From Streptomyces sp. NBC_01255 (lineage in GTDB: Bacteria > Actinomycetota > Actinomycetes > Streptomycetales > Streptomycetaceae), in assembly GCF_036226445.1 (NCBI RefSeq), contig NZ_CP108474.1:5828001-5892000 (forward strand): DNA of 64,000 bases, written 5' to 3'. Both the position numbers and the translations under genes were made by a program. The notes under the pieces are model-generated. The model searched no databases and was not told the origin of the DNA. It saw only the letters and a program-made list of their open reading frames with translations. This document shows positions 1-64,000 of this stretch, piece by piece; within the stretch, counting starts at the first letter, position 1; every line of letters begins with the position of its first letter.

Positions 1-14
1 GAGGGGAGCCGGAC

Positions 15-2315
15 GTGCCGGGGGCCTCTCCGGTGTCGCCGGGGTGGCGGTTGCGGGCGACCGCGTGCGCGGGGGTCCTGCTCTGTGCCGCGGCCGGGGC
101 GGCCTCGGCGGGGCTGCACGCGGCGGATCTGCGGCGCGGTCCCGTACCTGCCCTGGCACGGGAGTACGTCCGGGCGCAGATGGAGGTCACCGTGACCTCC
201 GATCCACGGCTCACCCGGCCCCAGGTGCGGGGCAACGCGATGGCGCCGGTCTCGGTCGTCCTCGACGGAGAGGTGACCCGCGTCGAGCGGTCGGACGGTG
301 CGGCGCACCGGACGCGTACGCCGGTGCTGCTGATCGTGCCGCCGGGGGAGGGCCGGGAGGAGTGGCTGCGGCTCCTTCCCTCGACCCGGCTGCGGGTCGG
401 AGCCCGGCTGGCGCCGCCGCTGCGCTCCGGTGAACCGTTCGCCGCGGTGCTCAAGGTCGACGGGGAGGGTCCACCGCGGATCGTCGGTCCGCCGAGCGCT
501 CCGCAGCGCACGGCGGGCGAGCTGCGCGCCGGGCTGCGGAGAGCGACCGAGGGGCTCGATCCGGACGCGCGGGCCCTGCTGCCCGGACTGGTCGTCGGGG
601 ACACCTCCAGGATCGGCCCCGAACTGCGGGACGCTTTCGAGGCCACCGACCTCACCCATCTCCTCGCGGTCTCCGGCAGCAATCTCTCCGTCGTGCTGCT
701 CCTGCTCGTCGGGCGTCCCGGGCGGGCGCATCAGGTGGAGCGGGGCGGGCTCGCTCCCCGGCTCGGTCTTTCGCTGCGGGCGACCGCGGTGGCCGGGGGA
801 GCGCTGACGCTGGCCTTCGTCGTCGTCTGCCGACCCGATCCGAGCGTGCTGCGCGCGGCGGCCTGCGGGCTCGTCGTCCTCCTGGCGATCGGCACCGGGC
901 GTCGGAGATCGCTGATCCCCGCGCTGGCCACCGCCGTCCTGCTTCTGGTGCTCTACGACCCTTGGCTGGCGCGGAGCTACGGGTTCCTGCTCTCGGTCCT
1001 GGCCACCGGGGCCCTGCTGACGGTCGCCCCGCGGTGGAGCGAGGCGCTGCGGCGGCGCCGGGTGCCGGGGCGGCTCGCGGAGGCGCTGGCGGCGGCCCTC
1101 GCGGCGCAGGCGGTGTGCGCGCCGGTCGTGGTGGTCTTCGCCGCCCGGGTGAGTCTGGTCGCGATTCCGGCGAACCTCTTCGCCGAACTGGCCGTCGCGC
1201 CCGCGACGGTGCTCGGCTTCGCCGCGCTCGCCCTGGCGCAGGTGTGGGAGCCGGCAGCGGCGGGGGCGGCGTGGGTGGCGGGATGGCCGGCCGGGTGGAT
1301 CGCGGGGGTGGCCCGCGCGGGCGGGGAGCTGCCGGGAGCCCAGCTGTCCTGGCCCGGCGGGTGGTGGGGCGGGCTGGTCCTCGCGCTGCTCACGGGTCTC
1401 GTGCTGCTCGGGGCGCGCAGACTGCCGTACCGGGGGTGGGCTGCCGCGCTCGTCGCCGGGCTGCTTCTCCTCGTGGTCGTCCGGCCGGTGCCACTGACGC
1501 GGTGGGCCACCGGGTGGCCGCCGCCGGGCTGGGTGTTCGCGATGTGCCAGGTGGGGCAGGGGGACGCGACGGTGCTGGCGGCGGGCGGGGACGCGGCCGT
1601 CGTGGTGGACGCCGGCCCCGATCCCGTACTGGTGGACCGCTGTCTGCGGGAGCTCGGGGTGCGGCGGGTGCCGTTGCTGGTGCTCACGCATTTCCACGCC
1701 GACCATGTGGCAGGGCTGACGGGGGTGCTACGGGGGCGGTCGGTGGGGGCGATCCAGACGACGGGGCTCGAAGAGCCGCCCGCCCAGGCCGCGTTCGTGC
1801 GGCGGATCGCGGCCGCCGCAGGGGTGCCGTTGGTCCGTGCGGGGCCGGGGGAGCAGCGGAGGAGCGGGGCCCTGGAGTGGCGGGTGCTGTGGCCGCCGGC
1901 GGGTTCCGGAGGGTCGGTCGGCGGGGCGGTCGGCGGGTCGGCCGGTGGGGCGAACGACGCCAGTGTCACGCTCCTCGTCCGTGCTGCCGGAGGGCTGAGT
2001 CTGCTGCTCCTCGGTGACCTCGAACCGCCGGCTCAGCGCGCGTTGCTGAGGAGCAGTCCGGGGCTGGGCCCGGTGGACGTGCTCAAGGTCGCCCACCATG
2101 GGTCCGCGCACCAGGACCCGGGGCTGATACGGGCGGCGCGGCCGCGTCTCGCGCTGGTCTCGACAGGACGCGACAACCCGTATGGACATCCGTCGCCCCG
2201 GACGGTGGAGGCGTTGCGGGCCGGTGGGGCGCGGGTGCTGCGGACGGACGAGGACGGGGCGATCGCGGTGGTGGGTGCGGGGCGCGGGCTCGTGGCCGTA
2301 CCGAGGGGAGGGTGA
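15..2315 (+). CDS. comEC: ComEC/Rec2-type DNA uptake channel with C-terminal metallo-beta-lactamase domain
   Basis: This is a 766-residue polytopic membrane protein of the ComEC/Rec2 family, which forms the inner-membrane channel for single-stranded DNA in naturally competent bacteria; its role in Streptomyces is not settled. The GTG start at 15 follows a GAGGGGAG ribosome binding site at the window edge. An N-terminal hydrophobic segment is followed by an OB-like region. The competence domain carries HLLAVSGSN at about residues 213-221, where the family normally reads SGxH. A long series of membrane helices follows. The C-terminal metallo-beta-lactamase domain has VGQGD near 512, THFHADH near 555 and KVAHHGS near 690, so the metal-binding set looks intact. 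The length is typical. A comEA partner would be expected just upstream, outside the window. Confidence 0.93.
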   Translation: MPGASPVSPGWRLRATACAGVLLCAAAGAASAGLHAADLRRGPVPALAREYVRAQMEVTVTSDPRLTRPQVRGNAMAPVSVVLDGEVTRVERSDGAAHRTRTPVLLIVPPGEGREEWLRLLPSTRLRVGARLAPPLRSGEPFAAVLKVDGEGPPRIVGPPSAPQRTAGELRAGLRRATEGLDPDARALLPGLVVGDTSRIGPELRDAFEATDLTHLLAVSGSNLSVVLLLLVGRPGRAHQVERGGLAPRLGLSLRATAVAGGALTLAFVVVCRPDPSVLRAAACGLVVLLAIGTGRRRSLIPALATAVLLLVLYDPWLARSYGFLLSVLATGALLTVAPRWSEALRRRRVPGRLAEALAAALAAQAVCAPVVVVFAARVSLVAIPANLFAELAVAPATVLGFAALALAQVWEPAAAGAAWVAGWPAGWIAGVARAGGELPGAQLSWPGGWWGGLVLALLTGLVLLGARRLPYRGWAAALVAGLLLLVVVRPVPLTRWATGWPPPGWVFAMCQVGQGDATVLAAGGDAAVVVDAGPDPVLVDRCLRELGVRRVPLLVLTHFHADHVAGLTGVLRGRSVGAIQTTGLEEPPAQAAFVRRIAAAAGVPLVRAGPGEQRRSGALEWRVLWPPAGSGGSVGGAVGGSAGGANDASVTLLVRAAGGLSLLLLGDLEPPAQRALLRSSPGLGPVDVLKVAHHGSAHQDPGLIRAARPRLALVSTGRDNPYGHPSPRTVEALRAGGARVLRTDEDGAIAVVGAGRGLVAVPRGG

Positions 2316-2340
2316 GTCATCGGAGTGAGAGAGCGATTCG

Positions 2341-2389
2341 ATGTAAAGAAATCCTTGTAAAGAAGTCTTTCTAAAGATAGCTTTTCATT
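2341..2389 (+). promoter_or_regulatory. AT-rich leader with three TAAAGA repeats, probable operator/promoter
   Basis: A 48-bp stretch before the winged-helix gene is far richer in A+T than its surroundings. It holds three copies of TAAAGA, two of them inside the longer unit TTGTAAAGAA or its close relative TGTAAAGAA. The family next door (ArsR-like regulators paired with an exporter) commonly autoregulates through such sites. No ribosome binding site is evident between the repeats and the ATG at 2390. Operator function is inferred. Confidence 0.45.
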
Positions 2390-3019
2390 ATGCCGGAGAT
2401 CAGCGAACCGCGACCCGAGGGCGAGCAGCCCCGCAGTATCCGCCTCACCGACCCGCGCGCCCTGCGGGCCTACGCCCACCCCCTGCGGATGTCCCTGGTG
2501 GGACTGCTGCGCAGCAGCGGCCCCTTCACCGCCACCAAGGCCGCCGAGCTGACCGGTGAGTCCGTGGCCAGCTGCTCCTACCACCTGCGGATACTCGCCA
2601 AGTACGGCCTCGTGGAGGAGGCGCCGGGGGGCCGGGGGCGGGAGAAGCCCTGGCGGGCCACCGCCCGGTACACGGAGTGGCCGGAGTACAGCGAGGACGA
2701 CACGGTCGCGGAGGCCGCCGGCGCCCTGACGGCCGCCGTCACCGAGCTCTACTTCGAGCGGGTCACCCGGGCCATCGAGCGCCGGCACACGCTGCCGAGG
2801 GAGTGGCGGGAGGCCGAGCAGTTCGGTGACTCCCTGCTCTTCCTCACCCCCGAGGAGCTGACCGGCCTCGGAGAGCGGATCGACGGACTCCTCCGCCCCT
2901 TCGAGGGGCGCGAGTCCGACCCGTCCCTCAGGCCCGAGGGCGCCCGGGCCGTCAGCATCCTGCGGATCGCCTACCTGGACCAGGAAGTCCCCCACCGCCA
3001 AGAACACGAAGAGGAGTAA
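2390..3019 (+). CDS. ArsR-like winged helix-turn-helix transcriptional regulator
   Basis: The 209-residue protein has a winged helix at about residues 20-90. It reads LTDPRALRAYAHPLRMSL, then a helix-turn-helix with a recognition segment around SVASCSYHLRILAKYGLVEE, and a basic wing. The C-terminal 110 residues look helical and are typical of the longer ArsR/HTH_20 regulators found beside MFS exporters. Only five bases separate it from the MFS gene, so the two form an operon and the regulator probably represses it. The inducer is unknown. The ATG at 2390 begins directly after the AT-rich repeat block. Confidence 0.88.
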   Translation: MPEISEPRPEGEQPRSIRLTDPRALRAYAHPLRMSLVGLLRSSGPFTATKAAELTGESVASCSYHLRILAKYGLVEEAPGGRGREKPWRATARYTEWPEYSEDDTVAEAAGALTAAVTELYFERVTRAIERRHTLPREWREAEQFGDSLLFLTPEELTGLGERIDGLLRPFEGRESDPSLRPEGARAVSILRIAYLDQEVPHRQEHEEE

Positions 3020-3024
3020 GCGAG

Positions 3025-4293
3025 ATGGCCCTCGTGGAACGCATACCAGCACTGCTGCGCGAGCGGACCTTCCGCCGCTACTGGACCGGGCAGACCATCT
3101 CGCTCGTCGGGGACCAGATCTCGCTCATCGCCATCCCGCTCGCCGCCGTCCTGATCCTCGGCGCAGACGCCGCCGAGATGGGCTGGCTCAAGACCGCCGA
3201 ACTCCTCCCCGCCCTCCTGCTCAACCTGCCGCTCGGCGCCTGGGCGGACCGGCAGGCCCGCCGCAGACGCGTGATGATCGTCGCCGACCTCGGGCGGGCG
3301 GCTCTGATGCTGACGCTCCCGGTGGCCTACGCGCTCGACGCGTTGACGCTTGGTCAGCTGTACGCGGTGGCCTTCGGGATCGGCGCGCTCACCGTGCTCT
3401 TCGAGGTCTGCAACGCCACGCTCATCGTGGCACTCGTCCCCACCGAGCGGTACGTGCAGGCGAACTCGCTGGTCAACGGAAGCCGCTCGATGTCCTGGCT
3501 CGCGGGACCCGGGATCGGAGGCGTCCTCGTACAAGTCCTCACCGCGCCCTTCGCCCTGGTCGCCGACGCCCTCACCTATGTGGTGTCGGCCGGCTACCTG
3601 GCCCGGGTCAAGGCGGTCGAACCTCCGCCGGCCGCCGTGGTCAAGGGGCACTTCACCGAGGGGATGCGCTGGGTGGTCCGGGACCGTTCGATGCGCGCGC
3701 TGTTCTCCGCCTCCGGCACGGTCCAGTTCTTCAACTACATGTTCCACACCCTCTTCGTGCTCTACGCGACGGCCGAACTCGACATCGGCGCCGGGCTGCT
3801 CGGCCTGGTCCTCGGAGCCGGTGCGGTGGGCGGTCTCATCGGGGCCGCGTGCAGTGGAGCGGTCGTCCGGCGGATCGGCATCGGCGCCTCGCTCGTCACC
3901 GGCTTCCTCGGGTTCACGCTGCCCCTGCTCCTGATACCCCTGGCCGGCGGGCCGCTGCCGCTGGTGGTGGCCGTGTTCTTCGCGGCGGAGTTCCTCTCCT
4001 GCGCCGGGGTGATGATCGTGGACATCGCCGCGGGATCGTTCCAGATGGCGGCGATCCCCGATGCGATACGGGCCCGGGTCATGGGCGCGTTCCGCACGCT
4101 CAACCACGGCTTCCGTCCCCTCGGCGCACTCGCAGGAGGCCTGCTCGGCACCGCGATCGGGCTGCGCCCGACGCTGTGGATCGCCACCGGCGGAGCCGTC
4201 CTCGCCGTGCTCTGGCTGCTGCCCTCGCCGCTGGCGCGGATGCGTGAACTGCCCACGAAGGGTGAGGAGTCGACCCCGGTGGGGGCGTTGTGA
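3025..4293 (+). CDS. MFS transporter (12-helix drug-efflux type)
   Basis: The 422-residue membrane protein has about twelve predicted helices. The conserved loop after helix 2 reads GAWADRQARRRRVMI (about residues 71-85), a variant of the MFS signature. N- and C-terminal halves are separated by a cytoplasmic loop near 195-215. It resembles the MFS_3/enterobactin exporter-like group common in actinobacteria, whose members export drugs or metabolites by proton antiport. The ATG is five bases after the regulator's stop. The substrate cannot be told from sequence. Confidence 0.9.
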   Translation: MALVERIPALLRERTFRRYWTGQTISLVGDQISLIAIPLAAVLILGADAAEMGWLKTAELLPALLLNLPLGAWADRQARRRRVMIVADLGRAALMLTLPVAYALDALTLGQLYAVAFGIGALTVLFEVCNATLIVALVPTERYVQANSLVNGSRSMSWLAGPGIGGVLVQVLTAPFALVADALTYVVSAGYLARVKAVEPPPAAVVKGHFTEGMRWVVRDRSMRALFSASGTVQFFNYMFHTLFVLYATAELDIGAGLLGLVLGAGAVGGLIGAACSGAVVRRIGIGASLVTGFLGFTLPLLLIPLAGGPLPLVVAVFFAAEFLSCAGVMIVDIAAGSFQMAAIPDAIRARVMGAFRTLNHGFRPLGALAGGLLGTAIGLRPTLWIATGGAVLAVLWLLPSPLARMRELPTKGEESTPVGAL

Positions 4294-4320
4294 CGGTGCG
4301 AGAGGAGGGAGACTGGCCGC

Positions 4321-5172
4321 ATGAGTGACGCAACGGATGCCCCCTCCCCGGCTGCTCCCGGCCGTGCCGCGCCTGACCCCGTCGCGCCCGCCCTCCCGGA
4401 CGCGGGTGCCTATCTGGCGCGGATCGGCGCGCGGCGACCCGCGCGTGCCGACGCCGACGCCCTGCGCGAGCTGCATGTGCGGCACCTGCTGAGCGTGCCC
4501 TTCGAGAACCTCTCCATCCATCTCGGCGAGGACATCGTCCTGGACGAGAAGGCGCTGGTCGACAAGGTGGTCGGCGGCCGCAGGGGCGGCTTCTGCTACG
4601 AGATCAACACCACGTTCGCGGTCCTGTTGCGGGAGCTCGGCTACCGGGTGTCGCTGCTCCAGGCGCGCGTCGTCGACGCGGAGGGGAGGCCCGGGATCCC
4701 GTACGACCACATGGCGCTCCTCGTGGAGACGGCCGACGGGGAGCGGTGGCTGGCCGACGTCGGCTTCGGCGACCACAGTCACTACCCGTTGGCCTTCGAC
4801 GAGCGCGGGGACCAGGAGGACCCCGGCGGCCGCTTCCGTGTCCAGGAGGCCGCCGACGGCGATCTGGAGGTGCTGCGGGACGGGAAGCCGCAGTACCGGC
4901 TGGAGGTGCGGCCCCGCGAGCTCGCGGACTTCACGGCCGGGGCCTGGTATCACCGGACCTCGCCCGACTCGCACTTCCCGCGGTCCCTCGTCTGTTCCCT
5001 GCTCACGGAGGAAGGCCGGATCACCCTCAGCGACCGGAAGCTGATCACCCGCGCCCACGGGGAGCGCGTCGAGCGGGTGCTCGACGGGGACGAGGAGGTA
5101 CGGGGCGCGTACCGGGATCTGTTCGGCATCGTGCTCGACGAGCTGCCGGTCGTCGCGAAGCCGCGTTCCTGA
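4321..5172 (+). CDS. nat: Arylamine N-acetyltransferase
   Basis: This 283-residue protein belongs to the arylamine N-acetyltransferase family, which moves an acetyl group from acetyl-CoA to arylamines or hydrazines through an acyl-cysteine intermediate. The catalytic triad can be read directly: Cys92 in RRGGFCYEIN, His130 in PYDHMAL and Asp146 in WLADVGFGD. An N-terminal extension of about 30 residues is rich in Ala and Pro. The gene begins 27 bases after the MFS stop and may be cotranscribed with it. Related enzymes in actinomycetes also close amide bonds in ansamycin synthesis, but no biosynthetic cluster lies nearby, so a xenobiotic or housekeeping role is more likely. Confidence 0.93.
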   Translation: MSDATDAPSPAAPGRAAPDPVAPALPDAGAYLARIGARRPARADADALRELHVRHLLSVPFENLSIHLGEDIVLDEKALVDKVVGGRRGGFCYEINTTFAVLLRELGYRVSLLQARVVDAEGRPGIPYDHMALLVETADGERWLADVGFGDHSHYPLAFDERGDQEDPGGRFRVQEAADGDLEVLRDGKPQYRLEVRPRELADFTAGAWYHRTSPDSHFPRSLVCSLLTEEGRITLSDRKLITRAHGERVERVLDGDEEVRGAYRDLFGIVLDELPVVAKPRS

Positions 5173-5218
5173 GGCGGAGTCGCCGTCGTCCCGAGGCGCG
5201 CGTAGTCGGCGCGCGTGG

Positions 5219-5464
5219 TTACGGGGCCTCCAGCCAGCCCTCGTGCTCGGCGGCGAACTCGTCGAGCGCCGCCGCGTCGAGCCGGCCGTCCGGGTCCTCG
5301 ACGACCACCAGCCACTGGGCGTCCTCGGCGTCGTCCTCCCCGGCCAGGGCGTCCCGGACGAGTTGCGGCATCTCGGCCACGCCGAAACGGTCGGGGAGTT
5401 CCTCGGCGACCTCCTCGGCGGCGTCGCGGTCGGGGAGTACCAGTACGTGTCGTCGTTCGCTCAC
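5219..5464 (-). CDS. Small conserved hypothetical protein beside holA
   Basis: An 81-residue acidic protein is read from GTG at 5464. It begins MSERRHVLVLPDRDAAEEVA and continues with DAQWLVVVEDPDG, a pattern of alternating beta-strands and helices without catalytic motifs. I recall small proteins of this type next to holA in other Streptomyces, but no function is known to me. It is divergent from holA and convergent with the acetyltransferase gene. An in-frame ATG six codons upstream (MPENGR...) is an alternative start. The same frame continues much further upstream only as an antisense shadow of holA, which I do not count as coding. Confidence 0.7.
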   Translation of the reverse strand: MSERRHVLVLPDRDAAEEVAEELPDRFGVAEMPQLVRDALAGEDDAEDAQWLVVVEDPDGRLDAAALDEFAAEHEGWLEAP

Positions 5465-5494
5465 TCGGCCATTCTCGGGCATGGCGGTCGGGCG

Positions 5495-5560
5495 TAGCCG
5501 TCGGGTGCGGTTGTCGGGTGCGGTTGTCGGGTGCGGTTGTCTGGCCTGGCTGTCGGGCAT
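5495..5560. repeat. Short tandem repeat in the holA upstream region
   Basis: About three near-perfect copies of a 13-bp unit (TTGTCGGGTGCGG) are followed by decayed copies in which TGTCGGGCATGGC replaces it. The array lies between the divergent small gene and holA, just before the holA start at 5594. It looks like slippage-prone DNA and may vary in length between strains. No operator resemblance is clear. Confidence 0.7.
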
Positions 5561-5593
5561 GGCTGTCGGTGGCCCGTGGGATGCTGGATCGCG

Positions 5594-6580
5594 ATGGCCA
5601 CCAGAAAGACTTCCCCCGACGACCTCCTCGGCCCCGTGACGCTCGCCGTGGGCCAGGAGGACCTGCTCCTCGACCGCGTCGTCCAGGAGGTGGTGGCGGC
5701 CGCCAGGGCCGTCGACGCCGACACGGACGTGCGCGACCTCACGTCCGACCAGCTCCAGCCCGGGTCGCTGGCGGAGCTGACCAGCCCCTCGCTCTTCGCC
5801 GAGCGCAAGGTCCTGGTCGTGCGGAACGCGCAGGACCTCTCCGCCGACACGATCAAGGACGTCAAGGCCTACCTCGACGACCCGGTCGAGGACATCTCGC
5901 TCGTCCTGCTCCACGCCGGCGGTGCGAAGGGCAAGGGCCTGCTCGACGCCGCGCGCAAGGCGGGGGCGCGGGAGGTGGCCTGCCCGAAGACGACGAAGCC
6001 GGCGGAGCGGCTGACGTTCGTACGGCAGGAGTTCCGGGCGCTCGGGCGCGCGGCGACGCCGGAGGCGTGCCAGGCGCTGGTGGACTCGATCGGCAGCGAC
6101 CTGCGGGAGCTGGCGTCCGCGTGCGCGCAGCTGACGGCGGACGTCGACGGGACGATCGACGAGGCGGTCGTCGGGCGCTACTACACCGGCCGCGCGGAGG
6201 CCTCGTCCTTCAACGTGGCCGACCGGGCCGTGGAGGGGCGTGCGGCGGAGGCCCTGGAGGCGCTGCGCTGGTCTCTCTCGACCGGGGTGGCGCCGGTGCT
6301 CATCACGAGCGCGCTCGCGCAGGGCGTACGGGCGATCGGCAAGCTCTCGTCGGCGCGGGGCGGCCGGCCGGCGGATCTGGCGCGTGAGCTGGGCATGCCG
6401 CCGTGGAAGATCGACCGCGTGCGGCAGCAGATGAGGGGGTGGACCCCGGACGGGGTGTCCCTCGCGCTGCGGGCGATCGCGGAGGCGGACGCGGGGGTGA
6501 AGGGCGGGGGCGACGACCCGGAGTACGCCCTGGAGAAGGCGGTGGTTGCGGTGGCGCGGGCGGCGCGGCTGCGGAGGTAG
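5594..6580 (+). CDS. holA: DNA polymerase III subunit delta
   Basis: The 328-residue protein is the delta subunit of the clamp loader, which opens the beta sliding clamp and loads it onto primed DNA. I chose the ATG at 5594 because the protein then begins MATRKTSPDDLLGPVTLAVG, matching the usual holA N-terminus (strand beta1, then GQEDLLLDRVV). The open frame before it reads through the tandem repeat. Characteristic segments are SPSLFAERKVLVVRNAQDL (domain I), KVKAYLDDP-like and VACPKTTKPAE in the middle, and the helical collar domain ending KAVVAVARAARLRR. As in many actinobacteria, Walker residues are not functional. The gene is monocistronic and is followed by a 700-bp repeat array. Confidence 0.93.
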   Translation: MATRKTSPDDLLGPVTLAVGQEDLLLDRVVQEVVAAARAVDADTDVRDLTSDQLQPGSLAELTSPSLFAERKVLVVRNAQDLSADTIKDVKAYLDDPVEDISLVLLHAGGAKGKGLLDAARKAGAREVACPKTTKPAERLTFVRQEFRALGRAATPEACQALVDSIGSDLRELASACAQLTADVDGTIDEAVVGRYYTGRAEASSFNVADRAVEGRAAEALEALRWSLSTGVAPVLITSALAQGVRAIGKLSSARGGRPADLARELGMPPWKIDRVRQQMRGWTPDGVSLALRAIAEADAGVKGGGDDPEYALEKAVVAVARAARLRR

Positions 6581-7290
6581 GGGGGCGGGGGTTTGGGGTG
6601 CGGGCCGGGGCCGGTGCGGGTGCGTTGCGCCGGGACGGTTGATTCCCCCCACCCCGCCCCTTCCCGAAACCCTGCCGGGGGCTGGTGGCGGCTGAGGCCC
6701 CCGGGGCTCCGCCCCGAACCCCTGCGGCGGCTTCGCGCCGCGCGCCGGGTTGGGCCGTGCCCCCTGCGGCGGCTTCGCGCCGCGCGCGGTTGGGCTGCGC
6801 CCCTTGCCGTGGCTTCGCGCCCGTATCGCGCCCGCCGGCGTTGGCGTCCCTGCGGTTGCTTCGCGTCGCCCCGGGTGGGCTGCGCCCCCGGGCCCTGCGG
6901 TCGCTTCACGCTGGGCTGGGTGGGGGTGCGACCCCTGGCGGTTGCTTCGCGCTGCCTCGGGTGGGCTGCGCCCCCGCCACGGCGGCTTTGGGCGGGTCCC
7001 CTGCGGTGGCCTTGCGTCGCGTGGGTGGGGTGTGGTGTCCCACGTCGCCCCCGGCGGATTTGCGCCGCGTTGGTGCGGCCGTGGCCCCGCCCCCCATGGC
7101 GGCTGCGCGCCCAGGTTGGGGGTGGGTGCGGCGAAGGCCCCGGCCGGCTCCTGGGGTGGAGGCGGCGGGGCCTTCGGCGTACAGCTGGGTGGGCTCGCAC
7201 CCGCGTGGCGAACGCGTCCGCGTGCGAGTCCTGGTGGTCGGGCGGGAGCGGGAGAGAGGGCCCGCTGGGTCCCGTACGACCGGTTACATC
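6581..7290. repeat. GC-rich degenerate repeat array, non-coding
   Basis: This is the longest gene-free stretch in the window (about 715 bp between holA and rpsT). It opens with strong GC hairpins, for example GGGGC-TCC-GCCCC near 6703-6716. About nine degenerate copies of a roughly 40-45-bp unit follow, from about 6719 to 7110. Their core is CCTGCGGCGGCTTCGCG followed by CGCGG-TTGGGCTGCGCC. The best copies (6721-6745 and 6764-6788) each fold into a GCGGCG/CGCCGC stem-loop. Long open frames cross it only because stop codons are rare at this GC content; codon-position bias is absent. Possible roles are transcription termination, nucleoid structure or a palindromic repeat family. Confidence 0.75.
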
Positions 7291-7295
7291 AGAGC

Positions 7296-7562
7296 TCAGC
7301 CCTGGAGGGAGGAAACCTTGATCGCCAGCGCCGACTTCTTGTTGGCGGCGGCGTTCTTGTGGATGACACCCTTCGAGACAGCCTTGTCGAGCTGACGCGA
7401 GGCGGCGCGAGTGGCAACGGTGGCCTTCTCGAGGTCGCCGGCGGCGACAGCCTCACGGGCCTTGCGGATCGCGGTCTTGAGCGACGACTTGACGGCCTTG
7501 TTGCGCAGGCGCGCCTTCTCGTTGGTCTTGTTCCGCTTGATCTGGGACTTGATGTTCGCCAC
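7296..7562 (-). CDS. rpsT: 30S ribosomal protein S20
   Basis: The 88-residue, strongly basic protein begins [20 protein letters not shown] and ends [16 protein letters not shown], the classic S20 sequence; S20 binds 16S rRNA early in small-subunit assembly. The GTG at 7562 is preceded by AAGGCTCTTTC (weak ribosome binding site). A longer in-frame extension back to 7631 lacks S20 similarity and is rejected. It is divergent from lepA across a 183-bp spacer that must hold both promoters; TGATACTGT (read on the minus strand, near 7640-7650) is a candidate -10 for rpsT. Confidence 0.97.
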
Positions 7563-7745
7563 GAAAGAGCCTTTACAGGTTCGATGTTCCTTCTGGAGTG
7601 TGACTCGCAGCTGAGAGGGCATACGAGGCACAGCTGTCCACAGTATCAGTCACTCTCGGGGCCGCCCAAACCGGGCGTAGGGCGGCGGGCATGGGACCAT
7701 GGAGCCTACGTATCGATCCGACATCGCCCCGAGACGAGACCCTGC

Positions 7746-9611
7746 GTGCCCGCGACTCCTACCAACGTGCCCGAGCCGAGCCGTACCGACCCGGCTCTGA
7801 TCCGCAACTTCTGCATCATCGCGCACATCGACCACGGCAAGTCCACGCTCGCCGACCGGATGCTCCAGCTCACCGGTGTGGTCGACCAGCGGCAGATGCG
7901 TGCCCAGTATCTCGACCGGATGGACATCGAGCGGGAACGCGGCATCACGATCAAGTCCCAGGCGGTCCGTCTGCCGTGGGCCCCGACCGACGGGCAGGGT
8001 GAGGGTCGCACGCACATCCTGAACATGATCGACACTCCGGGGCACGTCGACTTCACCTATGAGGTCTCGCGTTCGCTCGCGGCCTGTGAGGGCACGGTCC
8101 TGCTGGTCGACGCGGCCCAGGGCATCGAGGCGCAGACGCTCGCCAACCTGTACCTGGCGATGGAGAACGATCTGACCATCGTTCCCGTGCTGAACAAGAT
8201 CGACCTGCCGGCCGCCCAGCCGGAGAAGTTCTCCGAGGAGCTCGCCAACCTCATCGGCTGCCAGCCGGAGGACGTCCTCAAGGTCTCCGCGAAGACCGGT
8301 GTCGGTGTCGACGCGCTGCTCGACCGGGTCGTCCGGGACGTCCCCGCCCCGGTCGGCGTCGCCGACGCCCCCGCCCGCGCGATGATCTTCGACTCCGTGT
8401 ACGACTCGTACCGGGGCGTCGTGACGTACGTGCGAGTCATCGACGGGCAGCTCAACAAGCGCGAGCGCATCAAAATGATGTCGACCGGCGCCACCCACGA
8501 GCTGCTCGAGATCGGTGTCTCGTCTCCGGAGATGACGCCGTCCGACGGTCTCGGCGTCGGCGAGGTCGGCTACCTCATCACCGGCGTGAAGGATGTCCGC
8601 CAGTCCAAGGTCGGTGACACGATCACCTCCCTGCACAAGGGCGCGACCGAGGCGCTCGGCGGCTACAAGGACCCCAAGCCGATGGTGTTCTCGGGCCTCT
8701 ACCCGCTGGACGGCTCGGAGTACCCGGACCTCCGCGAGGCCCTCGACAAGCTCCAGCTCAACGACGCCGCGCTCGTCTACGAGCCGGAGACCTCCGCCGC
8801 GCTCGGCTTCGGCTTCCGCGTCGGCTTCCTGGGCCTCCTGCACCTCGACGTGATCCGTGAGCGGCTCGAGCGCGAGTTCGGGCTCGACCTCATCGCCACC
8901 GCCCCCAACGTGGTCTACCGCGTGGTCATGGAGGACGGCAGCGAGCACACGGTCACCAACCCGAGTGAGTTCCCCGAGGGCAAGATCGATGACGTCTTCG
9001 AGCCCGTCGTGCGCGCCACGATCCTGGCCCCGAGCGAGTTCATCGGCGCGATCATGGAGCTGTGCCAGACCCGTCGCGGCACCCTGATCGGCATGGACTA
9101 CCTCTCCGAGGACCGGGTCGAGATCCGCTACACCCTCCCCCTCGCCGAGATCGTCTTCGACTTCTTCGACCAGCTGAAGTCCAAGACGCGCGGTTACGCC
9201 TCCCTCGACTACGAGCCCACGGGCGAGCAGGCCTCCAGCCTGGTCAAGGTCGACATCCTGCTGCACGGCGACAAGGTCGACGCGTTCTCCGCCGTCACCC
9301 ACAAGGACGCCGCGTACGCCTACGGTGTGCGGCTCGTCGCCAAGCTGCGCGAGCTCATCCCGCGCCAGGCCTTCGAGGTGCCGATCCAGGCCGCGATCGG
9401 CTCCCGGGTCATCGCCCGCGAGACCATCCGCGCCATCCGCAAGGACGTCCTCGCCAAGTGCTACGGCGGTGACATCTCCCGTAAGCGGAAGCTGCTGGAG
9501 AAGCAGAAGGAAGGCAAGAAGCGCATGAAGATGGTCGGCTCGGTGGAGGTGCCGCAGGAGGCCTTCATCGCCGTCCTGTCGAGCGACGAGTCCTCCGGCA
9601 AGAAGAAGTAG
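7746..9611 (+). CDS. lepA: Elongation factor 4 (ribosome back-translocase) GTPase
   Basis: The 621-residue translational GTPase rescues stalled or mistranslocated ribosomes. I placed the start at GTG 7746, giving [20 protein letters not shown] before the first GTPase motif; the open frame further upstream runs through the repeat array and rpsT antisense. Motifs are AHIDHGKST (G1, about residues 26-34), DTPGHVDF (G3) and NKIDLP (G4). Domains II and III and the LepA-specific C-terminal domain follow, with [16 protein letters not shown] and [12 protein letters not shown]. The order rpsT-lepA (divergent) is common in actinobacteria. A strong terminator follows at 9654. Confidence 0.97.
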
Positions 9612-9653
9612 CCGGCCGGAGGGGAGTGCAGCGAGTAGCTGCTCTGTGCATCT

Positions 9654-9688
9654 AACGGGTCCACGTGCCGACGGCGCGTGGACCCGTT
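9654..9688 (+). terminator. Rho-independent-type terminator after lepA
   Basis: A perfect 12-bp stem (AACGGGTCCACG / CGTGGACCCGTT) with an 11-base loop stands 43 bases after the lepA stop and is followed by CGTTATG. It separates lepA from the acyl-CoA synthetase unit. Confidence 0.85.
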
Positions 9689-9774
9689 CGTTATGAAGCG
9701 GGGCCCTGCAAGCTCTTACGCGCCGGTCCTCGGGCCTTTACTCTGATCCCGAATCGAAGGTTACTCGCCAGTTA

Positions 9775-9803
9775 GTTACGTAGACGGTTAGACGGTTACG
9801 TAG
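9775..9803 (+). promoter_or_regulatory. Paired GTTACGTAG elements upstream of the acyl-CoA synthetase
   Basis: Two identical 9-bp copies of GTTACGTAG (9775-9783 and 9795-9803) are spaced exactly 20 bp apart, two helical turns, and enclose two ACGGTTA motifs. Each contains the palindrome TACGTA. The surrounding 60 bp are AT-rich compared with the coding DNA. The location 40-70 bp before the GTG start suggests an operator for a dimeric regulator of fatty-acid metabolism, by analogy with TetR-type FadR/FasR proteins. This is inference. Confidence 0.5.
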
Positions 9804-9845
9804 TTACGCACCGCCAGCAGGCACCGCCGCCGCCCGGAGGACGTC

Positions 9846-11723
<1,878 letters not shown>

Positions 11724-11788
11724 CCTGCGTGGACCTCGGTTGTCCACAGGCAGACCGTTTACCTCGGGCGGTACGGGACAATGGGCTC

Positions 11789-13021
11789 ATGCCTTCCGTA
11801 CTGCCCGATGGTGAGACCGTGCCCGAGACCGGGGCGCTGCCCGCGCACGCCCTGGAAGGGGCGGCCGAGCGGCCCCTCGGGTTCTACCTGCACGTGCCGT
11901 ACTGCGCGACGCGCTGCGGGTACTGCGACTTCAACACGTACACCGCGAGCGAGCTGCGCGGTGCCGGTGGCGTGCTCGCCTCCCGGGACAACTACGCCGG
12001 GCAGGTCGCCGAGGAGATCCGGCTCGCCCGCAAGGTGCTCGGGGACGACCCCCGGCCGGTGCGGACGGTGTTCGTCGGCGGCGGCACGCCCACGCTCCTC
12101 GACGCCGGCGACCTCGTACGGATGCTGGGGGCCATCCGCGACGAGTTCGGGCTCGCGGACGACGCCGAGGTGACGACGGAGGCCAATCCGGAGTCCGTGA
12201 ATCCGGCTTACCTCGCCGAGCTGCGGGAGGGCGGGTTCAACCGGATCTCCTTCGGCATGCAGAGCGCCAAGCAGCACGTCCTGAAGATCCTCGACCGGAC
12301 ACACACGCCCGGGCGCCCCGAGGCGTGCGTCGCCGAGGCGCGGGCGGCCGGGTTCGATCACGTCAACCTCGACCTGATCTACGGCACGCCGGGGGAGACC
12401 GACGACGACTGGCGGGCCTCGCTCGACGCGGCGATCGGCGCCGGGCCCGACCACGTCAGCGCCTACGCGCTGATCGTGGAGGAGGGGACGCAGCTGGCGC
12501 GCCGCATCCGGCGCGGCGAGGTGCCGATGACCGACGACGACGTGCACGCCGATCGGTACCTGATCGCGGACTCCGTCTTCGCCGAGGCCGGATTCGAGTG
12601 GTACGAGGTGTCCAACTGGGCCACCTCCGAGGCCGGGCGCTGCCTCCACAACGAGCTGTACTGGCGCGGCGCCGACTGGTGGGGCGCCGGGCCGGGCGCC
12701 CACAGCCACGTGGGCGGCGTCCGGTGGTGGAACGTGAAGCACCCCGGGACGTACGCGGCGGCCCTCGGGGCCGGCAAGTCGCCGGGCGCCGGGCGGGAGC
12801 TCCTCTCGGAGGAGGACCGGCGGGTGGAGCGGGTGCTGCTCGAGCTGCGGCTTCGGGAGGGGGTCGAGCTGTCGATCCTCAAGCCGGCCGGACTCGACGC
12901 CTCGCGGAAGGCGCTGGCGGACGGGCTTCTCGACCCCTCGTCGTACGAGGCGGGGCGGGCGGTTCTGACCCTGCGGGGTCGGCTGCTTGCCGACGCGGTC
13001 GTGCGGGACCTGGTCGACTAG
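11789..13021 (+). CDS. hemW: HemW-type radical SAM heme chaperone (often annotated as coproporphyrinogen III oxidase-like)
   Basis: The 410-residue radical SAM protein has the iron-sulfur binding motif YCATRCGYCDF with Cys39, Cys43 and Cys46 (CX3CX2C). HemW proteins bind heme and deliver it to target enzymes. They lack coproporphyrinogen oxidase activity, and the shorter length here and N-terminus FYLHVPYC fit HemW rather than HemN. I chose ATG 11789 (MPSVLPDGETVPETGALP); an upstream in-frame GTG would add 20 unconserved residues. Further motifs are FVGGGTPTLL, TTEANPESV and ISFGMQSA. The stop codon lies inside a bidirectional terminator shared with the next gene. Confidence 0.92.
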   Translation: MPSVLPDGETVPETGALPAHALEGAAERPLGFYLHVPYCATRCGYCDFNTYTASELRGAGGVLASRDNYAGQVAEEIRLARKVLGDDPRPVRTVFVGGGTPTLLDAGDLVRMLGAIRDEFGLADDAEVTTEANPESVNPAYLAELREGGFNRISFGMQSAKQHVLKILDRTHTPGRPEACVAEARAAGFDHVNLDLIYGTPGETDDDWRASLDAAIGAGPDHVSAYALIVEEGTQLARRIRRGEVPMTDDDVHADRYLIADSVFAEAGFEWYEVSNWATSEAGRCLHNELYWRGADWWGAGPGAHSHVGGVRWWNVKHPGTYAAALGAGKSPGAGRELLSEEDRRVERVLLELRLREGVELSILKPAGLDASRKALADGLLDPSSYEAGRAVLTLRGRLLADAVVRDLVD

Positions 13022-13057
13022 GGCCTGTCCGGCCATGATCCGCCGGACAGGTCCTAG
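13018..13057. terminator. Bidirectional terminator containing both convergent stop codons
   Basis: A 16-bp stem (CTAGGGCCTGTCCGGC / GCCGGACAGGTCCTAG) has one non-Watson-Crick position and an 8-base loop. The left arm includes the hemW TAG and the right arm includes the complementary TAG of the opposing DUF3097 gene, so both genes end within the terminator itself. Confidence 0.85.
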
Positions 13058-13857
13058 GGTGCCGTCACGAAGTCGATCAGTTCTTCCACTCGGCCCAGGA
13101 GTTCCGGTTCCAGGTCCTTGTAGGACGTGACCTTCGACAGGATGTGCTGCCACGCCGCGCCCGTGTTCGGCGGCCAGCCCAGGGAGCGGCAGACGCCCGT
13201 CTTCCAGTCCTGGCCGCGCGGGACCGTCGGCCAGGCTCTGATGCCCACGGAGGACGGCTTCACGGCCTCCCAGACGTCGATGTACGGGTGGCCTACCACC
13301 AGGACGTCCGGGGACGTGACGGTCGCCGCGATCCTTGATTCCTTCGAGCCCGGGACCAGGTGGTCCACCAGGACGCCCAGGCGGGCGTCCGGGGCCGGGG
13401 CGAACTCCGCCACGATCGACGGCAGGTCGTCGATGCCTTCGAGGTACTCGACGACCACGCCCTCGATCCGGAGGTCGTCGCCCCAGACCCGTTCGACGAG
13501 TTCGGCGTCGTGCCGGCCCTCCACGTAGATCCGGCCCGCCCGCGCCACGCGCGCCCGCGCGCCCGGGACGGCGACCGAGCCGGAGGCCGTACGGGTGGGG
13601 CGTACCGGCGCGGCGGCGGTCGGGCGGACCAGGGTGACCACCCGGCCCTCCAGGAGGAAGCCGCGTGGCTCCATCGGGAAGACCCGGTGTTTGCCGAAGC
13701 GGTCCTCCAGGGTCACCGTGCCCGCCTCGCAGCGGATCACCGCCCCGCAGAAGCCCGTGGTGACCTCTTCGACGACCAGGTCGTGGTCGGCCGGGATCTC
13801 CGGGACGGGCGCCGAGCGCTTCCAAGCGGGCGTCAGGTCCGGGTCGTAGCTGCGCAT
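13054..13857 (-). CDS. DUF3097 family protein
   Basis: The 267-residue protein of unknown function belongs to a family found almost only in actinobacteria (from memory, DUF3097). It starts at ATG 13857 (MRSYDPDLTPAWKRSAPVPE). It contains a small N-terminal beta domain (GFCGAVIRCEAGTVTLEDRFG), a basic Ala/Pro linker, and a C-terminal part with RIYVEGRHDAELVERVWGDD, DHLVPGSKE and VVGHPYIDVWEAVKP. The YVEGRHDAELVE segment and the acidic DHL / PYIDVW residues resemble a TOPRIM-like fold, which would imply metal-dependent nucleic-acid chemistry. That is my inference. It lies ten bases downstream of the MBL hydrolase gene and is probably cotranscribed with it. Confidence 0.85.
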   Translation of the reverse strand: MRSYDPDLTPAWKRSAPVPEIPADHDLVVEEVTTGFCGAVIRCEAGTVTLEDRFGKHRVFPMEPRGFLLEGRVVTLVRPTAAAPVRPTRTASGSVAVPGARARVARAGRIYVEGRHDAELVERVWGDDLRIEGVVVEYLEGIDDLPSIVAEFAPAPDARLGVLVDHLVPGSKESRIAATVTSPDVLVVGHPYIDVWEAVKPSSVGIRAWPTVPRGQDWKTGVCRSLGWPPNTGAAWQHILSKVTSYKDLEPELLGRVEELIDFVTAP

Positions 13858-13867
13858 TCGGGCGACG

Positions 13868-14596
13868 TTATGCGACCGAGAAGCGGCGTGCCAGTTCCTC
13901 GCGCTGGCGTCGTACGAACGTGGCGTCCACCACCGCTCCGTGACCCGGCACGTACAGCGCTTCCTCGCCGCCGAGCGACAGCAGCCGGTCCAGCGCGTCC
14001 GGCCAGCGGGACGGGATCGCGTCCGGTCCGGCCTGCGGCTCGCCCGACTCCTCCACCAGGTCCCCGCAGAAGACGACCTCGCGCTCGCCGGGGACGCAGA
14101 GCGCCAGGTCGTGGCCGGTGTGGCCCGGGCCGACGTTCGCCAGGAGCACCTGCCGGCCGCCCAGGTCGAGCGTCCACTCGCCGGAGACCACGTGCCGCGG
14201 GGCCACCAGGACGTCGGCGGCCTCCGTCGCCGCCCGCTCGTCGACCCCTTGTCGTACGGCGTCCCCGCGCAGGTCCTCCCGGTCCCGTTCCCGGCCCAGC
14301 AGCTCGTCCACGCCCACCGCGCCGAAGACCTCCGCGCCCGCGAAGGCGGCGGTGCCGAAGACATGGTCGAAGTGCGGGTGGCTCAGTGCGATGTGCGTCA
14401 CTCTTCGGCCGTCCGTCAACGCCGCGATCTGCGCCCGCAGCTCGGCCCCCTCCGCGAGCGTCGAGCCCGTGTCGTAGAGCAGGACCGCCTTCGCGCCCAC
14501 CACCAGGCCCACCGTGGCGTCCCAGCCGGGCAGCCGGCGCCTGCCCACTCCGTCCGCCAACCGCTCCCACCCGTACGCTTCCCAATCGATGTCCAT
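13868..14596 (-). CDS. MBL-fold metallo-hydrolase
   Basis: The 242-residue single-domain metallo-beta-lactamase-fold protein has the zinc motif HPHFDH (His73, His75, Asp77, His78), followed by GPGHTGHDLA with the next metal histidine and an aspartate in FCGDLVEES. It is of the glyoxalase-II-like group; the substrate is unknown. The next gene on the same strand begins ten bases later. The gene is divergent from hrcA, with 156 bp between the starts holding the heat-shock control region. Confidence 0.88.
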   Translation of the reverse strand: MDIDWEAYGWERLADGVGRRRLPGWDATVGLVVGAKAVLLYDTGSTLAEGAELRAQIAALTDGRRVTHIALSHPHFDHVFGTAAFAGAEVFGAVGVDELLGRERDREDLRGDAVRQGVDERAATEAADVLVAPRHVVSGEWTLDLGGRQVLLANVGPGHTGHDLALCVPGEREVVFCGDLVEESGEPQAGPDAIPSRWPDALDRLLSLGGEEALYVPGHGAVVDATFVRRQREELARRFSVA

Positions 14597-14672
14597 GGGG
14601 CGACGCTAACCGGTGCGCCCCCGCCTCCTTGCCAGGAGCGTTGTCCGCCGCCGTACACTGGCCGGGGGATTG

Positions 14673-14699
14673 CTGGCACTCGGGCAGGGTGAGTGCCAA
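14673..14699 (+). promoter_or_regulatory. CIRCE operator of the hrcA-dnaJ operon
   Basis: The inverted repeat CTGGCACTC-N9-GAGTGCCAA matches the CIRCE consensus (TTAGCACTC-N9-GAGTGCTAA) in seven of nine positions per arm. It is bound by HrcA and confers heat-shock derepression. It lies 54 bp before the hrcA start; a possible -10 (TACACT, 14654-14659) is just upstream. Confidence 0.93.
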
Positions 14700-14752
14700 A
14701 ACCGGAGCAACCGGAGCATCCGGAACGACGACGACAGCTGGAGGTGCGCACG

Positions 14753-15772
14753 ATGCTCAGCGAACGCAGACTCGAGGTCTTGCGCGCCATCGTCCAGGAC
14801 TACGTCGGGACGGAGGAGCCGGTCGGCTCGAAGGCGCTCACCGAGCGCCACAAGCTCGGCGTCTCGCCCGCCACGGTCCGCAACGACATGGCCGTGCTGG
14901 AGGAGGAGGGCTACATCGCCCAGCCTCACACCAGTGCCGGGCGCATCCCGACCGACAAGGGCTACCGGCTCTTCGTCGACCGGCTGGCCGGCGTCAAGCC
15001 GCTGTCGACGCCCGAGCGGCGCGCGATCCACAACTTCCTGGACGGTGCGGTCGATCTCGACGACGTCGTCGGGCGTACGGTCCGGCTGCTGGCTCAGCTG
15101 ACCCGTCAGGTCGCCGTCGTCCAGTACCCCTCGCTGACCCGCTCGACCGTCCGTCACGTGGAGCTGCTCGCGCTGGCCCCGGCCCGCCTGATGCTTGTGC
15201 TCATCACGGACACCGGCCGCGTCGAGCAGCGCGTCATCGACTGTCCCGCGCCGTTCGGCGAGACCTCCCTCGCCGACCTGCGGGCCCGGCTCAACAGCCG
15301 GGTGGTCGGCCGCCGGTTCGCCGACGTGCCGCAGCTGGTGCAGGACCTCCCCGAGTCCTTCGAGGAGCTCGAGGACCGCGCCACGGTCTCGACCGTGCTC
15401 GCGACCCTCCTCGAATCGCTCGTGGAGGAGCACGAGGAGCGGCTGATGATCGGCGGAACCGCCAATCTCACCCGCTTCGGACCCGACTTCCCCTTGATGA
15501 TCAGGCCCGTCCTGGAAGCCCTGGAGGAGCAGGTCGTGCTCCTCAAGCTGCTGGGCGAGGCCAAGGAATCGGGCATGACCGTACGCATCGGGCACGAGAA
15601 CGCCCACGAGGGGCTGAGCTCCACCTCGGTCGTCTCGGTCGGCTACGGTTCGGGCGGCGAAGCAGTCGCCAAACTCGGCGTGGTCGGACCGACCCGCATG
15701 GACTACCCCGGAACGATGGGAGCGGTACGCGCAGTGGCACGTTACGTCGGACAGATCCTGGCGGAGTCGTAA
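14753..15772 (+). CDS. hrcA: Heat-inducible transcriptional repressor HrcA
   Basis: The 339-residue repressor binds CIRCE and depends on GroEL for folding, so it senses free chaperone. It begins [20 protein letters not shown] with a winged-helix DNA-binding domain ([20 protein letters not shown] and [20 protein letters not shown]). The inserted dimerising and GAF-like domains follow, ending [18 protein letters not shown]. The ATG at 14753 has GGAGGTG six bases upstream, which decides against the upstream in-frame start at 14693 inside CIRCE. The stop is directly abutted by the dnaJ GTG. Confidence 0.97.
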
Positions 15773-16909
15773 GTGGCCACGGACTACTACGCCGTACTCG
15801 GCGTGCGCCGCGACGCTTCCCAGGACGAGATCAAGAAGGCTTTCCGGAGGCTCGCGCGCGAGCTGCACCCGGACGTCAATCCCGATCCGAAGACGCAGGA
15901 ACGCTTCAAGGAGATCAACGCCGCCTACGAGGTCCTCTCGGACCCGCAGAAGAAGCAGGTCTACGACCTCGGCGGCGACCCGCTCTCGGCCTCCGGCGGC
16001 GGCGCGGGCGGCTTCGGGGCCGGTGGCTTCGGCAACTTCTCCGACATCATGGACGCCTTCTTCGGCACGGCCTCGCAGCGCGGACCGCGCTCGCGGACCC
16101 GCCGCGGCCAGGACGCCATGATCCGCCTGGAGATCGACCTCAACGAGGCGGCCTTCGGCACCACCAAGGACATCCAGGTCGACACGGCCGTCGTCTGCAC
16201 CACCTGTTCGGGTGAGGGTGCCGCGCCCGGCACCTCCGCGCAGACGTGTGACATGTGCCGCGGCCGCGGTGAGGTCTCCCAGGTCACCCGGTCCTTCCTG
16301 GGCCAGGTCATGACCTCCCGGCCCTGCCCGCAGTGCCAGGGCTTCGGCACCGTCGTCCCGACCCCGTGCCCCGAGTGCGCGGGCGACGGCCGGGTCCGGT
16401 CCCGTCGCACCCTCACGGTCAAGATCCCGGCCGGTGTCGACAACGGCACCCGGATCCAGCTCGCCGGCGAGGGCGAGGTCGGCCCCGGCGGCGGCCCGGC
16501 CGGTGACCTGTACGTCGAGATCCACGAGATCCCGCACGACACGTTCCAGCGGCGCGGCGACGACCTGCACTGCACGGTGACCATCCCGATGACGGCGGGC
16601 GCGCTCGGCACGAAGGTGCCGCTGCAGACCCTCGACGGCATCGAGGAGATCGACATCCGTCCGGGCACGCAGTCCGGCCAGTCGGTTCCGCTGCACGGCC
16701 GCGGCGTCACGCACCTGCGGGGCAACGGCCGGGGCGACCTGATCGTGCACGTCGAGGTGCAGACCCCCGGAAAGCTCGACGCGGAGCAGGAGCGGCTCCT
16801 GCGCGAGCTGGCCAAGCTGCGCGGCGAGGAGCGGCCCACCGGGCAGTTCCAGCCGGGCCAGCAGGGGCTGTTCTCGCGCCTGAAGGACGCCTTCAACGGG
16901 CGGACCTGA
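15773..16909 (+). CDS. dnaJ: Molecular chaperone DnaJ (second copy type, DnaJ2)
   Basis: The 378-residue Hsp40 stimulates DnaK ATPase and binds unfolded proteins. It has the J domain with the HPD motif (ARELHPDVN), a Gly/Phe-rich linker (GGGAGGFGAGGFGNF), four zinc repeats (CTTCSGEG, CDMCRGRG, CPQCQGFG, CPECAGDG) and a C-terminal substrate-binding domain. The GTG start follows the hrcA TAA with no spacer, so translation is coupled. Linkage to hrcA marks it as the CIRCE-regulated dnaJ rather than the copy in the dnaK operon. Confidence 0.97.
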   Translation: MATDYYAVLGVRRDASQDEIKKAFRRLARELHPDVNPDPKTQERFKEINAAYEVLSDPQKKQVYDLGGDPLSASGGGAGGFGAGGFGNFSDIMDAFFGTASQRGPRSRTRRGQDAMIRLEIDLNEAAFGTTKDIQVDTAVVCTTCSGEGAAPGTSAQTCDMCRGRGEVSQVTRSFLGQVMTSRPCPQCQGFGTVVPTPCPECAGDGRVRSRRTLTVKIPAGVDNGTRIQLAGEGEVGPGGGPAGDLYVEIHEIPHDTFQRRGDDLHCTVTIPMTAGALGTKVPLQTLDGIEEIDIRPGTQSGQSVPLHGRGVTHLRGNGRGDLIVHVEVQTPGKLDAEQERLLRELAKLRGEERPTGQFQPGQQGLFSRLKDAFNGRT

Positions 16910-16925
16910 CCGGACGGCATCGTGA

Positions 16926-16966
16926 GGGAAGGGGCGGGACGGCGACGAGCTGTTCCGCCCCTTCCC
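16926..16966 (+). terminator. Terminator of the hrcA-dnaJ operon
   Basis: A perfect 12-bp stem (GGGAAGGGGCGG / CCGCCCCTTCCC) with a 17-base loop begins 16 bases after the dnaJ stop and is followed by TCTTCCTG. Confidence 0.75.
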
Positions 16967-16970
16967 TCTT

Positions 16971-17006
16971 CCTGAGGTTCCGGAGATTCCTGAGGTTCCT
17001 GAGGTT
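16971..17006. repeat. Four 9-bp tandem units after the dnaJ terminator
   Basis: CCTGAGGTT occurs at 16971, 16989 and 16998, with one degenerate unit (CCGGAGATT) between the first two. It is a simple microsatellite-like repeat in the intergenic gap and no function is visible. Confidence 0.7.
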
Positions 17007-17076
17007 CCGGAAGCCCGCCTTCCGTGACCTGACGTACCGATTCGGCCCGCCGGGGCCGTCATGAAACGATGCCCGT

Positions 17077-18159
17077 ATGTCCACCACCGCACTGAACGAT
17101 CTCTTTCGGTATCCGATCGTGCAGGCCCCCATGGCGGGTGGCGCTTCCTGTCCCGAGCTCGTCGGAGCCGTCTGCGAGGCCGGTGCGCTCGGCTTCCTGG
17201 CCGGCGGGTACAAGACGGCCGGAGGCCTGTACCAGGAGATCAAGCAGGTGCGCGGGCTCACCGCGCGCCCCTTCGGCGTCAACCTCTTCATGCCGCAGGT
17301 CGGCCCGCACGCCGATCCCGCCGCCGTCGAGGTCTACCGGCACCAGCTCGCCGGCGAGGCGACCTGGTACGAGACCTCCCTCGGGGAGGCCGACGACTGC
17401 CGCGACGACGGCCACGACGCCAAGATGGCGATCCTCCTGGACGACCCGGTCCGCGTCGTCTCCTTCACCTTTGGCTGTCCCCCGCCCGAGACGCTCGCCG
17501 CCTTCGCCCGTGCCGGAACGTTCACGCTCGTCACCGTCACCTCCGCCGAGGACGCCGTCGCAGCCGAGCGGGCCGGTGCCGACGCCGTCTGCGTCCAGGG
17601 CGTCGAGGCCGGCGGCCACCAGGGCACGTACCGCGACGACCCGCAGGACGACGACACTCCGGGGACCGGGCTCCTCGCCCTCGTCACCCAGGTCCGCGAG
17701 AGCGTCGCGCTGCCGATCGTCGCCACCGGCGGGATCATGCGCGGCGCGCAGATCGCCGCCGCCCTCGCCGCCGGGGCCGACGCCGCCCAGCTCGGCACCG
17801 CCTTCCTCGGCTGCCCCGAGTCCGGCGCGCACCCGCTGCACAAGCGGGCCCTGACGGATCCGCTCTTCACCCGGACCGCCTTCACCCGGGCCTTCTCCGG
17901 GCGTCCGGCGCGCGGGCTCGTCAACCGCTTCATGCGCGAGCACGGGCCGTACGCCCCCGCCGCCTACCCCGAGGTCCACCACCTCACCGCCCCGCTCCGC
18001 AAGGCCGCCGCCGCCTCCGGCGACGCCCAGGGCATGGCCCTGTGGGCCGGACAGGGCCACCGTCTCGCCCGCGAACTCCCCGCCGGGCAGCTCGTCGAGG
18101 TCCTGGCCGCCGAACTCGACACCGCACTCTCCGACCTGGCTCACAGGAGCGCTTCATGA
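17077..18159 (+). CDS. Nitronate monooxygenase family flavoprotein
   Basis: The 360-residue FMN TIM-barrel enzyme of the NPD/nitronate monooxygenase family oxidises alkyl nitronates to carbonyl compounds and nitrite; physiologically it detoxifies propionate-3-nitronate. Typical motifs are PIVQAPMAGGASCPELV at the start, VSFTFGCPP, the flavin-binding AVCVQGVEAGGHQGT (about residues 178-192, with the likely catalytic His) and VATGGIMRG. It starts at ATG 17077. The stop overlaps the next ATG by four bases (ATGA), so it is translationally coupled to rsmE. Confidence 0.9.
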   Translation: MSTTALNDLFRYPIVQAPMAGGASCPELVGAVCEAGALGFLAGGYKTAGGLYQEIKQVRGLTARPFGVNLFMPQVGPHADPAAVEVYRHQLAGEATWYETSLGEADDCRDDGHDAKMAILLDDPVRVVSFTFGCPPPETLAAFARAGTFTLVTVTSAEDAVAAERAGADAVCVQGVEAGGHQGTYRDDPQDDDTPGTGLLALVTQVRESVALPIVATGGIMRGAQIAAALAAGADAAQLGTAFLGCPESGAHPLHKRALTDPLFTRTAFTRAFSGRPARGLVNRFMREHGPYAPAAYPEVHHLTAPLRKAAAASGDAQGMALWAGQGHRLARELPAGQLVEVLAAELDTALSDLAHRSAS

Positions 18160-18899
18160 CCGCACCCGTCTTCGTCGTCGACGCCGTCCCCGGCCCCGGG
18201 AGCTTCCTCCTGGACGGTTCCGAGGGCCGGCACGCCGTCTCCGTGAAGCGGCTCCGGGAGGGCGAGGAGCTCGTCCTCGCCGACGGCCGGGGGCGCTGGG
18301 CCGAGTGCGTGGTGCTGGCCGCCGAGGGCAAGGACCAGCTGACCGTGCGGGTCGACGAGGTGCACGAGGACCCCGCGGAGGAGCCGCGGATCACGGTCGT
18401 GCAGGCGCTGCCCAAGGGCGACCGGGGCGAACTCGCCGTCGAGACCATGACGGAGACCGGGGTCGACGCGATCGTGCCCTGGGCCGCGTCCCGCTGCATC
18501 ACCCAGTGGAAGGGCGACCGGGGTCTCAAGGCGCTCGCCAAGTGGCGTTCCACCGCGCGCGAGGCGGGCAAGCAGTCGCGCCGCACCCGTTTCCCCGAGG
18601 TCGCCGACCTGATGACGACCAAGCAGCTCGCCGCCCTCCTCGCGGCCGCCGACTTCGCCGCCGTCCTGCACGAGGACCGTGCGCATCCGTCCGGTGCGCT
18701 GGCCACCGCCGAACTGCCCGCGAAGGGTTCGATCGTGCTGATCGTCGGCCCCGAGGGCGGAGTCTCCCCGGACGAGCTCGCGGCCTTCGAGGCGGCCGGC
18801 GCGAAGCCGTACCGGCTGGGCCGCAGCGTCCTGCGCACCTCCACGGCGGGTACGGCGGCGACGGCCCTCGTCCTGGGGCGCACCGGCCGCTGGAGCTAA
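18156..18899 (+). CDS. rsmE: 16S rRNA (uracil-1498-N3)-methyltransferase
   Basis: The 247-residue SPOUT-class methyltransferase modifies U1498 in 16S rRNA. Its N-terminal PUA-like domain begins MTAPVFVVDAVPGPGSFLLD. The knotted SAM-binding region reads LIVGPEGGVSPDEL, then PYRLGRSVLRTSTAGTAA (about residues 194-236), diagnostic of RsmE. The ATG overlaps the upstream stop. The stop in turn overlaps, by four bases, the stop of the convergent gene on the other strand, leaving no room for a terminator. Confidence 0.95.
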   Translation: MTAPVFVVDAVPGPGSFLLDGSEGRHAVSVKRLREGEELVLADGRGRWAECVVLAAEGKDQLTVRVDEVHEDPAEEPRITVVQALPKGDRGELAVETMTETGVDAIVPWAASRCITQWKGDRGLKALAKWRSTAREAGKQSRRTRFPEVADLMTTKQLAALLAAADFAAVLHEDRAHPSGALATAELPAKGSIVLIVGPEGGVSPDELAAFEAAGAKPYRLGRSVLRTSTAGTAATALVLGRTGRWS

Positions 18900-19261
18900 G
18901 CGGAAGGGGGTTCGGTCGCCGTGAGCGTGTCGAAGAGCGGCCAGCCGTCCTCCTCCCACTGCCCGTGTGCGGTGGGGACGAGGTCCCGGGTCAGGGCCTC
19001 TTCGAGGAAACGGCGCACCACACCCGGCTCGTTGAGGTTGAGCCAGCCCCCTCCGACGGCGGCCACCTCGCCCAGGCCCATCGGATAGCCCGCCACGATC
19101 CGGCCCGGCCCGTCCCGGAAGACCAGGCGGAGCTGGGCGTGCCGGGTCTCGGCGCGGCGCAGGGTGAGGACCGTACGGCAGTCGGGGTGGCGGTGGCGGA
19201 CATTCCAGAGCCACACCGTGCCGTCCACCGTCAGCTTGCGCAGCGCGCCGTCGCGTCTCAT
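18896..19261 (-). CDS. Small hypothetical protein, convergent with rsmE
   Basis: The 121-residue protein begins MRRDGALRKLTVDGTVWLWN. Its first half is beta-rich with conserved-looking WLWNVRHRH and LVFRDGPGRIVAGYPMGLGE; the C-terminal half is helical. The His-rich HRHPDCRT segment is notable but does not match a metal motif I know. Codon use is typical of real Streptomyces genes. Its start faces the AAA ATPase start across 94 bp. I recall similar small proteins in Streptomyces but no function. Confidence 0.72.
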   Translation of the reverse strand: MRRDGALRKLTVDGTVWLWNVRHRHPDCRTVLTLRRAETRHAQLRLVFRDGPGRIVAGYPMGLGEVAAVGGGWLNLNEPGVVRRFLEEALTRDLVPTAHGQWEEDGWPLFDTLTATEPPSA

Positions 19262-19355
19262 CCGGCGCAGTGTACGGACGGCCTTCCTGCCCGGACGGCC
19301 TTTTTTGCCGGAACCCGGTGGACGGCTGCCCCGGGGGGCTTCATAGGGTGGCCGC

Positions 19356-20672
19356 ATGGCCGACGAGTCCCCTCTGATCCGCAGTCTGCGCACCGCCGTT
19401 GCCGCCGCCCCCGGTGACGTACCCCTGCGCCTCCACTTCGCCGAGCTGCTCCTTTCCGAGGGGCGCAACGAGGAGGCCGTCGCGGAGGCAGCGGTCGCCC
19501 TCCAGCACGCGCCCGGGGACGCGGACGCCCGCGCGCTGATGATGCGGGCGATGGGCATGCCCCCGGCCGCGGCGCCTGCCCCGGCTCCGGCTCCGGCTCC
19601 GGCTCCGGTGCAGCCTCCCGCCGCCGAGCAGCCCGCACCCGAAGCACCCGAGGCCCCCGCCCCTGGCAACGCCCCCTCCTTCGACTGGGACGCCGCCGAG
19701 CAGCAGGTCCAGGACCTCGTCGGCCCCCGCTTCCTGGAGGACCCGCAGGCCGACGGCGGTGACGGGCCCGCCGGGGACGCCGCCGCCTGGGACGTGGACG
19801 CCCCCGGCTCCGTACGCCTCGCCGACGTCGGCGGCATGGAGGAGGTCAAGGACCGCCTGGAGGCCGCCTTCCTCGCCCCCATGCGCAACCCCGAACTGCG
19901 CAGGCTGTACGGCAAGTCGCTGCGCGGCGGACTGCTCCTGTACGGGCCGCCCGGCTGCGGCAAGACCTTCATCGCCCGGGCCGTCGCGGGCGAGCTCGGC
20001 GCGAACTTCCTCACCGTCTCGCTCTCCGACGTCCTCGACATGTGGATCGGGGCCTCCGAGAAGAACATCCACGACATCTTCGAGACGGCCCGCCGCCAGG
20101 CCCCCTGCGTCGTCTTCCTCGACGAGTTGGACGCCCTCGGCGCCAAGCGTTCCCGCACCCACCACAGCGGTCTGCGCAACGTCGTCAACCAGCTCCTCAC
20201 CGAGCTCGACGGCATCGCGAGCGGCGCCGGCAACGAAGGCGTCTTCGTGCTCGCCGCCACCAACGTGCCCTGGGACGTGGACATCGCGCTCCGCCGCCCC
20301 GGCCGCCTCGACCGCACGCTCCTCGTGCTGCCGCCCGACGCCGCCGCCCGGGAGGCGATCCTCCGCTACCACCTGCGCGAGCGCCCCATCGAGGCCGTCG
20401 ACCTCGGCAAGCTCGTCAAGGTCACCGAGGACTTCTCCGGCGCCGACCTCGCCCACCTCTGCGAGACCGCCGCCGAGGCCGCGCTCCTCGACTCCGCCCG
20501 CAGCGGCTCCGTACGCCTGATCACGACGAAGGATCTGCTCGGCGCGGCCAAGCAGATCAAGCCGTCCACGGAGCCGTGGTTCGCCGCCGCCCGGAACGTC
20601 GCCATGTTCGCCAACGAGGGCGGGCTCTACGACGACCTTCTCGCCTACCTGAAGCGGAAGCGCAAGCTGTGA
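19356..20672 (+). CDS. AAA+ ATPase with TPR-like N-terminus and Ala-Pro linker
   Basis: The 438-residue protein has an N-terminal TPR-like helical pair (about residues 8-62) and a flexible (Ala-Pro)n linker (about 68-105, including seven consecutive AP steps). A classical AAA module follows with Walker A GPPGCGKT (197-204), Walker B VVFLDELDAL (about 250-259), sensor 1 AATN and the arginine-finger segment RRPGRLDR. The AAA region is closest in style to Cdc48/FtsH-type unfoldases, but no protease domain is present. The partner is probably the TPR membrane protein that overlaps its stop. The target is unknown. Confidence 0.9.
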   Translation: MADESPLIRSLRTAVAAAPGDVPLRLHFAELLLSEGRNEEAVAEAAVALQHAPGDADARALMMRAMGMPPAAAPAPAPAPAPAPVQPPAAEQPAPEAPEAPAPGNAPSFDWDAAEQQVQDLVGPRFLEDPQADGGDGPAGDAAAWDVDAPGSVRLADVGGMEEVKDRLEAAFLAPMRNPELRRLYGKSLRGGLLLYGPPGCGKTFIARAVAGELGANFLTVSLSDVLDMWIGASEKNIHDIFETARRQAPCVVFLDELDALGAKRSRTHHSGLRNVVNQLLTELDGIASGAGNEGVFVLAATNVPWDVDIALRRPGRLDRTLLVLPPDAAAREAILRYHLRERPIEAVDLGKLVKVTEDFSGADLAHLCETAAEAALLDSARSGSVRLITTKDLLGAAKQIKPSTEPWFAAARNVAMFANEGGLYDDLLAYLKRKRKL

Positions 20673-21763
20673 CCACTCCGACCGCGCTCCTGCGCGCCGA
20701 GGCGCTGTACGACACCGGACGGTACGAGCAGGCCGGGGCGCTCGTCGCCCAGCACCTGGCGACCGACCCGGAGGACGCCGACGCCCTCGTCCTGCTCGCC
20801 CGCTGCCACCACCGGGCCGGCGACGCCCCGGCCGCCCTGGCCGCGGTGGACCAGGCGCTGGGCGCCCGGCCCGAGCTGCTCATGGGCTGGCTGATGCGCG
20901 TCCAGATCCTGCTGGCCCTGAAGCGGTTCCCGGAGGCCGAGACCACGGCCCGGCGGGCCGTCGGGATCGCCCCGCAGTACTGGGGCAGTCATTACGCGCT
21001 CGGCACCGCCCTCGCCGAGCACGCCGAACACGCCCGCAGCCGGGGCCGCGCGGTCGAGGCGTACGAGGCGGCGCGGGCCGCCGTCGCCCTCGGCCCCGAG
21101 GAGGACGCGGCGCACTTCCTGGTGGGCCTGACCGCCCAGCGCCGGGGCGACCACGCCACCGCGCAGCGGGCGTACGAGACGGCCCTGCGGCTCAACCCGC
21201 AGAGCAGCGAGGCCCACAACAACCTCTCGCTGCTGCGGCTGCGGCGCCGCTGGTTCCGGCGCGGGGCCTGGACGCAGGCCGCCGAGGGCTTCGTGGCCTC
21301 CGCCGCGCTCGACCTCGACGACCGCAAGGCCCGCTACAACCTGGAGGCCATGGCCTGGAACACCGCGGCCGGGGCCCGCTGGGTGGCCCTGCTCGGCTTC
21401 GTGGCCTCCGCCGTCGCCATCGCCTGGATCCCCGGCCGCGCGACCTGGGCCGACGCGGCCGGCCCGCTGCTGGTCGGCCTGGCCGTGCTCGTGGGCGCCT
21501 GGACGGGATGGGGCGTGTGGATGGCCCGTAGGGTGCCGCCCCGGCTGCGCCGCCCCATGCTCCTCGTGGCGCGCAACTGCCGGCCGGTGCTGTTCATGGC
21601 CGGGGCCGTCGGGCTCCTCGGCCTCTACTCGCTCGCCGCGCTCGCCCTGTGGTCCTTCGACTCGGGCGTGGTGGGCGGGCTCGGCACGCCGCTGTTCTGG
21701 GCGGTGATCATCACGTACTGGGTGAGCCGCTCGGCCCTGAACCGCCGCGCGCCGAAGGACTGA
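20669..21763 (+). CDS. TPR-repeat membrane protein coupled to the AAA ATPase
   Basis: The 364-residue protein is read from GTG 20669, which overlaps the ATPase stop as GTGA. The first 215 residues are tetratricopeptide repeats (AEALYDTGRYEQAGALVAQH, AHFLVGLTAQRRGDHATAQR, then ALRLNPQSSEAHNNLSLL). Three or four membrane helices follow (about 235-255, 262-285, 305-328 and 335-352). This is a likely membrane scaffold for the cytoplasmic ATPase. I infer a two-component complex that recruits clients through TPRs and remodels them by ATP hydrolysis. No experimentally known homologue comes to mind. Confidence 0.88.
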   Translation: MTTPTALLRAEALYDTGRYEQAGALVAQHLATDPEDADALVLLARCHHRAGDAPAALAAVDQALGARPELLMGWLMRVQILLALKRFPEAETTARRAVGIAPQYWGSHYALGTALAEHAEHARSRGRAVEAYEAARAAVALGPEEDAAHFLVGLTAQRRGDHATAQRAYETALRLNPQSSEAHNNLSLLRLRRRWFRRGAWTQAAEGFVASAALDLDDRKARYNLEAMAWNTAAGARWVALLGFVASAVAIAWIPGRATWADAAGPLLVGLAVLVGAWTGWGVWMARRVPPRLRRPMLLVARNCRPVLFMAGAVGLLGLYSLAALALWSFDSGVVGGLGTPLFWAVIITYWVSRSALNRRAPKD

Positions 21764-21849
21764 CCGGGGAGCGGGTCCTGTCGGTGGCGGCGGATAGCAT
21801 TCCCGTCGTACCGACGTGTATCGACCGACAAGGCGAGGAGGCCCAGGCC

Positions 21850-22209
21850 ATGGCCGGAGAGCCGCAGAGCGACTGCCTGTTCTGCAAGATCGCGGAAGGG
21901 GAGGTGCCGGCGACGATCGTGCGCGAGACCGAGACGACCCTCGCGTTCCGCGACATCAACCCGCAGGCGCCCACGCACATCCTCGTCATCCCGCGGCTCC
22001 ACTACCCGGACGCCGCGTCCCTGGCCGCCGCCGCGCCGTCCGTCGCCGCCGACATACTGCGGGAGGCGGGAGAGATCGCCGCGCAGGAGAAGATCGACGG
22101 CCACGGCTTCCGGATCGTCTTCAACACCGGCACCGGCGCCGGTCAGACCGTCTTCCACGCCCACGCGCACGTGCTGGGCGGCCGCGGTCTCAACTGGCCG
22201 CCCGGATAA
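21850..22209 (+). CDS. HIT-family nucleotide hydrolase
   Basis: The 119-residue histidine-triad protein carries HAHAHVLGG with His103, His105 and His107; His105 would be the AMP-accepting nucleophile. An N-terminal CxxC (Cys9, Cys12) is part of the usual zinc site of HINT1-like members. Such proteins hydrolyse adenosine phosphoramidates or acyl-AMPs. The start ATG 21850 has GAGGAGG upstream. It is followed after three bases by the RNase Z-like gene, so the two are cotranscribed. Confidence 0.93.
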   Translation: MAGEPQSDCLFCKIAEGEVPATIVRETETTLAFRDINPQAPTHILVIPRLHYPDAASLAAAAPSVAADILREAGEIAAQEKIDGHGFRIVFNTGTGAGQTVFHAHAHVLGGRGLNWPPG

Positions 22210-22212
22210 CCC

Positions 22213-23115
22213 GTGTCCGTACGCGAACTGGTCGTCCTCGGGACCGCCAGCCAGGTCCCGACCCGGCACCGCAACCACAACGGCTATCTGCTGCGCTGGG
22301 ACGGCCAGGGCATCCTCTTCGACCCCGGCGAGGGCACCCAGCGCCAGATGCTGCGCGCCGGGGTCGCGGCGCACGACCTCGACCGGATCTGCGTCACGCA
22401 CTTCCACGGCGACCACTCGCTGGGCCTGGCCGGGGTGATCCAGCGGATCAACCTCGACCAGGTCCCGCACCCGGTCACCGCCCACTACCCGGCGAGCGGG
22501 CAGCACTTCTTCGAGCGGCTGCGGTACGCCACGGCCTACCGCGAGACGGTGAAGCTGACCGAGGGGCCCGTCGCCGCCGACGGGCCGCTCGCGGTCACCG
22601 AGGCGTACACCCTCGACGCGCGCAGGCTGTCGCACCCCGTCGAGTCGTACGGCTACCGGATCATCGAGCCCGACGGGCGCCGGATCCTGCCCGAGCGGCT
22701 CGCCGCGCACGGCATCAAGGGGCCCGACGTGGGCCGGATCCAGCGCGACGGCGTGCTCGGCGGCGTGACGCTCGACGAGGTCAGCGAGGTCCGGCGCGGG
22801 CAGCGCTTCGCCTTCGTCATGGACACCCGCCTCTGCGACGGGGTGCACGCGCTCGCCGAGGGCGCCGACATGCTCGTCATCGAGTCGACCTTCCTCGACG
22901 AGGACGTCCGGCTCGCCACCGACCACGGCCATCTGACGGCCGGACAGGCCGCGGCGGTCGCGCGGGACGCGGGCGTACGGCACCTCGTCCTGACCCACTT
23001 CTCCCAGCGCTACAGCGACCCGGCCGAGTTCGAGCGGCAGGCGCGGGCGGCCGGCTTCGACGGCGAACTGAGCATTGCCCAGGACCTCATGCGGGTCCCC
23101 GTACCGAAGAGATAG
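22213..23115 (+). CDS. rnz: RNase Z / tRNA 3'-endonuclease-like MBL protein
   Basis: The 300-residue metallo-beta-lactamase protein begins at GTG 22213 ([21 protein letters not shown]), with the TASQxPTxxRNHN opening typical of the ElaC/RNase Z family. The zinc motif is [11 protein letters not shown] (His63, His65, Asp67, His68). Further metal ligands lie in [10 protein letters not shown] and in [11 protein letters not shown] near the C-terminus. ElaC proteins process tRNA 3' ends. Streptomyces tRNA genes often lack encoded CCA, which fits. It lies between a HIT protein and a deaminase in one operon. Confidence 0.9.
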
Positions 23116-23125
23116 AGCACCACCC

Positions 23126-24133
23126 ATGCCCCTCCCCACAGCCCTTCCCAAGGCCGAACTCCACCTCCACATCGAAGGCACCCTCGAACCCGAGCTGGCC
23201 TTCGCGCTCGCCGCGCGCAACGGCGTCACCCTGCCGTACGCGGACACCACCGCGCTGCGCGAGGCGTACGAGTTCAGCGACCTCCAGTCCTTCCTGGACC
23301 TCTACTACGGCCTGATGGCGGTCCTGCGCACCGCCGAGGACTTCACGGAGCTCGCCGACGCCTATCTGGAGCGGGCCGCGGGCCAGGGCGTCCGGCACGC
23401 CGAGATCTTCTTCGACCCGCAGGCGCACACCGCCCGCGGAGTCCCGATCGGCACCGTGATCGAGGGCCTCGGGGCCGCCCTCGACCGGGCCGGGGAGCGG
23501 TACGGGATCTCGACCCGGCTCATCATGTGCTTCCTGCGCGACGAGTCCGCCGAGTCGGCGATGGCCACCCTGGAGGCGGCGAAGCCGTACCTGCACCGGA
23601 TCACCGGCGTCGGCCTGGACTCGGCGGAGGTCGGCCACCCGCCGGCGAAGTTCCGCGAGGTGTACGAGGAGGCCGCCCGGCTCGGGCTGCGGCGTGTCGC
23701 GCACGCGGGCGAGGAGGGCCCCGCGGAGTACGTCCGCGAGGCCCTGGACGTCCTCGGTGTGGAGCGCGTCGACCACGGGCTGCGCTGCATGGAGGACCCG
23801 GAGCTCGTCGACCGGCTGGCCCGCGAGCGGGTGCCGCTCACGCTCTGCCCCCTGTCGAACGTCCGGCTCCGCGTCATCGACACCCTCGCCGACCACCCGC
23901 TGCGCGCGATGATGGCGGCGGGCCTGCTGGTGACGGTGAACTCCGACGACCCGGCCTACTTCGGCGGCTACGCGGGCGACAACTTCGACGCCGTCCGAAC
24001 GGCCCTGTCCCTGGAGCCGGAACAGCTCCGCGCCCTCGCCCGCAACTCCTTCGAGGCCTCCTTCCTGGAAGACGACGAACCCCGCAGGGCCCGTTGCCTC
24101 GCCGAGGTGGAGGCCTACGACTTCGGGGCGTAG
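23126..24133 (+). CDS. Adenine deaminase (AAH1/ADE type; commonly annotated adenosine deaminase)
   Basis: The 335-residue amidohydrolase-fold enzyme begins MPLPTALPKAELHLHIEGTL. Zinc and catalytic motifs are HLHIEG (about 12-17), HAGEEG (about 193-198) and VNSDDPAYFGGY (about 270-281). Three segments are the signature of the bacterial/fungal adenine deaminase branch rather than true adenosine deaminase: GLDSAEVGHPPAKF, HAGEEGPAEYV and SDDPAYFGGYAGDNF. The predicted reaction is adenine to hypoxanthine in purine salvage. The ATG follows the RNase Z stop by ten bases. It is convergent with the methyltransferase gene. Confidence 0.85.
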   Translation: MPLPTALPKAELHLHIEGTLEPELAFALAARNGVTLPYADTTALREAYEFSDLQSFLDLYYGLMAVLRTAEDFTELADAYLERAAGQGVRHAEIFFDPQAHTARGVPIGTVIEGLGAALDRAGERYGISTRLIMCFLRDESAESAMATLEAAKPYLHRITGVGLDSAEVGHPPAKFREVYEEAARLGLRRVAHAGEEGPAEYVREALDVLGVERVDHGLRCMEDPELVDRLARERVPLTLCPLSNVRLRVIDTLADHPLRAMMAAGLLVTVNSDDPAYFGGYAGDNFDAVRTALSLEPEQLRALARNSFEASFLEDDEPRRARCLAEVEAYDFGA

Positions 24134-24152
24134 GGGACGGGGCCCGGCACCG

Positions 24153-24899
24153 TCAGGCGCGGCAGCGCAGCAGTTCCAGTGGCGGGTTGGAGAGCATGTC
24201 CGCCCAGAACTCCTCGCCGTACGCGCGGATGCCGGCCTCGGACACCGACAGCGGGACCCACTCCAGCGCGCTGAACCCGGCCGCCTTCAGGGACTGCTCG
24301 TAGACCTCGCGGCGCGGGCACGTGGTGATGATGGTGATCGGCTGCGGGTCGAGGAGAGCCGTGAGCCGCCCTCGGCTGCCCGTCTCGATCTCCTCGCCGG
24401 TCGCCTCGATGCGGAAGCCGTACTTGTCCAGCGGCGGGCCGTCGTACCGGTAGTCGGGTGTCTGGACGAGGAGGAAGAACTCTCCGCCCGGCTTCAGGTT
24501 CTTGTGGATGTTGGCGCACATCCGCTCCGTCTCGGCGATGTCCGCGGCGTAGTTGAGACACTGCACGCCCAGCGCGATGTCGTAGCGCCGGTCGAGCTGC
24601 CGCAGCTCGGCCACGTCGCCGACCTCGTAGACCACGCCCAGCGGGTCGCGCTGGTCGATCTCCTTCGCGGCGGCGATCATCTCGACGGAGATGTCGACGC
24701 CGAAGACGTCGGTGGCGCCGCGCCGCTTGAACTCCCTGCTGTAGAAGCCGGTGTCGCACGCCAGGTCGAGGACCGACTTGCCGGTCACGTCACCGACCAG
24801 GCTCAGGAAGCTCGGCACCTCCCCGTAACGCATCAGCGGCAGGGACTTGAAGCCCTCGAACGCCTCGCCGATCTCGTCGTACTGGTCCTGCACGTTCAC
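24153..24899 (-). CDS. Class I SAM-dependent methyltransferase
   Basis: The 248-residue Rossmann methyltransferase begins at GTG 24899 behind GGGGGAAAC; a GTG 12 codons further upstream (24935) is less well supplied with a ribosome binding site. It begins MNVQDQYDEIGEAFEGFKSL. SAM motif I reads LDLACDTGFYSREF, with Asp where relatives have Gly (LDLACGTG); motif II is VFGVDISVEMI and post-motif I is YEVGDVAEL. Acceptor motifs resemble small-molecule methyltransferases (toxoflavin/phenazine type). The substrate is unknown. Convergent with the deaminase gene, 19 bases apart. Confidence 0.85.
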   Translation of the reverse strand: MNVQDQYDEIGEAFEGFKSLPLMRYGEVPSFLSLVGDVTGKSVLDLACDTGFYSREFKRRGATDVFGVDISVEMIAAAKEIDQRDPLGVVYEVGDVAELRQLDRRYDIALGVQCLNYAADIAETERMCANIHKNLKPGGEFFLLVQTPDYRYDGPPLDKYGFRIEATGEEIETGSRGRLTALLDPQPITIITTCPRREVYEQSLKAAGFSALEWVPLSVSEAGIRAYGEEFWADMLSNPPLELLRCRA

Positions 24900-25119
24900 G
24901 TGTTTCCCCCATCTACTCGTCCTGTAGGTGGCCACGTCGAACAGCCCTCCGGAAAGGGAGGGTTGTCCGTCAGCGGTCGTGGCAGTGAGTCTGCGCCTGC
25001 CTTGTCCGGCTGTCGTATGAGCGGATCACACAAAGAAGTTGGCCGGGTCACCCTCGTATCACCCAACAAGCAGATCCACTGCGAGATGAACGTCGCAGGT
25101 GGCGGGGGTGGAATCGCCG

Positions 25120-26475
25120 CTAGCCGCGGTCCGACGGACGCGCCAGGCGGAAGGCCGATTTCGCAGCCCGGCGGCGTGCCGTGCGCACGCGGAACTCGGT
25201 GACCGGCTGTTCCGGGGCGCCCATCTGCGGGACGAGCGCGGAGGACGCCGAGGCCGTGCCCGCGAGGACCGCGGCCGGGGCGCCGCCGCGGCGGCGGACG
25301 GAGCCCGGGACGAGGGGGCGGCCGGAGGCATGCCGGGCCACCGCCGCCATGGGGGCCGCGACGAGGAGGAGCAGGGTGCAGAGGACCACGCCCATGCCCG
25401 TGTACCCGGCGCTCTCCGAGAGCAGGCTGCCGACGACGGGGCCGCACGCGACGCCCAGGGAGGACGCCGAGCCGACCAGGACGGCCCAGCGGCCGCGCGG
25501 GTCGAGGGAGGCGGCGAGGCCGAGGAGGTACGAGAGGACGACCGGGTAGACGGCGTTCCACAGGATCTCGCCGGTCGCGAAGGACGCCAGGTTCCCGGCG
25601 GCCGAGCTCAGCAGCACGCAGGCCGCGATGGCGGCGGTGCCGACGCCGATCGGCACCGCCCTGCCGAGGCGCGAGCCGAGCGCGCCCGCCGCCGTGACCC
25701 CGACGAGTCCCGCGCCGAGCGCCGCCGCGAAGACCGCGCCGACCGTGACCTCGGAGAGCCCGGCCTGGGTGAGACCGATGCGGCCGCTCACGCCCCAGAG
25801 CGCGTTCTGCGCGAGGGACCAGCAGAGGATGGCCCCGGCGAGTACCGCCCCGGCCCGGCGGTACGGGAGGGGGCCGGCGGGCGCGGAACCCGGGGCCGTA
25901 CGACCGGCGGTGCCCGGCAGCCGGCCCGGCAGCCGGCCCGGCAGCCGGCCCGTCAGCGGCCACACCAGGGCCGCCGCGCAGGCGATCGCGAGCAGCGGGG
26001 GCGCGTGGCCCGCGCTCAGGTGCGGCAGCGTGAGGTAGAGGGCGCCCGCGGTGGCCGAGACCGTCAGCAGGCCCAGCGACGAGGCCCGGTGCGGGTCGCG
26101 CTGCCCGGCGATCCCGGCCGCGGCGACCGCCGTCGCCGTACCCGAGCCGAGGCCGCCGAGGACCGCGCCCGCGACCACCAGCGGCACGGCGTGGGTCGCG
26201 GCGGCGGAGCCGTACCCGATCGCCATGGCGATCAGGCCCGCGCGGGCCGCCGTGCGGGGGCCGATCCGCTCTCCGCGCGCGGCGAGCGTGAACCCGGCGG
26301 TGGAGGATCCGAGCAGCAGGACGGAGCCGACCAGGCCCGCCTGGGAGGGGCCGATGCCGAGCCCCGAGGCGAGGCGGCCGACGACGGTCGGCAGCAGGTA
26401 CGGGGCGAGGTAACCGGCGGTGAAGAGGGCGACGAGGGCGACAAGGGCCCCCGAGCCGCGCAGGCGCGACGACAT
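25120..26475 (-). CDS. MFS transporter
   Basis: The 451-residue, twelve-helix permease begins at ATG 26475 (MSSRLRGSGALVALVALFTA). The open frame extends further upstream but that part is rich in His/Arg and lacks membrane character. A cytoplasmic loop near residues 175-195 contains three tandem RLPG units encoded by 12-bp DNA repeats (about 25917-25952). The arginine-rich C-terminus (RTARRRAAKSAF) is cytoplasmic. No partner regulator is adjacent. The substrate is unknown; the YfcJ/Bcr-like arrangement suggests small-molecule export. Confidence 0.87.
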   Translation of the reverse strand: MSSRLRGSGALVALVALFTAGYLAPYLLPTVVGRLASGLGIGPSQAGLVGSVLLLGSSTAGFTLAARGERIGPRTAARAGLIAMAIGYGSAAATHAVPLVVAGAVLGGLGSGTATAVAAAGIAGQRDPHRASSLGLLTVSATAGALYLTLPHLSAGHAPPLLAIACAAALVWPLTGRLPGRLPGRLPGTAGRTAPGSAPAGPLPYRRAGAVLAGAILCWSLAQNALWGVSGRIGLTQAGLSEVTVGAVFAAALGAGLVGVTAAGALGSRLGRAVPIGVGTAAIAACVLLSSAAGNLASFATGEILWNAVYPVVLSYLLGLAASLDPRGRWAVLVGSASSLGVACGPVVGSLLSESAGYTGMGVVLCTLLLLVAAPMAAVARHASGRPLVPGSVRRRGGAPAAVLAGTASASSALVPQMGAPEQPVTEFRVRTARRRAAKSAFRLARPSDRG

Positions 26476-26729
26476 GGGCGTTCCCGGGAACGAAAAGGGA
26501 GGGTGGAGCGCCCGGTGGTGCAGGGAACACGGGGTCGCGGAACCATGTGTATCAAGCAGGTGAGTTGCCCGAGAAGGTGGTTTCCGGGAGTAAAATGTGT
26601 GATCCCGGTCACTGTTGGTTTGGTGTGCGGGTTTACGGGTACGGGGTGGACCTTCCTCGTGCGTCCCACCCGTCACCCTGCCCCCATCGGGCACACTGAT
26701 CTGATCCGCACCACGTTCGGGGAGCCGCC

Positions 26730-27860
26730 GTGAGCACAGCAAGGGGAGACCAGCCGCAACACCACGCCGGGGTCGACCCGTTGGTGTGCCTGCGCGAGCC
26801 CACCGACCCCGACTGCGACGTCTTCCTGACCGGCACCGTCTTCCTCGACATCATCTTCACCGGCCTCGACAGCGCGCCCGTCCGCGGCACCGAGTCCTGG
26901 GCCCGTGGCATGGGCTCCAGCCCCGGCGGCGTCGCCAACATGGCCACCGCCCTCGCCCGCCTCGGTCTGCGCACCTCCCTCGCCGCCGCCTTCGGCGACG
27001 ACCACTACGGCGAGTACTGCTGGGACGCCCTGGAGCAGGGCGAGGGCATCGACCTGACGCTCTCCCGCACCGTCCCCGGCTGGCACTCCCCGGTGACCGT
27101 CTCCATGGCCTACGAGGGCGAGCGCACGATGGTCTCCCACGGCCACGAGGCCCCGCCCGATGTCGACGCCGCCGCCGGCGCCCTGCCCGCCTACCCGCCG
27201 CACGCCCGCGCCGCCGTCGCCTCCCTCGTCCCCGGCCGCAGCGAGGCGTGGGTCGCCCAGGCCGCACGCGGCGGCGCCAAGGTCTTCGCCGACGTCGGCT
27301 GGGACGACACCGGCCACTGGGACCTGGCGGGCCTCACCGACCTGGAGCACTGCGAGGCCTTCCTGCCCAACGCCGCCGAGGCCATGCGGTACACCCGCAC
27401 CGACTGCCCCCGGGCCGCCGCCCGCGCCCTCGCCGACAAGGTCCGCTACGCGGTGGTCACCCTCGGTGCCGAGGGCGCCTACGCCGTCGACGGCGCCACC
27501 GGCGAGACCGCCGAGGTCCCCGCCATCCAGGTCTCCGCCCTCGACCCCACCGGCGCCGGGGACGTCTTCGTCGCCGGCTTCGTCACCGGCACCCTCGCCG
27601 ACTGGCCCCTCGCCGACCGCCTCGCCTTCGCGGGCCTCACCGCCGCACTCTCCGTCCAGGAGTTCGGCGGCTCGCTCTCCGCCCCCACCTGGGGCGAGAT
27701 CGCCGCCTGGTGGCAGCACGTCCAGGGCCACGCCAAGCAGGACCCCGAGGCGCTGCGCAGCCGTTACGCCTTCCTGGAGCGGCTCCTGCCGGCCCCCGCG
27801 CGCCCCTGGCCGCTGCGCCGGGCTGTCCCCACGATCGGCTTCCGTGCGGCCGCTTCGTAA
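26730..27860 (+). CDS. PfkB-family carbohydrate/nucleoside kinase
   Basis: The 376-residue ribokinase-fold kinase starts at GTG 26730 with GGGGAGCC upstream. An N-terminal extension of about 25 residues (including HHAGVDPLVCLREP) precedes the fold. Key motifs are TGTVFLDIIFTGL at the first strand, GSSPGGVANMATALARLGL (sugar-binding GG switch) and DPTGAGD at residues 272-278, whose Asp278 is the catalytic base, followed by VFVAGF. The sugar is not predictable. The gene is monocistronic, divergent from the MFS gene over a 254-bp spacer in which I see no convincing repeats. Confidence 0.9.
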   Translation: MSTARGDQPQHHAGVDPLVCLREPTDPDCDVFLTGTVFLDIIFTGLDSAPVRGTESWARGMGSSPGGVANMATALARLGLRTSLAAAFGDDHYGEYCWDALEQGEGIDLTLSRTVPGWHSPVTVSMAYEGERTMVSHGHEAPPDVDAAAGALPAYPPHARAAVASLVPGRSEAWVAQAARGGAKVFADVGWDDTGHWDLAGLTDLEHCEAFLPNAAEAMRYTRTDCPRAAARALADKVRYAVVTLGAEGAYAVDGATGETAEVPAIQVSALDPTGAGDVFVAGFVTGTLADWPLADRLAFAGLTAALSVQEFGGSLSAPTWGEIAAWWQHVQGHAKQDPEALRSRYAFLERLLPAPARPWPLRRAVPTIGFRAAAS

Positions 27861-27965
27861 ATCCCTTCGGGCTGTGGCTACCAAGTCGTAGGCTTGGAAG
27901 CCGAGAGGTTGTCGAGCAGCGAGAACCCTGCAACGGGAGGTATGCGCAGGCCACAGTGCCGGCCC

Positions 27966-29048
<1,083 letters not shown>

Positions 29049-29060
29049 AACGCAGAACAC

Positions 29061-29558
29061 ATGTCGATCGACGTCAACAACGAGTCCGGTACCGAGGTCG
29101 ACGAGCAGGCGATCCTCGACATCGCCCGCTACGCGCTCGCGCGCATGCGCATCCACCCGCTCTCCGAGCTCTCGGTGATCGTCGTGGACGCGGAGGCGAT
29201 GGAGCAGCTCCACATCCAGTGGATGGACCTGCCCGGGCCGACGGACGTCATGTCCTTCCCGATGGACGAGCTGCGCCCGCCGGCGAAGGACGACCAGGAG
29301 CCCCCGCAGGGGCTCCTGGGCGACATCGTGCTCTGCCCCGAGGTCGCCACCCAGCAGGGCAAGGACGCGCCGACGGAGCACTCCATGGACGAGGAGCTCC
29401 AGCTCCTCACCGTCCACGGCGTGCTCCACCTCCTCGGATACGACCACGAGGAGCCCGAGGAGAAGGCCGAGATGTTCGGCCTCCAGGCGGCGATCGTCGA
29501 CGGCTGGCGCGCGGAGAAGGGCCACACCGGCCCGTCCCCGGCGCCGACCGTCTCCTGA
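29061..29558 (+). CDS. ybeY: Endoribonuclease YbeY, rRNA maturation factor
   Basis: The 165-residue single-strand endoribonuclease is needed for 16S rRNA 3'-end processing. The zinc-binding [11 protein letters not shown] motif gives His119, His123 and His129. The conserved RNA-groove segment is [12 protein letters not shown] non-conserved tail ([13 protein letters not shown]) follows. It is cotranscribed with phoH and the CorC-like gene, which starts four bases after its stop. Confidence 0.95.
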
Positions 29559-29562
29559 CCCG

Positions 29563-30864
29563 ATGGACGTCTCGCTGATCCTCGGCGCGGTCGCCCTGGT
29601 CGTCGTCGCCTGGCTCGCCGCCTGCGCCGAGGCCGGTCTCGCCCGCGTCACCAGCTTCCGCGCCGCCGAGGCCGTACGGTCCGGGCGGCGCGGGGCCGAG
29701 AAGCTCGCCCAGATCGCCTCCGACCCGACCCGCTATCTCAACGTGGCGCTGCTCGTCCGCGTCGCCTGCGAGATGGCGGCCGGCGTCCTCGTCACGTACG
29801 CCTGCCTCGAAGCCTTCCCGGAGACCTGGGAGGCGCTGCTCGTCGCCATCGTCGTCATGGTCCTCGTCTCGTACGTGGCCGTCGGCGTGTCGCCGCGCAC
29901 CATCGGCCGCCAGCACCCGCTGAACACGGCGACCGCCGCCGCGTACGTCCTGCTGCCGCTCGCCCGGATCATGGGGCCGATCCCGCAGCTCCTGATCCTC
30001 ATCGGCAACGCGCTCACCCCCGGCAAGGGCTTCCGCAAGGGCCCCTTCGCCTCCGAGGCCGAGCTGCGGGCCATGGTCGACCTCGCCGAGGCGGAGTCGC
30101 TGATCGAGGACGACGAGCGCCGCATGGTGCACTCCGTCTTCGAGCTGGGCGACACGCTCGTACGGGAGGTCATGGTGCCGCGCACCGACCTCGTCTGCAT
30201 CGAGCGGTACAAGACGATCCGTCAGGCCCTCACGCTCGCGCTGCGCTCCGGCTTCTCCCGGATCCCGGTCACCGGCGAGAACGAGGACGACATCGTCGGG
30301 ATCGTGTATCTGAAGGACCTCGTCCGCAAGACGCACATCAACCGCGACTCCGAGGCCGACGTCCTGTCGACCGCGATGCGGGCCGCCGCCTTCGTCCCCG
30401 ACACCAAGAACGCCGGCGATCTGCTGCGCGAGATGCAGCAGGAGCGCAACCACGTCGCCGTCGTCATCGACGAGTACGGCGGCACGGCCGGCATCGTCAC
30501 CATCGAGGACATCCTGGAAGAGATCGTCGGCGAGATCACCGACGAGTACGACCGCGAGCTGCCGCCCGTCCAGGAGCTGGGCGAGGGCCGCCACCGCGTC
30601 ACCGCCCGCCTCGACATCGGCGACCTCGGCGAGCTGTACGGCTTCGGGCCCGACGAGTACGACGACGAGGACGTCGAGACCGTCGGCGGACTCCTCGCCA
30701 AGGCCCTCGGCCGCGTCCCGATCGCGGGCGCGAAGGCGGTCGTGGAGCTGCCGGACGGCCGCTCGCTGCGGCTCACGGCGGAGTCCCCGGCCGGCCGCCG
30801 GAACAAGATCGTCACCGTGCTCGTGGAACCGCTGGAACCGGAACCGACGGAACCCGAGGAGTAG
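29563..30864 (+). CDS. CNNM/CBS-domain membrane protein (hemolysin C / CorC family)
   Basis: The 433-residue protein has an N-terminal CNNM (DUF21) domain of three to four membrane helices (about 1-150), a CBS pair (about 185-330, with MVPRTDLVCIE and RIPVTGENEDDIVGIVYLKD), and a C-terminal CorC_HlyC transport-associated domain (about 345-425). Family members are linked to magnesium homeostasis or Mg2+ export. The position phoH-ybeY-corC is conserved through actinobacteria and beyond. No sign of a haemolysin function. Confidence 0.93.
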   Translation: MDVSLILGAVALVVVAWLAACAEAGLARVTSFRAAEAVRSGRRGAEKLAQIASDPTRYLNVALLVRVACEMAAGVLVTYACLEAFPETWEALLVAIVVMVLVSYVAVGVSPRTIGRQHPLNTATAAAYVLLPLARIMGPIPQLLILIGNALTPGKGFRKGPFASEAELRAMVDLAEAESLIEDDERRMVHSVFELGDTLVREVMVPRTDLVCIERYKTIRQALTLALRSGFSRIPVTGENEDDIVGIVYLKDLVRKTHINRDSEADVLSTAMRAAAFVPDTKNAGDLLREMQQERNHVAVVIDEYGGTAGIVTIEDILEEIVGEITDEYDRELPPVQELGEGRHRVTARLDIGDLGELYGFGPDEYDDEDVETVGGLLAKALGRVPIAGAKAVVELPDGRSLRLTAESPAGRRNKIVTVLVEPLEPEPTEPEE

Positions 30865-30869
30865 CCCGC

Positions 30870-31223
30870 ATGACCCCCGACGAGCTGCGCGCCTTCTGCC
30901 TGGACTTCAACGACGCGACGGAGGAGTTCCCCTTCGGCCCGGAGACCTCCGTCTTCAAGGTCGCCGGGAAGCTGTTCGCGCTGTCGGCACTCGACTCCGC
31001 GCCGCTGCGGGTCAACCTCAAGTGCGACCCGGACGAGGCGGTACGGCTCCGCGAGGAGCACCCGGCCGTCGCCCCCGGCTATCACATGAACAAGCGGCAC
31101 TGGAACACGGTGACCGTCGGAGAGCTCCCGGACCGGATGGTCCGGGAGCTCGTCGAGGACTCGTACGACCTCGTCGTCGCCGGTCTTCCCAAGGCGGTAC
31201 GGCTCCGCCTCGACCGGCCCTGA
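30870..31223 (+). CDS. MmcQ/YjbR family protein
   Basis: The 117-residue CyaY-fold protein begins MTPDELRAFCLDFNDATEEF. It has the family motifs FGPETSVFKVAGKLFAL, LKCDPDEAVRLREEHP and PGYHMNKRHWNTV. YjbR-type proteins are proposed to bind DNA non-specifically, but the physiological role is unclear. The gene follows the CorC-like stop by five bases and is separated by one base from the convergent MFS stop. Confidence 0.92.
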   Translation: MTPDELRAFCLDFNDATEEFPFGPETSVFKVAGKLFALSALDSAPLRVNLKCDPDEAVRLREEHPAVAPGYHMNKRHWNTVTVGELPDRMVRELVEDSYDLVVAGLPKAVRLRLDRP

Positions 31224-31224
31224 G

Positions 31225-32619
31225 CTACCTTCGGCGCAGGCCGAGGGCGACGAGCACCGCCGTACCGAGCACGATCGCCGCGTCCAGGGCGAGGACCGTG
31301 CGGACGCCCCCGTACAGGTCCCCGCTCGTCGTCGCGAGCACCCCGAGCAGCGGGATCCCGATCGTGAGCCCGACCTGCTGGGTGGTCGTCACCAGGCCGG
31401 TCGCCAGGCCCTGCTCCTCGTCCGGCACACCGGAGGTGACGGTCAGTCCGTACGAGATGATCGCGCCCAGGTGGCACATCGAGGCCAGCGAGACGGCGAC
31501 CGTCGCCAGGACCACGCCGCCGTCCTCGCTCACCCCGAGGATCGCGGCCGTCAGCAGGCCCTGCCCGACGAGCGAGCCCACCAGGACGCTGCGGGCGCCG
31601 ATCCGGCCGATGGCCTTCGGCGCGAGCATGCCGGCGACGATCGAGGCCACTCCCTGCACGCCGAAGACGAGACCGGTGGCGAAGGCCGACAGGTCCAGCG
31701 TCTCCTGGAGGTACAGGGTCAGGACGAAGACGACGGCCGACATCATCGAGAAGGTGATCAGGCCGCCCAGGTTGCCGAAGGCGACCGTGCCCCGCCGCAG
31801 CATCGGCAGCGAGACCAGCGGAGCCGCGTGCCGGGACTCGACCCGGACGAAGACCGCGAGGAGCAGCACCCCCGCCACCAGCGTGACCTGCACGTCCGTA
31901 CGGCCGAAGCCGTGCTCCGCGGCCGTCGACAGCGAGTAGATCAGGGCGAGCAGACCACCGGTGACGGTGACCGCGCCCGGCACGTCGAGCCGGGGCCGCT
32001 CGGGGGTGCGGGACTCGGGGAGCAGACCCGGCGCGAGCGGCAGCACGATCACGGTGAAGAGGGCGAGCAGGCCCATCGTGGAGCGCCAGCCGAGGGTGTC
32101 GGTCATGACCCCGCCGAGCAGCATGCCGACGGTGAAGCCCAGCGAGAGCAGGGTGCCGGAGATGCCGAGCGCCTTGTCCCGCAGCGGACCCTCGGGGAAC
32201 GTCGTCGTCAGGAGCGACATGCCGGTGGGCACGATCGCGGCGGCGCCGATGCCCTGGAGGGCGCGCCCGGTGAGGAAGGCGGCCGGGTTCCAGGCGAAGG
32301 TGGCGAGCAGCGAGGCAGCGCCGAAGAGCGCGAGCCCGGCGAGGAAGAGCTTCTTGCGTCCGTAGAGGTCGCCCATCCGGCCGAAGAGGAGCAGGAATCC
32401 GCCGGAGGGGAGGGCGAAGGCGGTGACGGCCCACTGGAGGGCGGACTGGTCGAGGCCGAGGTCGGCGCCGAGGACGGGCAGGGCCACGTTCAGGACGGAG
32501 AAGTCGAGCGCGACCATGAACTGGGCGGCGCACAGGACGAAGAGGATGAGCCGGTTGCGGCCGGTGAGGGAGGCCGGGGGAGCGGTGTTCGGAGCGGGGG
32601 GAGTGGTCGTCGTTGCCAT
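31225..32619 (-). CDS. MFS transporter, DHA2 (14-helix) type
   Basis: The 464-residue permease has about fourteen helices. It starts MATTTTPPAPNTAPPASLTG, then NRLILFVLCAAQFMVALDFS, where the L-D-x-S/T motif C1 position (ALDFSVLNVALP) marks DHA2 drug/H+ antiporters. Loop motif A is GRMGDLYGRKKLFL. It is divergent from the XRE regulator gene, 101 bp between starts, an arrangement typical of an exporter with its own regulator. The substrate is probably a toxic organic compound. Confidence 0.9.
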   Translation of the reverse strand: MATTTTPPAPNTAPPASLTGRNRLILFVLCAAQFMVALDFSVLNVALPVLGADLGLDQSALQWAVTAFALPSGGFLLLFGRMGDLYGRKKLFLAGLALFGAASLLATFAWNPAAFLTGRALQGIGAAAIVPTGMSLLTTTFPEGPLRDKALGISGTLLSLGFTVGMLLGGVMTDTLGWRSTMGLLALFTVIVLPLAPGLLPESRTPERPRLDVPGAVTVTGGLLALIYSLSTAAEHGFGRTDVQVTLVAGVLLLAVFVRVESRHAAPLVSLPMLRRGTVAFGNLGGLITFSMMSAVVFVLTLYLQETLDLSAFATGLVFGVQGVASIVAGMLAPKAIGRIGARSVLVGSLVGQGLLTAAILGVSEDGGVVLATVAVSLASMCHLGAIISYGLTVTSGVPDEEQGLATGLVTTTQQVGLTIGIPLLGVLATTSGDLYGGVRTVLALDAAIVLGTAVLVALGLRRR

Positions 32620-32720
32620 GCCGACGACTCTCGTGCCACGGGAACAAGGGTGGGGAGCGGGTACTTATCCTGTTGGTCGTACCACCAGGCACCACAGGCA
32701 TCCAGGGGGAGGAAGCACAC

Positions 32721-33608
32721 GTGGCCACCGCTCTAGAGAGCACCAGCACGAAGCAGCACCGCCTCGGCGAACTGCGCGAGTTCCTGATGAGCCGCCGGGC
32801 CCGGGTGAGCCCGGCCGAGGCGGGGCTCCCGGACGGCGGGGCGCGCCGCCGCACGCCGGGGCTGCGCCGCGAGGAGGTCGCGGTCCTCGCGGGGGTCGGG
32901 GTGTCCTGGTACCAGTGGCTGGAGCAGGGCCGCGACATCACGGTCTCGCCGCAGGTACTGGACTCGGTGGCGCGCGTGCTGCGGCTGAGCCCGGCGGAGC
33001 GGCGTCATCTGTACGTCCTCGCGGCGCTCAACCCGCCGGCCCTGGAGGCCGCCCCGGAGGACCGGGACATGTGCCAGGGGCTGCGGCGGCTGATCGACAC
33101 GTGGATGCCGTTCCCCGCGCACATCATGGACGTGTACTGGAACACGGTCATCTACAACGACGCGGCGGCGATCGTGCTCGGGATGCGGCCGGAGACCCCG
33201 CAGAACTGCCTCGTCACCTTCTTCACCGACCCGCTGTACCGCTCGCGCATGGGCCACTGGGAGGCGCTCGCGCCCCGGGTCGTCGCCCAGTTCCGTTCCG
33301 CCTGCTCGGAGTGCCCGGACGACGAGGGGTTCCGGGCGGTCGTCGAGGAGCTCAAGGAGCTGAGCCCGGAGTTCGCCGAGCTGTGGGAGCGGCGGGACAT
33401 CCTGCCGGGCGGCCAGAACCGCAAGGAGATGGAGCACCCGCTGGTCGGCACCCTGGTCGTCGAGGCCACGCAGCTCAGGGTCCCGGCCCGGCCGGACCTG
33501 GTCATCGTCATGCACACCCCGCTGCCGGAGGCCGACACGGCCGCGAAGCTGGAGTGGCTGGTCTCCCCGGAGGGCCGCCGCGGGGCGATGTACCCGGTCG
33601 CGGGCTGA
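32721..33608 (+). CDS. XRE-type helix-turn-helix regulator with MmyB-like ligand-binding domain
   Basis: The 295-residue regulator is read from GTG 32721 with GGGGGAGG upstream; the frame before it lacks similarity. The N-terminal HTH spans about residues 10-90, with RRRTPGLRREEVAVLAGVG and SWYQWLEQGRDITVSPQVL. The C-terminal PAS-like MmyB domain (about 105-275) has the usual opening PFPAHIMDVYWNTVIYNDAA; in MmyB homologues it binds fatty-acid-like ligands. It probably controls the divergent MFS exporter. The spacer contains TGGT-CGT-ACCA (32674-32684), a weak operator candidate. Confidence 0.9.
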   Translation: MATALESTSTKQHRLGELREFLMSRRARVSPAEAGLPDGGARRRTPGLRREEVAVLAGVGVSWYQWLEQGRDITVSPQVLDSVARVLRLSPAERRHLYVLAALNPPALEAAPEDRDMCQGLRRLIDTWMPFPAHIMDVYWNTVIYNDAAAIVLGMRPETPQNCLVTFFTDPLYRSRMGHWEALAPRVVAQFRSACSECPDDEGFRAVVEELKELSPEFAELWERRDILPGGQNRKEMEHPLVGTLVVEATQLRVPARPDLVIVMHTPLPEADTAAKLEWLVSPEGRRGAMYPVAG

Positions 33609-33719
33609 GGCCCGCACGAGTCCGGGGACGAGATCTGCACAAGCCCCGGGATGAGACCCGCCCGGCCGTGGGATGAGACGGGGTCCGGCTGTTCCCGGGC
33701 CCCGACCTATGCTCGGGCC

Positions 33720-34082
33720 ATGACACTCAGCAGCGAGCACGGCGACCTCGGCGCCGAGGACCTCAAGATCATCACCTTGGCGCGCAGCGCCCGCGCGCGC
33801 AACGGCGTGCCCGAGGGGGCGGCCGTACGGGACGAGACCGGGCGGACGTACGTGGCGGGGACCGTGGAGCTGGAGTCGCTCAAGCTGAGCGCGCTGCAGA
33901 CCGCGGTGGCGATGGCGGTGGCCAGCGGAGCCCAGTCGCTGGAGGCGGCGGCCGTGGTGTCGGCCGCCGATGCGGCTTCGGCGGCCGACCGCGCGGCCGT
34001 ACGGGACCTCGGCGGCCCGGAGACGCCGGTGCTGCTCGCCGGTCCCGACGGGCAGCTGCGCGAGGCCGTCACCGCGGGCTGA
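33720..34082 (+). CDS. Cytidine deaminase-like protein lacking zinc ligands (likely non-catalytic)
   Basis: The 120-residue protein sits where actinobacteria have a 'cytidine deaminase-like' gene between corC and era. It has the expected topology (AARSARARNG, VAGTVELESLKLSALQTAVAMAVASGA, PVLLAGPDG). It lacks both diagnostic zinc motifs of real cytidine deaminases, [CH]AE and PCxxC; there is not one cysteine. It therefore cannot be an ordinary zinc deaminase and probably serves a structural or regulatory role near Era. Start ATG 33720. A strong terminator follows. Confidence 0.8.
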   Translation: MTLSSEHGDLGAEDLKIITLARSARARNGVPEGAAVRDETGRTYVAGTVELESLKLSALQTAVAMAVASGAQSLEAAAVVSAADAASAADRAAVRDLGGPETPVLLAGPDGQLREAVTAG

Positions 34083-34112
34083 GCGACGGGAACAGGACAT
34101 CGAGCGACATCG

Positions 34113-34137
34113 AGGGCCCGGCGGCACGCCGGGCCCT
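34113..34137 (+). terminator. Terminator after the deaminase-like gene
   Basis: A perfect 11-bp stem (AGGGCCCGGCG / CGCCGGGCCCT) with a three-base loop is followed by TGTGTGTTTGTG. It marks the left boundary of the surface-protein locus. Confidence 0.85.
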
Positions 34138-34291
34138 TGTGTGTTTGTGAAGGATCACCGCATCTTCTCTTGCCTTCCCTGGCGGTCTGCGTCTCAATGA
34201 GCATCGGTTCGCCCGACGGACCGTCAGATATTCGCCATTCACGCAGTGTCCGCACCCCTGCGTTCGTCATCGGAAGGGGTTCGAACTCGCC

Positions 34292-34771
34292 ATGAGAAGC
34301 AGAAGCACCTTAGGGACGGTCGCGGTACTCACCGGAGCGCTCGCCGCCGCCGGACTCGCCTTCGCCCCGACGGCCGGGGCCGTCGCACCGGGGTCGGCCA
34401 CGGCGTCGTACGACTGTGGCAGCTGGGGCGGCGGCGTCGCCAACATCACCGCGACCCAGAGCGGCACGTCCGCGACCATGACGATCAGCACGGCCGTCAC
34501 GACGCCGATCGCGGTCGGCGCCGACCAGATCAACGCCACGCTGACGCTGGCCAAGGCGGGCGGCGGCACCCGGGTCTTCACCGGGAAGAAGAACCCGGCG
34601 GTCGGCGCCGGGCAGCCCGTCACCATCGGCCCCCTCAGCGGGACCGTGGCCTCGGGCGACAGCCTCAACTCGTACTTCGCGGGTGTCGCACTCAAGATGG
34701 TGATCTTCGGAGTGACGGTGAACTGTGATGCCGTGACCTCGCAGACGCCGGGCCCGTTCGTCTTCAGCTGA
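34292..34771 (+). CDS. Small secreted beta-domain protein, first gene of the WxL-like locus
   Basis: The 159-residue protein has a clear signal peptide (MRSRSTLGTVAVLTGALAAA, cleavage probably after AGA at about 29). The mature part is all beta with one cysteine at each end (DCGSW and VNCDAV), suggesting a terminal disulfide. It shares its plan, including TGxKKNP and a late Ser-Gly-Asp turn, with residues about 45-190 of the next gene product. The two therefore carry the same secreted domain alone and fused. GGAAGGGG precedes the ATG. No known family name comes to mind. A terminator follows, so it may be transcribed alone. Confidence 0.82.
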   Translation: MRSRSTLGTVAVLTGALAAAGLAFAPTAGAVAPGSATASYDCGSWGGGVANITATQSGTSATMTISTAVTTPIAVGADQINATLTLAKAGGGTRVFTGKKNPAVGAGQPVTIGPLSGTVASGDSLNSYFAGVALKMVIFGVTVNCDAVTSQTPGPFVFS

Positions 34772-34788
34772 GCCCTGCCCCACCCCTG

Positions 34789-34815
34789 ACCGGTGTCGCC
34801 GACGGCGGCACCGGT
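34789..34815 (+). terminator. Terminator after the small secreted protein gene
   Basis: The interrupted hairpin ACCGGTG...CACCGGT has an inner CGCC/GGCG extension and a three-base loop, 17 bases after the stop. Confidence 0.7.
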
Positions 34816-34962
34816 CTCTGGCGTGACCTGGGGAAATGCCAGGAAAGGGCTGATCTTGACAGAATCTGATGGGTCATCAGTCGATGGTTTTCGATTCCAT
34901 TGACTTCTCTCGGCCCGCAGCCGTCAATGGCGCCCTCTCATCCCTCAGGAGGGGGCCCACAC

Positions 34963-36297
34963 ATGGCACTCACCCGATCCCGGGCGGCGACCCGAAGACG
35001 GCGTTGGACCGCCGTCCTCGGCGCGACCGCCCTCGCGGTCGCCGCAGGCGGCGCCATCGCCGCTCCGGCCCACGCGACCGCCGGCTCCACCCCGGTGGAA
35101 TTCCAGACGCGCTGCGTCCCGCCGCCGATCGCCGGCATCCCGCCCATCACGGGCACCACGACGGCCGACATCACGGTCGACAAAGCCGCGCCGAAGGTCG
35201 GCGACACGGTGACGGTGACCTACACGATCACCAAGCCCGCCGCGTCGAACCCCGTCGACCTCGCGCTCCCGGCCGACATCATGACCCCGAGCGGCAAGGT
35301 CGTCCTCGGCGGCGCCCAGACCGGCGCGGTCACCGTCACGGGACCCAAGAAGAACCCGCCCATCCCGGCCAAGGGCTCCTTCCCGGCCTTCTCCATGACC
35401 GGCACCTTCACGGTCACCGAGGCCGGATCGATCACCCTCTCGCCGGGCGACTACAACATCCACACCAGCTACATCATGGAGCTGGACACCCCCTGTACGG
35501 TGCTCAACCCGCCCGCCCCGGTCTCCGAGACGGTCGTCGCGAGCCCCGTGACCAGCCCCAACGCCCGCGCATTGTCGCTCGACAGCGCCACCGGCGACCC
35601 CGGGGTGCGGGTGACCGTCAACGGCTCCAAGTTCACCCCGCTCACCGAGGTCACCGTCGTCGGCCGGGCCGGCGGCGCGGAGACCGCGGACAAGATGACC
35701 GTCACGACCGACAGCGAGGGCGGGTTCGCCGCCCGCCTCAAGGTCAACGACCCGGCGACCACCGGGATCGTGGCGTACGAGGGCGCGGCCTGGGACCCGG
35801 AGAAGGGCGCCGGACCCGCCGCGTACAAGGTCGTCGTCCCGGCACCGCCGAACAGTCAGACGATCACCGCGGCCGTCACGGCGGGCGAGCTCTCCATGAG
35901 CCAGGCCGGGGACGCCGTCGAACTGACCTCGGTCGACTTCGGTCAGGGCGGCGCGGCCACCGGCGACCTGAAGACGGTGACGGTCAAGGACTTCCGCGGC
36001 GGCCCCGCGGGCTGGTCCCTCACCGGCAAGGTCACCGACTTCACCGGACCCGGCGGCGCCATCGGCGCCGGGAGCCTCAGCTGGACCCCTGCCTGCACCG
36101 CCAAGGCCGGCAGCCCCAGCACCTGCGCGGCCGGCTCGGCCGGTCCCGTCGGCAGCGGCGGCGCGACCCTCGCCTCCACGCCGAACGGCACCCTCACGGG
36201 CGGCGAGTTCACCGTCGACGCCAAGCTCTCCCTCGACGTCCCGGCGTTCACCGCGCCCGGCTCGTACGCGGGCGTGCTGACGCTGACCCTGTCCTGA
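34963..36297 (+). CDS. Secreted protein with WxL-like C-terminal domain
   Basis: The 444-residue secreted protein starts at ATG 34963 behind AGGAGGGGG. The signal peptide ends near APAHA (about 38). An N-terminal beta-domain (about 45-190) resembles the preceding gene product. A middle Ig/Big-like domain follows (about 195-290, GDPGVRVTVNGSKFTPLTEV). The C-terminal 140 residues match the layout of Firmicute WxL surface domains: LTSVDFGQ, LKTVTVKDFRGGPAGWSL with the first W-x-L at Trp351, KVTDFTGPGG, and a final strand SYAGVLTLTLS. The second canonical W-x-L is replaced by L-x-L there. WxL domains bind peptidoglycan non-covalently. The DUF916 gene follows. The assignment is by pattern, not search. 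Confidence 0.8.
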   Translation: MALTRSRAATRRRRWTAVLGATALAVAAGGAIAAPAHATAGSTPVEFQTRCVPPPIAGIPPITGTTTADITVDKAAPKVGDTVTVTYTITKPAASNPVDLALPADIMTPSGKVVLGGAQTGAVTVTGPKKNPPIPAKGSFPAFSMTGTFTVTEAGSITLSPGDYNIHTSYIMELDTPCTVLNPPAPVSETVVASPVTSPNARALSLDSATGDPGVRVTVNGSKFTPLTEVTVVGRAGGAETADKMTVTTDSEGGFAARLKVNDPATTGIVAYEGAAWDPEKGAGPAAYKVVVPAPPNSQTITAAVTAGELSMSQAGDAVELTSVDFGQGGAATGDLKTVTVKDFRGGPAGWSLTGKVTDFTGPGGAIGAGSLSWTPACTAKAGSPSTCAAGSAGPVGSGGATLASTPNGTLTGGEFTVDAKLSLDVPAFTAPGSYAGVLTLTLS

Positions 36298-36304
36298 CCA
36301 CCCG

Positions 36305-36338
36305 GCGGGCCGGCCGGGCGACCGCCCGGCCGGCCCGC
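36305..36338 (+). terminator. Strong intra-operon hairpin between the WxL-like and DUF916 genes
   Basis: A perfect 15-bp all-GC stem (GCGGGCCGGCCGGGC / GCCCGGCCGGCCCGC) with a four-base loop begins eight bases after the WxL-like stop and ends 25 bases before the DUF916 start. There is no T-tract. It could attenuate transcription or protect the upstream mRNA, setting protein ratios within the operon. Confidence 0.65.
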
Positions 36339-36363
36339 TCCGCACCCGGGGGTTCTCCGCACT

Positions 36364-37323
36364 GTGCGCAGCAAGCCGTACGTCCTCCTCCTGAGCGCGG
36401 TCGCCGCGCTCCTCGTGCTCCTCGGCGCCGCGCCCCGGGCCACCGCCGCCGAGAACGGCGAGTGGGCCGTCTACCCGGCCGCCGCCAAGCCCGGCAGCCG
36501 CCCGTACTACTACCTCTCCGTCGACCCCGGCACCTCGCTCACCGAACGCGTCACCGTCACCAACAAGACGGCCGCCCCGCTCACCTTCCGGCTGTACGGC
36601 GCCGACGCCTACAACACCGACCGGGACGGCGGCTTCGCCATCCGGACGCAGGCGGAGAAGCAGACCGGGGCCGGTGCCTGGATCAAGCCCGAGCGGACCC
36701 GGGTCACCGTCCCGCCGCGCTCCGCCGTCACCGTCCCGTACACGCTGACCGTCCCCGCCGACGCCGACCCCGGCGACCACCCCGGCGCTCTCGTCGCCCT
36801 CGACGAGCGGATCAGCCCGAGCGGACAGGGCTCCGTCGCCGTCGGCGTCCAGCGCGCGGTCGGCGCCCGTGTCTACCTCCGGGTCAACGGGCCGACCGTC
36901 CCCGCCCTCGCCGTGGAGGACGTCACCCTCGAACAGGACCGGCCGCTCGTCCCCGGCGTCGGCGGGAGCAGCGCCCTCGTCACGTACACCCTCCACAACC
37001 GGGGGAACGTCACCCTCAATCCCAAGGTCGTCCTCAAGGCCGAGGGGCTCTTCGGTCGTACCCTCCTCGACCGCGACCTGGCAAAGGTGCCGTCCGAGCT
37101 GCTGCCCCGGCAGAAGATCCGGCTCACCGAGCGGTGGAGCGGATCCCCGCAGTTCGACTGGGGTGACGTGACCCTCACGGCCAGCGCGAAGGACGTGAAG
37201 GAGAGCGGCACGGTGTCCTTCATGGCCCTGCCCTGGCTCGCCGCCGGGACCCTCCTCGTCGCGGCCGTGACCGGATTCCTCGGCCTCCGGATGCGCCGCC
37301 GCCGGGCCCTGAACGAGGCCTGA
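36364..37323 (+). CDS. DUF916 membrane-anchored protein (WxL-interacting protein type)
   Basis: The 319-residue protein begins at GTG 36364 (MRSKPYVLLLSAVAALLVLL; signal ending near TAAEN). Residues about 31-150 fit DUF916, the peptidoglycan-binding half of WxL-interacting proteins (EWAVYPAAAKPGSRPYYYLS, SLTERVTVTNKTAAPLTFRLYG). The second beta-domain (about 155-270) corresponds to the host-binding half. A C-terminal membrane helix (about 280-302) and a basic tail RMRRRRALNEA anchor it. In Firmicutes such proteins pair with WxL proteins in surface complexes, and the gene order here is the same. Its partner is likely the preceding gene product. Confidence 0.85.
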   Translation: MRSKPYVLLLSAVAALLVLLGAAPRATAAENGEWAVYPAAAKPGSRPYYYLSVDPGTSLTERVTVTNKTAAPLTFRLYGADAYNTDRDGGFAIRTQAEKQTGAGAWIKPERTRVTVPPRSAVTVPYTLTVPADADPGDHPGALVALDERISPSGQGSVAVGVQRAVGARVYLRVNGPTVPALAVEDVTLEQDRPLVPGVGGSSALVTYTLHNRGNVTLNPKVVLKAEGLFGRTLLDRDLAKVPSELLPRQKIRLTERWSGSPQFDWGDVTLTASAKDVKESGTVSFMALPWLAAGTLLVAAVTGFLGLRMRRRRALNEA

Positions 37324-37374
37324 GGCCGGCCCCGGGACGTACTGAGTACGTGAGGCGGGCGCTCATCGGGGACA

Positions 37375-38325
37375 ATGGCCTCCATGAGCGCTCGCAACCA
37401 AGAAACCGAAGCCGTCCACCGGGCCGGCTTCGCCTGCTTCGTCGGCCGCCCCAACGCGGGCAAGTCCACCCTCACGAACGCTCTGGTCGGTCAGAAGGTG
37501 GCCATCACCTCGAACCGGCCGCAGACCACACGGCACACCGTCCGCGGCATCGTGCACCGCCCGGACGCGCAGCTGATCCTGGTCGACACCCCCGGCCTCC
37601 ACAAGCCGCGCACCCTCCTCGGCGAGCGGCTCAACGACGTCGTGCGCACCACCTGGGCCGAGGTCGACGTGATCGGCTTCTGCCTGCCCGCCGACCAGAA
37701 GCTCGGCCCCGGCGACAAGTTCATCGTCAAGGAACTCGCCGCGATCAAGAAGACCCCGAAGGTCGCGATCATCACCAAGACCGACCTGGTCGACTCCAAG
37801 ACGCTCGCCGAGCAGCTCATCGCGATCGACCAGCTCGGCAAGGAGCTGGGCTTCGAGTGGCAGCAGATCGTCCCGGTCTCGGCCGTCGGCGACAAGCAGG
37901 TCCAGCTCGTCGCCGACCTGCTCGTCCCGATGCTTCCGGAGTCCCCGCCGCTCTACCCGGAGGGCGACCTCACGGACGAGCCGGAGCAGGTCATGGTCGC
38001 GGAGCTGATCCGCGAGGCCGCGCTCGAAGGCGTACGCGACGAGCTGCCGCACTCGATCGCGGTGGTCGTCGAGGAGATGATCCCGCGCGAGAACCGCCCG
38101 GCGGACCGGCCGCTGCTCGACATCCACGCGAACGTGTACATCGAGCGCCCCAGCCAGAAGGGCATCATCATCGGCCCGAAGGGCAGCCGCCTCAAGGAGG
38201 TCGGCATGAAGTCCCGCAAGCACATCGAGGCGCTCCTCGGCACCCCGGTCTTCCTCGACCTCCACGTGAAGGTCGCGAAGGACTGGCAGCGGGATCCCAA
38301 GCAGCTGCGGAAGCTGGGTTTCTAG
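37375..38325 (+). CDS. era: GTPase Era
   Basis: The 316-residue GTPase binds 16S rRNA and assists 30S assembly. The G1 motif is GRPNAGKST (residues 24-32), G2 lies in RPQTTRHT, G3 is DTPGLHKP and G4 is TKTDLVD. The C-terminal KH domain has IERPSQKGIIIGPKGSRLKE. Start at ATG 37375; ATG 37384 is an equally plausible alternative three codons in. Normally this gene directly follows corC/cda, but here 6.5 kb of accessory genes intervene. Confidence 0.96.
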   Translation: MASMSARNQETEAVHRAGFACFVGRPNAGKSTLTNALVGQKVAITSNRPQTTRHTVRGIVHRPDAQLILVDTPGLHKPRTLLGERLNDVVRTTWAEVDVIGFCLPADQKLGPGDKFIVKELAAIKKTPKVAIITKTDLVDSKTLAEQLIAIDQLGKELGFEWQQIVPVSAVGDKQVQLVADLLVPMLPESPPLYPEGDLTDEPEQVMVAELIREAALEGVRDELPHSIAVVVEEMIPRENRPADRPLLDIHANVYIERPSQKGIIIGPKGSRLKEVGMKSRKHIEALLGTPVFLDLHVKVAKDWQRDPKQLRKLGF

Positions 38326-38364
38326 CCCGTCGACATCCCCAGGGCCGCGTGCCAGCATGGCGCC

Positions 38365-39711
38365 GTGACAGAGATCGTCAAGGGGGGAAACCTGCCGGTC
38401 CCCGGGCAGGCATGGCGGATCGCGGTCGTCCGGCGGGACGCCGGTGACGGAGTACCGGAGGTCGACGCCTCGGCACTGCTGCTCGACGCCTCGGGCAGGG
38501 TCAGGGGCGACGGCGACCTGGTCTTCTACAACCAGCCGGTGCACGCGTCCGGCGCGGTGCGCCTGGCCGGGCAGGCGCGGGACGAGGAGCGGCGGGTCGC
38601 CGACTGGCTGGAGATCGACACCGAGCGCGTCGAGCCCGCCGTCCAGCGCATCGTGATCACCGCGTCCAGCGAGCACGGGACGTTCGGTCAGGTGCCGGGC
38701 CTCCACATCCGGACGGTCAGCGCCACCACCGGCGAGCAGCTCGCGCTGTACGAGGTCGACGACGCGAGCACCGAGACGGCCTTCCTCCTCGGCGAGTTCT
38801 ACCGGCGCGACGGGGCGTGGAAGTTCCGCGCGGTCGGCCAGGGGTACGCCTCCGGGCTCGTCGGCCTCGCCGAGGACTTCGGCATCGTGGGCAGGGACCC
38901 GGAGCCCGCCCCGGATGACGAGCCCGTGCACGACGACGAGCCCGTCCCGGCCGACGAGCCCGTCTCCGGCGACGCCGCCCCGGAGGCCATCCCCGAGGAG
39001 CTCCTCGCCAAGGTCCGGCAGGCCGAGGCGGAGGCCGAGGCCGCCCCCGTACGGACACCGCCGCAGGTCCCCGTACAGCGCCCCCCGCAGGCCGGCCCGG
39101 GGTCGGACGCCGAGCTCTTCGGAGAGGACTTCCCGGAGTTCGTCCGCAGCGGCGAGGGCAAGGCCGACATCACCGTCGACGTGCCGATCCCGGCCGGTTA
39201 CGTCGTCGTCGAGTCGACCCGGAAGGGCGACGGCTATTTCGCCGTGCACAGCATCGACGAGAAGGGCGACAGCGACGCCCTGCTCGCGAACACGCTGATG
39301 GAGGACCAGGGGGCCCGTCGGGTCCTGCGGTACGACGGCAAGGCCCCGCTGCGCCTGCGCGTGAGTTGCCACGAGCCGTGGACGGTCGCCGTCCGTCCGG
39401 TGAGCACCTTGGAGGTCCTCGACGGCGCCGCCGAGGGACGGGGCTCCGACGCGCTGCTGTACACGGGCCCCGCCGGCCTGCTCACCTCCCGGCTCCACAC
39501 GAGGTTGAGCTTCGAGTGGTTCAACATTCACGGCTACGAGCCGGACGGCCGCGATCACCTGCTCGCCAACGAGGCGAGCAGGCTCCCCCGGGAGACGCGT
39601 CCCCTGCCCGCGGGGCCCCTGCTCGTGCAGCTCGTCAGCGCCGACGGGGACTGGACCCTGAAGGTCCGGCCCCCGAAGGAGAACAGATTCTGGCGCCGCA
39701 CCTCCCGCTAG
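38365..39711 (+). CDS. TerD-domain protein with C-terminal extension
   Basis: The 448-residue protein has an N-terminal TerD domain (about 1-180): VKGGNLPVPGQAWRIAVVRR, VDASALLLDASGRVRGDGDLVFYNQP, RIVITASSEHGTFGQV and FLLGEFYRRDGAWKFRAVGQGY. TerD domains bind calcium and belong to the tellurite/stress ter system. A linker rich in Asp, Glu, Pro and Val (about 183-215) leads to a C-terminal beta domain of about 190 residues that I do not recognise (SRLHTRLSFEWFNIHGYEPD). The GTG start is 39 bases after era. The stop is four bases from the convergent emfourin gene. Confidence 0.87.
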   Translation: MTEIVKGGNLPVPGQAWRIAVVRRDAGDGVPEVDASALLLDASGRVRGDGDLVFYNQPVHASGAVRLAGQARDEERRVADWLEIDTERVEPAVQRIVITASSEHGTFGQVPGLHIRTVSATTGEQLALYEVDDASTETAFLLGEFYRRDGAWKFRAVGQGYASGLVGLAEDFGIVGRDPEPAPDDEPVHDDEPVPADEPVSGDAAPEAIPEELLAKVRQAEAEAEAAPVRTPPQVPVQRPPQAGPGSDAELFGEDFPEFVRSGEGKADITVDVPIPAGYVVVESTRKGDGYFAVHSIDEKGDSDALLANTLMEDQGARRVLRYDGKAPLRLRVSCHEPWTVAVRPVSTLEVLDGAAEGRGSDALLYTGPAGLLTSRLHTRLSFEWFNIHGYEPDGRDHLLANEASRLPRETRPLPAGPLLVQLVSADGDWTLKVRPPKENRFWRRTSR

Positions 39712-39714
39712 GAC

Positions 39715-39966
39715 CTACGCGCCCTCCTTGAGGACCCTCGAGACGAGGGTTCTCTGCGCGTCCGTGAGGCTCGGGTCGCAGCAGCGGACAGTGCGCCCGT
39801 CGACCGTGATCTCGTACGAGAAGCCGTCCGGGACGCCCCGGACGTCACCGTCGCCCTCCGCGAGGACGGTATTGGCCAGGGACTCCCACTCGGGGTCCGA
39901 GACCTCCACCTCCGCCGACCGCTCGATGCCCGCGAAACCGCCCGTGCGCCGCACTCGAATCCGCAT
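39715..39966 (-). CDS. Emfourin-type inhibitor of the neighbouring M4 protease
   Basis: The 83-residue protein begins MRIRVRRTGGFAGIERSAEV, the pattern of emfourin, the small cytoplasmic inhibitor of protealysin described in Serratia. The gene lies 20 bases downstream of the protease gene on the same strand, as in other protealysin operons. The CC pair in TVRCCDPSLTDAQRTLV is unusual. The predicted role is a tight-binding inhibitor that keeps the intracellular protease silent. Family assignment is from memory of the motif and context. Confidence 0.85.
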   Translation of the reverse strand: MRIRVRRTGGFAGIERSAEVEVSDPEWESLANTVLAEGDGDVRGVPDGFSYEITVDGRTVRCCDPSLTDAQRTLVSRVLKEGA

Positions 39967-39986
39967 GGGACCTGTGTACCAGCGGG

Positions 39987-41051
39987 TCAGTCGGTGGGCA
40001 CCCCCACCGCCGCCCAGGCCTTCAGGACGGCCTGGATCTCCTCCCCGTCGCCGTACCGCGCCTTCGCCGCCGCGACCGTGGCCGCGGCGAACTCGGAGAA
40101 ACGGGTCTCCGGGGTGAGCGTCCCGCCGGTCATCACGTCGTACCAGATCTGCCCGGGCCGCTCCCAGGCGTTCCCGCCGAGCTCGGTCGCCGCCAGGTAG
40201 AAGGCGTGGTTGGGGATGCCCGAGTTGATGTGCACCCCGCCGTTGTCCCGGCTCGTGCGGACGTAGTCGTCCATGTGGCCGGGCTGCGGGTCCTTGCCGA
40301 GGACGTCGTCGTCGTACGCGGTGCCCGGGGCCTTCATCGAGCGCAGGGCCGTGCCTTCCACGTTCGGGTGGAAGAGCCCCTCGCCGATGAGCCAGTCGGC
40401 CTGCTCGGCGCTCTGCCCGAGGGCGTACTGCTTCACGAGGGAGCCGAAGACGTCCGAGACGGACTCGTTGAGGGCGCCGGACTGGCTGAAGTACTCCAGG
40501 TTCGCCGTGTGCTGGGTGAAGCCGTGGGCCAGCTCGTGCCCGATGACGTCCACGGGCAGCGTGAAGTCGAGGAAGATCTCGTCGTCGCCGTCGCCGAACA
40601 CCATCTGCTCGCCGTTCCAGAAGGCGTTGCCGTAGTTCTCGTCGTAGTGGACGGAGGCGAGCAGCGGCAGCCCGGCGCCGTCGATCGAGTCCCGCCCGAA
40701 CGCGTTCAGGAAGAGGTCGAAGGTGGCGCCGAGGCCCGCGTACGCGCGGTTGACGGTGGCGTCGCCCGTCGCCTCCTCACCCTCGGCGCGGACCCGGACG
40801 CCCGGCAGCTCGGTCCCGCGCTCGCAGTCGTACACGGTGCGGTGCGGGCGGCCGACGTCGGCGGGGGCGAGCGTGGGCGCGCTGCCGGGCAGCGGCAGCA
40901 CCCGGCTCGTACGGGCCGAGGCGTCCGCGATGAGGGTGCGGCGGGCGGCGGCGGCGACGGCCGGGTTCGAGGAGCGCGCCAGGTGCTCCAGGAGGTGCGG
41001 GGGGACGATCGAGCAGAAGACCGGGGCGGAGTGATGCGTGTGGGGAGTCAT
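39987..41051 (-). CDS. Protealysin-type M4 metalloprotease (thermolysin-like, no signal peptide)
   Basis: The 354-residue zinc protease starts at ATG 41051. There is no signal peptide. Instead, the short propeptide carries IVPPHLLEHLA (about residues 14-24), the protealysin PPYxL-type motif. Catalytic groups are HELAHG (His172, Glu173, His176), the third zinc ligand in GALNESVSDVFG, and the NNGGVHINSGIPNHAFY histidine region (here DNGGVHINSG). Protealysin-like enzymes act inside the cell or are released without Sec. The inhibitor gene follows immediately. The start lies close to a perfect inverted repeat that may regulate it. Confidence 0.92.
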   Translation of the reverse strand: MTPHTHHSAPVFCSIVPPHLLEHLARSSNPAVAAAARRTLIADASARTSRVLPLPGSAPTLAPADVGRPHRTVYDCERGTELPGVRVRAEGEEATGDATVNRAYAGLGATFDLFLNAFGRDSIDGAGLPLLASVHYDENYGNAFWNGEQMVFGDGDDEIFLDFTLPVDVIGHELAHGFTQHTANLEYFSQSGALNESVSDVFGSLVKQYALGQSAEQADWLIGEGLFHPNVEGTALRSMKAPGTAYDDDVLGKDPQPGHMDDYVRTSRDNGGVHINSGIPNHAFYLAATELGGNAWERPGQIWYDVMTGGTLTPETRFSEFAAATVAAAKARYGDGEEIQAVLKAWAAVGVPTD

Positions 41052-41070
41052 CCTCGCAATGTGGCACCGC

Positions 41071-41086
41071 GTGACCCCACTGTCAC
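41071..41086. promoter_or_regulatory. Inverted repeat before the protealysin gene
   Basis: GTGAC-N6-GTCAC has perfect 5-bp arms and lies 20 bp upstream of the protease start codon on the minus strand. A second palindromic element, AGTGA-TGCG-TCACT, is at 41114-41127, just upstream of the leuA -35 region. Either may be an operator in the divergent protease/leuA region. The arms resemble Crp half-sites but the spacing differs from the Streptomyces Crp motif. Confidence 0.4.
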
Positions 41087-41135
41087 GAGATGCGACGAGG
41101 ATTGGCGAAATGGAGTGATGCGTCACTGATCGGCC

Positions 41136-41161
41136 TTGACGCGCGGGCCGTCCCGCATACT
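41136..41161 (+). promoter_or_regulatory. Candidate leuA promoter
   Basis: TTGACG at 41136-41141 is a good -35. CATACT at 41156-41161 gives a short 14-bp spacer, while the overlapping TACTGA gives 17 bp. Transcription would start near 41168-41172, placing the leader peptide about 40 bases into the transcript. Confidence 0.5.
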
Positions 41162-41210
41162 GAAACAGGACGTCCGTCTCCGACGTCCCTGAGCTAGGCT
41201 GCGGCACATC

Positions 41211-41258
41211 ATGCGTTTCGGGCTGCTTCTCCTTAGCTGCCGCGGCGAGGGCCTGTAG
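41211..41258 (+). CDS. leuL: leuA leader peptide with a run of four leucines
   Basis: A 15-codon open frame reads MRFGLLLLSCRGEGL and stops at TAG 41256-41258, 88 bases before leuA. Four consecutive leucine codons (CTG CTT CTC CTT) in a leader upstream of 2-isopropylmalate synthase are the hallmark of attenuation: ribosomes stall there when leucyl-tRNA is scarce. Three of the four are less-used codons in this GC-rich genome, which should sharpen the response. A hairpin follows at 41264-41311. Related leucine leaders upstream of leuA have been described in actinobacteria. Confidence 0.8.
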   Translation: MRFGLLLLSCRGEGL

Positions 41259-41263
41259 TCGTA

Positions 41264-41311
41264 GGCCGACCCCCTCCCCGCGGGACCTGGTGTTGCGTTC
41301 GACAGTCGGCC
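41264..41311 (+). terminator. Attenuator-like hairpin in the leuA leader
   Basis: GGCCGAC (41264-41270) pairs with GTCGGCC (41305-41311), enclosing a smaller GC-rich element, and is followed by GTCCTTCTTGAG. It lies between the leader stop and the leuA ribosome binding site (GAGGAG, 41332-41337). It can act as a terminator or anti-initiator depending on ribosome position in the leader. Confidence 0.6.
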
Positions 41312-41322
41312 GTCCTTCTTGA

Positions 41323-43119
<1,797 letters not shown>

Positions 43120-43149
43120 CCCTCCGATGCGCTGACGCGCTTCACTACT

Positions 43150-43195
43150 GCTGCCCCGCACCCTTCCTCCCGGAGGGTGCGGGGCAGCTTTGTCT
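43150..43195 (+). terminator. Rho-independent terminator of leuA
   Basis: A perfect 14-bp stem (GCTGCCCCGCACCC / GGGTGCGGGGCAGC) with an 11-base loop is followed by TTTGTCTT, one of the few terminators here with a T-tract. Confidence 0.9.
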
Positions 43196-43207
43196 TCGAG
43201 CTCCCGT

Positions 43208-43221
43208 GTGACCTGCGTCAC
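43208..43221 (+). promoter_or_regulatory. Crp-type binding site
   Basis: GTGACCTGCGTCAC fits the Streptomyces Crp motif GTG-N6-GNCAC exactly and also reads TGTGA-N6-TCACG in the E. coli style. It is about 160 bp upstream of the sortase-anchored protein gene and 20 bp after the leuA terminator. Control by cAMP-Crp is inferred. Confidence 0.5.
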
Positions 43222-43379
43222 GGTTTCAGGTTCGCTTAAGGAAGATCATGCCGCCATGCCAGATTCGGCGTCATATCAGGTGAGTTGACGGCACATCGGG
43301 GAATGGCGGAAGGTCGGCTCGTCCCCTCGGACACTCCCCCCACGCGCCCCCTTCGCACCTCCCTGACCTGGAGTTTCGT

Positions 43380-44789
43380 ATGCGCACGACCGCTGCTGTG
43401 GCCGCTGTCCTCGCGGTGACCGGCACCGCCCTCGCCTGGGCCCCCGCCGTCTCCGCCGCCCCTGCCACGTCGTGCGCGACGCATCCGCTCGGCACGGCCG
43501 GCCTCTACGCCGAGTTCGTCGAGAAGGACTCCGTCCGCCACTCCGACTCCGAGGGCGCGGTCGCGGTCGGCGGCGACGCCACCTTCGGCGACCCGAAGCA
43601 GCCCTCCGGGTTCTCGATCGGCCACAAGCTCACCGGCGCCGACCTCGCGAAACTGCCCGGCGGCCACAGCCTCGTCGTCGGCGGCACGCTGTACGCGAAC
43701 CAGGTCGTCCTGGACAACGGCACCGGCATCGCCGGCAAGGTCGTCGACCGCTCCACCCCCGGTCAGGGCTTCGGCGTCGACGGCGACAAGGTCAAGGAGG
43801 GCGCCTCCCCGACCTCCCCCGTCGACTTCGCGAAGGAGTTCGCGGACCTGCGCGCCCTCTCCACCGGCTGGGCGGGCACCGCGCCCAACGGCACGGTGGC
43901 CGGCGACAAGGACGCCCAGGGCCTGTTCCTCACCGGTACGAGCACCGAGCTCAACGTCTTCGCGGTGGACGCCGCCGACCTGGAGAAGGCCCGGGCGATC
44001 ACGCTCAAGGTCCCGGCCGGCTCCTCCACCCTCGTGAACGTCCTCGGCGCCTCGTACGACATGAGCAAGTCCGCCACCTACGGCGTCTACTACCAGGGCG
44101 CGGACGGCACGGCCCCGGTCATCGACGACTACAACCTGGCGAGCGACGAGTTCCGCCAGATCCGCTCCAAGCTGCTGTGGAACTTCCCGCAGGCCGAGAG
44201 CGTGAAGAAGAACTACACCTCCTGGCCGGGCACGATCCTCGCGCCGAACGCCGCCGTCGAGATGGGCGGGCAGAACATCGGCCCCGGCCACGTCAACGGC
44301 TCCGTCATCGCCGAGTCCCTGAAGACCGTCCCCGGCGCCGAGACCCACCAGATGAACTTCACGGGCTGCCTCCCGAAGGAGACCACCCCCGGCGAGGTCG
44401 TCACCCCGGAGCCGCCGACGCCGACCGAGACGGCCGTCCCCACCCCGCCCGCGACCCCCGAGCCGACCCCGAGCGAGGGCGGCGGGACGCCCACGACCCC
44501 CGCGACCCCGGAGACCCCGGGCGCCTCCGAGACGCCTGGGACCTCCGCGTCCCCGTCGACGCCCGCCGGCACCCCCGAGACGTCGGAGACCCCGGGCGGC
44601 CCCGGAACCCCCGACGAGGCCACCACCGCCCCGGCCACGCCCTCGACGGCGCCGTCCGCCACCCCGGAGGGTGATCTCGCGACGACCGGTTCGGCCATCG
44701 GACCCGGCACGATCGGTGCCGCGGCGGCCGCCGTCCTCGTCGGCGGAGGCTTCCTGGCCTTCGCAAAGCGCCGCCGCCGCGCCTCCTGA
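43380..44789 (+). CDS. Choice-of-anchor A family surface protein with LAXTG sortase signal
   Basis: The 469-residue secreted protein has a signal peptide (about 1-26), then a choice-of-anchor A domain (about 30-330) with the typical opening GLYAEFVEKDSVRHSDSEGA and AVGGDATFG. A Pro/Thr/Glu-rich wall-spanning stalk follows (about 335-430). The sorting signal is LATTG at residues 433-437, a hydrophobic helix and KRRRRAS. LAXTG is the signal used by class E sortases, which anchor chaplins in Streptomyces. No sortase gene is in the window. A Crp-like site lies upstream. Confidence 0.9.
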   Translation: MRTTAAVAAVLAVTGTALAWAPAVSAAPATSCATHPLGTAGLYAEFVEKDSVRHSDSEGAVAVGGDATFGDPKQPSGFSIGHKLTGADLAKLPGGHSLVVGGTLYANQVVLDNGTGIAGKVVDRSTPGQGFGVDGDKVKEGASPTSPVDFAKEFADLRALSTGWAGTAPNGTVAGDKDAQGLFLTGTSTELNVFAVDAADLEKARAITLKVPAGSSTLVNVLGASYDMSKSATYGVYYQGADGTAPVIDDYNLASDEFRQIRSKLLWNFPQAESVKKNYTSWPGTILAPNAAVEMGGQNIGPGHVNGSVIAESLKTVPGAETHQMNFTGCLPKETTPGEVVTPEPPTPTETAVPTPPATPEPTPSEGGGTPTTPATPETPGASETPGTSASPSTPAGTPETSETPGGPGTPDEATTAPATPSTAPSATPEGDLATTGSAIGPGTIGAAAAAVLVGGGFLAFAKRRRRAS

Positions 44790-44848
44790 GGCTTCGCGGA
44801 CGGTGTCGTGTCTCGGCCATCTCCACGGCGATCTGCTGACGGGGTGCT

Positions 44849-44878
44849 GACGCCACATCAAGGATGTGGCTAACATCA
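44849..44878 (+). promoter_or_regulatory. Promoter with an operator nested between -35 and -10
   Basis: CTGACG (44849-44854) and TAACAT (44873-44878) are separated by 18 bp. The inverted repeat GCCACATC-AAG-GATGTGGC (44854-44872) fills that spacer. A repressor bound there would directly block polymerase. It is placed 43 bp before the GTG start of the TerB-like gene, whose ribosome binding site is GAGGAGG. Confidence 0.6.
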
Positions 44879-44920
44879 CGCCAACGCCGGCAGTGCAGCC
44901 GGGCCGTTGAGGAGGTGCGT

Positions 44921-45613
44921 GTGCGCTCTGCCCGGAATTCACGTGGTGGGAAAGTGGGCGTCTGCGGAATCCGCACCTCCTGGAACACGGTCGGCGACGG
45001 CGAGTTCTTCTGCGAGGAGTGCGGCGGCGACCGGAACTACCGGCGGCGCACCGGCCGCCGCAGGTTCGCCGTCCTGGGCGTCCCCGTCCTGCCCCGGGGC
45101 TGTACGGGCCCCGTCGTCGAGTGCGCCGCCTGTCACACGCACTTCGGTACGGAGGTCCTCGACCGTCCGACGACGAGCCGCTTCTCGGCGATGCTGCGGG
45201 ACGGCGTGCACACCGTCGCCCTGGCCGTGCTCGCGGCCGGCGGCACCGACTCCCGCGCGGTCCTCGACCGGGCCGTGAGCGCGGTCCGGTCCGCCGGCTT
45301 CGCCGAGTGCACGGCCGTCCAGCTCGTCGACCTCGTCGAGGCCCTGGAGGCCGACACCGGGCGCTTCATGCCCGAGGTGAACCCCGAGGGCAGCCTCCTC
45401 GCGATCGAACTCCACGAGGCCCTGGAGCCGCTCACCCCGCACCTGGCGCCCGCCGGGCGGGAGTCGATCCTGCTCCAGGCCGCCCGGATCGCCCTCGCCG
45501 ACGGGGTCTACAGCCCGACCGAGATGGAGGTCCTCGGGACCGTCGGGAACGCGCTCGCGCTGGCCCCCGACGACACCGTCCGCCTCCTCGCCTCGGCACG
45601 GACGGTGTCGTAG
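44921..45613 (+). CDS. TerB-like protein with N-terminal zinc ribbon
   Basis: The 230-residue protein begins at GTG 44921, which is correctly spaced from GAGGAGG (44909-44915); an upstream in-frame ATG lies in the promoter. The N-terminal zinc ribbon (about residues 27-65) uses FFCEECGGD and ECAACHTHF. The C-terminal all-helical region (about 75-230) fits the TerB/tellurite-resistance fold (ALAVLAAGGTDSR, RIALADGVYSPTEMEVLGTV with an acidic DGVYSPTE metal-type loop). The function of such actinobacterial TerB proteins is unknown. A TerD-domain protein is encoded 5 kb away. Convergent with the oxidoreductase gene. Confidence 0.85.
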   Translation: MRSARNSRGGKVGVCGIRTSWNTVGDGEFFCEECGGDRNYRRRTGRRRFAVLGVPVLPRGCTGPVVECAACHTHFGTEVLDRPTTSRFSAMLRDGVHTVALAVLAAGGTDSRAVLDRAVSAVRSAGFAECTAVQLVDLVEALEADTGRFMPEVNPEGSLLAIELHEALEPLTPHLAPAGRESILLQAARIALADGVYSPTEMEVLGTVGNALALAPDDTVRLLASARTVS

Positions 45614-45621
45614 GGCTCCCT

Positions 45622-46995
45622 TCACGGCTGGATGTTCTGGTTCAGCCGGAACACGTTCTCCGGGTCGTACCGGCGCTTGACCGTACGCAGCCGGTCGAAG
45701 TTCTGCCGGTAGTTGACCCGCACCCGGTCCTGGTCGTCGGTGTCCATGAAGTTCACGTACCCGCCCTCCTCGGTGTGCGGGCGCAGCGCCTTGTCGTAGG
45801 CGCGGGTCCAGGCGATGTTCGCCTCCGCGTCCGCCGCGCCGGTCGCCCAGGTCGCGCCGATGGAGTGCGAGAAGACGGCGTCCCGGTAGGCGAACGCGGT
45901 CTCCTCCGGACCCACCTCGTGGCAGGCCCCGTCGATCGGGAAGATCGCGGTGTCCGACTCCATCGACGGCATCGTCTCGCCGTACGTCATGTGGGCGTCG
46001 ATCGCGCCGTCCGTGAGCCCGCGGCTGAAGTTGCCCTTCCAGTAGTGGAAGAGCCCCGGCGGCAGCTGCTCGTCGAAGACGGTGTTGATCACCGGGTACG
46101 GCATCCGCTCCATGAACCGGCCGACGACCGGGCCGAGCCCGTCCAGACGGGCGAGGACCTTGTCGTCGTCCGCCGCCGGGCCGCTGAAGCAGGTGAACGC
46201 GGCGCAGATCGGGCGGCCGTGCCAGCGCTCCGGCAGGAACGGTTCCTCGGGGCCGAGCGCGATCACGAGGATCGAGTTGAGCTCGACCGGCGCGTCCTCG
46301 TTCATCCGCTGCCAGGCGCGGGCCACGTCCGGGCCGAGCGGGTAGCAGGTCAGGCCGCCGAAGACGTCCGACACCGGGTGCAGCCGGTACGCGAGCGAGA
46401 CGGCGATCCCGAAGTTCCCGCCGCCGCCGCGCAACGCCCAGAACAGGTCCGGATGCCGCTCGGCGTCGCAGGAGACGAGCGTGCCCTCGGCGGTCACGAC
46501 GTCCGCCGCGATCAGGTTGTCGCAGCTCAGCCCGCAGCGGCGGGCCAGGTGGCCCATGCCGCCGCCGAGCGTCAGACCGCCGATGCCGGTCGTGGAGATC
46601 ACCCCGCCGGTGGTGGCGAGCCCGAAGGCGTGGGTGGCGTGGTTGAAGTCGCCCCAGGTGGCGCCGCCCTCCGCCCGGGCCGTACGGGCCTCCGGGGCGA
46701 CCCGCACGCCCCGCATCCGGGACAGGTCGACGACGAGGCCGTCGTCCACGGTGCCGAACCCGGCGACCGAGTGGGAACCGCCGCGCACGGCGAGCGGGAG
46801 GGAGTGCTCCCGGGCGTACAGCACCGCCGCCATGACATCGCCGGCGTCCACGGCGTGGACGACGACTTCCGGCCGGCGGTCGTGCAGGGCGTTGTAGACC
46901 CGGCGGTCGACGTCGTACGTCGGGTCGCCGCGGGTCACGACGGTGCCGCGCACGGCACCGCGGAGCGTGTCCAGGGGGTTGGTCGTGGTGGTCAT
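45622..46995 (-). CDS. FAD-linked oxidoreductase (berberine-bridge-enzyme family)
   Basis: The 457-residue flavoenzyme starts at ATG 46995 (MTTTTNPLDTLRGAVRGTVV). The FAD-binding PCMH domain has LAVRGGSHSVAGFG, whose His is the usual covalent 8-alpha attachment site, then TTGIGGLTLGGGMGHLARRCGLSCDN. The cysteine position used for bicovalent FAD in the plant enzyme (GxCPTVG) is GVISTTG here, so attachment is probably monocovalent. The C-terminus ends in the BBE motif RYDPENVFRLNQNIQP. It probably oxidises an alcohol, sugar or secondary metabolite; no cluster partner is visible. Confidence 0.92.
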   Translation of the reverse strand: MTTTTNPLDTLRGAVRGTVVTRGDPTYDVDRRVYNALHDRRPEVVVHAVDAGDVMAAVLYAREHSLPLAVRGGSHSVAGFGTVDDGLVVDLSRMRGVRVAPEARTARAEGGATWGDFNHATHAFGLATTGGVISTTGIGGLTLGGGMGHLARRCGLSCDNLIAADVVTAEGTLVSCDAERHPDLFWALRGGGGNFGIAVSLAYRLHPVSDVFGGLTCYPLGPDVARAWQRMNEDAPVELNSILVIALGPEEPFLPERWHGRPICAAFTCFSGPAADDDKVLARLDGLGPVVGRFMERMPYPVINTVFDEQLPPGLFHYWKGNFSRGLTDGAIDAHMTYGETMPSMESDTAIFPIDGACHEVGPEETAFAYRDAVFSHSIGATWATGAADAEANIAWTRAYDKALRPHTEEGGYVNFMDTDDQDRVRVNYRQNFDRLRTVKRRYDPENVFRLNQNIQP

Positions 46996-47138
46996 GGTTC
47001 CGGTGTAGCCCGGGGGAACCGGGCGGGGCATCGCCCGAACCGCCCATCCGCCCACCCGACGGGGGATGGGCCGTTCGTACCAGGGCGTCATCTCGTCCGG
47101 GGCGTCATCTCGTACCAGGGCGTCATCCTCAGGGCGCG

Positions 47139-48926
47139 TCAGAGCAGGTCGTGGGCGTACGCGTAGGCCGTCGCCGCCGAGCGGGAGCTCACGTCCAGCT
47201 TGGCGAAGATGTTGTTCAGGTGCCGGGAGACCGTGTGCTCGCTGATCACGAGGGCGTGGGCGATGTCCTTGTTCGTCCCGCCCCCGGCGACCAGCCGCAG
47301 GACCTCCGCCTCGCGGGCCGTGAGCCCGCCCGGCAGCCGGTGCCGCTTCCCGCCGGTGAGCAGCGCCGCCGCGCGCCGGGCGTCCGGTACGGCTCCGAGC
47401 CGCTCGAACACCGCCCGCGCCGCCCCCAGCTCAAGCCGGGCAGCCTCCTCGTCGCCCACCGTCCGGTCGGCCGCCGCGAGCAGCATCCGCACCTGCGCGG
47501 CCTCGTACGGGACGCGGAGCTCCAGCCAGCCGGCGAGCGCCGCCCGCAGCAGCCGCAGCGCGGGGCCCGTGCGGGCCTCGGCCAGGGCGACCGCGCCCTG
47601 GGCCGTGTCGGCCGTCGCCCGCAGCAGCGGTACGTCCCCGGCCAATGCGCCCAGCTCCGCCGCGGCCCGGGCAGCGCCCGGCACGTCCCGGACGGCCAGG
47701 GCCACCTCCGTACGGGCGGCGAGCAGCCGGGCCCTGCCCAGGAGGTCGTGGTGCGGGTCGCTCTGGCAGGCCAGGGCGAGGTCGACGCCCGCGACGGCCG
47801 CGTCCGCCCTGCCCTGCGCGAGGCGCAGCAGCGCGAGCCCGGGCTGCGGGATCCGGCCCAGCTCGTGGGCGTGCGCGTACGACGCGGCGGCCTCGTCGAG
47901 GCGGCCCTGCCGCCGCTGGACGTCCCCGGCGGCGTAGAACGCGGCGGCGGCCGACTCCAGACAGTCCACCGGCACCTCACGGCAGGCCTGCCGGGCCTCC
48001 TCCTCGGCGAGCGCCCAGGTGCCGAGGAGGTCGAGGACCTCGACGCGGTGGGCCCGGCAGACGCCCCGGAAGGGGTTCTCGCCGGAGGCCGGAGCCAGGG
48101 CCGGGACGGGGGTCATGGCCGGGGCGGCCGCGGTCGTCGTCTCCGTACCCGCTTCCGGCCCCGGCTCCGCCGGGCGGCCGGTCCACGGGGGCGCGCACCA
48201 CTCCATCGCCGCGTGCGTCCACTCCACGGCCCGCCCGAAGTCCGCCGCCTCCATGCACTGGGTGAGGGCCAGGCAGTACAGCCAGCCCGTGAACATGCTG
48301 CTCAGCTCGCCCGCGGTGACCGAGCACATCGCGTCGTCGAGGAGGGCGAGGGCCTCGGTCCTGCGGCCGTTCGCGAGGAGGACCGCGGACTCGGCCTGGC
48401 GGCTGAGGGCGACGAGGTCGGGGCTCGCGGAGCGGAGGGCGAGGCGGGTCATGCGGCGGGCCGCGGCGAGGGCGGCGGCCCGGTCGCCGTGCTGCTCGGC
48501 CTCCTCGGCGTCCGTCCAGGCGAGGAAGCACTGCTCGGGGCAGGGCGGCAGGTCCTCCAGGTGGTGCCGGGCCCGGTGGAGCCAGCCGGACGCCGCGGCG
48601 GGCCGCCCGAGGCTCTGGTACTCGTAGTGCAGCCACCAGGCGGCGAGCCCGGCGCCCCGGTGGTCCCCGGCCGCGAGGAAGGCGGCGTGGGCGCGGAGGC
48701 GGGCGGTGACGGACTCGTCGATGTGCCCCGACCACCAGGCGGCGTCGGCGAGCACGGACAGGTCGTCGGCGGTAAGACCGCGGGAGGGGTGCAGGTCGTG
48801 GGCGTGGAGCAGCGCGTACGCCTCGGCCCAGGATTCCCGCCCGGCCGCGTCCCGGGCGCGCTCGACGGCGTCGGCCGTGTCGGCGGTGTCGGACGTCTGC
48901 GGCGTGTGGAGCGTGGGTGCGGACAT
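47139..48926 (-). CDS. Large LuxR-family regulator with TPR-like N-terminal region
   Basis: The 595-residue protein has a C-terminal LuxR helix-turn-helix (about residues 532-592: LTAREAEVLRLVAGGGTNKD, then HALVISEHTVSRHLNNIFAK and LDVSSRSAATAYA). The long N-terminal part is alanine-rich helical repeats resembling TPRs. There is no P-loop, so it differs from classical LAL/MalT regulators, although the C-terminal two thirds share their layout. The ATG at 48926 has GAAGAGG as ribosome binding site, but this sequence lies in the 3' arm of the upstream terminator hairpin. Targets are unknown. Confidence 0.88.
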   Translation of the reverse strand: MSAPTLHTPQTSDTADTADAVERARDAAGRESWAEAYALLHAHDLHPSRGLTADDLSVLADAAWWSGHIDESVTARLRAHAAFLAAGDHRGAGLAAWWLHYEYQSLGRPAAASGWLHRARHHLEDLPPCPEQCFLAWTDAEEAEQHGDRAAALAAARRMTRLALRSASPDLVALSRQAESAVLLANGRRTEALALLDDAMCSVTAGELSSMFTGWLYCLALTQCMEAADFGRAVEWTHAAMEWCAPPWTGRPAEPGPEAGTETTTAAAPAMTPVPALAPASGENPFRGVCRAHRVEVLDLLGTWALAEEEARQACREVPVDCLESAAAAFYAAGDVQRRQGRLDEAAASYAHAHELGRIPQPGLALLRLAQGRADAAVAGVDLALACQSDPHHDLLGRARLLAARTEVALAVRDVPGAARAAAELGALAGDVPLLRATADTAQGAVALAEARTGPALRLLRAALAGWLELRVPYEAAQVRMLLAAADRTVGDEEAARLELGAARAVFERLGAVPDARRAAALLTGGKRHRLPGGLTAREAEVLRLVAGGGTNKDIAHALVISEHTVSRHLNNIFAKLDVSSRSAATAYAYAHDLL

Positions 48927-48930
48927 GGCT

Positions 48931-48972
48931 TCGCCTCTTCCCGGTCCTCTCAGAGTAGGACCGGGAAGAGGC
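48931..48972 (-). terminator. Terminator of fprA that also sequesters the next ribosome binding site
   Basis: A perfect 17-bp stem (CGCCTCTTCCCGGTCCT / AGGACCGGGAAGAGGCG) has an eight-base loop. On the minus strand the second arm contains GAAGAGG, the only plausible ribosome binding site for the LuxR gene, five bases before its ATG. Confidence 0.8.
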
Positions 48973-48986
48973 GGAGGCGCGGGTGA

Positions 48987-50357
48987 CTACTGGATGGCGC
49001 CGCTCGCGCGCAGCATGTCCTCGCGCTCGACGATCTTCACGCGCTCGCGGCCCTGCGGCTCGCCGAGCGCCTTCTCGGCGGCGTCCAGGGCGTACCAGCC
49101 CTCCCACGTCGTGTACGTGATGCCCTTGCCCTCCAGGAAGGACACGACCGCGTCCGTCTCCGGGGTCTCGGGCGTCAGCAGACGGCCGTTCGCGAAGTCG
49201 TCCAGGAGGTTCGCCACGGTCTCGTTGGCGTCGCCCTTGGTGTGGCCGATGAGGCCGACGGGGCCACGGCGGATCCAGCCGGTGCAGTACGTGGAGGCCA
49301 TGTGCTCGCCGGTCTCCTCGATGACCCGGCCGCCCTCGTCCGGCACGGTGCCGCTGGCGACGTCCCAGGGGAGCTTGGGCAGCTCGTCCGAGAGGTAGCC
49401 GACGGCGCGGTAGACGGCCGAGACGTCCCAGTCGGTGGTGGCGCCGGTGCCCTTGACGTTGCCGGTGCCGTCGAGCTCGGTGCGCTCGGTGCGGAGACCG
49501 ACGACCTTGCCGTCCTCGCCGAGGATCTCGACGGGCGACTCGAAGAAGTGCAGGAAGAGCTTGTGCGGGCGGTCGCCGACGTCGCGGATCGCCCAGTTCT
49601 CCAGGGTCTTGGCGACCATGTCGGTCTGCTTGTTCTTGCGCCGGTCGGCGATCGAGCCGTCGTCGTAGTCGATGTCCTCGGGGTTGACGATGACCTCGAT
49701 GGTGGGGGAGTGGTCCAGCTCGCGCAGCTCCATGGGGCTGAACTTGGCCTGGGCCGGGCCGCGACGGCCGAAGACGTGGATCTCGACGGCCTTGTTCACC
49801 TTGAGGCCGTCGTAGACGTTCGCCGGGATCTCGGTCGGCAGCAGCTCGTCGCCGGTCTTGGCGAGGATGCGGGCGATGTCGAGGGCCACGTTGCCGACGC
49901 CGAGGACGGCGACCTTCTCGGCCTCCAGGGGCCAGGTGCGCGGGACGTCCGGGTGGCCGTCGTACCAGGAGGCGAAGTCGGCGGCGCCGTACGAACCGTC
50001 GAGCTCGACGCCGGGGATGCGGAGCTCGCGGTCGGCCATGGCGCCGGTCGAGAAGACCACGGCGTCGTAGAACGAGCGCAGGTCGTCGAGGTGGACGTCC
50101 GTGCCGTAGTCGACGTTGCCGAAGAGGCGGACCTGCGGCTTGTCGAGGACCTGGTGAAGGGCGTTGACGATGCCCTTGATCCGCGGGTGGTCGGGGGCGA
50201 CGCCGTAGCGGATGAGGCCGAAGGGGGCCGGCATCCGCTCGAAGAGATCGATGGACACGCCCGGTTCGGCGGCGGCCTCGGACTTCAGCAGCGCATCGGC
50301 GGCGTAGATTCCGGCGGGGCCGGCGCCGACGATCGCGACCCGGAGGGGGCGGGGCAT
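48987..50357 (-). CDS. fprA: Ferredoxin-NADP+ reductase (FprA/adrenodoxin-reductase type)
   Basis: The 456-residue flavoprotein transfers electrons between NADPH and ferredoxins, for example feeding P450s. It starts at ATG 50357 behind AAGGGAAA. The FAD site is VAIVGAGPAGIYAAD, followed by MPAPFGLIRYGVAPDHPRIK (the adrenodoxin-reductase-type hallmark). The NADP site is VAVLGVGNVALDIARIL, and the C-terminal GPVGLIGHTKGDANETV is conserved. Its upstream region has a TTAGG/CCTAA element and an array of CTTATG/CATAAG motifs, suggesting control by iron or redox state. Confidence 0.94.
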   Translation of the reverse strand: MPRPLRVAIVGAGPAGIYAADALLKSEAAAEPGVSIDLFERMPAPFGLIRYGVAPDHPRIKGIVNALHQVLDKPQVRLFGNVDYGTDVHLDDLRSFYDAVVFSTGAMADRELRIPGVELDGSYGAADFASWYDGHPDVPRTWPLEAEKVAVLGVGNVALDIARILAKTGDELLPTEIPANVYDGLKVNKAVEIHVFGRRGPAQAKFSPMELRELDHSPTIEVIVNPEDIDYDDGSIADRRKNKQTDMVAKTLENWAIRDVGDRPHKLFLHFFESPVEILGEDGKVVGLRTERTELDGTGNVKGTGATTDWDVSAVYRAVGYLSDELPKLPWDVASGTVPDEGGRVIEETGEHMASTYCTGWIRRGPVGLIGHTKGDANETVANLLDDFANGRLLTPETPETDAVVSFLEGKGITYTTWEGWYALDAAEKALGEPQGRERVKIVEREDMLRASGAIQ

Positions 50358-50402
50358 GACGGGTTTCCCTTCGCAAGCGGGTGGCGGCGAAGCCGCCGAC
50401 AC

Positions 50403-50488
50403 TTAGGTCACCCTAAATAACAACACACGCGAAGTGGTACCCGGGCCCGGTCTATGGACTCATAAGGCGAACTTATGACTTCCATAAG
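50403..50488 (-). promoter_or_regulatory. fprA upstream control region: TTAGG/CCTAA element and alternating CATAAG/CTTATG array
   Basis: TTAGG-TCAC-CCTAA (50403-50416) is a 5-bp inverted repeat 46 bp before the fprA start. It resembles half of a DtxR/IdeR iron box, but a full 19-bp box is not present. Further upstream, CATAAG (50461), CTTATG (50472) and CATAAG (50483) alternate with exact 5-bp spacers, an 11-bp period that puts all three on one DNA face. The region is AT-rich for this genome. Binding proteins are unknown. Confidence 0.5.
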
Positions 50489-50503
50489 TGAAGATGTCGG
50501 GGG

Positions 50504-51319
50504 TCACAAACCCTCGACGCCGAGGAAGCCGGCGGCGACGAGTGCGATCACTCCGACGGTGAAGAGTAGACCGATGCCGATGCAGCACGCCGCCAGGATG
50601 CCGTCGAACTGCAACCAGGGCCGCTTCCTGAGGGTGGTCACCCGTCCGGGGTCCTGTGGATCGTAGGCGACGTCGATGGTCCACGCGGCGGCGGTCGACC
50701 TGACATGGCGCCTCAGTCCGGTGGGATCCATGTAGCCGAACCAGCCCGGCTCGCCCGGGATCCGCTCGGCGGCGACCGTGACGCCGTGCTTGCGGATGTG
50801 CCACTCCCGGTAGGGGGTGTACGCCACCACCGAGCCGCCCGCCAGGAACCCCAGTCCCATGAATCCGAAGGGGATGATCAGGATGATGAGGCCCGCGTGC
50901 CCCGTGACGACCACGAGCACGCACAGGGCGACGATCGCGAGGGTGGCGTAGAGCGACCCTCGCTTGAGCGTGCGCAGGGCGTTCGTGGCGTGCGGGTCGC
51001 CGCCCAGACGGTCGCCCTCGATGTGCGTGGAGCCGTCGGCCACCTTGCCCTCGGGGGGCAGGGTCGCGTTCACGGCGTCGGCGAACGCGACGGCGGCGGC
51101 CTCGTCCACGTCCTCGAAGCGCTGGACGCACGGCGTGGTCCCGGCCGGGGCGGTCAACTCGACGGCGACGGCCCGCCCCTCGGCGCGGACGCGCTCGATG
51201 GCCTTCAGCGGGATGTGCATCTCCTCGCGGGCGCGGCGCAGGATCAGGGTCTGGCCCTCGGCCCGCAGGAAGGTGCCCCCGGGTCCCTGGAGGGCGGGTA
51301 TCGGTGAAGTGATCGACAT
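50504..51319 (-). CDS. Integral membrane protein of unknown function
   Basis: The 271-residue protein begins MSITSPIPALQGPGGTFLRA. Residues 1-105 form a soluble PH-like beta region (GQTLILRRAREEMHIPLKAI, then AVAVELTAPAG). Two helices span about 118-162 (LYATLAIVALCVLVVV and LIILIIPFGFMGLGFLAGG). A DUF3592-like extracytoplasmic segment follows (GWFGYMDPTGLRRHV, WTIDVAYDPQDPGRV) and a last helix pair lies at about 240-265. I do not recognise a function. It lies upstream of fprA on the same strand, with the repeat array between them. Confidence 0.8.
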   Translation of the reverse strand: MSITSPIPALQGPGGTFLRAEGQTLILRRAREEMHIPLKAIERVRAEGRAVAVELTAPAGTTPCVQRFEDVDEAAAVAFADAVNATLPPEGKVADGSTHIEGDRLGGDPHATNALRTLKRGSLYATLAIVALCVLVVVTGHAGLIILIIPFGFMGLGFLAGGSVVAYTPYREWHIRKHGVTVAAERIPGEPGWFGYMDPTGLRRHVRSTAAAWTIDVAYDPQDPGRVTTLRKRPWLQFDGILAACCIGIGLLFTVGVIALVAAGFLGVEGL

Positions 51320-51360
51320 GGCGTGATCGTAGAGCCGGGGTGATGGTCGGCGAGGGGGCT

Positions 51361-51789
51361 TTACGGAGTGGCCTGGGCGCTCGCCAGGGCGGTCAGGTCC
51401 GCGTGGCGGACGACGGAGCCCGCCGCGCCCCAGGAGCCCTCGGGCTGCTCGTGCACGAGCACCCAGACCCGCCCGGCGTCACGCCGGGACAGCCCGGCGG
51501 CGTTCAGGACGACCTCCGTCACGTCCGCGACGAGCCCGGCCTTGTCGCGGGTCGGCGCCGGCCCCTGCGGCACGGTCACCTCCACGAGGAAACGGGGCTC
51601 GTCGTCCTCGGCGGTGCCCTGGGCCCCCTCGGGCAGCTCGATCAGGTAACTCCACGACAGGCCGCGGAAGAAGGCCGTGTCGGGGAACTCCTCCCAGCGG
51701 AGCACGGCGGCGGCGAGCTCGCGCCGGACGCTCGCCCGGCCCTCCTCGGTCAGGGAGCCGGTCGGGGCGGTCAGCCGGATCAGGGGCAC
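51361..51789 (-). CDS. Tautomerase-superfamily protein
   Basis: The 142-residue protein starts at GTG 51789, giving Met-Pro-Leu-Ile-Arg at the N-terminus; after Met removal Pro1 would be the catalytic base, as in 4-oxalocrotonate tautomerase/MIF-like enzymes. The second beta-alpha-beta half carries PTRDKAGLVADVTEVVLNAA and VWVLVHEQPEGSWGAAG, the usual 'WGxGG'-like end region. The choice of start matters because only this one exposes the proline. It is divergent from a TetR gene, which probably represses it. Confidence 0.85.
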   Translation of the reverse strand: MPLIRLTAPTGSLTEEGRASVRRELAAAVLRWEEFPDTAFFRGLSWSYLIELPEGAQGTAEDDEPRFLVEVTVPQGPAPTRDKAGLVADVTEVVLNAAGLSRRDAGRVWVLVHEQPEGSWGAAGSVVRHADLTALASAQATP

Positions 51790-51806
51790 GGCGGTCCCTC
51801 TCGGGT

Positions 51807-51857
51807 TATGACGACTGTTATAAACCGGTGCCACGCTAGGCTATGACGGTCGATATA
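51807..51857. promoter_or_regulatory. Two related 16-bp operator-like sites between tautomerase and tetR genes
   Basis: TATGACGACTGTTATA (51807-51822) and TATGACGGTCGATATA (51842-51857) share eleven of sixteen positions. Each is an imperfect palindrome, as expected for a TetR dimer. They flank the middle of the divergent promoter region at 35-bp centre distance, one near each gene. Confidence 0.6.
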
Positions 51858-51890
51858 GCCAGGGGTGCCGGGACCGAGGGGGACTGCGTC

Positions 51891-52475
51891 GTGACCGAGT
51901 CCAGCCCGCAGGCGCGCGAGCGGATCGTGGCCGGCGCGGCCGACATGATCCGGCGGCGCGGCCTGAACGCGACGAGCATCCGCGAGACGGCCAAGCACGC
52001 GAAGGCGCCGCTCGGCTCGACGTACCACTACTTCCCCGGCGGCAAGCAGCAGCTCTCCACCGAGGCCGTCCGGTACGCCGGTGACGTCATCGCCCGCAGC
52101 CTGCGCAAGGAGCTGGAGGCGGGCCCGGTCGCCGGACTGCGCGCCCTGCTCGACCTCTGGCGCAAGACGGTCGGGGGCACGGACTTCCACGCGGGCTGCA
52201 CGGTCCTCGCCGTCGCCATCGAGGAACCCCCGGTCGCCGAGGTCCCGCCCGTCCTCGCGGCCGCCGCCGAGGTCTTCGACCAGTGGGAGGAGCTGCTCGC
52301 CGCCTCGCTGCGGGCGCACGGCGCGGAGCCCGAGCGGGCGGCCGAGGTCGCCACGCTCGTCGTCGCGTCCGTGGAGGGCACGGTGGCGATGTGCCGCGCC
52401 AAGCGCTCCACGGAGCCGCTGGACCGGGTGGCGCGGCAGCTGGAGGCCGTGGTCGCCGGGGCGATCAGCCCTTGA
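51891..52475 (+). CDS. TetR-family regulator
   Basis: The 194-residue repressor starts at GTG 51891, behind GAGGGGG; an upstream in-frame ATG at 51843 would begin inside the second operator. The N-terminal HTH reads ARERIVAGAADMIRRRGLNA, then TSIRETAKHAKAPLGSTYHYFPGGKQQL (about residues 8-56). The C-terminal ligand domain resembles the YxaF/LmrA group (TDFHAGCTVLAVAIEEPP). Probably autoregulated, and regulates the divergent tautomerase gene. The 3' end overlaps a very small gene on the opposite strand. Confidence 0.9.
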   Translation: MTESSPQARERIVAGAADMIRRRGLNATSIRETAKHAKAPLGSTYHYFPGGKQQLSTEAVRYAGDVIARSLRKELEAGPVAGLRALLDLWRKTVGGTDFHAGCTVLAVAIEEPPVAEVPPVLAAAAEVFDQWEELLAASLRAHGAEPERAAEVATLVVASVEGTVAMCRAKRSTEPLDRVARQLEAVVAGAISP

Positions 52476-52575
52476 GTGCCGTGACGACGAGCCAGCCGAT
52501 GCCGTAGAGCCCGCCGACGGCCCGCCCCACCGCCCCTCCCGCGAAGCGCAGGACGAGGGAGGGAGGTGTCGTCAC
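52465..52575 (-). CDS. Putative 36-residue hydrophobic micro-protein coupled to the DUF397 gene
   Basis: A GTG at 52575 overlaps the DUF397 stop as GTGA, the usual Streptomyces coupling signal. The frame encodes MTTPPSLVLRFAGGAVGRAV followed by GGLYGIGWLVVTALKG, a single amphipathic/transmembrane-like helix rich in glycine. Its end overlaps the TetR stop by 11 bases. It is too short for coding statistics, and expression is an inference from the overlap and the hydrophobic pattern. Confidence 0.45.
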   Translation of the reverse strand: MTTPPSLVLRFAGGAVGRAVGGLYGIGWLVVTALKG

Positions 52576-52841
52576 CTGGCGATGTCGGTGACGAACGCGG
52601 ACCAGGCGGCGGCGGGCACGATCAGGACGGGTCCGTCCTGGACCTTGCTGTCCCGGACGGGGACGATGCCGGGGACGTCGTCGAGGACCTCGACGCAGCT
52701 GCCGCCTTCGCCGTTGCTGTAGCTGCTCTTGCGCCAGGCGGCGCCGGCGAAGTCGTACGAGACTTCGATGCAGTCGCCGCCCTCCCCGTTGCTGTAGGAG
52801 CTCTTGAACCAACTGGCGTTGCTCAGGTCGTACTCGCGCAT
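52572..52841 (-). CDS. Tandem DUF397-domain small protein
   Basis: The 89-residue protein has one truncated and one complete DUF397 motif: WFKSSYSNGEGGDCIEV (residues 11-27) and WRKSSYSNGEGGSCVEV (36-52), then VPVRDSKVQDGPVLIVPAAA and WSAFV. DUF397 proteins are encoded next to DUF5753 XRE regulators (WhiJ/Scr1 type) and are thought to act as their partners or antagonists. The start overlaps the regulator's end by 19 bases. A short in-gene duplication created the first half-domain. Confidence 0.9.
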   Translation of the reverse strand: MREYDLSNASWFKSSYSNGEGGDCIEVSYDFAGAAWRKSSYSNGEGGSCVEVLDDVPGIVPVRDSKVQDGPVLIVPAAAWSAFVTDIAR

Positions 52842-53656
52842 CGTCTGAAGTCCTCCGCCGCCGACTCGATCAGGGCCAGGGACGCCGCCGGCGACAAGGC
52901 GGTGACCCTGAGCAGATCGTAGGCGCGCTGTGCGCGCTTCACCACAGCCGGATCGTCGAGCAGCGTCCCCGAAAACGACGTCTCCGTATAGGCCGTTGGT
53001 GGCTGGTCCTCGAACTCCATGATCTGGAGCATGCCGTTCATGGAGGCGTGTGCTCCGGCCGAGCGAGGGATCACCGTCACCAGGACCCATCGGTCCCGGA
53101 TCAGCCTTGCGATGTGGTCGAGCTGCGCCGCCATGACAGCCGGTCCGCCCACTGGGGTGACCACCGCGTTCTCGTGCAGGATCACCCAATACTCGGGCCT
53201 TGTAGCGTCCGTGAGGATCCTCGCCCGGTCTATCCGCGAGGTCACCTTCTCCTCGACGTACTCCTCCGTCGCGAAGGGGTTCGCCGCCAGCGTCACCGCC
53301 CGTGCGTACTCCGCCGTCTGGAGCAGGCCGGGCACCACCAGCGGCGCGAACTCGCAGATCCTCGTCGCCACCGCCTCCAGCTCCGCCACCTCGTGGAAAT
53401 AGGAGGCGTACGGCGACTTGTTGATGAGTTTGCGTACCGTCCGTTCGAAAATACCGCCGGTTTGTAGTACCTCGTCGATTCTCTGCGCCACATCCAGCTG
53501 GGGCTTTCGAATTCCCTGCTCGAACAGCCCGATGTATCCACCGGACACGAACACGCGTCCGCCCAGTTCGCCCTGTGAGAGCCCCGCCGCCTCGCGGCGC
53601 TCCTTGAGGAGCTCCCCGAAGAACTCCCACGTCTCGTCCTGCTTGCCCTTGGCCAT
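52823..53656 (-). CDS. XRE regulator with DUF5753 domain (WhiJ/Scr1 type)
   Basis: The 277-residue protein has an N-terminal HTH (about residues 10-75: LLKERREAAGLSQGELGGRV, then FVSGGYIGLFEQGIRKPQLD) and a C-terminal DUF5753 domain (about 95-270; FAPLVVPGLLQTAEYARAV, DPAVVKRAQRAYDLLR). WhiJ-like regulators repress development genes in Streptomyces and work with a DUF397 partner, here directly downstream and overlapping. It is divergent from two tiny genes at 53789-54222, completing the usual layout of such units. Confidence 0.92.
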   Translation of the reverse strand: MAKGKQDETWEFFGELLKERREAAGLSQGELGGRVFVSGGYIGLFEQGIRKPQLDVAQRIDEVLQTGGIFERTVRKLINKSPYASYFHEVAELEAVATRICEFAPLVVPGLLQTAEYARAVTLAANPFATEEYVEEKVTSRIDRARILTDATRPEYWVILHENAVVTPVGGPAVMAAQLDHIARLIRDRWVLVTVIPRSAGAHASMNGMLQIMEFEDQPPTAYTETSFSGTLLDDPAVVKRAQRAYDLLRVTALSPAASLALIESAAEDFRRCASTT

Positions 53657-53788
53657 GGATTAACTCCCCAACCCTACGCCGCAGTTGTACGGCCTGCGCG
53701 TCTGCCGATTCTACGGATCCCGCCCCACCCTGGAGAGGCGAAGCAGGAAATGGATTCAGAAAGGCATACGTTGGTGAAGGAAGACATC

Positions 53789-54010
53789 ATGAAGACGACC
53801 GCGGGGGCCATCGAAGCCGCACAAGAGGCAGTGACGGAATTGCGCGAGGCGCTCGCGAGGGCGGGAATCACCCTCCCCTCGCTAGGGCTCGACGTCGTCA
53901 CCCTCGCCGCCGACCCTCCGAGGCCGCTCGTCGAATTGGGATGCTGCACGGCGGAAACGGCACGGCTCATCGCGGCCGCCCTACTGCCGGGGGAGGAGAG
54001 CGGGACATGA
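53789..54010 (+). CDS. Small hypothetical protein of the WhiJ-like unit
   Basis: The 73-residue protein begins at ATG 53789 with GAAGGAAG seven bases upstream; the alternative start at 53750 lacks one. It has two predicted helices (IEAAQEAVTELREALARAGI and CCTAETARLIAAALLP) joined by an extended PSLGLDVVTLAADPPRPLVEL. The CC dipeptide is unusual. Similar small proteins lie beside XRE/DUF397 pairs in Streptomyces, function unknown. It is coupled to the next gene by ATGA. Confidence 0.75.
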   Translation: MKTTAGAIEAAQEAVTELREALARAGITLPSLGLDVVTLAADPPRPLVELGCCTAETARLIAAALLPGEESGT

Positions 54011-54222
54011 CACTGCCGATCGGGTCGTACGTCGTGGAGATCCGTACCGGACGGGTCGGGAGAGTGATGGGCCACGAGGGGCCCTACGTCCAGATCCGGC
54101 CGCTCGGTGGCGGGCGCGAGTGGGACGTGGAGCCCGAGGGTGTACGCGAGGCGACCTCGTCCGAGCGACTGAGCGCGGCCACGGCTCACGTCAACGCCCG
54201 GAGCCGGGGCGAGGTGCCCTGA
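54007..54222 (+). CDS. Small SH3-like hypothetical protein
   Basis: The 71-residue protein starts at ATG 54007, overlapping the previous stop. It begins MTLPIGSYVVEIRTGRVGRV and continues MGHEGPYVQIRPLGGGREWDVEP, a small beta-barrel pattern (KOW/SH3-like) with a helical tail. It looks like a nucleic-acid- or protein-binding adaptor; this is inferred from the pattern only. Confidence 0.75.
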   Translation: MTLPIGSYVVEIRTGRVGRVMGHEGPYVQIRPLGGGREWDVEPEGVREATSSERLSAATAHVNARSRGEVP

Positions 54223-54272
54223 AGCGGTCCGCGCCCGCGCCCGTGGACGGGGGGCGGGCGCCGCCGCGTCCG

Positions 54273-54731
54273 TCAGACCGGTGGCACGTCTCCGCCGACG
54301 TTGCGGATCATGCGCTGCAGGACATTCAGGGCGATCACGTATTCCTCGTCCGGGATGCCGGCGTGCACGTGTGCCCGGGTGGCCCGCTGCGTCCCGGCGG
54401 CGCGCCCGTGCACCGCCCTGCCGTCGTCGGTGATCCGGAGCCGGCCGTCCGCGTCCAGGGTGAGCAGGGCCCGCTCCACCAGGAGGTCGATGTCGGGCGC
54501 CAGGCCGGCGCCGACGTCCAGGTTGGCGTGCTGGGCGGTGATCACCTCGTCCCGGGTGGCACCGTCCTCGCCGTGCTGCACCTGGTGCAGGACCCACCAC
54601 TGGGGCTGGGTGATCCCGATCGCCGCGAGCCGCCCCCTGACGTAAGCCGACACGGTCTTGTTCGCGGCCCACGTCCAGTAGCCGATCGGCTGGTTCGCCA
54701 GCTTCTCTTCGTCGTCGTTCCAGTACGTCAT
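54273..54731 (-). CDS. MarR-family regulator
   Basis: The 152-residue winged-helix regulator starts at ATG 54731 (MTYWNDDEEKLANQPIGYWT). The core reads ITQPQWWVLHQVQHGEDGAT, then DEVITAQHANLDVGAGLAPDIDLLVERALLTLDADGRLRITDDGRA, giving the wing. The protein lies downstream of, and overlaps by ATGA, the mycothiol-dependent isomerase gene, so it is made from the same mRNA and may sense the thiol/electrophile substrate. Confidence 0.9.
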   Translation of the reverse strand: MTYWNDDEEKLANQPIGYWTWAANKTVSAYVRGRLAAIGITQPQWWVLHQVQHGEDGATRDEVITAQHANLDVGAGLAPDIDLLVERALLTLDADGRLRITDDGRAVHGRAAGTQRATRAHVHAGIPDEEYVIALNVLQRMIRNVGGDVPPV

Positions 54732-55342
54732 GACGCTTCCTTCTCTGTCGGTCGGTGGAGTGTGCGTCCGTAGGCGAGCAGCAGGAGCTCCTGGGCGGGG
54801 CGGTTCACCACCCGAGCTCCTGTGCCGTACGACCAGTCCAGGTCCGTGGCCCGCAGCGTGACGCCTTCGAGGTCCGCCTTGAAGAAACGGATCGTCTTCG
54901 GGGTGACGGTCTCCAGCAGGATCCGCAGGCGCTTCTCCGGGACCCTGCGTCCGAGGCCGAGCGGGACGGTGATGTCCAGGCCGTGGATCACGTCGTGACC
55001 GAGGGCCGTCTCCAGGCCGCCGACCGGCGGCTTCCACGGGTGATGGGCGTTGTCCCGCAGCGCCGCCGCGAGTTCGCGCGGGGTGAGGGCGGCGGCGTCC
55101 CGGCGGGCGAGGCGGTCGGTCATCCGGTGCAGGTTGCCGCCGGCGCGGACGAGTTCCAGCGCCGTCCTGCCGAACGAGTACCGGAAGCCCATGCTCATGT
55201 GGCCGGCGACCTCCCGCACGCGCCAGCCGCCGCACAGCGACCGCGCGTCCCACTGCTCGTCGGTCAGTCCGTCCAGGACGTCCGCCAGTTCGCGCCGCTC
55301 GGCCGCGATCTCCGCCCGCATCTCCGTCGCCGTGGTCTCCAT
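54728..55342 (-). CDS. Maleylpyruvate isomerase-family mycothiol-dependent enzyme
   Basis: The 204-residue DinB-fold protein begins at ATG 55342 (METTATEMRAEIAAERRELA). The metal-binding DinB/MDMPI pattern is present: WDARSLCGGWRVREVAGHMS with His48, and LGHDVIHGLDITVPLGL with two further histidines. Such enzymes use mycothiol, the actinobacterial thiol, in isomerisation or detoxification. The stop overlaps the MarR start. The gene is divergent from the LysR gene, 71 bp apart. Confidence 0.88.
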   Translation of the reverse strand: METTATEMRAEIAAERRELADVLDGLTDEQWDARSLCGGWRVREVAGHMSMGFRYSFGRTALELVRAGGNLHRMTDRLARRDAAALTPRELAAALRDNAHHPWKPPVGGLETALGHDVIHGLDITVPLGLGRRVPEKRLRILLETVTPKTIRFFKADLEGVTLRATDLDWSYGTGARVVNRPAQELLLLAYGRTLHRPTEKEAS

Positions 55343-55413
55343 GATCACCAGCGTGCCGACGGGGTCGCCAGAAGTCCAAGAGCGGGTTCTTCTCGTCGCT
55401 AGCATTCCTGCTT

Positions 55414-56385
55414 ATGGAGCTTCGCCAGTTGCAGTACTTCCTCGCCGTCGTCGAGGAGGCCAACTTCACCCGGGCCGCCGCCCGGCTCCACCTCGCGCAG
55501 CCGGGGGTGAGCGCCCAGATCCGGCAGCTGGAGCGGGAGCTGGGGCAGCCGCTCCTCGACCGCTCCGGCCGGACCGTGACGACGACCGCCGTCGGCGAGG
55601 CGGTCCTCCCCTTCGCGCGGGCGGCGCTCGCGGCCGTCGAGGGGATGCGGCTGACCGTGGACGAGTTCGCCGGGCTCGTCCGGGGACAGGTCACCGTCGG
55701 ACTCGTGTCGGGCGCCGCCGCCGCGGACGAGTTCGACGTCGCCGCCGCCCTGGCCGACTTCCACGACGACCACCCGCACGTGGAGATCTCCCTCACCGAC
55801 GACACGTCGGAGCGGATGCTCGCCGCTCTGCGCCGCGGCGAACTCGACCTCGCGGTGATCGGCCTCGCCGAGGAGGAGCCCCCGCAGGGCGTCGGCCTCC
55901 AGGTCCTCGTCGACGTGCCCCTGGTCGCCGCCATGGCCCCGGACGACCCGCTTCTCACCGCCCTCGAAGGCCGTACGGCCCTCCCGCTCGCCGCGCTCGC
56001 CGGCCGTCCCCTCATCAGTCTTCCGCGCGGCACCGGCCTGCGCGGCGTCCTTGAGCGCGCCTGTACGCAGGCGGGCTTCCGGCCGCATGTCGCCTTCGAG
56101 GCCGCCGTTCCCCACGTCCTGGCGCGGCTCGCCGCCCGCGGCCTCGGTGTCGCGGTCCTCCCGGATCCCCCGCCCGGGGCGGCGGACGCGCTGGGGCTCC
56201 GTACCCTTCCCCTCACCGAACCGGCCCTCCGCGGCCGGGTCGCCCTCGCCTGGCCGGCGGACGGGCCCGCCGCCCCGGCGGCCGCCGCCCTCCTCGCCCG
56301 TATGCGGAAAGCGTTCCCGGACGTCCGGCCGGACCTCAGGCCCGTGGTCGGCCCGCCCCCGCCGTACGGGAGAATGGGCCCATGA
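55414..56385 (+). CDS. LysR-family transcriptional regulator
   Basis: The 323-residue regulator begins MELRQLQYFLAVVEEANFTR with the LysR winged helix (residues 1-60, AARLHLAQPGVSAQIRQLER). A periplasmic-binding-like effector domain follows (about 90-295). There is no clear ribosome binding site; a -10-like TAGCAT (55400-55405) ends eight bases before the ATG, suggesting a leaderless transcript. It overlaps recO as ATGA. Probably controls the divergent mycothiol isomerase gene. Confidence 0.9.
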   Translation: MELRQLQYFLAVVEEANFTRAAARLHLAQPGVSAQIRQLERELGQPLLDRSGRTVTTTAVGEAVLPFARAALAAVEGMRLTVDEFAGLVRGQVTVGLVSGAAAADEFDVAAALADFHDDHPHVEISLTDDTSERMLAALRRGELDLAVIGLAEEEPPQGVGLQVLVDVPLVAAMAPDDPLLTALEGRTALPLAALAGRPLISLPRGTGLRGVLERACTQAGFRPHVAFEAAVPHVLARLAARGLGVAVLPDPPPGAADALGLRTLPLTEPALRGRVALAWPADGPAAPAAAALLARMRKAFPDVRPDLRPVVGPPPPYGRMGP

Positions 56386-57131
56386 GTCTGTTCCGCGACG
56401 ACGGCATCGTGCTGCGCACCCAGAAGCTGGGTGAAGCGGACCGCATCATCACGCTCCTCACGCGCGGTCACGGTCGCGTACGCGCCGTCGCGCGCGGCGT
56501 GCGGCGGACGAAGTCGAAGTTCGGGGCGCGGCTCGAACCGTTCTCGCACGTGGACGTGCAGTTCTTCGCCCGGGGGAGTGAGCTGGTCGGACGCGGGCTG
56601 CCGCTCTGCACACAGAGCGAGACGATCTCCGCGTACGGCGGCGGGATCGTCACCGACTACGCCCGGTACACCGCCGGCACGGCCATGCTGGAGACGGCGG
56701 AACGGTTCACCGACCACGAGGGCGAACCCGCCGTGCAGCAGTACCTGCTGCTGGTGGGCGGTCTGCGGACGCTCGCGCGCGGTGAGCACGCACCCCACCT
56801 CATCCTCGACGCCTTCCTCCTCCGCTCGCTAGCCGTGAACGGCTACGCGCCCAGCTTCGACGACTGCGCGAAATGCGGACTCCACGGTCCGAACCGGTTC
56901 TTTTCGGTCGGAGCGGGCGGGGTCATATGCGGCGACTGCCGGGTGCCCGGAAGCGTCGTACCCTCTGCGGAGGCCATCGGCCTGCTCAGCGCGCTGCTCA
57001 CCGGCGACTGGGCGACGGCGGACGCGTGCGAGCCGCGTCACGTCAGGGAGGGCAGCGGACTCGTGTCCGCCTATCTGCACTGGCACCTGGAGCGCGGCCT
57101 GCGCTCCCTGCGGTACGTAGAGAAAAGCTAG
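56382..57131 (+). CDS. recO: DNA repair protein RecO
   Basis: The 249-residue mediator protein loads RecA on gapped DNA with RecR. It has an N-terminal OB fold ([20 protein letters not shown]) and a helical C-terminus with a zinc site: [19 protein letters not shown] followed by VICGDC, four cysteines. It is cotranscribed with uppS, whose start is 18 bases downstream, an order shared with other actinobacteria. Confidence 0.95.
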
Positions 57132-57148
57132 GTAGGAGAGACCACGTC

Positions 57149-57973
57149 ATGGCCATCGCACGACTGCTCGGTCGCCAGCGCCGGGAGTACAGCACCCCCG
57201 AGCCGCACCCCTCCGGCGCCCGCCCGCCGAAGCTCCAGTCCGAGCTCGTCCCGGAGCACGTCGCGATCGTCATGGACGGCAACGGCCGCTGGGCCAAGGA
57301 GCGCGGCCTGCCCCGCACCGAGGGGCACAAGGTCGGCGCCGAGCAGGTGCTCGACGTGCTCCAGGGCGCGATCGAGATGGGCGTGGGGTCGATCTCGCTG
57401 TACGCCTTCTCCACCGAGAACTGGAAGCGCTCGCCCGAGGAGGTGCGCTTCCTGATGAACTTCAACCGCGACTTCATCCGCAAGACCCGCGACCAGCTCG
57501 ACGAGCTCGGCATCCGGGTGCGCTGGGTCGGCCGGATGCCCAAGCTGTGGAAGTCGGTGGCCAAGGAGCTCCAGGTCGCGCAGGAGCAGACCAAGGACAA
57601 CACCAAGCTGACGCTGTACTTCTGCATGAACTACGGCGGTCGCGCGGAGCTCACGGACGCGGCACAGGCGATGGGCGAGGACGTGAAGGCGGGTCGGCTG
57701 GACCCGTCGAAGATCACCGAGAAGACCATCCAGAAGTACCTCTACTACCCGGACATGCCGGACGTGGACCTCTTCCTGCGGCCCAGCGGCGAGCAGCGCA
57801 CCTCCAACTACCTGATCTGGCAGAGCGCGTACGCCGAGATGGTCTTCCAGGACGTGCTGTGGCCGGACTTCGACCGCCGCGACCTGTGGCGCGCCTGCGT
57901 CGAGTACGCCTCCCGTGACCGGCGCTTCGGCGGCGTCGACCCGGCCGACCTGGCGGTCCTCGACAAGGCCTGA
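57149..57973 (+). CDS. uppS: Isoprenyl transferase (undecaprenyl/decaprenyl diphosphate synthase)
   Basis: The 274-residue cis-prenyltransferase supplies the polyprenyl lipid carrier for cell wall synthesis. The start ATG 57149 has GGTAGGAGAG upstream. The catalytic segment is [20 protein letters not shown] with Asp43, followed by [19 protein letters not shown] and the C-terminal [16 protein letters not shown], all typical of the family. A long 40-residue basic/Pro N-terminus precedes the fold, as in other Streptomyces orthologues. It is followed by a very strong terminator. Confidence 0.97.
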
Positions 57974-57990
57974 GCCCGGCACCGTACCGA

Positions 57991-58029
57991 AGGCGCCCGC
58001 CGTCCCCCTTCCGGGGACGGCGGGCGCCT
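57991..58029. terminator. Strong bidirectional terminator between uppS and the M4 protease gene
   Basis: A perfect 17-bp stem (AGGCGCCCGCCGTCCCC / GGGGACGGCGGGCGCCT) with a five-base loop lies between convergent genes, 17 bases from the uppS stop and 15 from the protease stop. Confidence 0.92.
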
Positions 58030-58044
58030 CTCGTGTGCCCGTGA

Positions 58045-60768
58045 TCAGCAGGTGCCGGCGAAGGCCGCCCGGGTCACCACGTCCGTCGAGGCGGCCGTCG
58101 TGTCCAGCCAGGCCGTCCGCTGCCCGTCGCCGAGCGACGGGGCCAGCTGGAAGCCGGAGGAGCAGGAGACCCTGCTGTACACCGGAGTGCCGGCCAGTAC
58201 GTCCGCGACCGGGGCCGTGTACACCTTGCCGATCGTGCCGTTCCAGCCGCCGAGGGCGCTCGACGCGTCGTACGTCGAGTAGGCGAAGTACTCGTCGCTG
58301 ACGGAGAACTGGCCGGAGTACGTCTGGGACGGCTTGCCGATCTTCTTCTTCTGGGTGAGATCGGCCAGTGGTGCCGACCAGAACGCGTCGCTGCGGAAGA
58401 GGAACGACGTCGTCTCGCGCCAGAAGACCCGGTCCTCGGTGATCTGGATGTCCGTGATCTCGCCGAAGATGTACGACTGGATCCGCACGCGCTGCGCGGT
58501 GCCGGCGGCGATGTCGTACACGTTGAGGTGATCGCCGTCGTTGTCCCGCCAGGCCACCTTGCCGTGCTTCATGGTCAGGCGGTCGGCGTTGGTGCCCGTG
58601 GCCGGGGTCAGATTGACCGTGGTGCCGTCGCGGTCCAGGAGCATGACGTCGGACTCGCCGTCCCGCCTGTCGATGTAGACGAGCCGGCCGTCCTCGGTCA
58701 CGGGCTGGAGCTCGTCGCCCGGGCCGTCCACCAGCTTGCGGATCGGGCCCTGGCCCTTCTCCTGCGTGGAGTACACGCCGATGGAGTCCGCGGTGACGCG
58801 GGTGAAGACGATGCGGTCGTCGTCGAGGGACGGGTCGAGGAGGTAGGCGTCCTTCTGGGCCAGCTCACGCTGCGGGTGCTTGCCGAAGCGGCCGACCGTG
58901 ATGCCGAAGCCCGCGCTGCCCGCGCCCCACGCGACGGCGTCGCCGTGGCCGATCGCGTACACGTCGCCGTTGATCTGCGCGGCCTGCTCGTCGATCGCGC
59001 CGGCGTACACCTCGTACGCGGGCAGGACGTCGCCGGCGAGCGTGGTCCCGTCATGGGTGCCGGACGCGCGCTCCCAGCCCTCCTGGATGCCGTGGGCGTC
59101 GAAGGCCCTGGCGATCGCCTCGCGGTCGGCGCGGGAGACCTTGAGCGACTTCGCGGCGAGGGTGACCGCGTTCCGCATGTCCGAGAAGCCGGAGAGCGGG
59201 GTCAGGTAGTTCTGTGCCGCCCGGTAGACGATCCTGTCCGCGAGCGCCGGGTCCAGGGCCTTGCGCATGTCCCACATCGCGCCGGACACCACGGTCGAGT
59301 TGAGGTGCACCCCGCCGTTGTCGATGTCGAGCGAGACCGGGAGGTAGTCCTCGCCCGCGACCCGGCCGTCGTTCATGTCGCGCAGGGCGCACTCGTCCAG
59401 CGGCTTGGTGCCGTTGCAGAGGTACTCGCCGATCAGGCCCGATGTCGGGTCGCTCATGGCGACACCCTTGTCGGCGGTCTCCATGGCGTTGCCGAAGTAG
59501 TCGGAGATCGCCTCGTTGAGGGCGCCGGACTGGTTGAGGTAGACGAGACCCGCGCTGTGCTCGGTGACGCCGTGGGTCATCTCGTGACCGACGACGTCGA
59601 GGCCGACGGAGAGCGGGACGCCGCCCATGTGGCCGTAGACCATCTTGGTGCCGTCCCAGAAGGCGTTGGCGTAGTCCTTGCCGTTGCTGGCGACGTTCAC
59701 GACGGAGTGGATCGTGCCGCCCTTGCCGTCGACGCCGTCACGGCCGAGCCGGTCCTTGAGGTAGTCGTAGACCTTGCTCGCGTTGACGTGGGCGTCGACC
59801 GCGCCGGAGGCGGTCGCCGTACCCGCGAAGCGGTCCGTGGGGGAGGAGACGATCGTCGTGCCCTCGCGGACCGGGCCGTACGCGACGTCCAGATAGCTCT
59901 GCCGGTTCGCGTCGTACGTGACGACCTGGCCGCCGGTCACCGGGAACATCGCCCGCGCCGAGTCGACCAGCGTGTACGAGCCGTCCACCTCCTTGTTGAC
60001 GTCGAGCGGGGTCTCCGTACCGTCGACGCGGACGCCCGTGCCCTTCCCCGGAGCGGCGGAGGCGCCTTCGGCGGCCGTCGCCGCGTCGATGTTGTTGTAC
60101 GAGAGGGCGATTCCGCCGACGTGGGCGTCGACGAAGACCTCCTGGCGCAGCGGCTCGCCGGCCGCCGTCGCACCCGTCACCGTGAAGTGCCAGGCGAGCC
60201 GGCCGCCGTCCGCACCCGGCAGGACCGTCAGGCCGTGACGCTCGGTCGCCGTGCCCTCGGCGGCCGAGAGGCGCGTGTCCAGGGTGAACATCCGCCGCTC
60301 GGCGGTGGCCTCGGCGACCTTCGGGGTGGTGGAGACGGTCAGCTCCGGGTAGAGCGTGCCCGTCGCGGAGGTCACGTGCTGACCGCCGTCGGCCGCCTCC
60401 GTCTGCACCGCGTACTCGGCGCCGAAGACCGGCACGCCGTTCCGCTTCTGCTGGAAACGGACCGAGGACTGGCCGGCGTCGGCGCTCGTCCTGACCGTCG
60501 CGAGCTCGGACTCCGGTACGCGGTACGTGTCCTGGTGGGCCTTCAGGTGTGCGCGGGCCGCCTCGGCCGGGGTGCCCGGGCGGGCGGCGGCACCGTCGAG
60601 GCCCTGGGTCATGCGCGGCGCGACCGTCGCCTCCCGCGTGGCGGCCGGGGTGGGCTCGTTCACCTCCTCGGCCTGCGCCGGAGCGGTCAGCAGCACCGAA
60701 CCGGTGGCCGCCATGACCACACCGGTCGCGAGCATCCGGCGTATCCGTCGGATTCTCTGAGTCCTCAC
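58045..60768 (-). CDS. Secreted M4 metalloprotease with C-terminal beta-propeller-like region
   Basis: The 907-residue protease is read from GTG 60768 behind GGGGAGGG; a longer frame to 60879 lacks a signal. It begins MRTQRIRRIRRMLATGVVMA with a signal peptide ending near AQAEE. An FTP/PepSY propeptide follows (about 45-240). The M4 catalytic domain is at about 275-575, with VGHEMTHGVTEHS (His395, Glu396, His399), GALNEAISDYFGN and NGGVHLNSTVVSGA. The C-terminal 300 residues repeat a [DE]xxLxxxD...RIVF/RLVYIDR-type blade, resembling a TolB-like propeller. The mature enzyme is exported. A LuxR-type regulator gene lies immediately upstream. Confidence 0.9.
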   Translation of the reverse strand: MRTQRIRRIRRMLATGVVMAATGSVLLTAPAQAEEVNEPTPAATREATVAPRMTQGLDGAAARPGTPAEAARAHLKAHQDTYRVPESELATVRTSADAGQSSVRFQQKRNGVPVFGAEYAVQTEAADGGQHVTSATGTLYPELTVSTTPKVAEATAERRMFTLDTRLSAAEGTATERHGLTVLPGADGGRLAWHFTVTGATAAGEPLRQEVFVDAHVGGIALSYNNIDAATAAEGASAAPGKGTGVRVDGTETPLDVNKEVDGSYTLVDSARAMFPVTGGQVVTYDANRQSYLDVAYGPVREGTTIVSSPTDRFAGTATASGAVDAHVNASKVYDYLKDRLGRDGVDGKGGTIHSVVNVASNGKDYANAFWDGTKMVYGHMGGVPLSVGLDVVGHEMTHGVTEHSAGLVYLNQSGALNEAISDYFGNAMETADKGVAMSDPTSGLIGEYLCNGTKPLDECALRDMNDGRVAGEDYLPVSLDIDNGGVHLNSTVVSGAMWDMRKALDPALADRIVYRAAQNYLTPLSGFSDMRNAVTLAAKSLKVSRADREAIARAFDAHGIQEGWERASGTHDGTTLAGDVLPAYEVYAGAIDEQAAQINGDVYAIGHGDAVAWGAGSAGFGITVGRFGKHPQRELAQKDAYLLDPSLDDDRIVFTRVTADSIGVYSTQEKGQGPIRKLVDGPGDELQPVTEDGRLVYIDRRDGESDVMLLDRDGTTVNLTPATGTNADRLTMKHGKVAWRDNDGDHLNVYDIAAGTAQRVRIQSYIFGEITDIQITEDRVFWRETTSFLFRSDAFWSAPLADLTQKKKIGKPSQTYSGQFSVSDEYFAYSTYDASSALGGWNGTIGKVYTAPVADVLAGTPVYSRVSCSSGFQLAPSLGDGQRTAWLDTTAASTDVVTRAAFAGTC

Positions 60769-60791
60769 GAAGCCCTCCCCATCACGCACGT

Positions 60792-60818
60792 TCGCGAGGG
60801 TCGGACGGACCCTCGCGA
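60792..60818 (-). promoter_or_regulatory. Perfect hairpin in the 5' region of the M4 protease gene
   Basis: An 11-bp perfect inverted repeat (TCGCGAGGGTC / GACCCTCGCGA) with a five-base loop ends 24 bases upstream of the protease GTG. It may be an operator, an mRNA structure, or the terminator of the upstream regulator gene. Confidence 0.6.
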
Positions 60819-60912
60819 CTGATGGGGTCGATGGTTCGGTAGGCGGGGTTCCGCTTACAAGGGGTGAGGTGCGGCGCAAAACCGCCCAGGCGTAAAGCCG
60901 CCTCGTTCCGGC

Positions 60913-61953
60913 CTACGGCGCGGGCAGCCAGCCCGACTCCGAAGCGTGCCAGCCGAGTTGGAACCGGGTCGCCGCCCCCACCGACTCCATCAGCTCGTGC
61001 AGCCGTCGCTGCACCGTCCGGTGCCCGATCCCCAACTGGCGGGCGATCGCCGCATCCGTGAGCCCCACGTGCAGCAGCGCCACGATCTGCCGGTCCACCG
61101 GATCGAGCGGCCCCGGCCCGTCGCACTCCGACCCCCGGACGGCCGGGTGCAACTCCCTGCCGAGCGCGAAGTACTGCTCGAACAGCGAGATCAGGGCTGT
61201 GAGCAGACCACTTCGGTGCACCACGAGGGCCACCGGCTCCGTCTCCTCCCGCTCGGGATCCAGCGGCAGCAGCGCCACGTCCTCGTCGACCACCACCAGC
61301 TTGATCGGCAGCGACTCCGTCACCACGATCCGCTGCCCCTCCGACGCCAGGTCGGTGAGCCACCGGGCCGCCCGGGGCTCCTCCAGCCACGCCCGCGCCA
61401 CCACCGACCGCACGACCACACCCCGGCGCATCGACTCGCGTTCGACCTCGTCGACGTTGTCCTCGAAGGTGATCGCGACCGCCCGGTCCATCGTCGGCAC
61501 CAGCGACCGCACCTCGCGCCGCGCCTTCCGCTGCATCTCCACAAGGCGCCGCCGGATCGCCGCCGCCCCCGACAGCACCTCCACCGGCGCCCCGCCCGTC
61601 CGGGACTGCGCCGCCCGGTGCCGCTCGGCCAGCTCGGAGACGAAGTGCTCGACCCGGTGCAGCGCGGACCGGCGCGACTCCAGGAGCGGGCCCAGCGCGA
61701 GGACGGGCGACGCGGCCCGGTACCGTACGCCGTCCTCGTCCCGATCGGCGCTCGCCAGCCCCCGGTCGACCAGGTCCTGCAGCGCGCGGACGACGGCCCC
61801 GGGGTCCGCGCCGGGCTCCGTGACCGACGCCGGGACGCTGCCGGGACGGTCGACGAGCAGCCGGTAGACGGCGTCCTGCTCGGCGTCGAGACCGAGGAGC
61901 GAGAGCAGCGAGGAGTCGGGGGCCGCAGACGGGTCTTCCGTCGTGCTCTCCAT
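60913..61953 (-). CDS. LuxR-type regulator with TrmB-like N-terminal winged helix
   Basis: The 346-residue protein carries two DNA-binding modules: an N-terminal TrmB-like winged helix (about residues 18-85, LGLDAEQDAVYRLLVDRPGS) and a C-terminal LuxR HTH (about 280-338, LDPVDRQIVALLHVGLTDAA, then IARQLGIGHRTVQRRLHELM). Between them lies a PLD-like helper domain. This architecture is common in Streptomyces next to secreted proteases. It is 145 bp upstream of the M4 protease on the same strand and probably activates it. Confidence 0.9.
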   Translation of the reverse strand: MESTTEDPSAAPDSSLLSLLGLDAEQDAVYRLLVDRPGSVPASVTEPGADPGAVVRALQDLVDRGLASADRDEDGVRYRAASPVLALGPLLESRRSALHRVEHFVSELAERHRAAQSRTGGAPVEVLSGAAAIRRRLVEMQRKARREVRSLVPTMDRAVAITFEDNVDEVERESMRRGVVVRSVVARAWLEEPRAARWLTDLASEGQRIVVTESLPIKLVVVDEDVALLPLDPEREETEPVALVVHRSGLLTALISLFEQYFALGRELHPAVRGSECDGPGPLDPVDRQIVALLHVGLTDAAIARQLGIGHRTVQRRLHELMESVGAATRFQLGWHASESGWLPAP

Positions 61954-62052
61954 GTGCTTCCCCCTCCGGCGGCCGACGACGGGGCCAGGGTAAGCGGGAT
62001 GATCGAAAACCGGTACGGGGGGCCTGTTGCCCGTACGGCTACGATCACCGCC

Positions 62053-62598
62053 GTGAACGAAGCGACGGAGAACAGCACTCGGGACGGGTTCGAACTCGTC
62101 TACCCCGCGGTGTTCGCGGACGTGCGCGAGGCCGTACGGATACGGATGCGGGCCCTCTTGTGGTGGCGGCTGCTGCGATGGGCGGCGTGGGGAGCGTTCG
62201 TCCTCACCCTCCTCGCCTCCGGCGTCGTGGTCCTGCTGCCGCCCACGCCGGATCCGGGCACGGCGGTCAAGCTGGTGGCGCTCGGCCTGGTGGCCGTGGT
62301 CGCCGCCGAGCTGGCGCCCTGGCTGACGGCCCGCAGCTTCTTCCTGGCGGTCAGGGCCCAGGGCGAGGCCACGGCCGTCGTCGACGACGACGGGGCGCGC
62401 TGGACCTCCCGGGACACCGACACGACGATCCGGTGGGCGCTGATGCCCCGGTACGTGGAGACGCCCCGGCTCTTCGTCCTGCTCACCGCCAAGAAGTCCG
62501 GCAGCGGCTTCGCGTACCTGCCGAAGCGGGGCCTTGCGGGGCCCGGCGAGGTGGACCGGCTGCGGGCGGTCCTGGACCGGAACATCAGCAAGGTCTGA
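62053..62598 (+). CDS. YcxB-like membrane protein
   Basis: The 181-residue protein has two membrane helices (about residues 42-62 and 70-92). The C-terminal YcxB-type soluble domain contains DGARWTSRDTDTTIRWALMP and KSGSGFAYLPKRGL, ending VLDRNISKV. I chose GTG 62053 because a -10-like TACGAT (62040-62045) ends seven bases before it, giving a leaderless transcript; an in-frame ATG at 61999 adds 18 residues. The function of YcxB proteins is unknown. Confidence 0.82.
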   Translation: MNEATENSTRDGFELVYPAVFADVREAVRIRMRALLWWRLLRWAAWGAFVLTLLASGVVVLLPPTPDPGTAVKLVALGLVAVVAAELAPWLTARSFFLAVRAQGEATAVVDDDGARWTSRDTDTTIRWALMPRYVETPRLFVLLTAKKSGSGFAYLPKRGLAGPGEVDRLRAVLDRNISKV

Positions 62599-62621
62599 GA
62601 CGACGAGGACGGCGAAGACGA

Positions 62622-62663
62622 CGAGCGGGCCCGTACCGAAGGGATTCGGTACGGGCCCGCTCG
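62622..62663. terminator. Bidirectional terminator between the YcxB-like gene and zur
   Basis: A perfect 19-bp stem (CGAGCGGGCCCGTACCGAA and its complement) with a four-base loop lies between convergent genes. It is the longest perfect stem I found in the window. Confidence 0.92.
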
Positions 62664-62679
62664 CGTATCCGTACAGGGG

Positions 62680-63090
62680 CTACTTCATCGCGCACTCCGC
62701 GCACGTGCCGAAGATCTCGACCGTGTGCGCCACGTTCACGAAACCGTGCTCCGAGGCGATCGTCTCGGCCCACTGCTCCACCATCGGGCCCTCCACCTCC
62801 ACGGCCTTGCCGCAGACGCGGCAGACCAGATGGTGGTGGTGGTCGCCGGTCGAGCAGCGGCGGTAGACGGTCTCGCCGTCGCTGGTGCGCAGCGCGTCGA
62901 CCTCGCCCGCGTCCGCGAGGGACTGGAGCGTGCGGTAGACGGTGGTGAGGCCGACCGAGTCGCCGCGGTGCTTGAGCATGTCGTGCAGCTCCTGGGCGCT
63001 GCGGAACTCGTCCACCTCGTTCAGCGCCGCCGACACGGCGGCCCGCTGCTTGGTCGAGCGGCCTCGTACGGGGGGTCCTGCCGTCACCAC
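62680..63090 (-). CDS. zur: Fur-family zinc regulator Zur
   Basis: The 136-residue repressor has a winged helix (about 12-80, SVGLTTVYRTLQSLADAGEV). Metal ligands are the run HHHH at 84-87 and the CxxC pairs Cys90/Cys93 and Cys130/Cys133 of the structural zinc. The neighbouring gene is the zinc transporter permease znuB, and the znu-zur order is the one I know from Streptomyces, so zinc rather than iron is the likely signal. Two GTG codons (63090 and 63087) compete as start, with GGAGG just upstream. Confidence 0.92.
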   Translation of the reverse strand: MVTAGPPVRGRSTKQRAAVSAALNEVDEFRSAQELHDMLKHRGDSVGLTTVYRTLQSLADAGEVDALRTSDGETVYRRCSTGDHHHHLVCRVCGKAVEVEGPMVEQWAETIASEHGFVNVAHTVEIFGTCAECAMK

Positions 63091-63162
63091 GAGGGCCTCC
63101 TTGAGTGCTTGTCTGCCCCCGCCATTCTGCCAGTCCCCCGTGCCGCCGGATTCAGCCGAGGA

Positions 63163-64000
63163 TCAGACCTTCACGTCATCCGTCGGACGCCGGCCCGCCG
63201 GCAGCGCGGCGTCGCAGTTCTCCGCGCCCGCCTCGGCCGCCCGGGCCCGCCGCTTGGCGAGCGGAGTGGCGAGGAGGGTCAGGAGGACGAAGACGCCGAT
63301 CGCGTACAGGACGATCGTCGCGCCGGGCGGGACGTCCTGGTAGTACGAGGTGGCCGTGCCCGCCAGGGTGACCGTGATGCCGGTCGCCACCGCGAGGACG
63401 AAGGTCGCACGGAACGACTTCGTCAGCTGCTGGGCCGCCGCCACCGGCACCACCATGAGCGCGCTGACCAGGAGCAGGCCCACGACCCGCATGGCGACCG
63501 TGACCGTCACCGCGGCCGTGACCGCGATCAGCAGGTTCAGGGCGCGCACCGGCAGGCCGGTGACCCGGGCGAACTCCTCGTCCTGGCTGACGGCGAAGAG
63601 CTGGCGGCGCAGGCCGACCGTGACGAGGACCACGAAGGCGGCGAGGATCGCGATCGCGGTGATGTCCTCGGACGAGACCGTGGAGAGCGAGCCGAAGAGG
63701 TACGAGCTGAGGTTGGCGTTCGAGCCGGTCGGCGAGAGGTTGATCAGCAGGACGCCGCCGGCCATGCCGCCGTAGAAGAGCAGGGCGAGCGCGAGGTCGC
63801 CGCGGGTCTTGCCGTACGCACGGATCAGCTCCATGGCGACCGAGCCCACGACGGCGACGAAGGTCGCCATCCAGACCGGGCTGGAGTTCAGCAGGAAGCC
63901 GAGACCGACACCGGTCATGGCGACGTGGCCGATGCCGTCGCCCATCAGCGCCTGGCGGCGCTGGACGAGGTAGATGCCGACGGCGGGCGCGGTGATGCCG
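63163..64000 (-). CDS. znuB: Zinc ABC transporter permease ZnuB (5' end outside the window)
   Basis: The visible 278 codons are open to the window edge. The reading frame continues upstream of the internal ATG at 63945 through GITAPAVGIYLVQRRQALMG, so the true start lies beyond 64000. The protein is an ABC-3 family permease with about eight helices (GHVAMTGVGLGFLLNSS, LLFYGGMAGGVLLINLSP, VVGLLLVSALMVVPVAAAQQ), partner of a ZnuA binding protein and ZnuC ATPase expected further right. The last 25 residues are hydrophilic. Zur, encoded 72 bases downstream, is expected to repress it. Confidence 0.92.
   Translation of the reverse strand, partial: GITAPAVGIYLVQRRQALMGDGIGHVAMTGVGLGFLLNSSPVWMATFVAVVGSVAMELIRAYGKTRGDLALALLFYGGMAGGVLLINLSPTGSNANLSSYLFGSLSTVSSEDITAIAILAAFVVLVTVGLRRQLFAVSQDEEFARVTGLPVRALNLLIAVTAAVTVTVAMRVVGLLLVSALMVVPVAAAQQLTKSFRATFVLAVATGITVTLAGTATSYYQDVPPGATIVLYAIGVFVLLTLLATPLAKRRARAAEAGAENCDAALPAGRRPTDDVKV

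Follow-up and report, generated by a model that had tools for sequence, protein, structure and literature searches.

WxL proteins are known mainly from Firmicutes, to which over 91% of 938 WxL sequences are assigned in the available part of PMC9772566, and their distal motif is written YXXX(L/I/V)TWXLXXXP in the available part of PMC5817068. Searches of the open-licence PMC literature for WxL or DUF916 together with Streptomyces or actinobacteria gave no title on actinomycete WxL systems among the matches listed. The locus analysed here lies in a window (the whole stretch of DNA studied, 64,000 nucleotides) from Streptomyces sp. NBC_01255, and it had been read in a preliminary description as a WxL surface locus. 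That reading is supported, since both the profile and the fold of a WxL-interacting protein (WxLIP) were found and the second and third genes are not scattered in related genomes (together in 80/80 loci). Within the searches named, the class-wide spread of such tails, their uniform lack of the distal Trp, their varied enzyme cargo and the conserved place of the locus before era are new. Because related pairs are common in actinomycetes, a poorly known mode of surface attachment seems to extend far past the bacteria in which it was described.

Layout and conservation of the locus

The trio consists of consecutive genes on the + strand, flanked by a cda-like gene and era: ORF1 (34292..34771, 159 aa), ORF2 (34963..36297, 444 aa, ATG start with GGAGG ahead) and ORF3 (36364..37323, 319 aa, GTG start). 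The era gene (37375..38325, + strand; NCBIfam NF000908, 357 bits) begins 51 nt beyond ORF3. The three frames announced by the preliminary description are all present, have many homologues in Streptomyces, some of them in S. venezuelae, and are under purifying selection, with dN/dS values of 0.20-0.43 for ORF1, 0.19-0.49 for ORF2 and 0.33-0.41 for ORF3, and 0.05-0.14 for era, in comparisons with 7 of 80 fetched orthologous loci.

These 80 loci are the best of 217 relatives obtained in a scan with the ORF2 alignment, and their record titles name Streptomyces except for one Microtetraspora. An ORF3-type gene follows ORF2 on the same strand in 80/80 loci (all picked by ORF2), and ORF1 was found in 72/80. 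The proposed insertion between cda-like and era is correct and conserved: era lies downstream in 78/80 loci, the remaining two (L170 and L183) stopping at a contig end, and 76/80 have the cda-like gene upstream in the same orientation. Among the other four, L125 begins at a contig end, just 2.4 kb precede ORF1 in L163, and no cda-like gene was found within 8 kb upstream in L170 and L174. The name 'cda-like' is itself weak (NCBIfam cytidine deaminase, E 0.0094, 16 of 216 bits). Relatives of ORF3 occur in 104/150 Streptomyces genomes, with at least 58% identity in 41 (counted from the listing). Given the kept gene order and the 41/150 genomes with a close ORF3, the trio is therefore inherited together with its neighbourhood, yet absent in many species.

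Some loci differ in detail. L174 is rearranged, with the trio and era together and genes of the cda-like, CBS and ybeY types following era on the opposite strand. The widest ORF3-era gaps, of 1.9-6.8 kb, were found in L148, L152, L160, L172, L177, L178, L181, L185, L189 and L190, several further loci having a gap of about 1.8 kb, and in the comparable locus L075 an ammonium-transporter-like frame was noticed by eye near this gap.

The locus had also been described as bounded by terminators, which stood for the upstream edge and not for the downstream one. After the cda-like gene a terminator-like hairpin with a 13-pair stem and a T-rich tail is found at 34111..34139 (+ strand), in a region where the scan gave 2 terminator-like sites versus 1.0 +- 1.1 in shuffles, whereas nothing like it occurs in the ORF3-era gap. 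The strong inverted repeats are internal and unstranded, one at 34788..34816 between ORF1 and ORF2 and one, 16 bp and perfect, at 36305..36338 between ORF2 and ORF3. Stems of at least 10 pairs follow ORF1 in 45/72 loci, ORF2 in 15/80 and ORF3 in 3/78, and such stems appeared in 1/80 when the ORF2-ORF3 gaps were shuffled once each; the inverted repeat after ORF2 is not general among the loci.

ORF3 and the WxL-like tail of ORF2

Judged from its sequence, ORF3 is a WxLIP, with a signal peptide, two Ig-like domains arranged as in WxLIPs, a C-terminal helix and RRRR. Its DUF916/WxLIP peptidoglycan-binding domain (PF06030; 36484..36792, + strand, residues 41-143) scores 33.0 bits over a cut-off of 27.3, and the fold match to 9i25 and 9i1y, PDB entries identified by their entry and molecule titles, spans both domains. 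The helix occupies residues 469-496 of a joined-chain model of ORF2 and ORF3, at the C-terminus, and is seen in the sequence as a hydrophobic stretch followed by RRRR; profile and helix together bear out the membrane-anchored DUF916 protein proposed earlier. Automatic annotation already names ORF3 homologues 'WxL protein peptidoglycan domain-containing'. DUF3324, which we take to be PF11797, is not among the families listed for 15 ORF3 homologues at E<=0.1, and DUF7507 is matched by the second domain instead. The NQIDKxxxYFDLK stretch (Hassan 2023) is absent in ORF3, where AKPGSRPYYYLSV is read by eye at this place and only the aromatic-L part is similar.

ORF2 is a secreted protein of three domains: an N domain, an Ig-like middle domain (35560..35841, + strand, about residues 200-293; weak NCBIfam PGS Ig-like match, E 0.0032, below cut-off) and a C-terminal WxL-like domain (35848..36294, + strand, residues 296-444). 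The structure model is good for the first two, with block means mostly of 80-94 and a few of 69-77 (80-90 in the middle domain), and poor for the third (31-72 over residues 301-444). Both motif readings of the preliminary description were confirmed. Trp351 (36013-36015) begins the first motif, W-S-L, and the second is replaced by L-x-L, residues 441-443 (36283-36291) being L-T-L; the distal motif reads Y-A-G-V-L-T-L-T-L with Leu441 (36283-36285) at the Trp position, and the protein ends in YAGVLTLTLS.

The HMM check suggested for the locus gave a divided answer, ORF3 passing the DUF916 cut-off and ORF2 remaining below that of WxL, though its orthologues match. Against Pfam WxL (PF13731, cut-off 25) the whole ORF2 protein scored 13.8 bits (E 0.06) and its C-terminal domain alone 17.1 bits; 42/57 ORF2 family members reach E<=0.05, a group that does not include the window protein. 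The PF13731 search over 150 Streptomyces genomes counted 18 at E<=0.001 and 10 above cut-off, and some of the matches above cut-off in the genus are proteins other than ORF2 orthologues. Copies beside ORF3 orthologues in G012 and G400 are among the PF13731 matches, and reach the cut-off only with frame neighbours. In an alignment of 28 diverse actinomycete WxL-like domains (A6), PF13731 recognises 18/28 members at E<=0.01 (best 2e-7). Among PDB sequences A6 has its top match in the WxL chain of 9i25, non-significant at E 0.11. Some ORF2 homologues are already annotated automatically as 'WxL domain-containing'. The assignment of ORF2 as a homologue of WxL proteins is made because its orthologues match, because a class-wide family of such domains stands beside WxLIPs and because the top PDB match, at the E value given, is a WxL chain; the wording 'WxL-like' is used because ORF2 fails two defining tests, the Pfam cut-off and the second motif.

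The two Trp positions were counted in 120 distinct domains, collected from the fetched loci with the ORF2-family profile after removal of duplicates in the last 100 residues (89 ORF2-like, 31 diverged). All 120 keep the first Trp, a count favoured by selection because the profiles were built from actinomycete sequences; this Trp is continued by x-L in 96, x-V in 19, x-A in 3 and x-I in 2. The second Trp is present in 0/120, a count that should be less biased because a Trp in one column hardly blocks detection, and its position holds Leu (101), Ile (8), Phe (4), Glu (3), His (2), Val (1) or Gln (1). For 59 domains of 50 further loci, partly from the same genomes, the first Trp was found in 58, with one gap, and the second in 0. 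Absence of the distal Trp is thus the rule in the actinomycete domains examined. The tail is C-terminal as well, ORF2 ending one residue past L-x-L and 59/59 domains lying 0-3 residues before the stop codon.

A shared N domain and the spread of the tails

The N domain of ORF2 (35074..35532, + strand, residues 38-190) has Cys51 and Cys178 invariant in 57 members. ORF1 is a small secreted single-domain protein, a likely signal peptide plus about 128 aa, whose Cys42 and Cys145 are conserved without exception in 21 sequences. An anchor was not seen in it, and its comparison with the WxL-like domain of ORF2 gave a probability of 1.5%. A domain common to ORF1 and the ORF2 N-terminus, as claimed before, was not detectable by direct comparison (hhalign probability 6.1%) but was recovered through intermediate proteins (95.5% and 97.4%), so that a building block used alone in ORF1 and fused in ORF2 is supported through relatives. 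The intermediates are proteins of locus B (L083, G000:C1:5260000-5276000, 6493-10674), near 5.27 Mb in the window's own genome, where the ORF2 N domain occurs once in an LPKTG-ending protein and in two copies in an LAETG-ending protein, with a WxLIP-like gene in the cluster. These sortase motifs were read by eye, and the Pfam anchor match of the LPKTG protein is below cut-off (17.9 of 20 bits). Since the N domain occurs both in the trio and in the LPKTG and LAETG proteins, it seems to be one outer module with two anchoring modes, held by the WxL-like tail in the trio and probably by sortase in locus B. Locus B also encodes a 372-aa protein with a neocarzinostatin-family match barely above cut-off (26 of 25 bits). 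Elsewhere in the window, 43380-44789 encodes by eye a likely sortase substrate, a secreted protein of 469 aa whose C-terminus reads LATTG, then a hydrophobic stretch and RRRR.

The A6 profile matched 80/246 genomes of the class (32/103 genera) at E<=0.001 and 74 of them at 1e-10, and as many as 13 domains occur in one genome, counts that are lower bounds because only 15 candidates per genome were scored. The Pfam WxL model matched 10/296 genomes of the phylum at E<=0.001, a rate not strictly comparable with that of the A6 class survey, whose sample is different and narrower. Fifty loci were chosen by A6, as the best match of 30 genomes plus 20 mostly weaker, hand-picked matches. A same-strand WxLIP lies at most 1.5 kb from the tail in 40/50 of them, and in 35/44 without the six loci that contributed to A6 (L192, L193, L194, L195, L201 and L217), most of which had first been found through the WxLIP. 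Of the 10/50 with no same-strand WxLIP within 1.5 kb, five are short, 3.4-3.5 kb (L192, L196, L198, L199, L202), and five span 5.3-7.5 kb (L227, L228, L232, L237, L239), L227 having a WxLIP on the opposite strand. In the other direction, a WxLIP-like gene without a neighbour matching the ORF2-tail profile was found in the locus-B-type L077, L078, L082, L083, L089, L090 and L091 and in L087, and these eight loci count against a strict WxLIP/WxL-like pairing.

A recognised Pfam cargo domain was found in 9/16 tail proteins and none in 7, some of the 16 being cut at the end of the locus sequence used. The domains are FG-GAP repeats, HtaA, GH18, M64 peptidase, GDPD, metallophosphatase, purple acid phosphatase type (two) and fn3. 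Because the cargo varies, the WxL-like tail looks like an anchoring module. A second WxL-like/WxLIP pair exists in the window's genome (L002, G000:C1:421936-425226), on contig C1 at a distance of about 423 kb from one end. Its cargo consists of FG-GAP repeats, and its PF06030 match of 21.8 bits is below cut-off.

The proposed surface complex compared with known systems

Taken as a whole, the locus quite probably encodes a non-covalent surface display complex. The C-terminal helix of ORF3 would sit in the cytoplasmic membrane and present the two Ig-like WxLIP domains at the peptidoglycan, secreted ORF2 would dock by its WxL-like domain on ORF3 and peptidoglycan, and its N domain and middle Ig domain would face outwards as cargo. 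ORF1, a relative of the N domain, would be secreted and free, and may compete with, bind or assemble with that of ORF2. Docking, peptidoglycan binding and assembly order are inferred from the E. faecium system; the relation of ORF3 to WxLIPs and of the tail to WxL, the gene pairing, the C-terminal position of the tail and the varied cargo were shown by computation. A surface ligand-binding or adhesion module is our guess for the cargo of the trio. In the joined ORF2-ORF3 model, block means of residues 331-440 went from 49-72 to 56-87, a rise that, with no contacts reported, cannot be credited to ORF3 because the alignment changed too (19 versus 45 rows); pTM stayed 0.42, and the presumed inserting loop of ORF3 (model residues 263-268) was under 50. 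With a chance a little short of even, the wider picture would be a large, mostly unrecognised, single-Trp actinomycete branch of WxL/WxLIP systems serving as a general non-covalent alternative to sortase for enzymes and binding modules, in which a strand of the membrane-held WxLIP is donated to the Ig sandwich of the tail, a strand insertion that is predicted for Firmicutes WxLIPs.

Rather unlikely, ORF3 could act mainly as a membrane-held, chaperone-like donor whose strand completes the open Ig sandwich of the ORF2 tail, much as pilins are completed by periplasmic chaperones, ORF2 then being passed to the wall or polymerised. Both partners resemble chaperone-usher pilins and chaperones at the fold level, a likeness that is not specific, and the trio differs from those systems in that no usher was recognised, ORF3 is membrane-anchored and the setting is Gram-positive.

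Slightly less probable again is a ligand-uptake station, in which the ORF1 and ORF2 N domains bind a small molecule, ion or heme and, much as in other surface relays, ORF1 carries this ligand to the ORF2 held at the wall. The presence of one domain in a free and an anchored form, both in the trio and in locus B, would suit it, as would the N-terminal HtaA domain (E 5e-42) of a G224 protein with a WxL-like tail and the DUF916 genes reported near proposed metal-binding proteins (available part of PMC12537917), but no HtaA or NEAT Pfam match is listed for ORF2 family members or locus-B proteins, the trio has no transporter, and ligand residues were not identified.

A secreted glycosidase with an incidental C-terminal likeness is very improbable for ORF2: most of the 120 homologues listed, out of 744, are named 'beta-xylosidase' at the source, and among the 57 family members GH123 N-terminal matches one marginally (E 0.0021) and CBM_6 is matched once (E 0.031), but no glycosidase family was found in ORF2 with Pfam or NCBIfam at E<=1, its profile search of the PDB returned only ribosomal L18 rows (E 0.25 or worse), and a WxLIP gene is constantly paired with it. 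The name looks like a propagated misannotation, because no glycosidase domain is detectable in ORF2.

If such tails do anchor proteins, enzymes that one would regard as freely secreted, phosphatases and chitinases among them, could stay bound to the cell, and the 'beta-xylosidase' records would have to receive another name. A natural branch lacking the distal Trp would also open the role of this residue to direct testing.

Compared with the sortase-type surface proteins of locus B, ORF2 has the same N domain and both clusters include a WxLIP or WxLIP-like gene, but ORF2 carries a WxL-like tail instead of a sortase-type one. Unlike the WxL/WxLIP (csc) clusters of Lactobacillales and Bacillales (PF13731, PF06030, DUF3324), the Streptomyces trio is without the distal Trp and the NQIDK stretch, has an ORF3 second domain unrecognised by the DUF3324 profile, an uncharacterised N domain as cargo and a small partner, ORF1, without a recognisable WxL domain. 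It also has a single WxL-like protein, not two; a WxL cluster in the sense of Hassan 2023 holds at least two WxL proteins within four genes of a WxLIP, and among the window frames searched ORF2 is the one with the domain. As in csc clusters, the WxLIP gene adjoins that of a secreted protein with a C-terminal WxL-type domain, the tail has a proximal W-x-L and a YxxxLT.xL ending, and the WxLIP combines two Ig-like domains and a terminal helix, matching 9i25 and 9i1y in fold.
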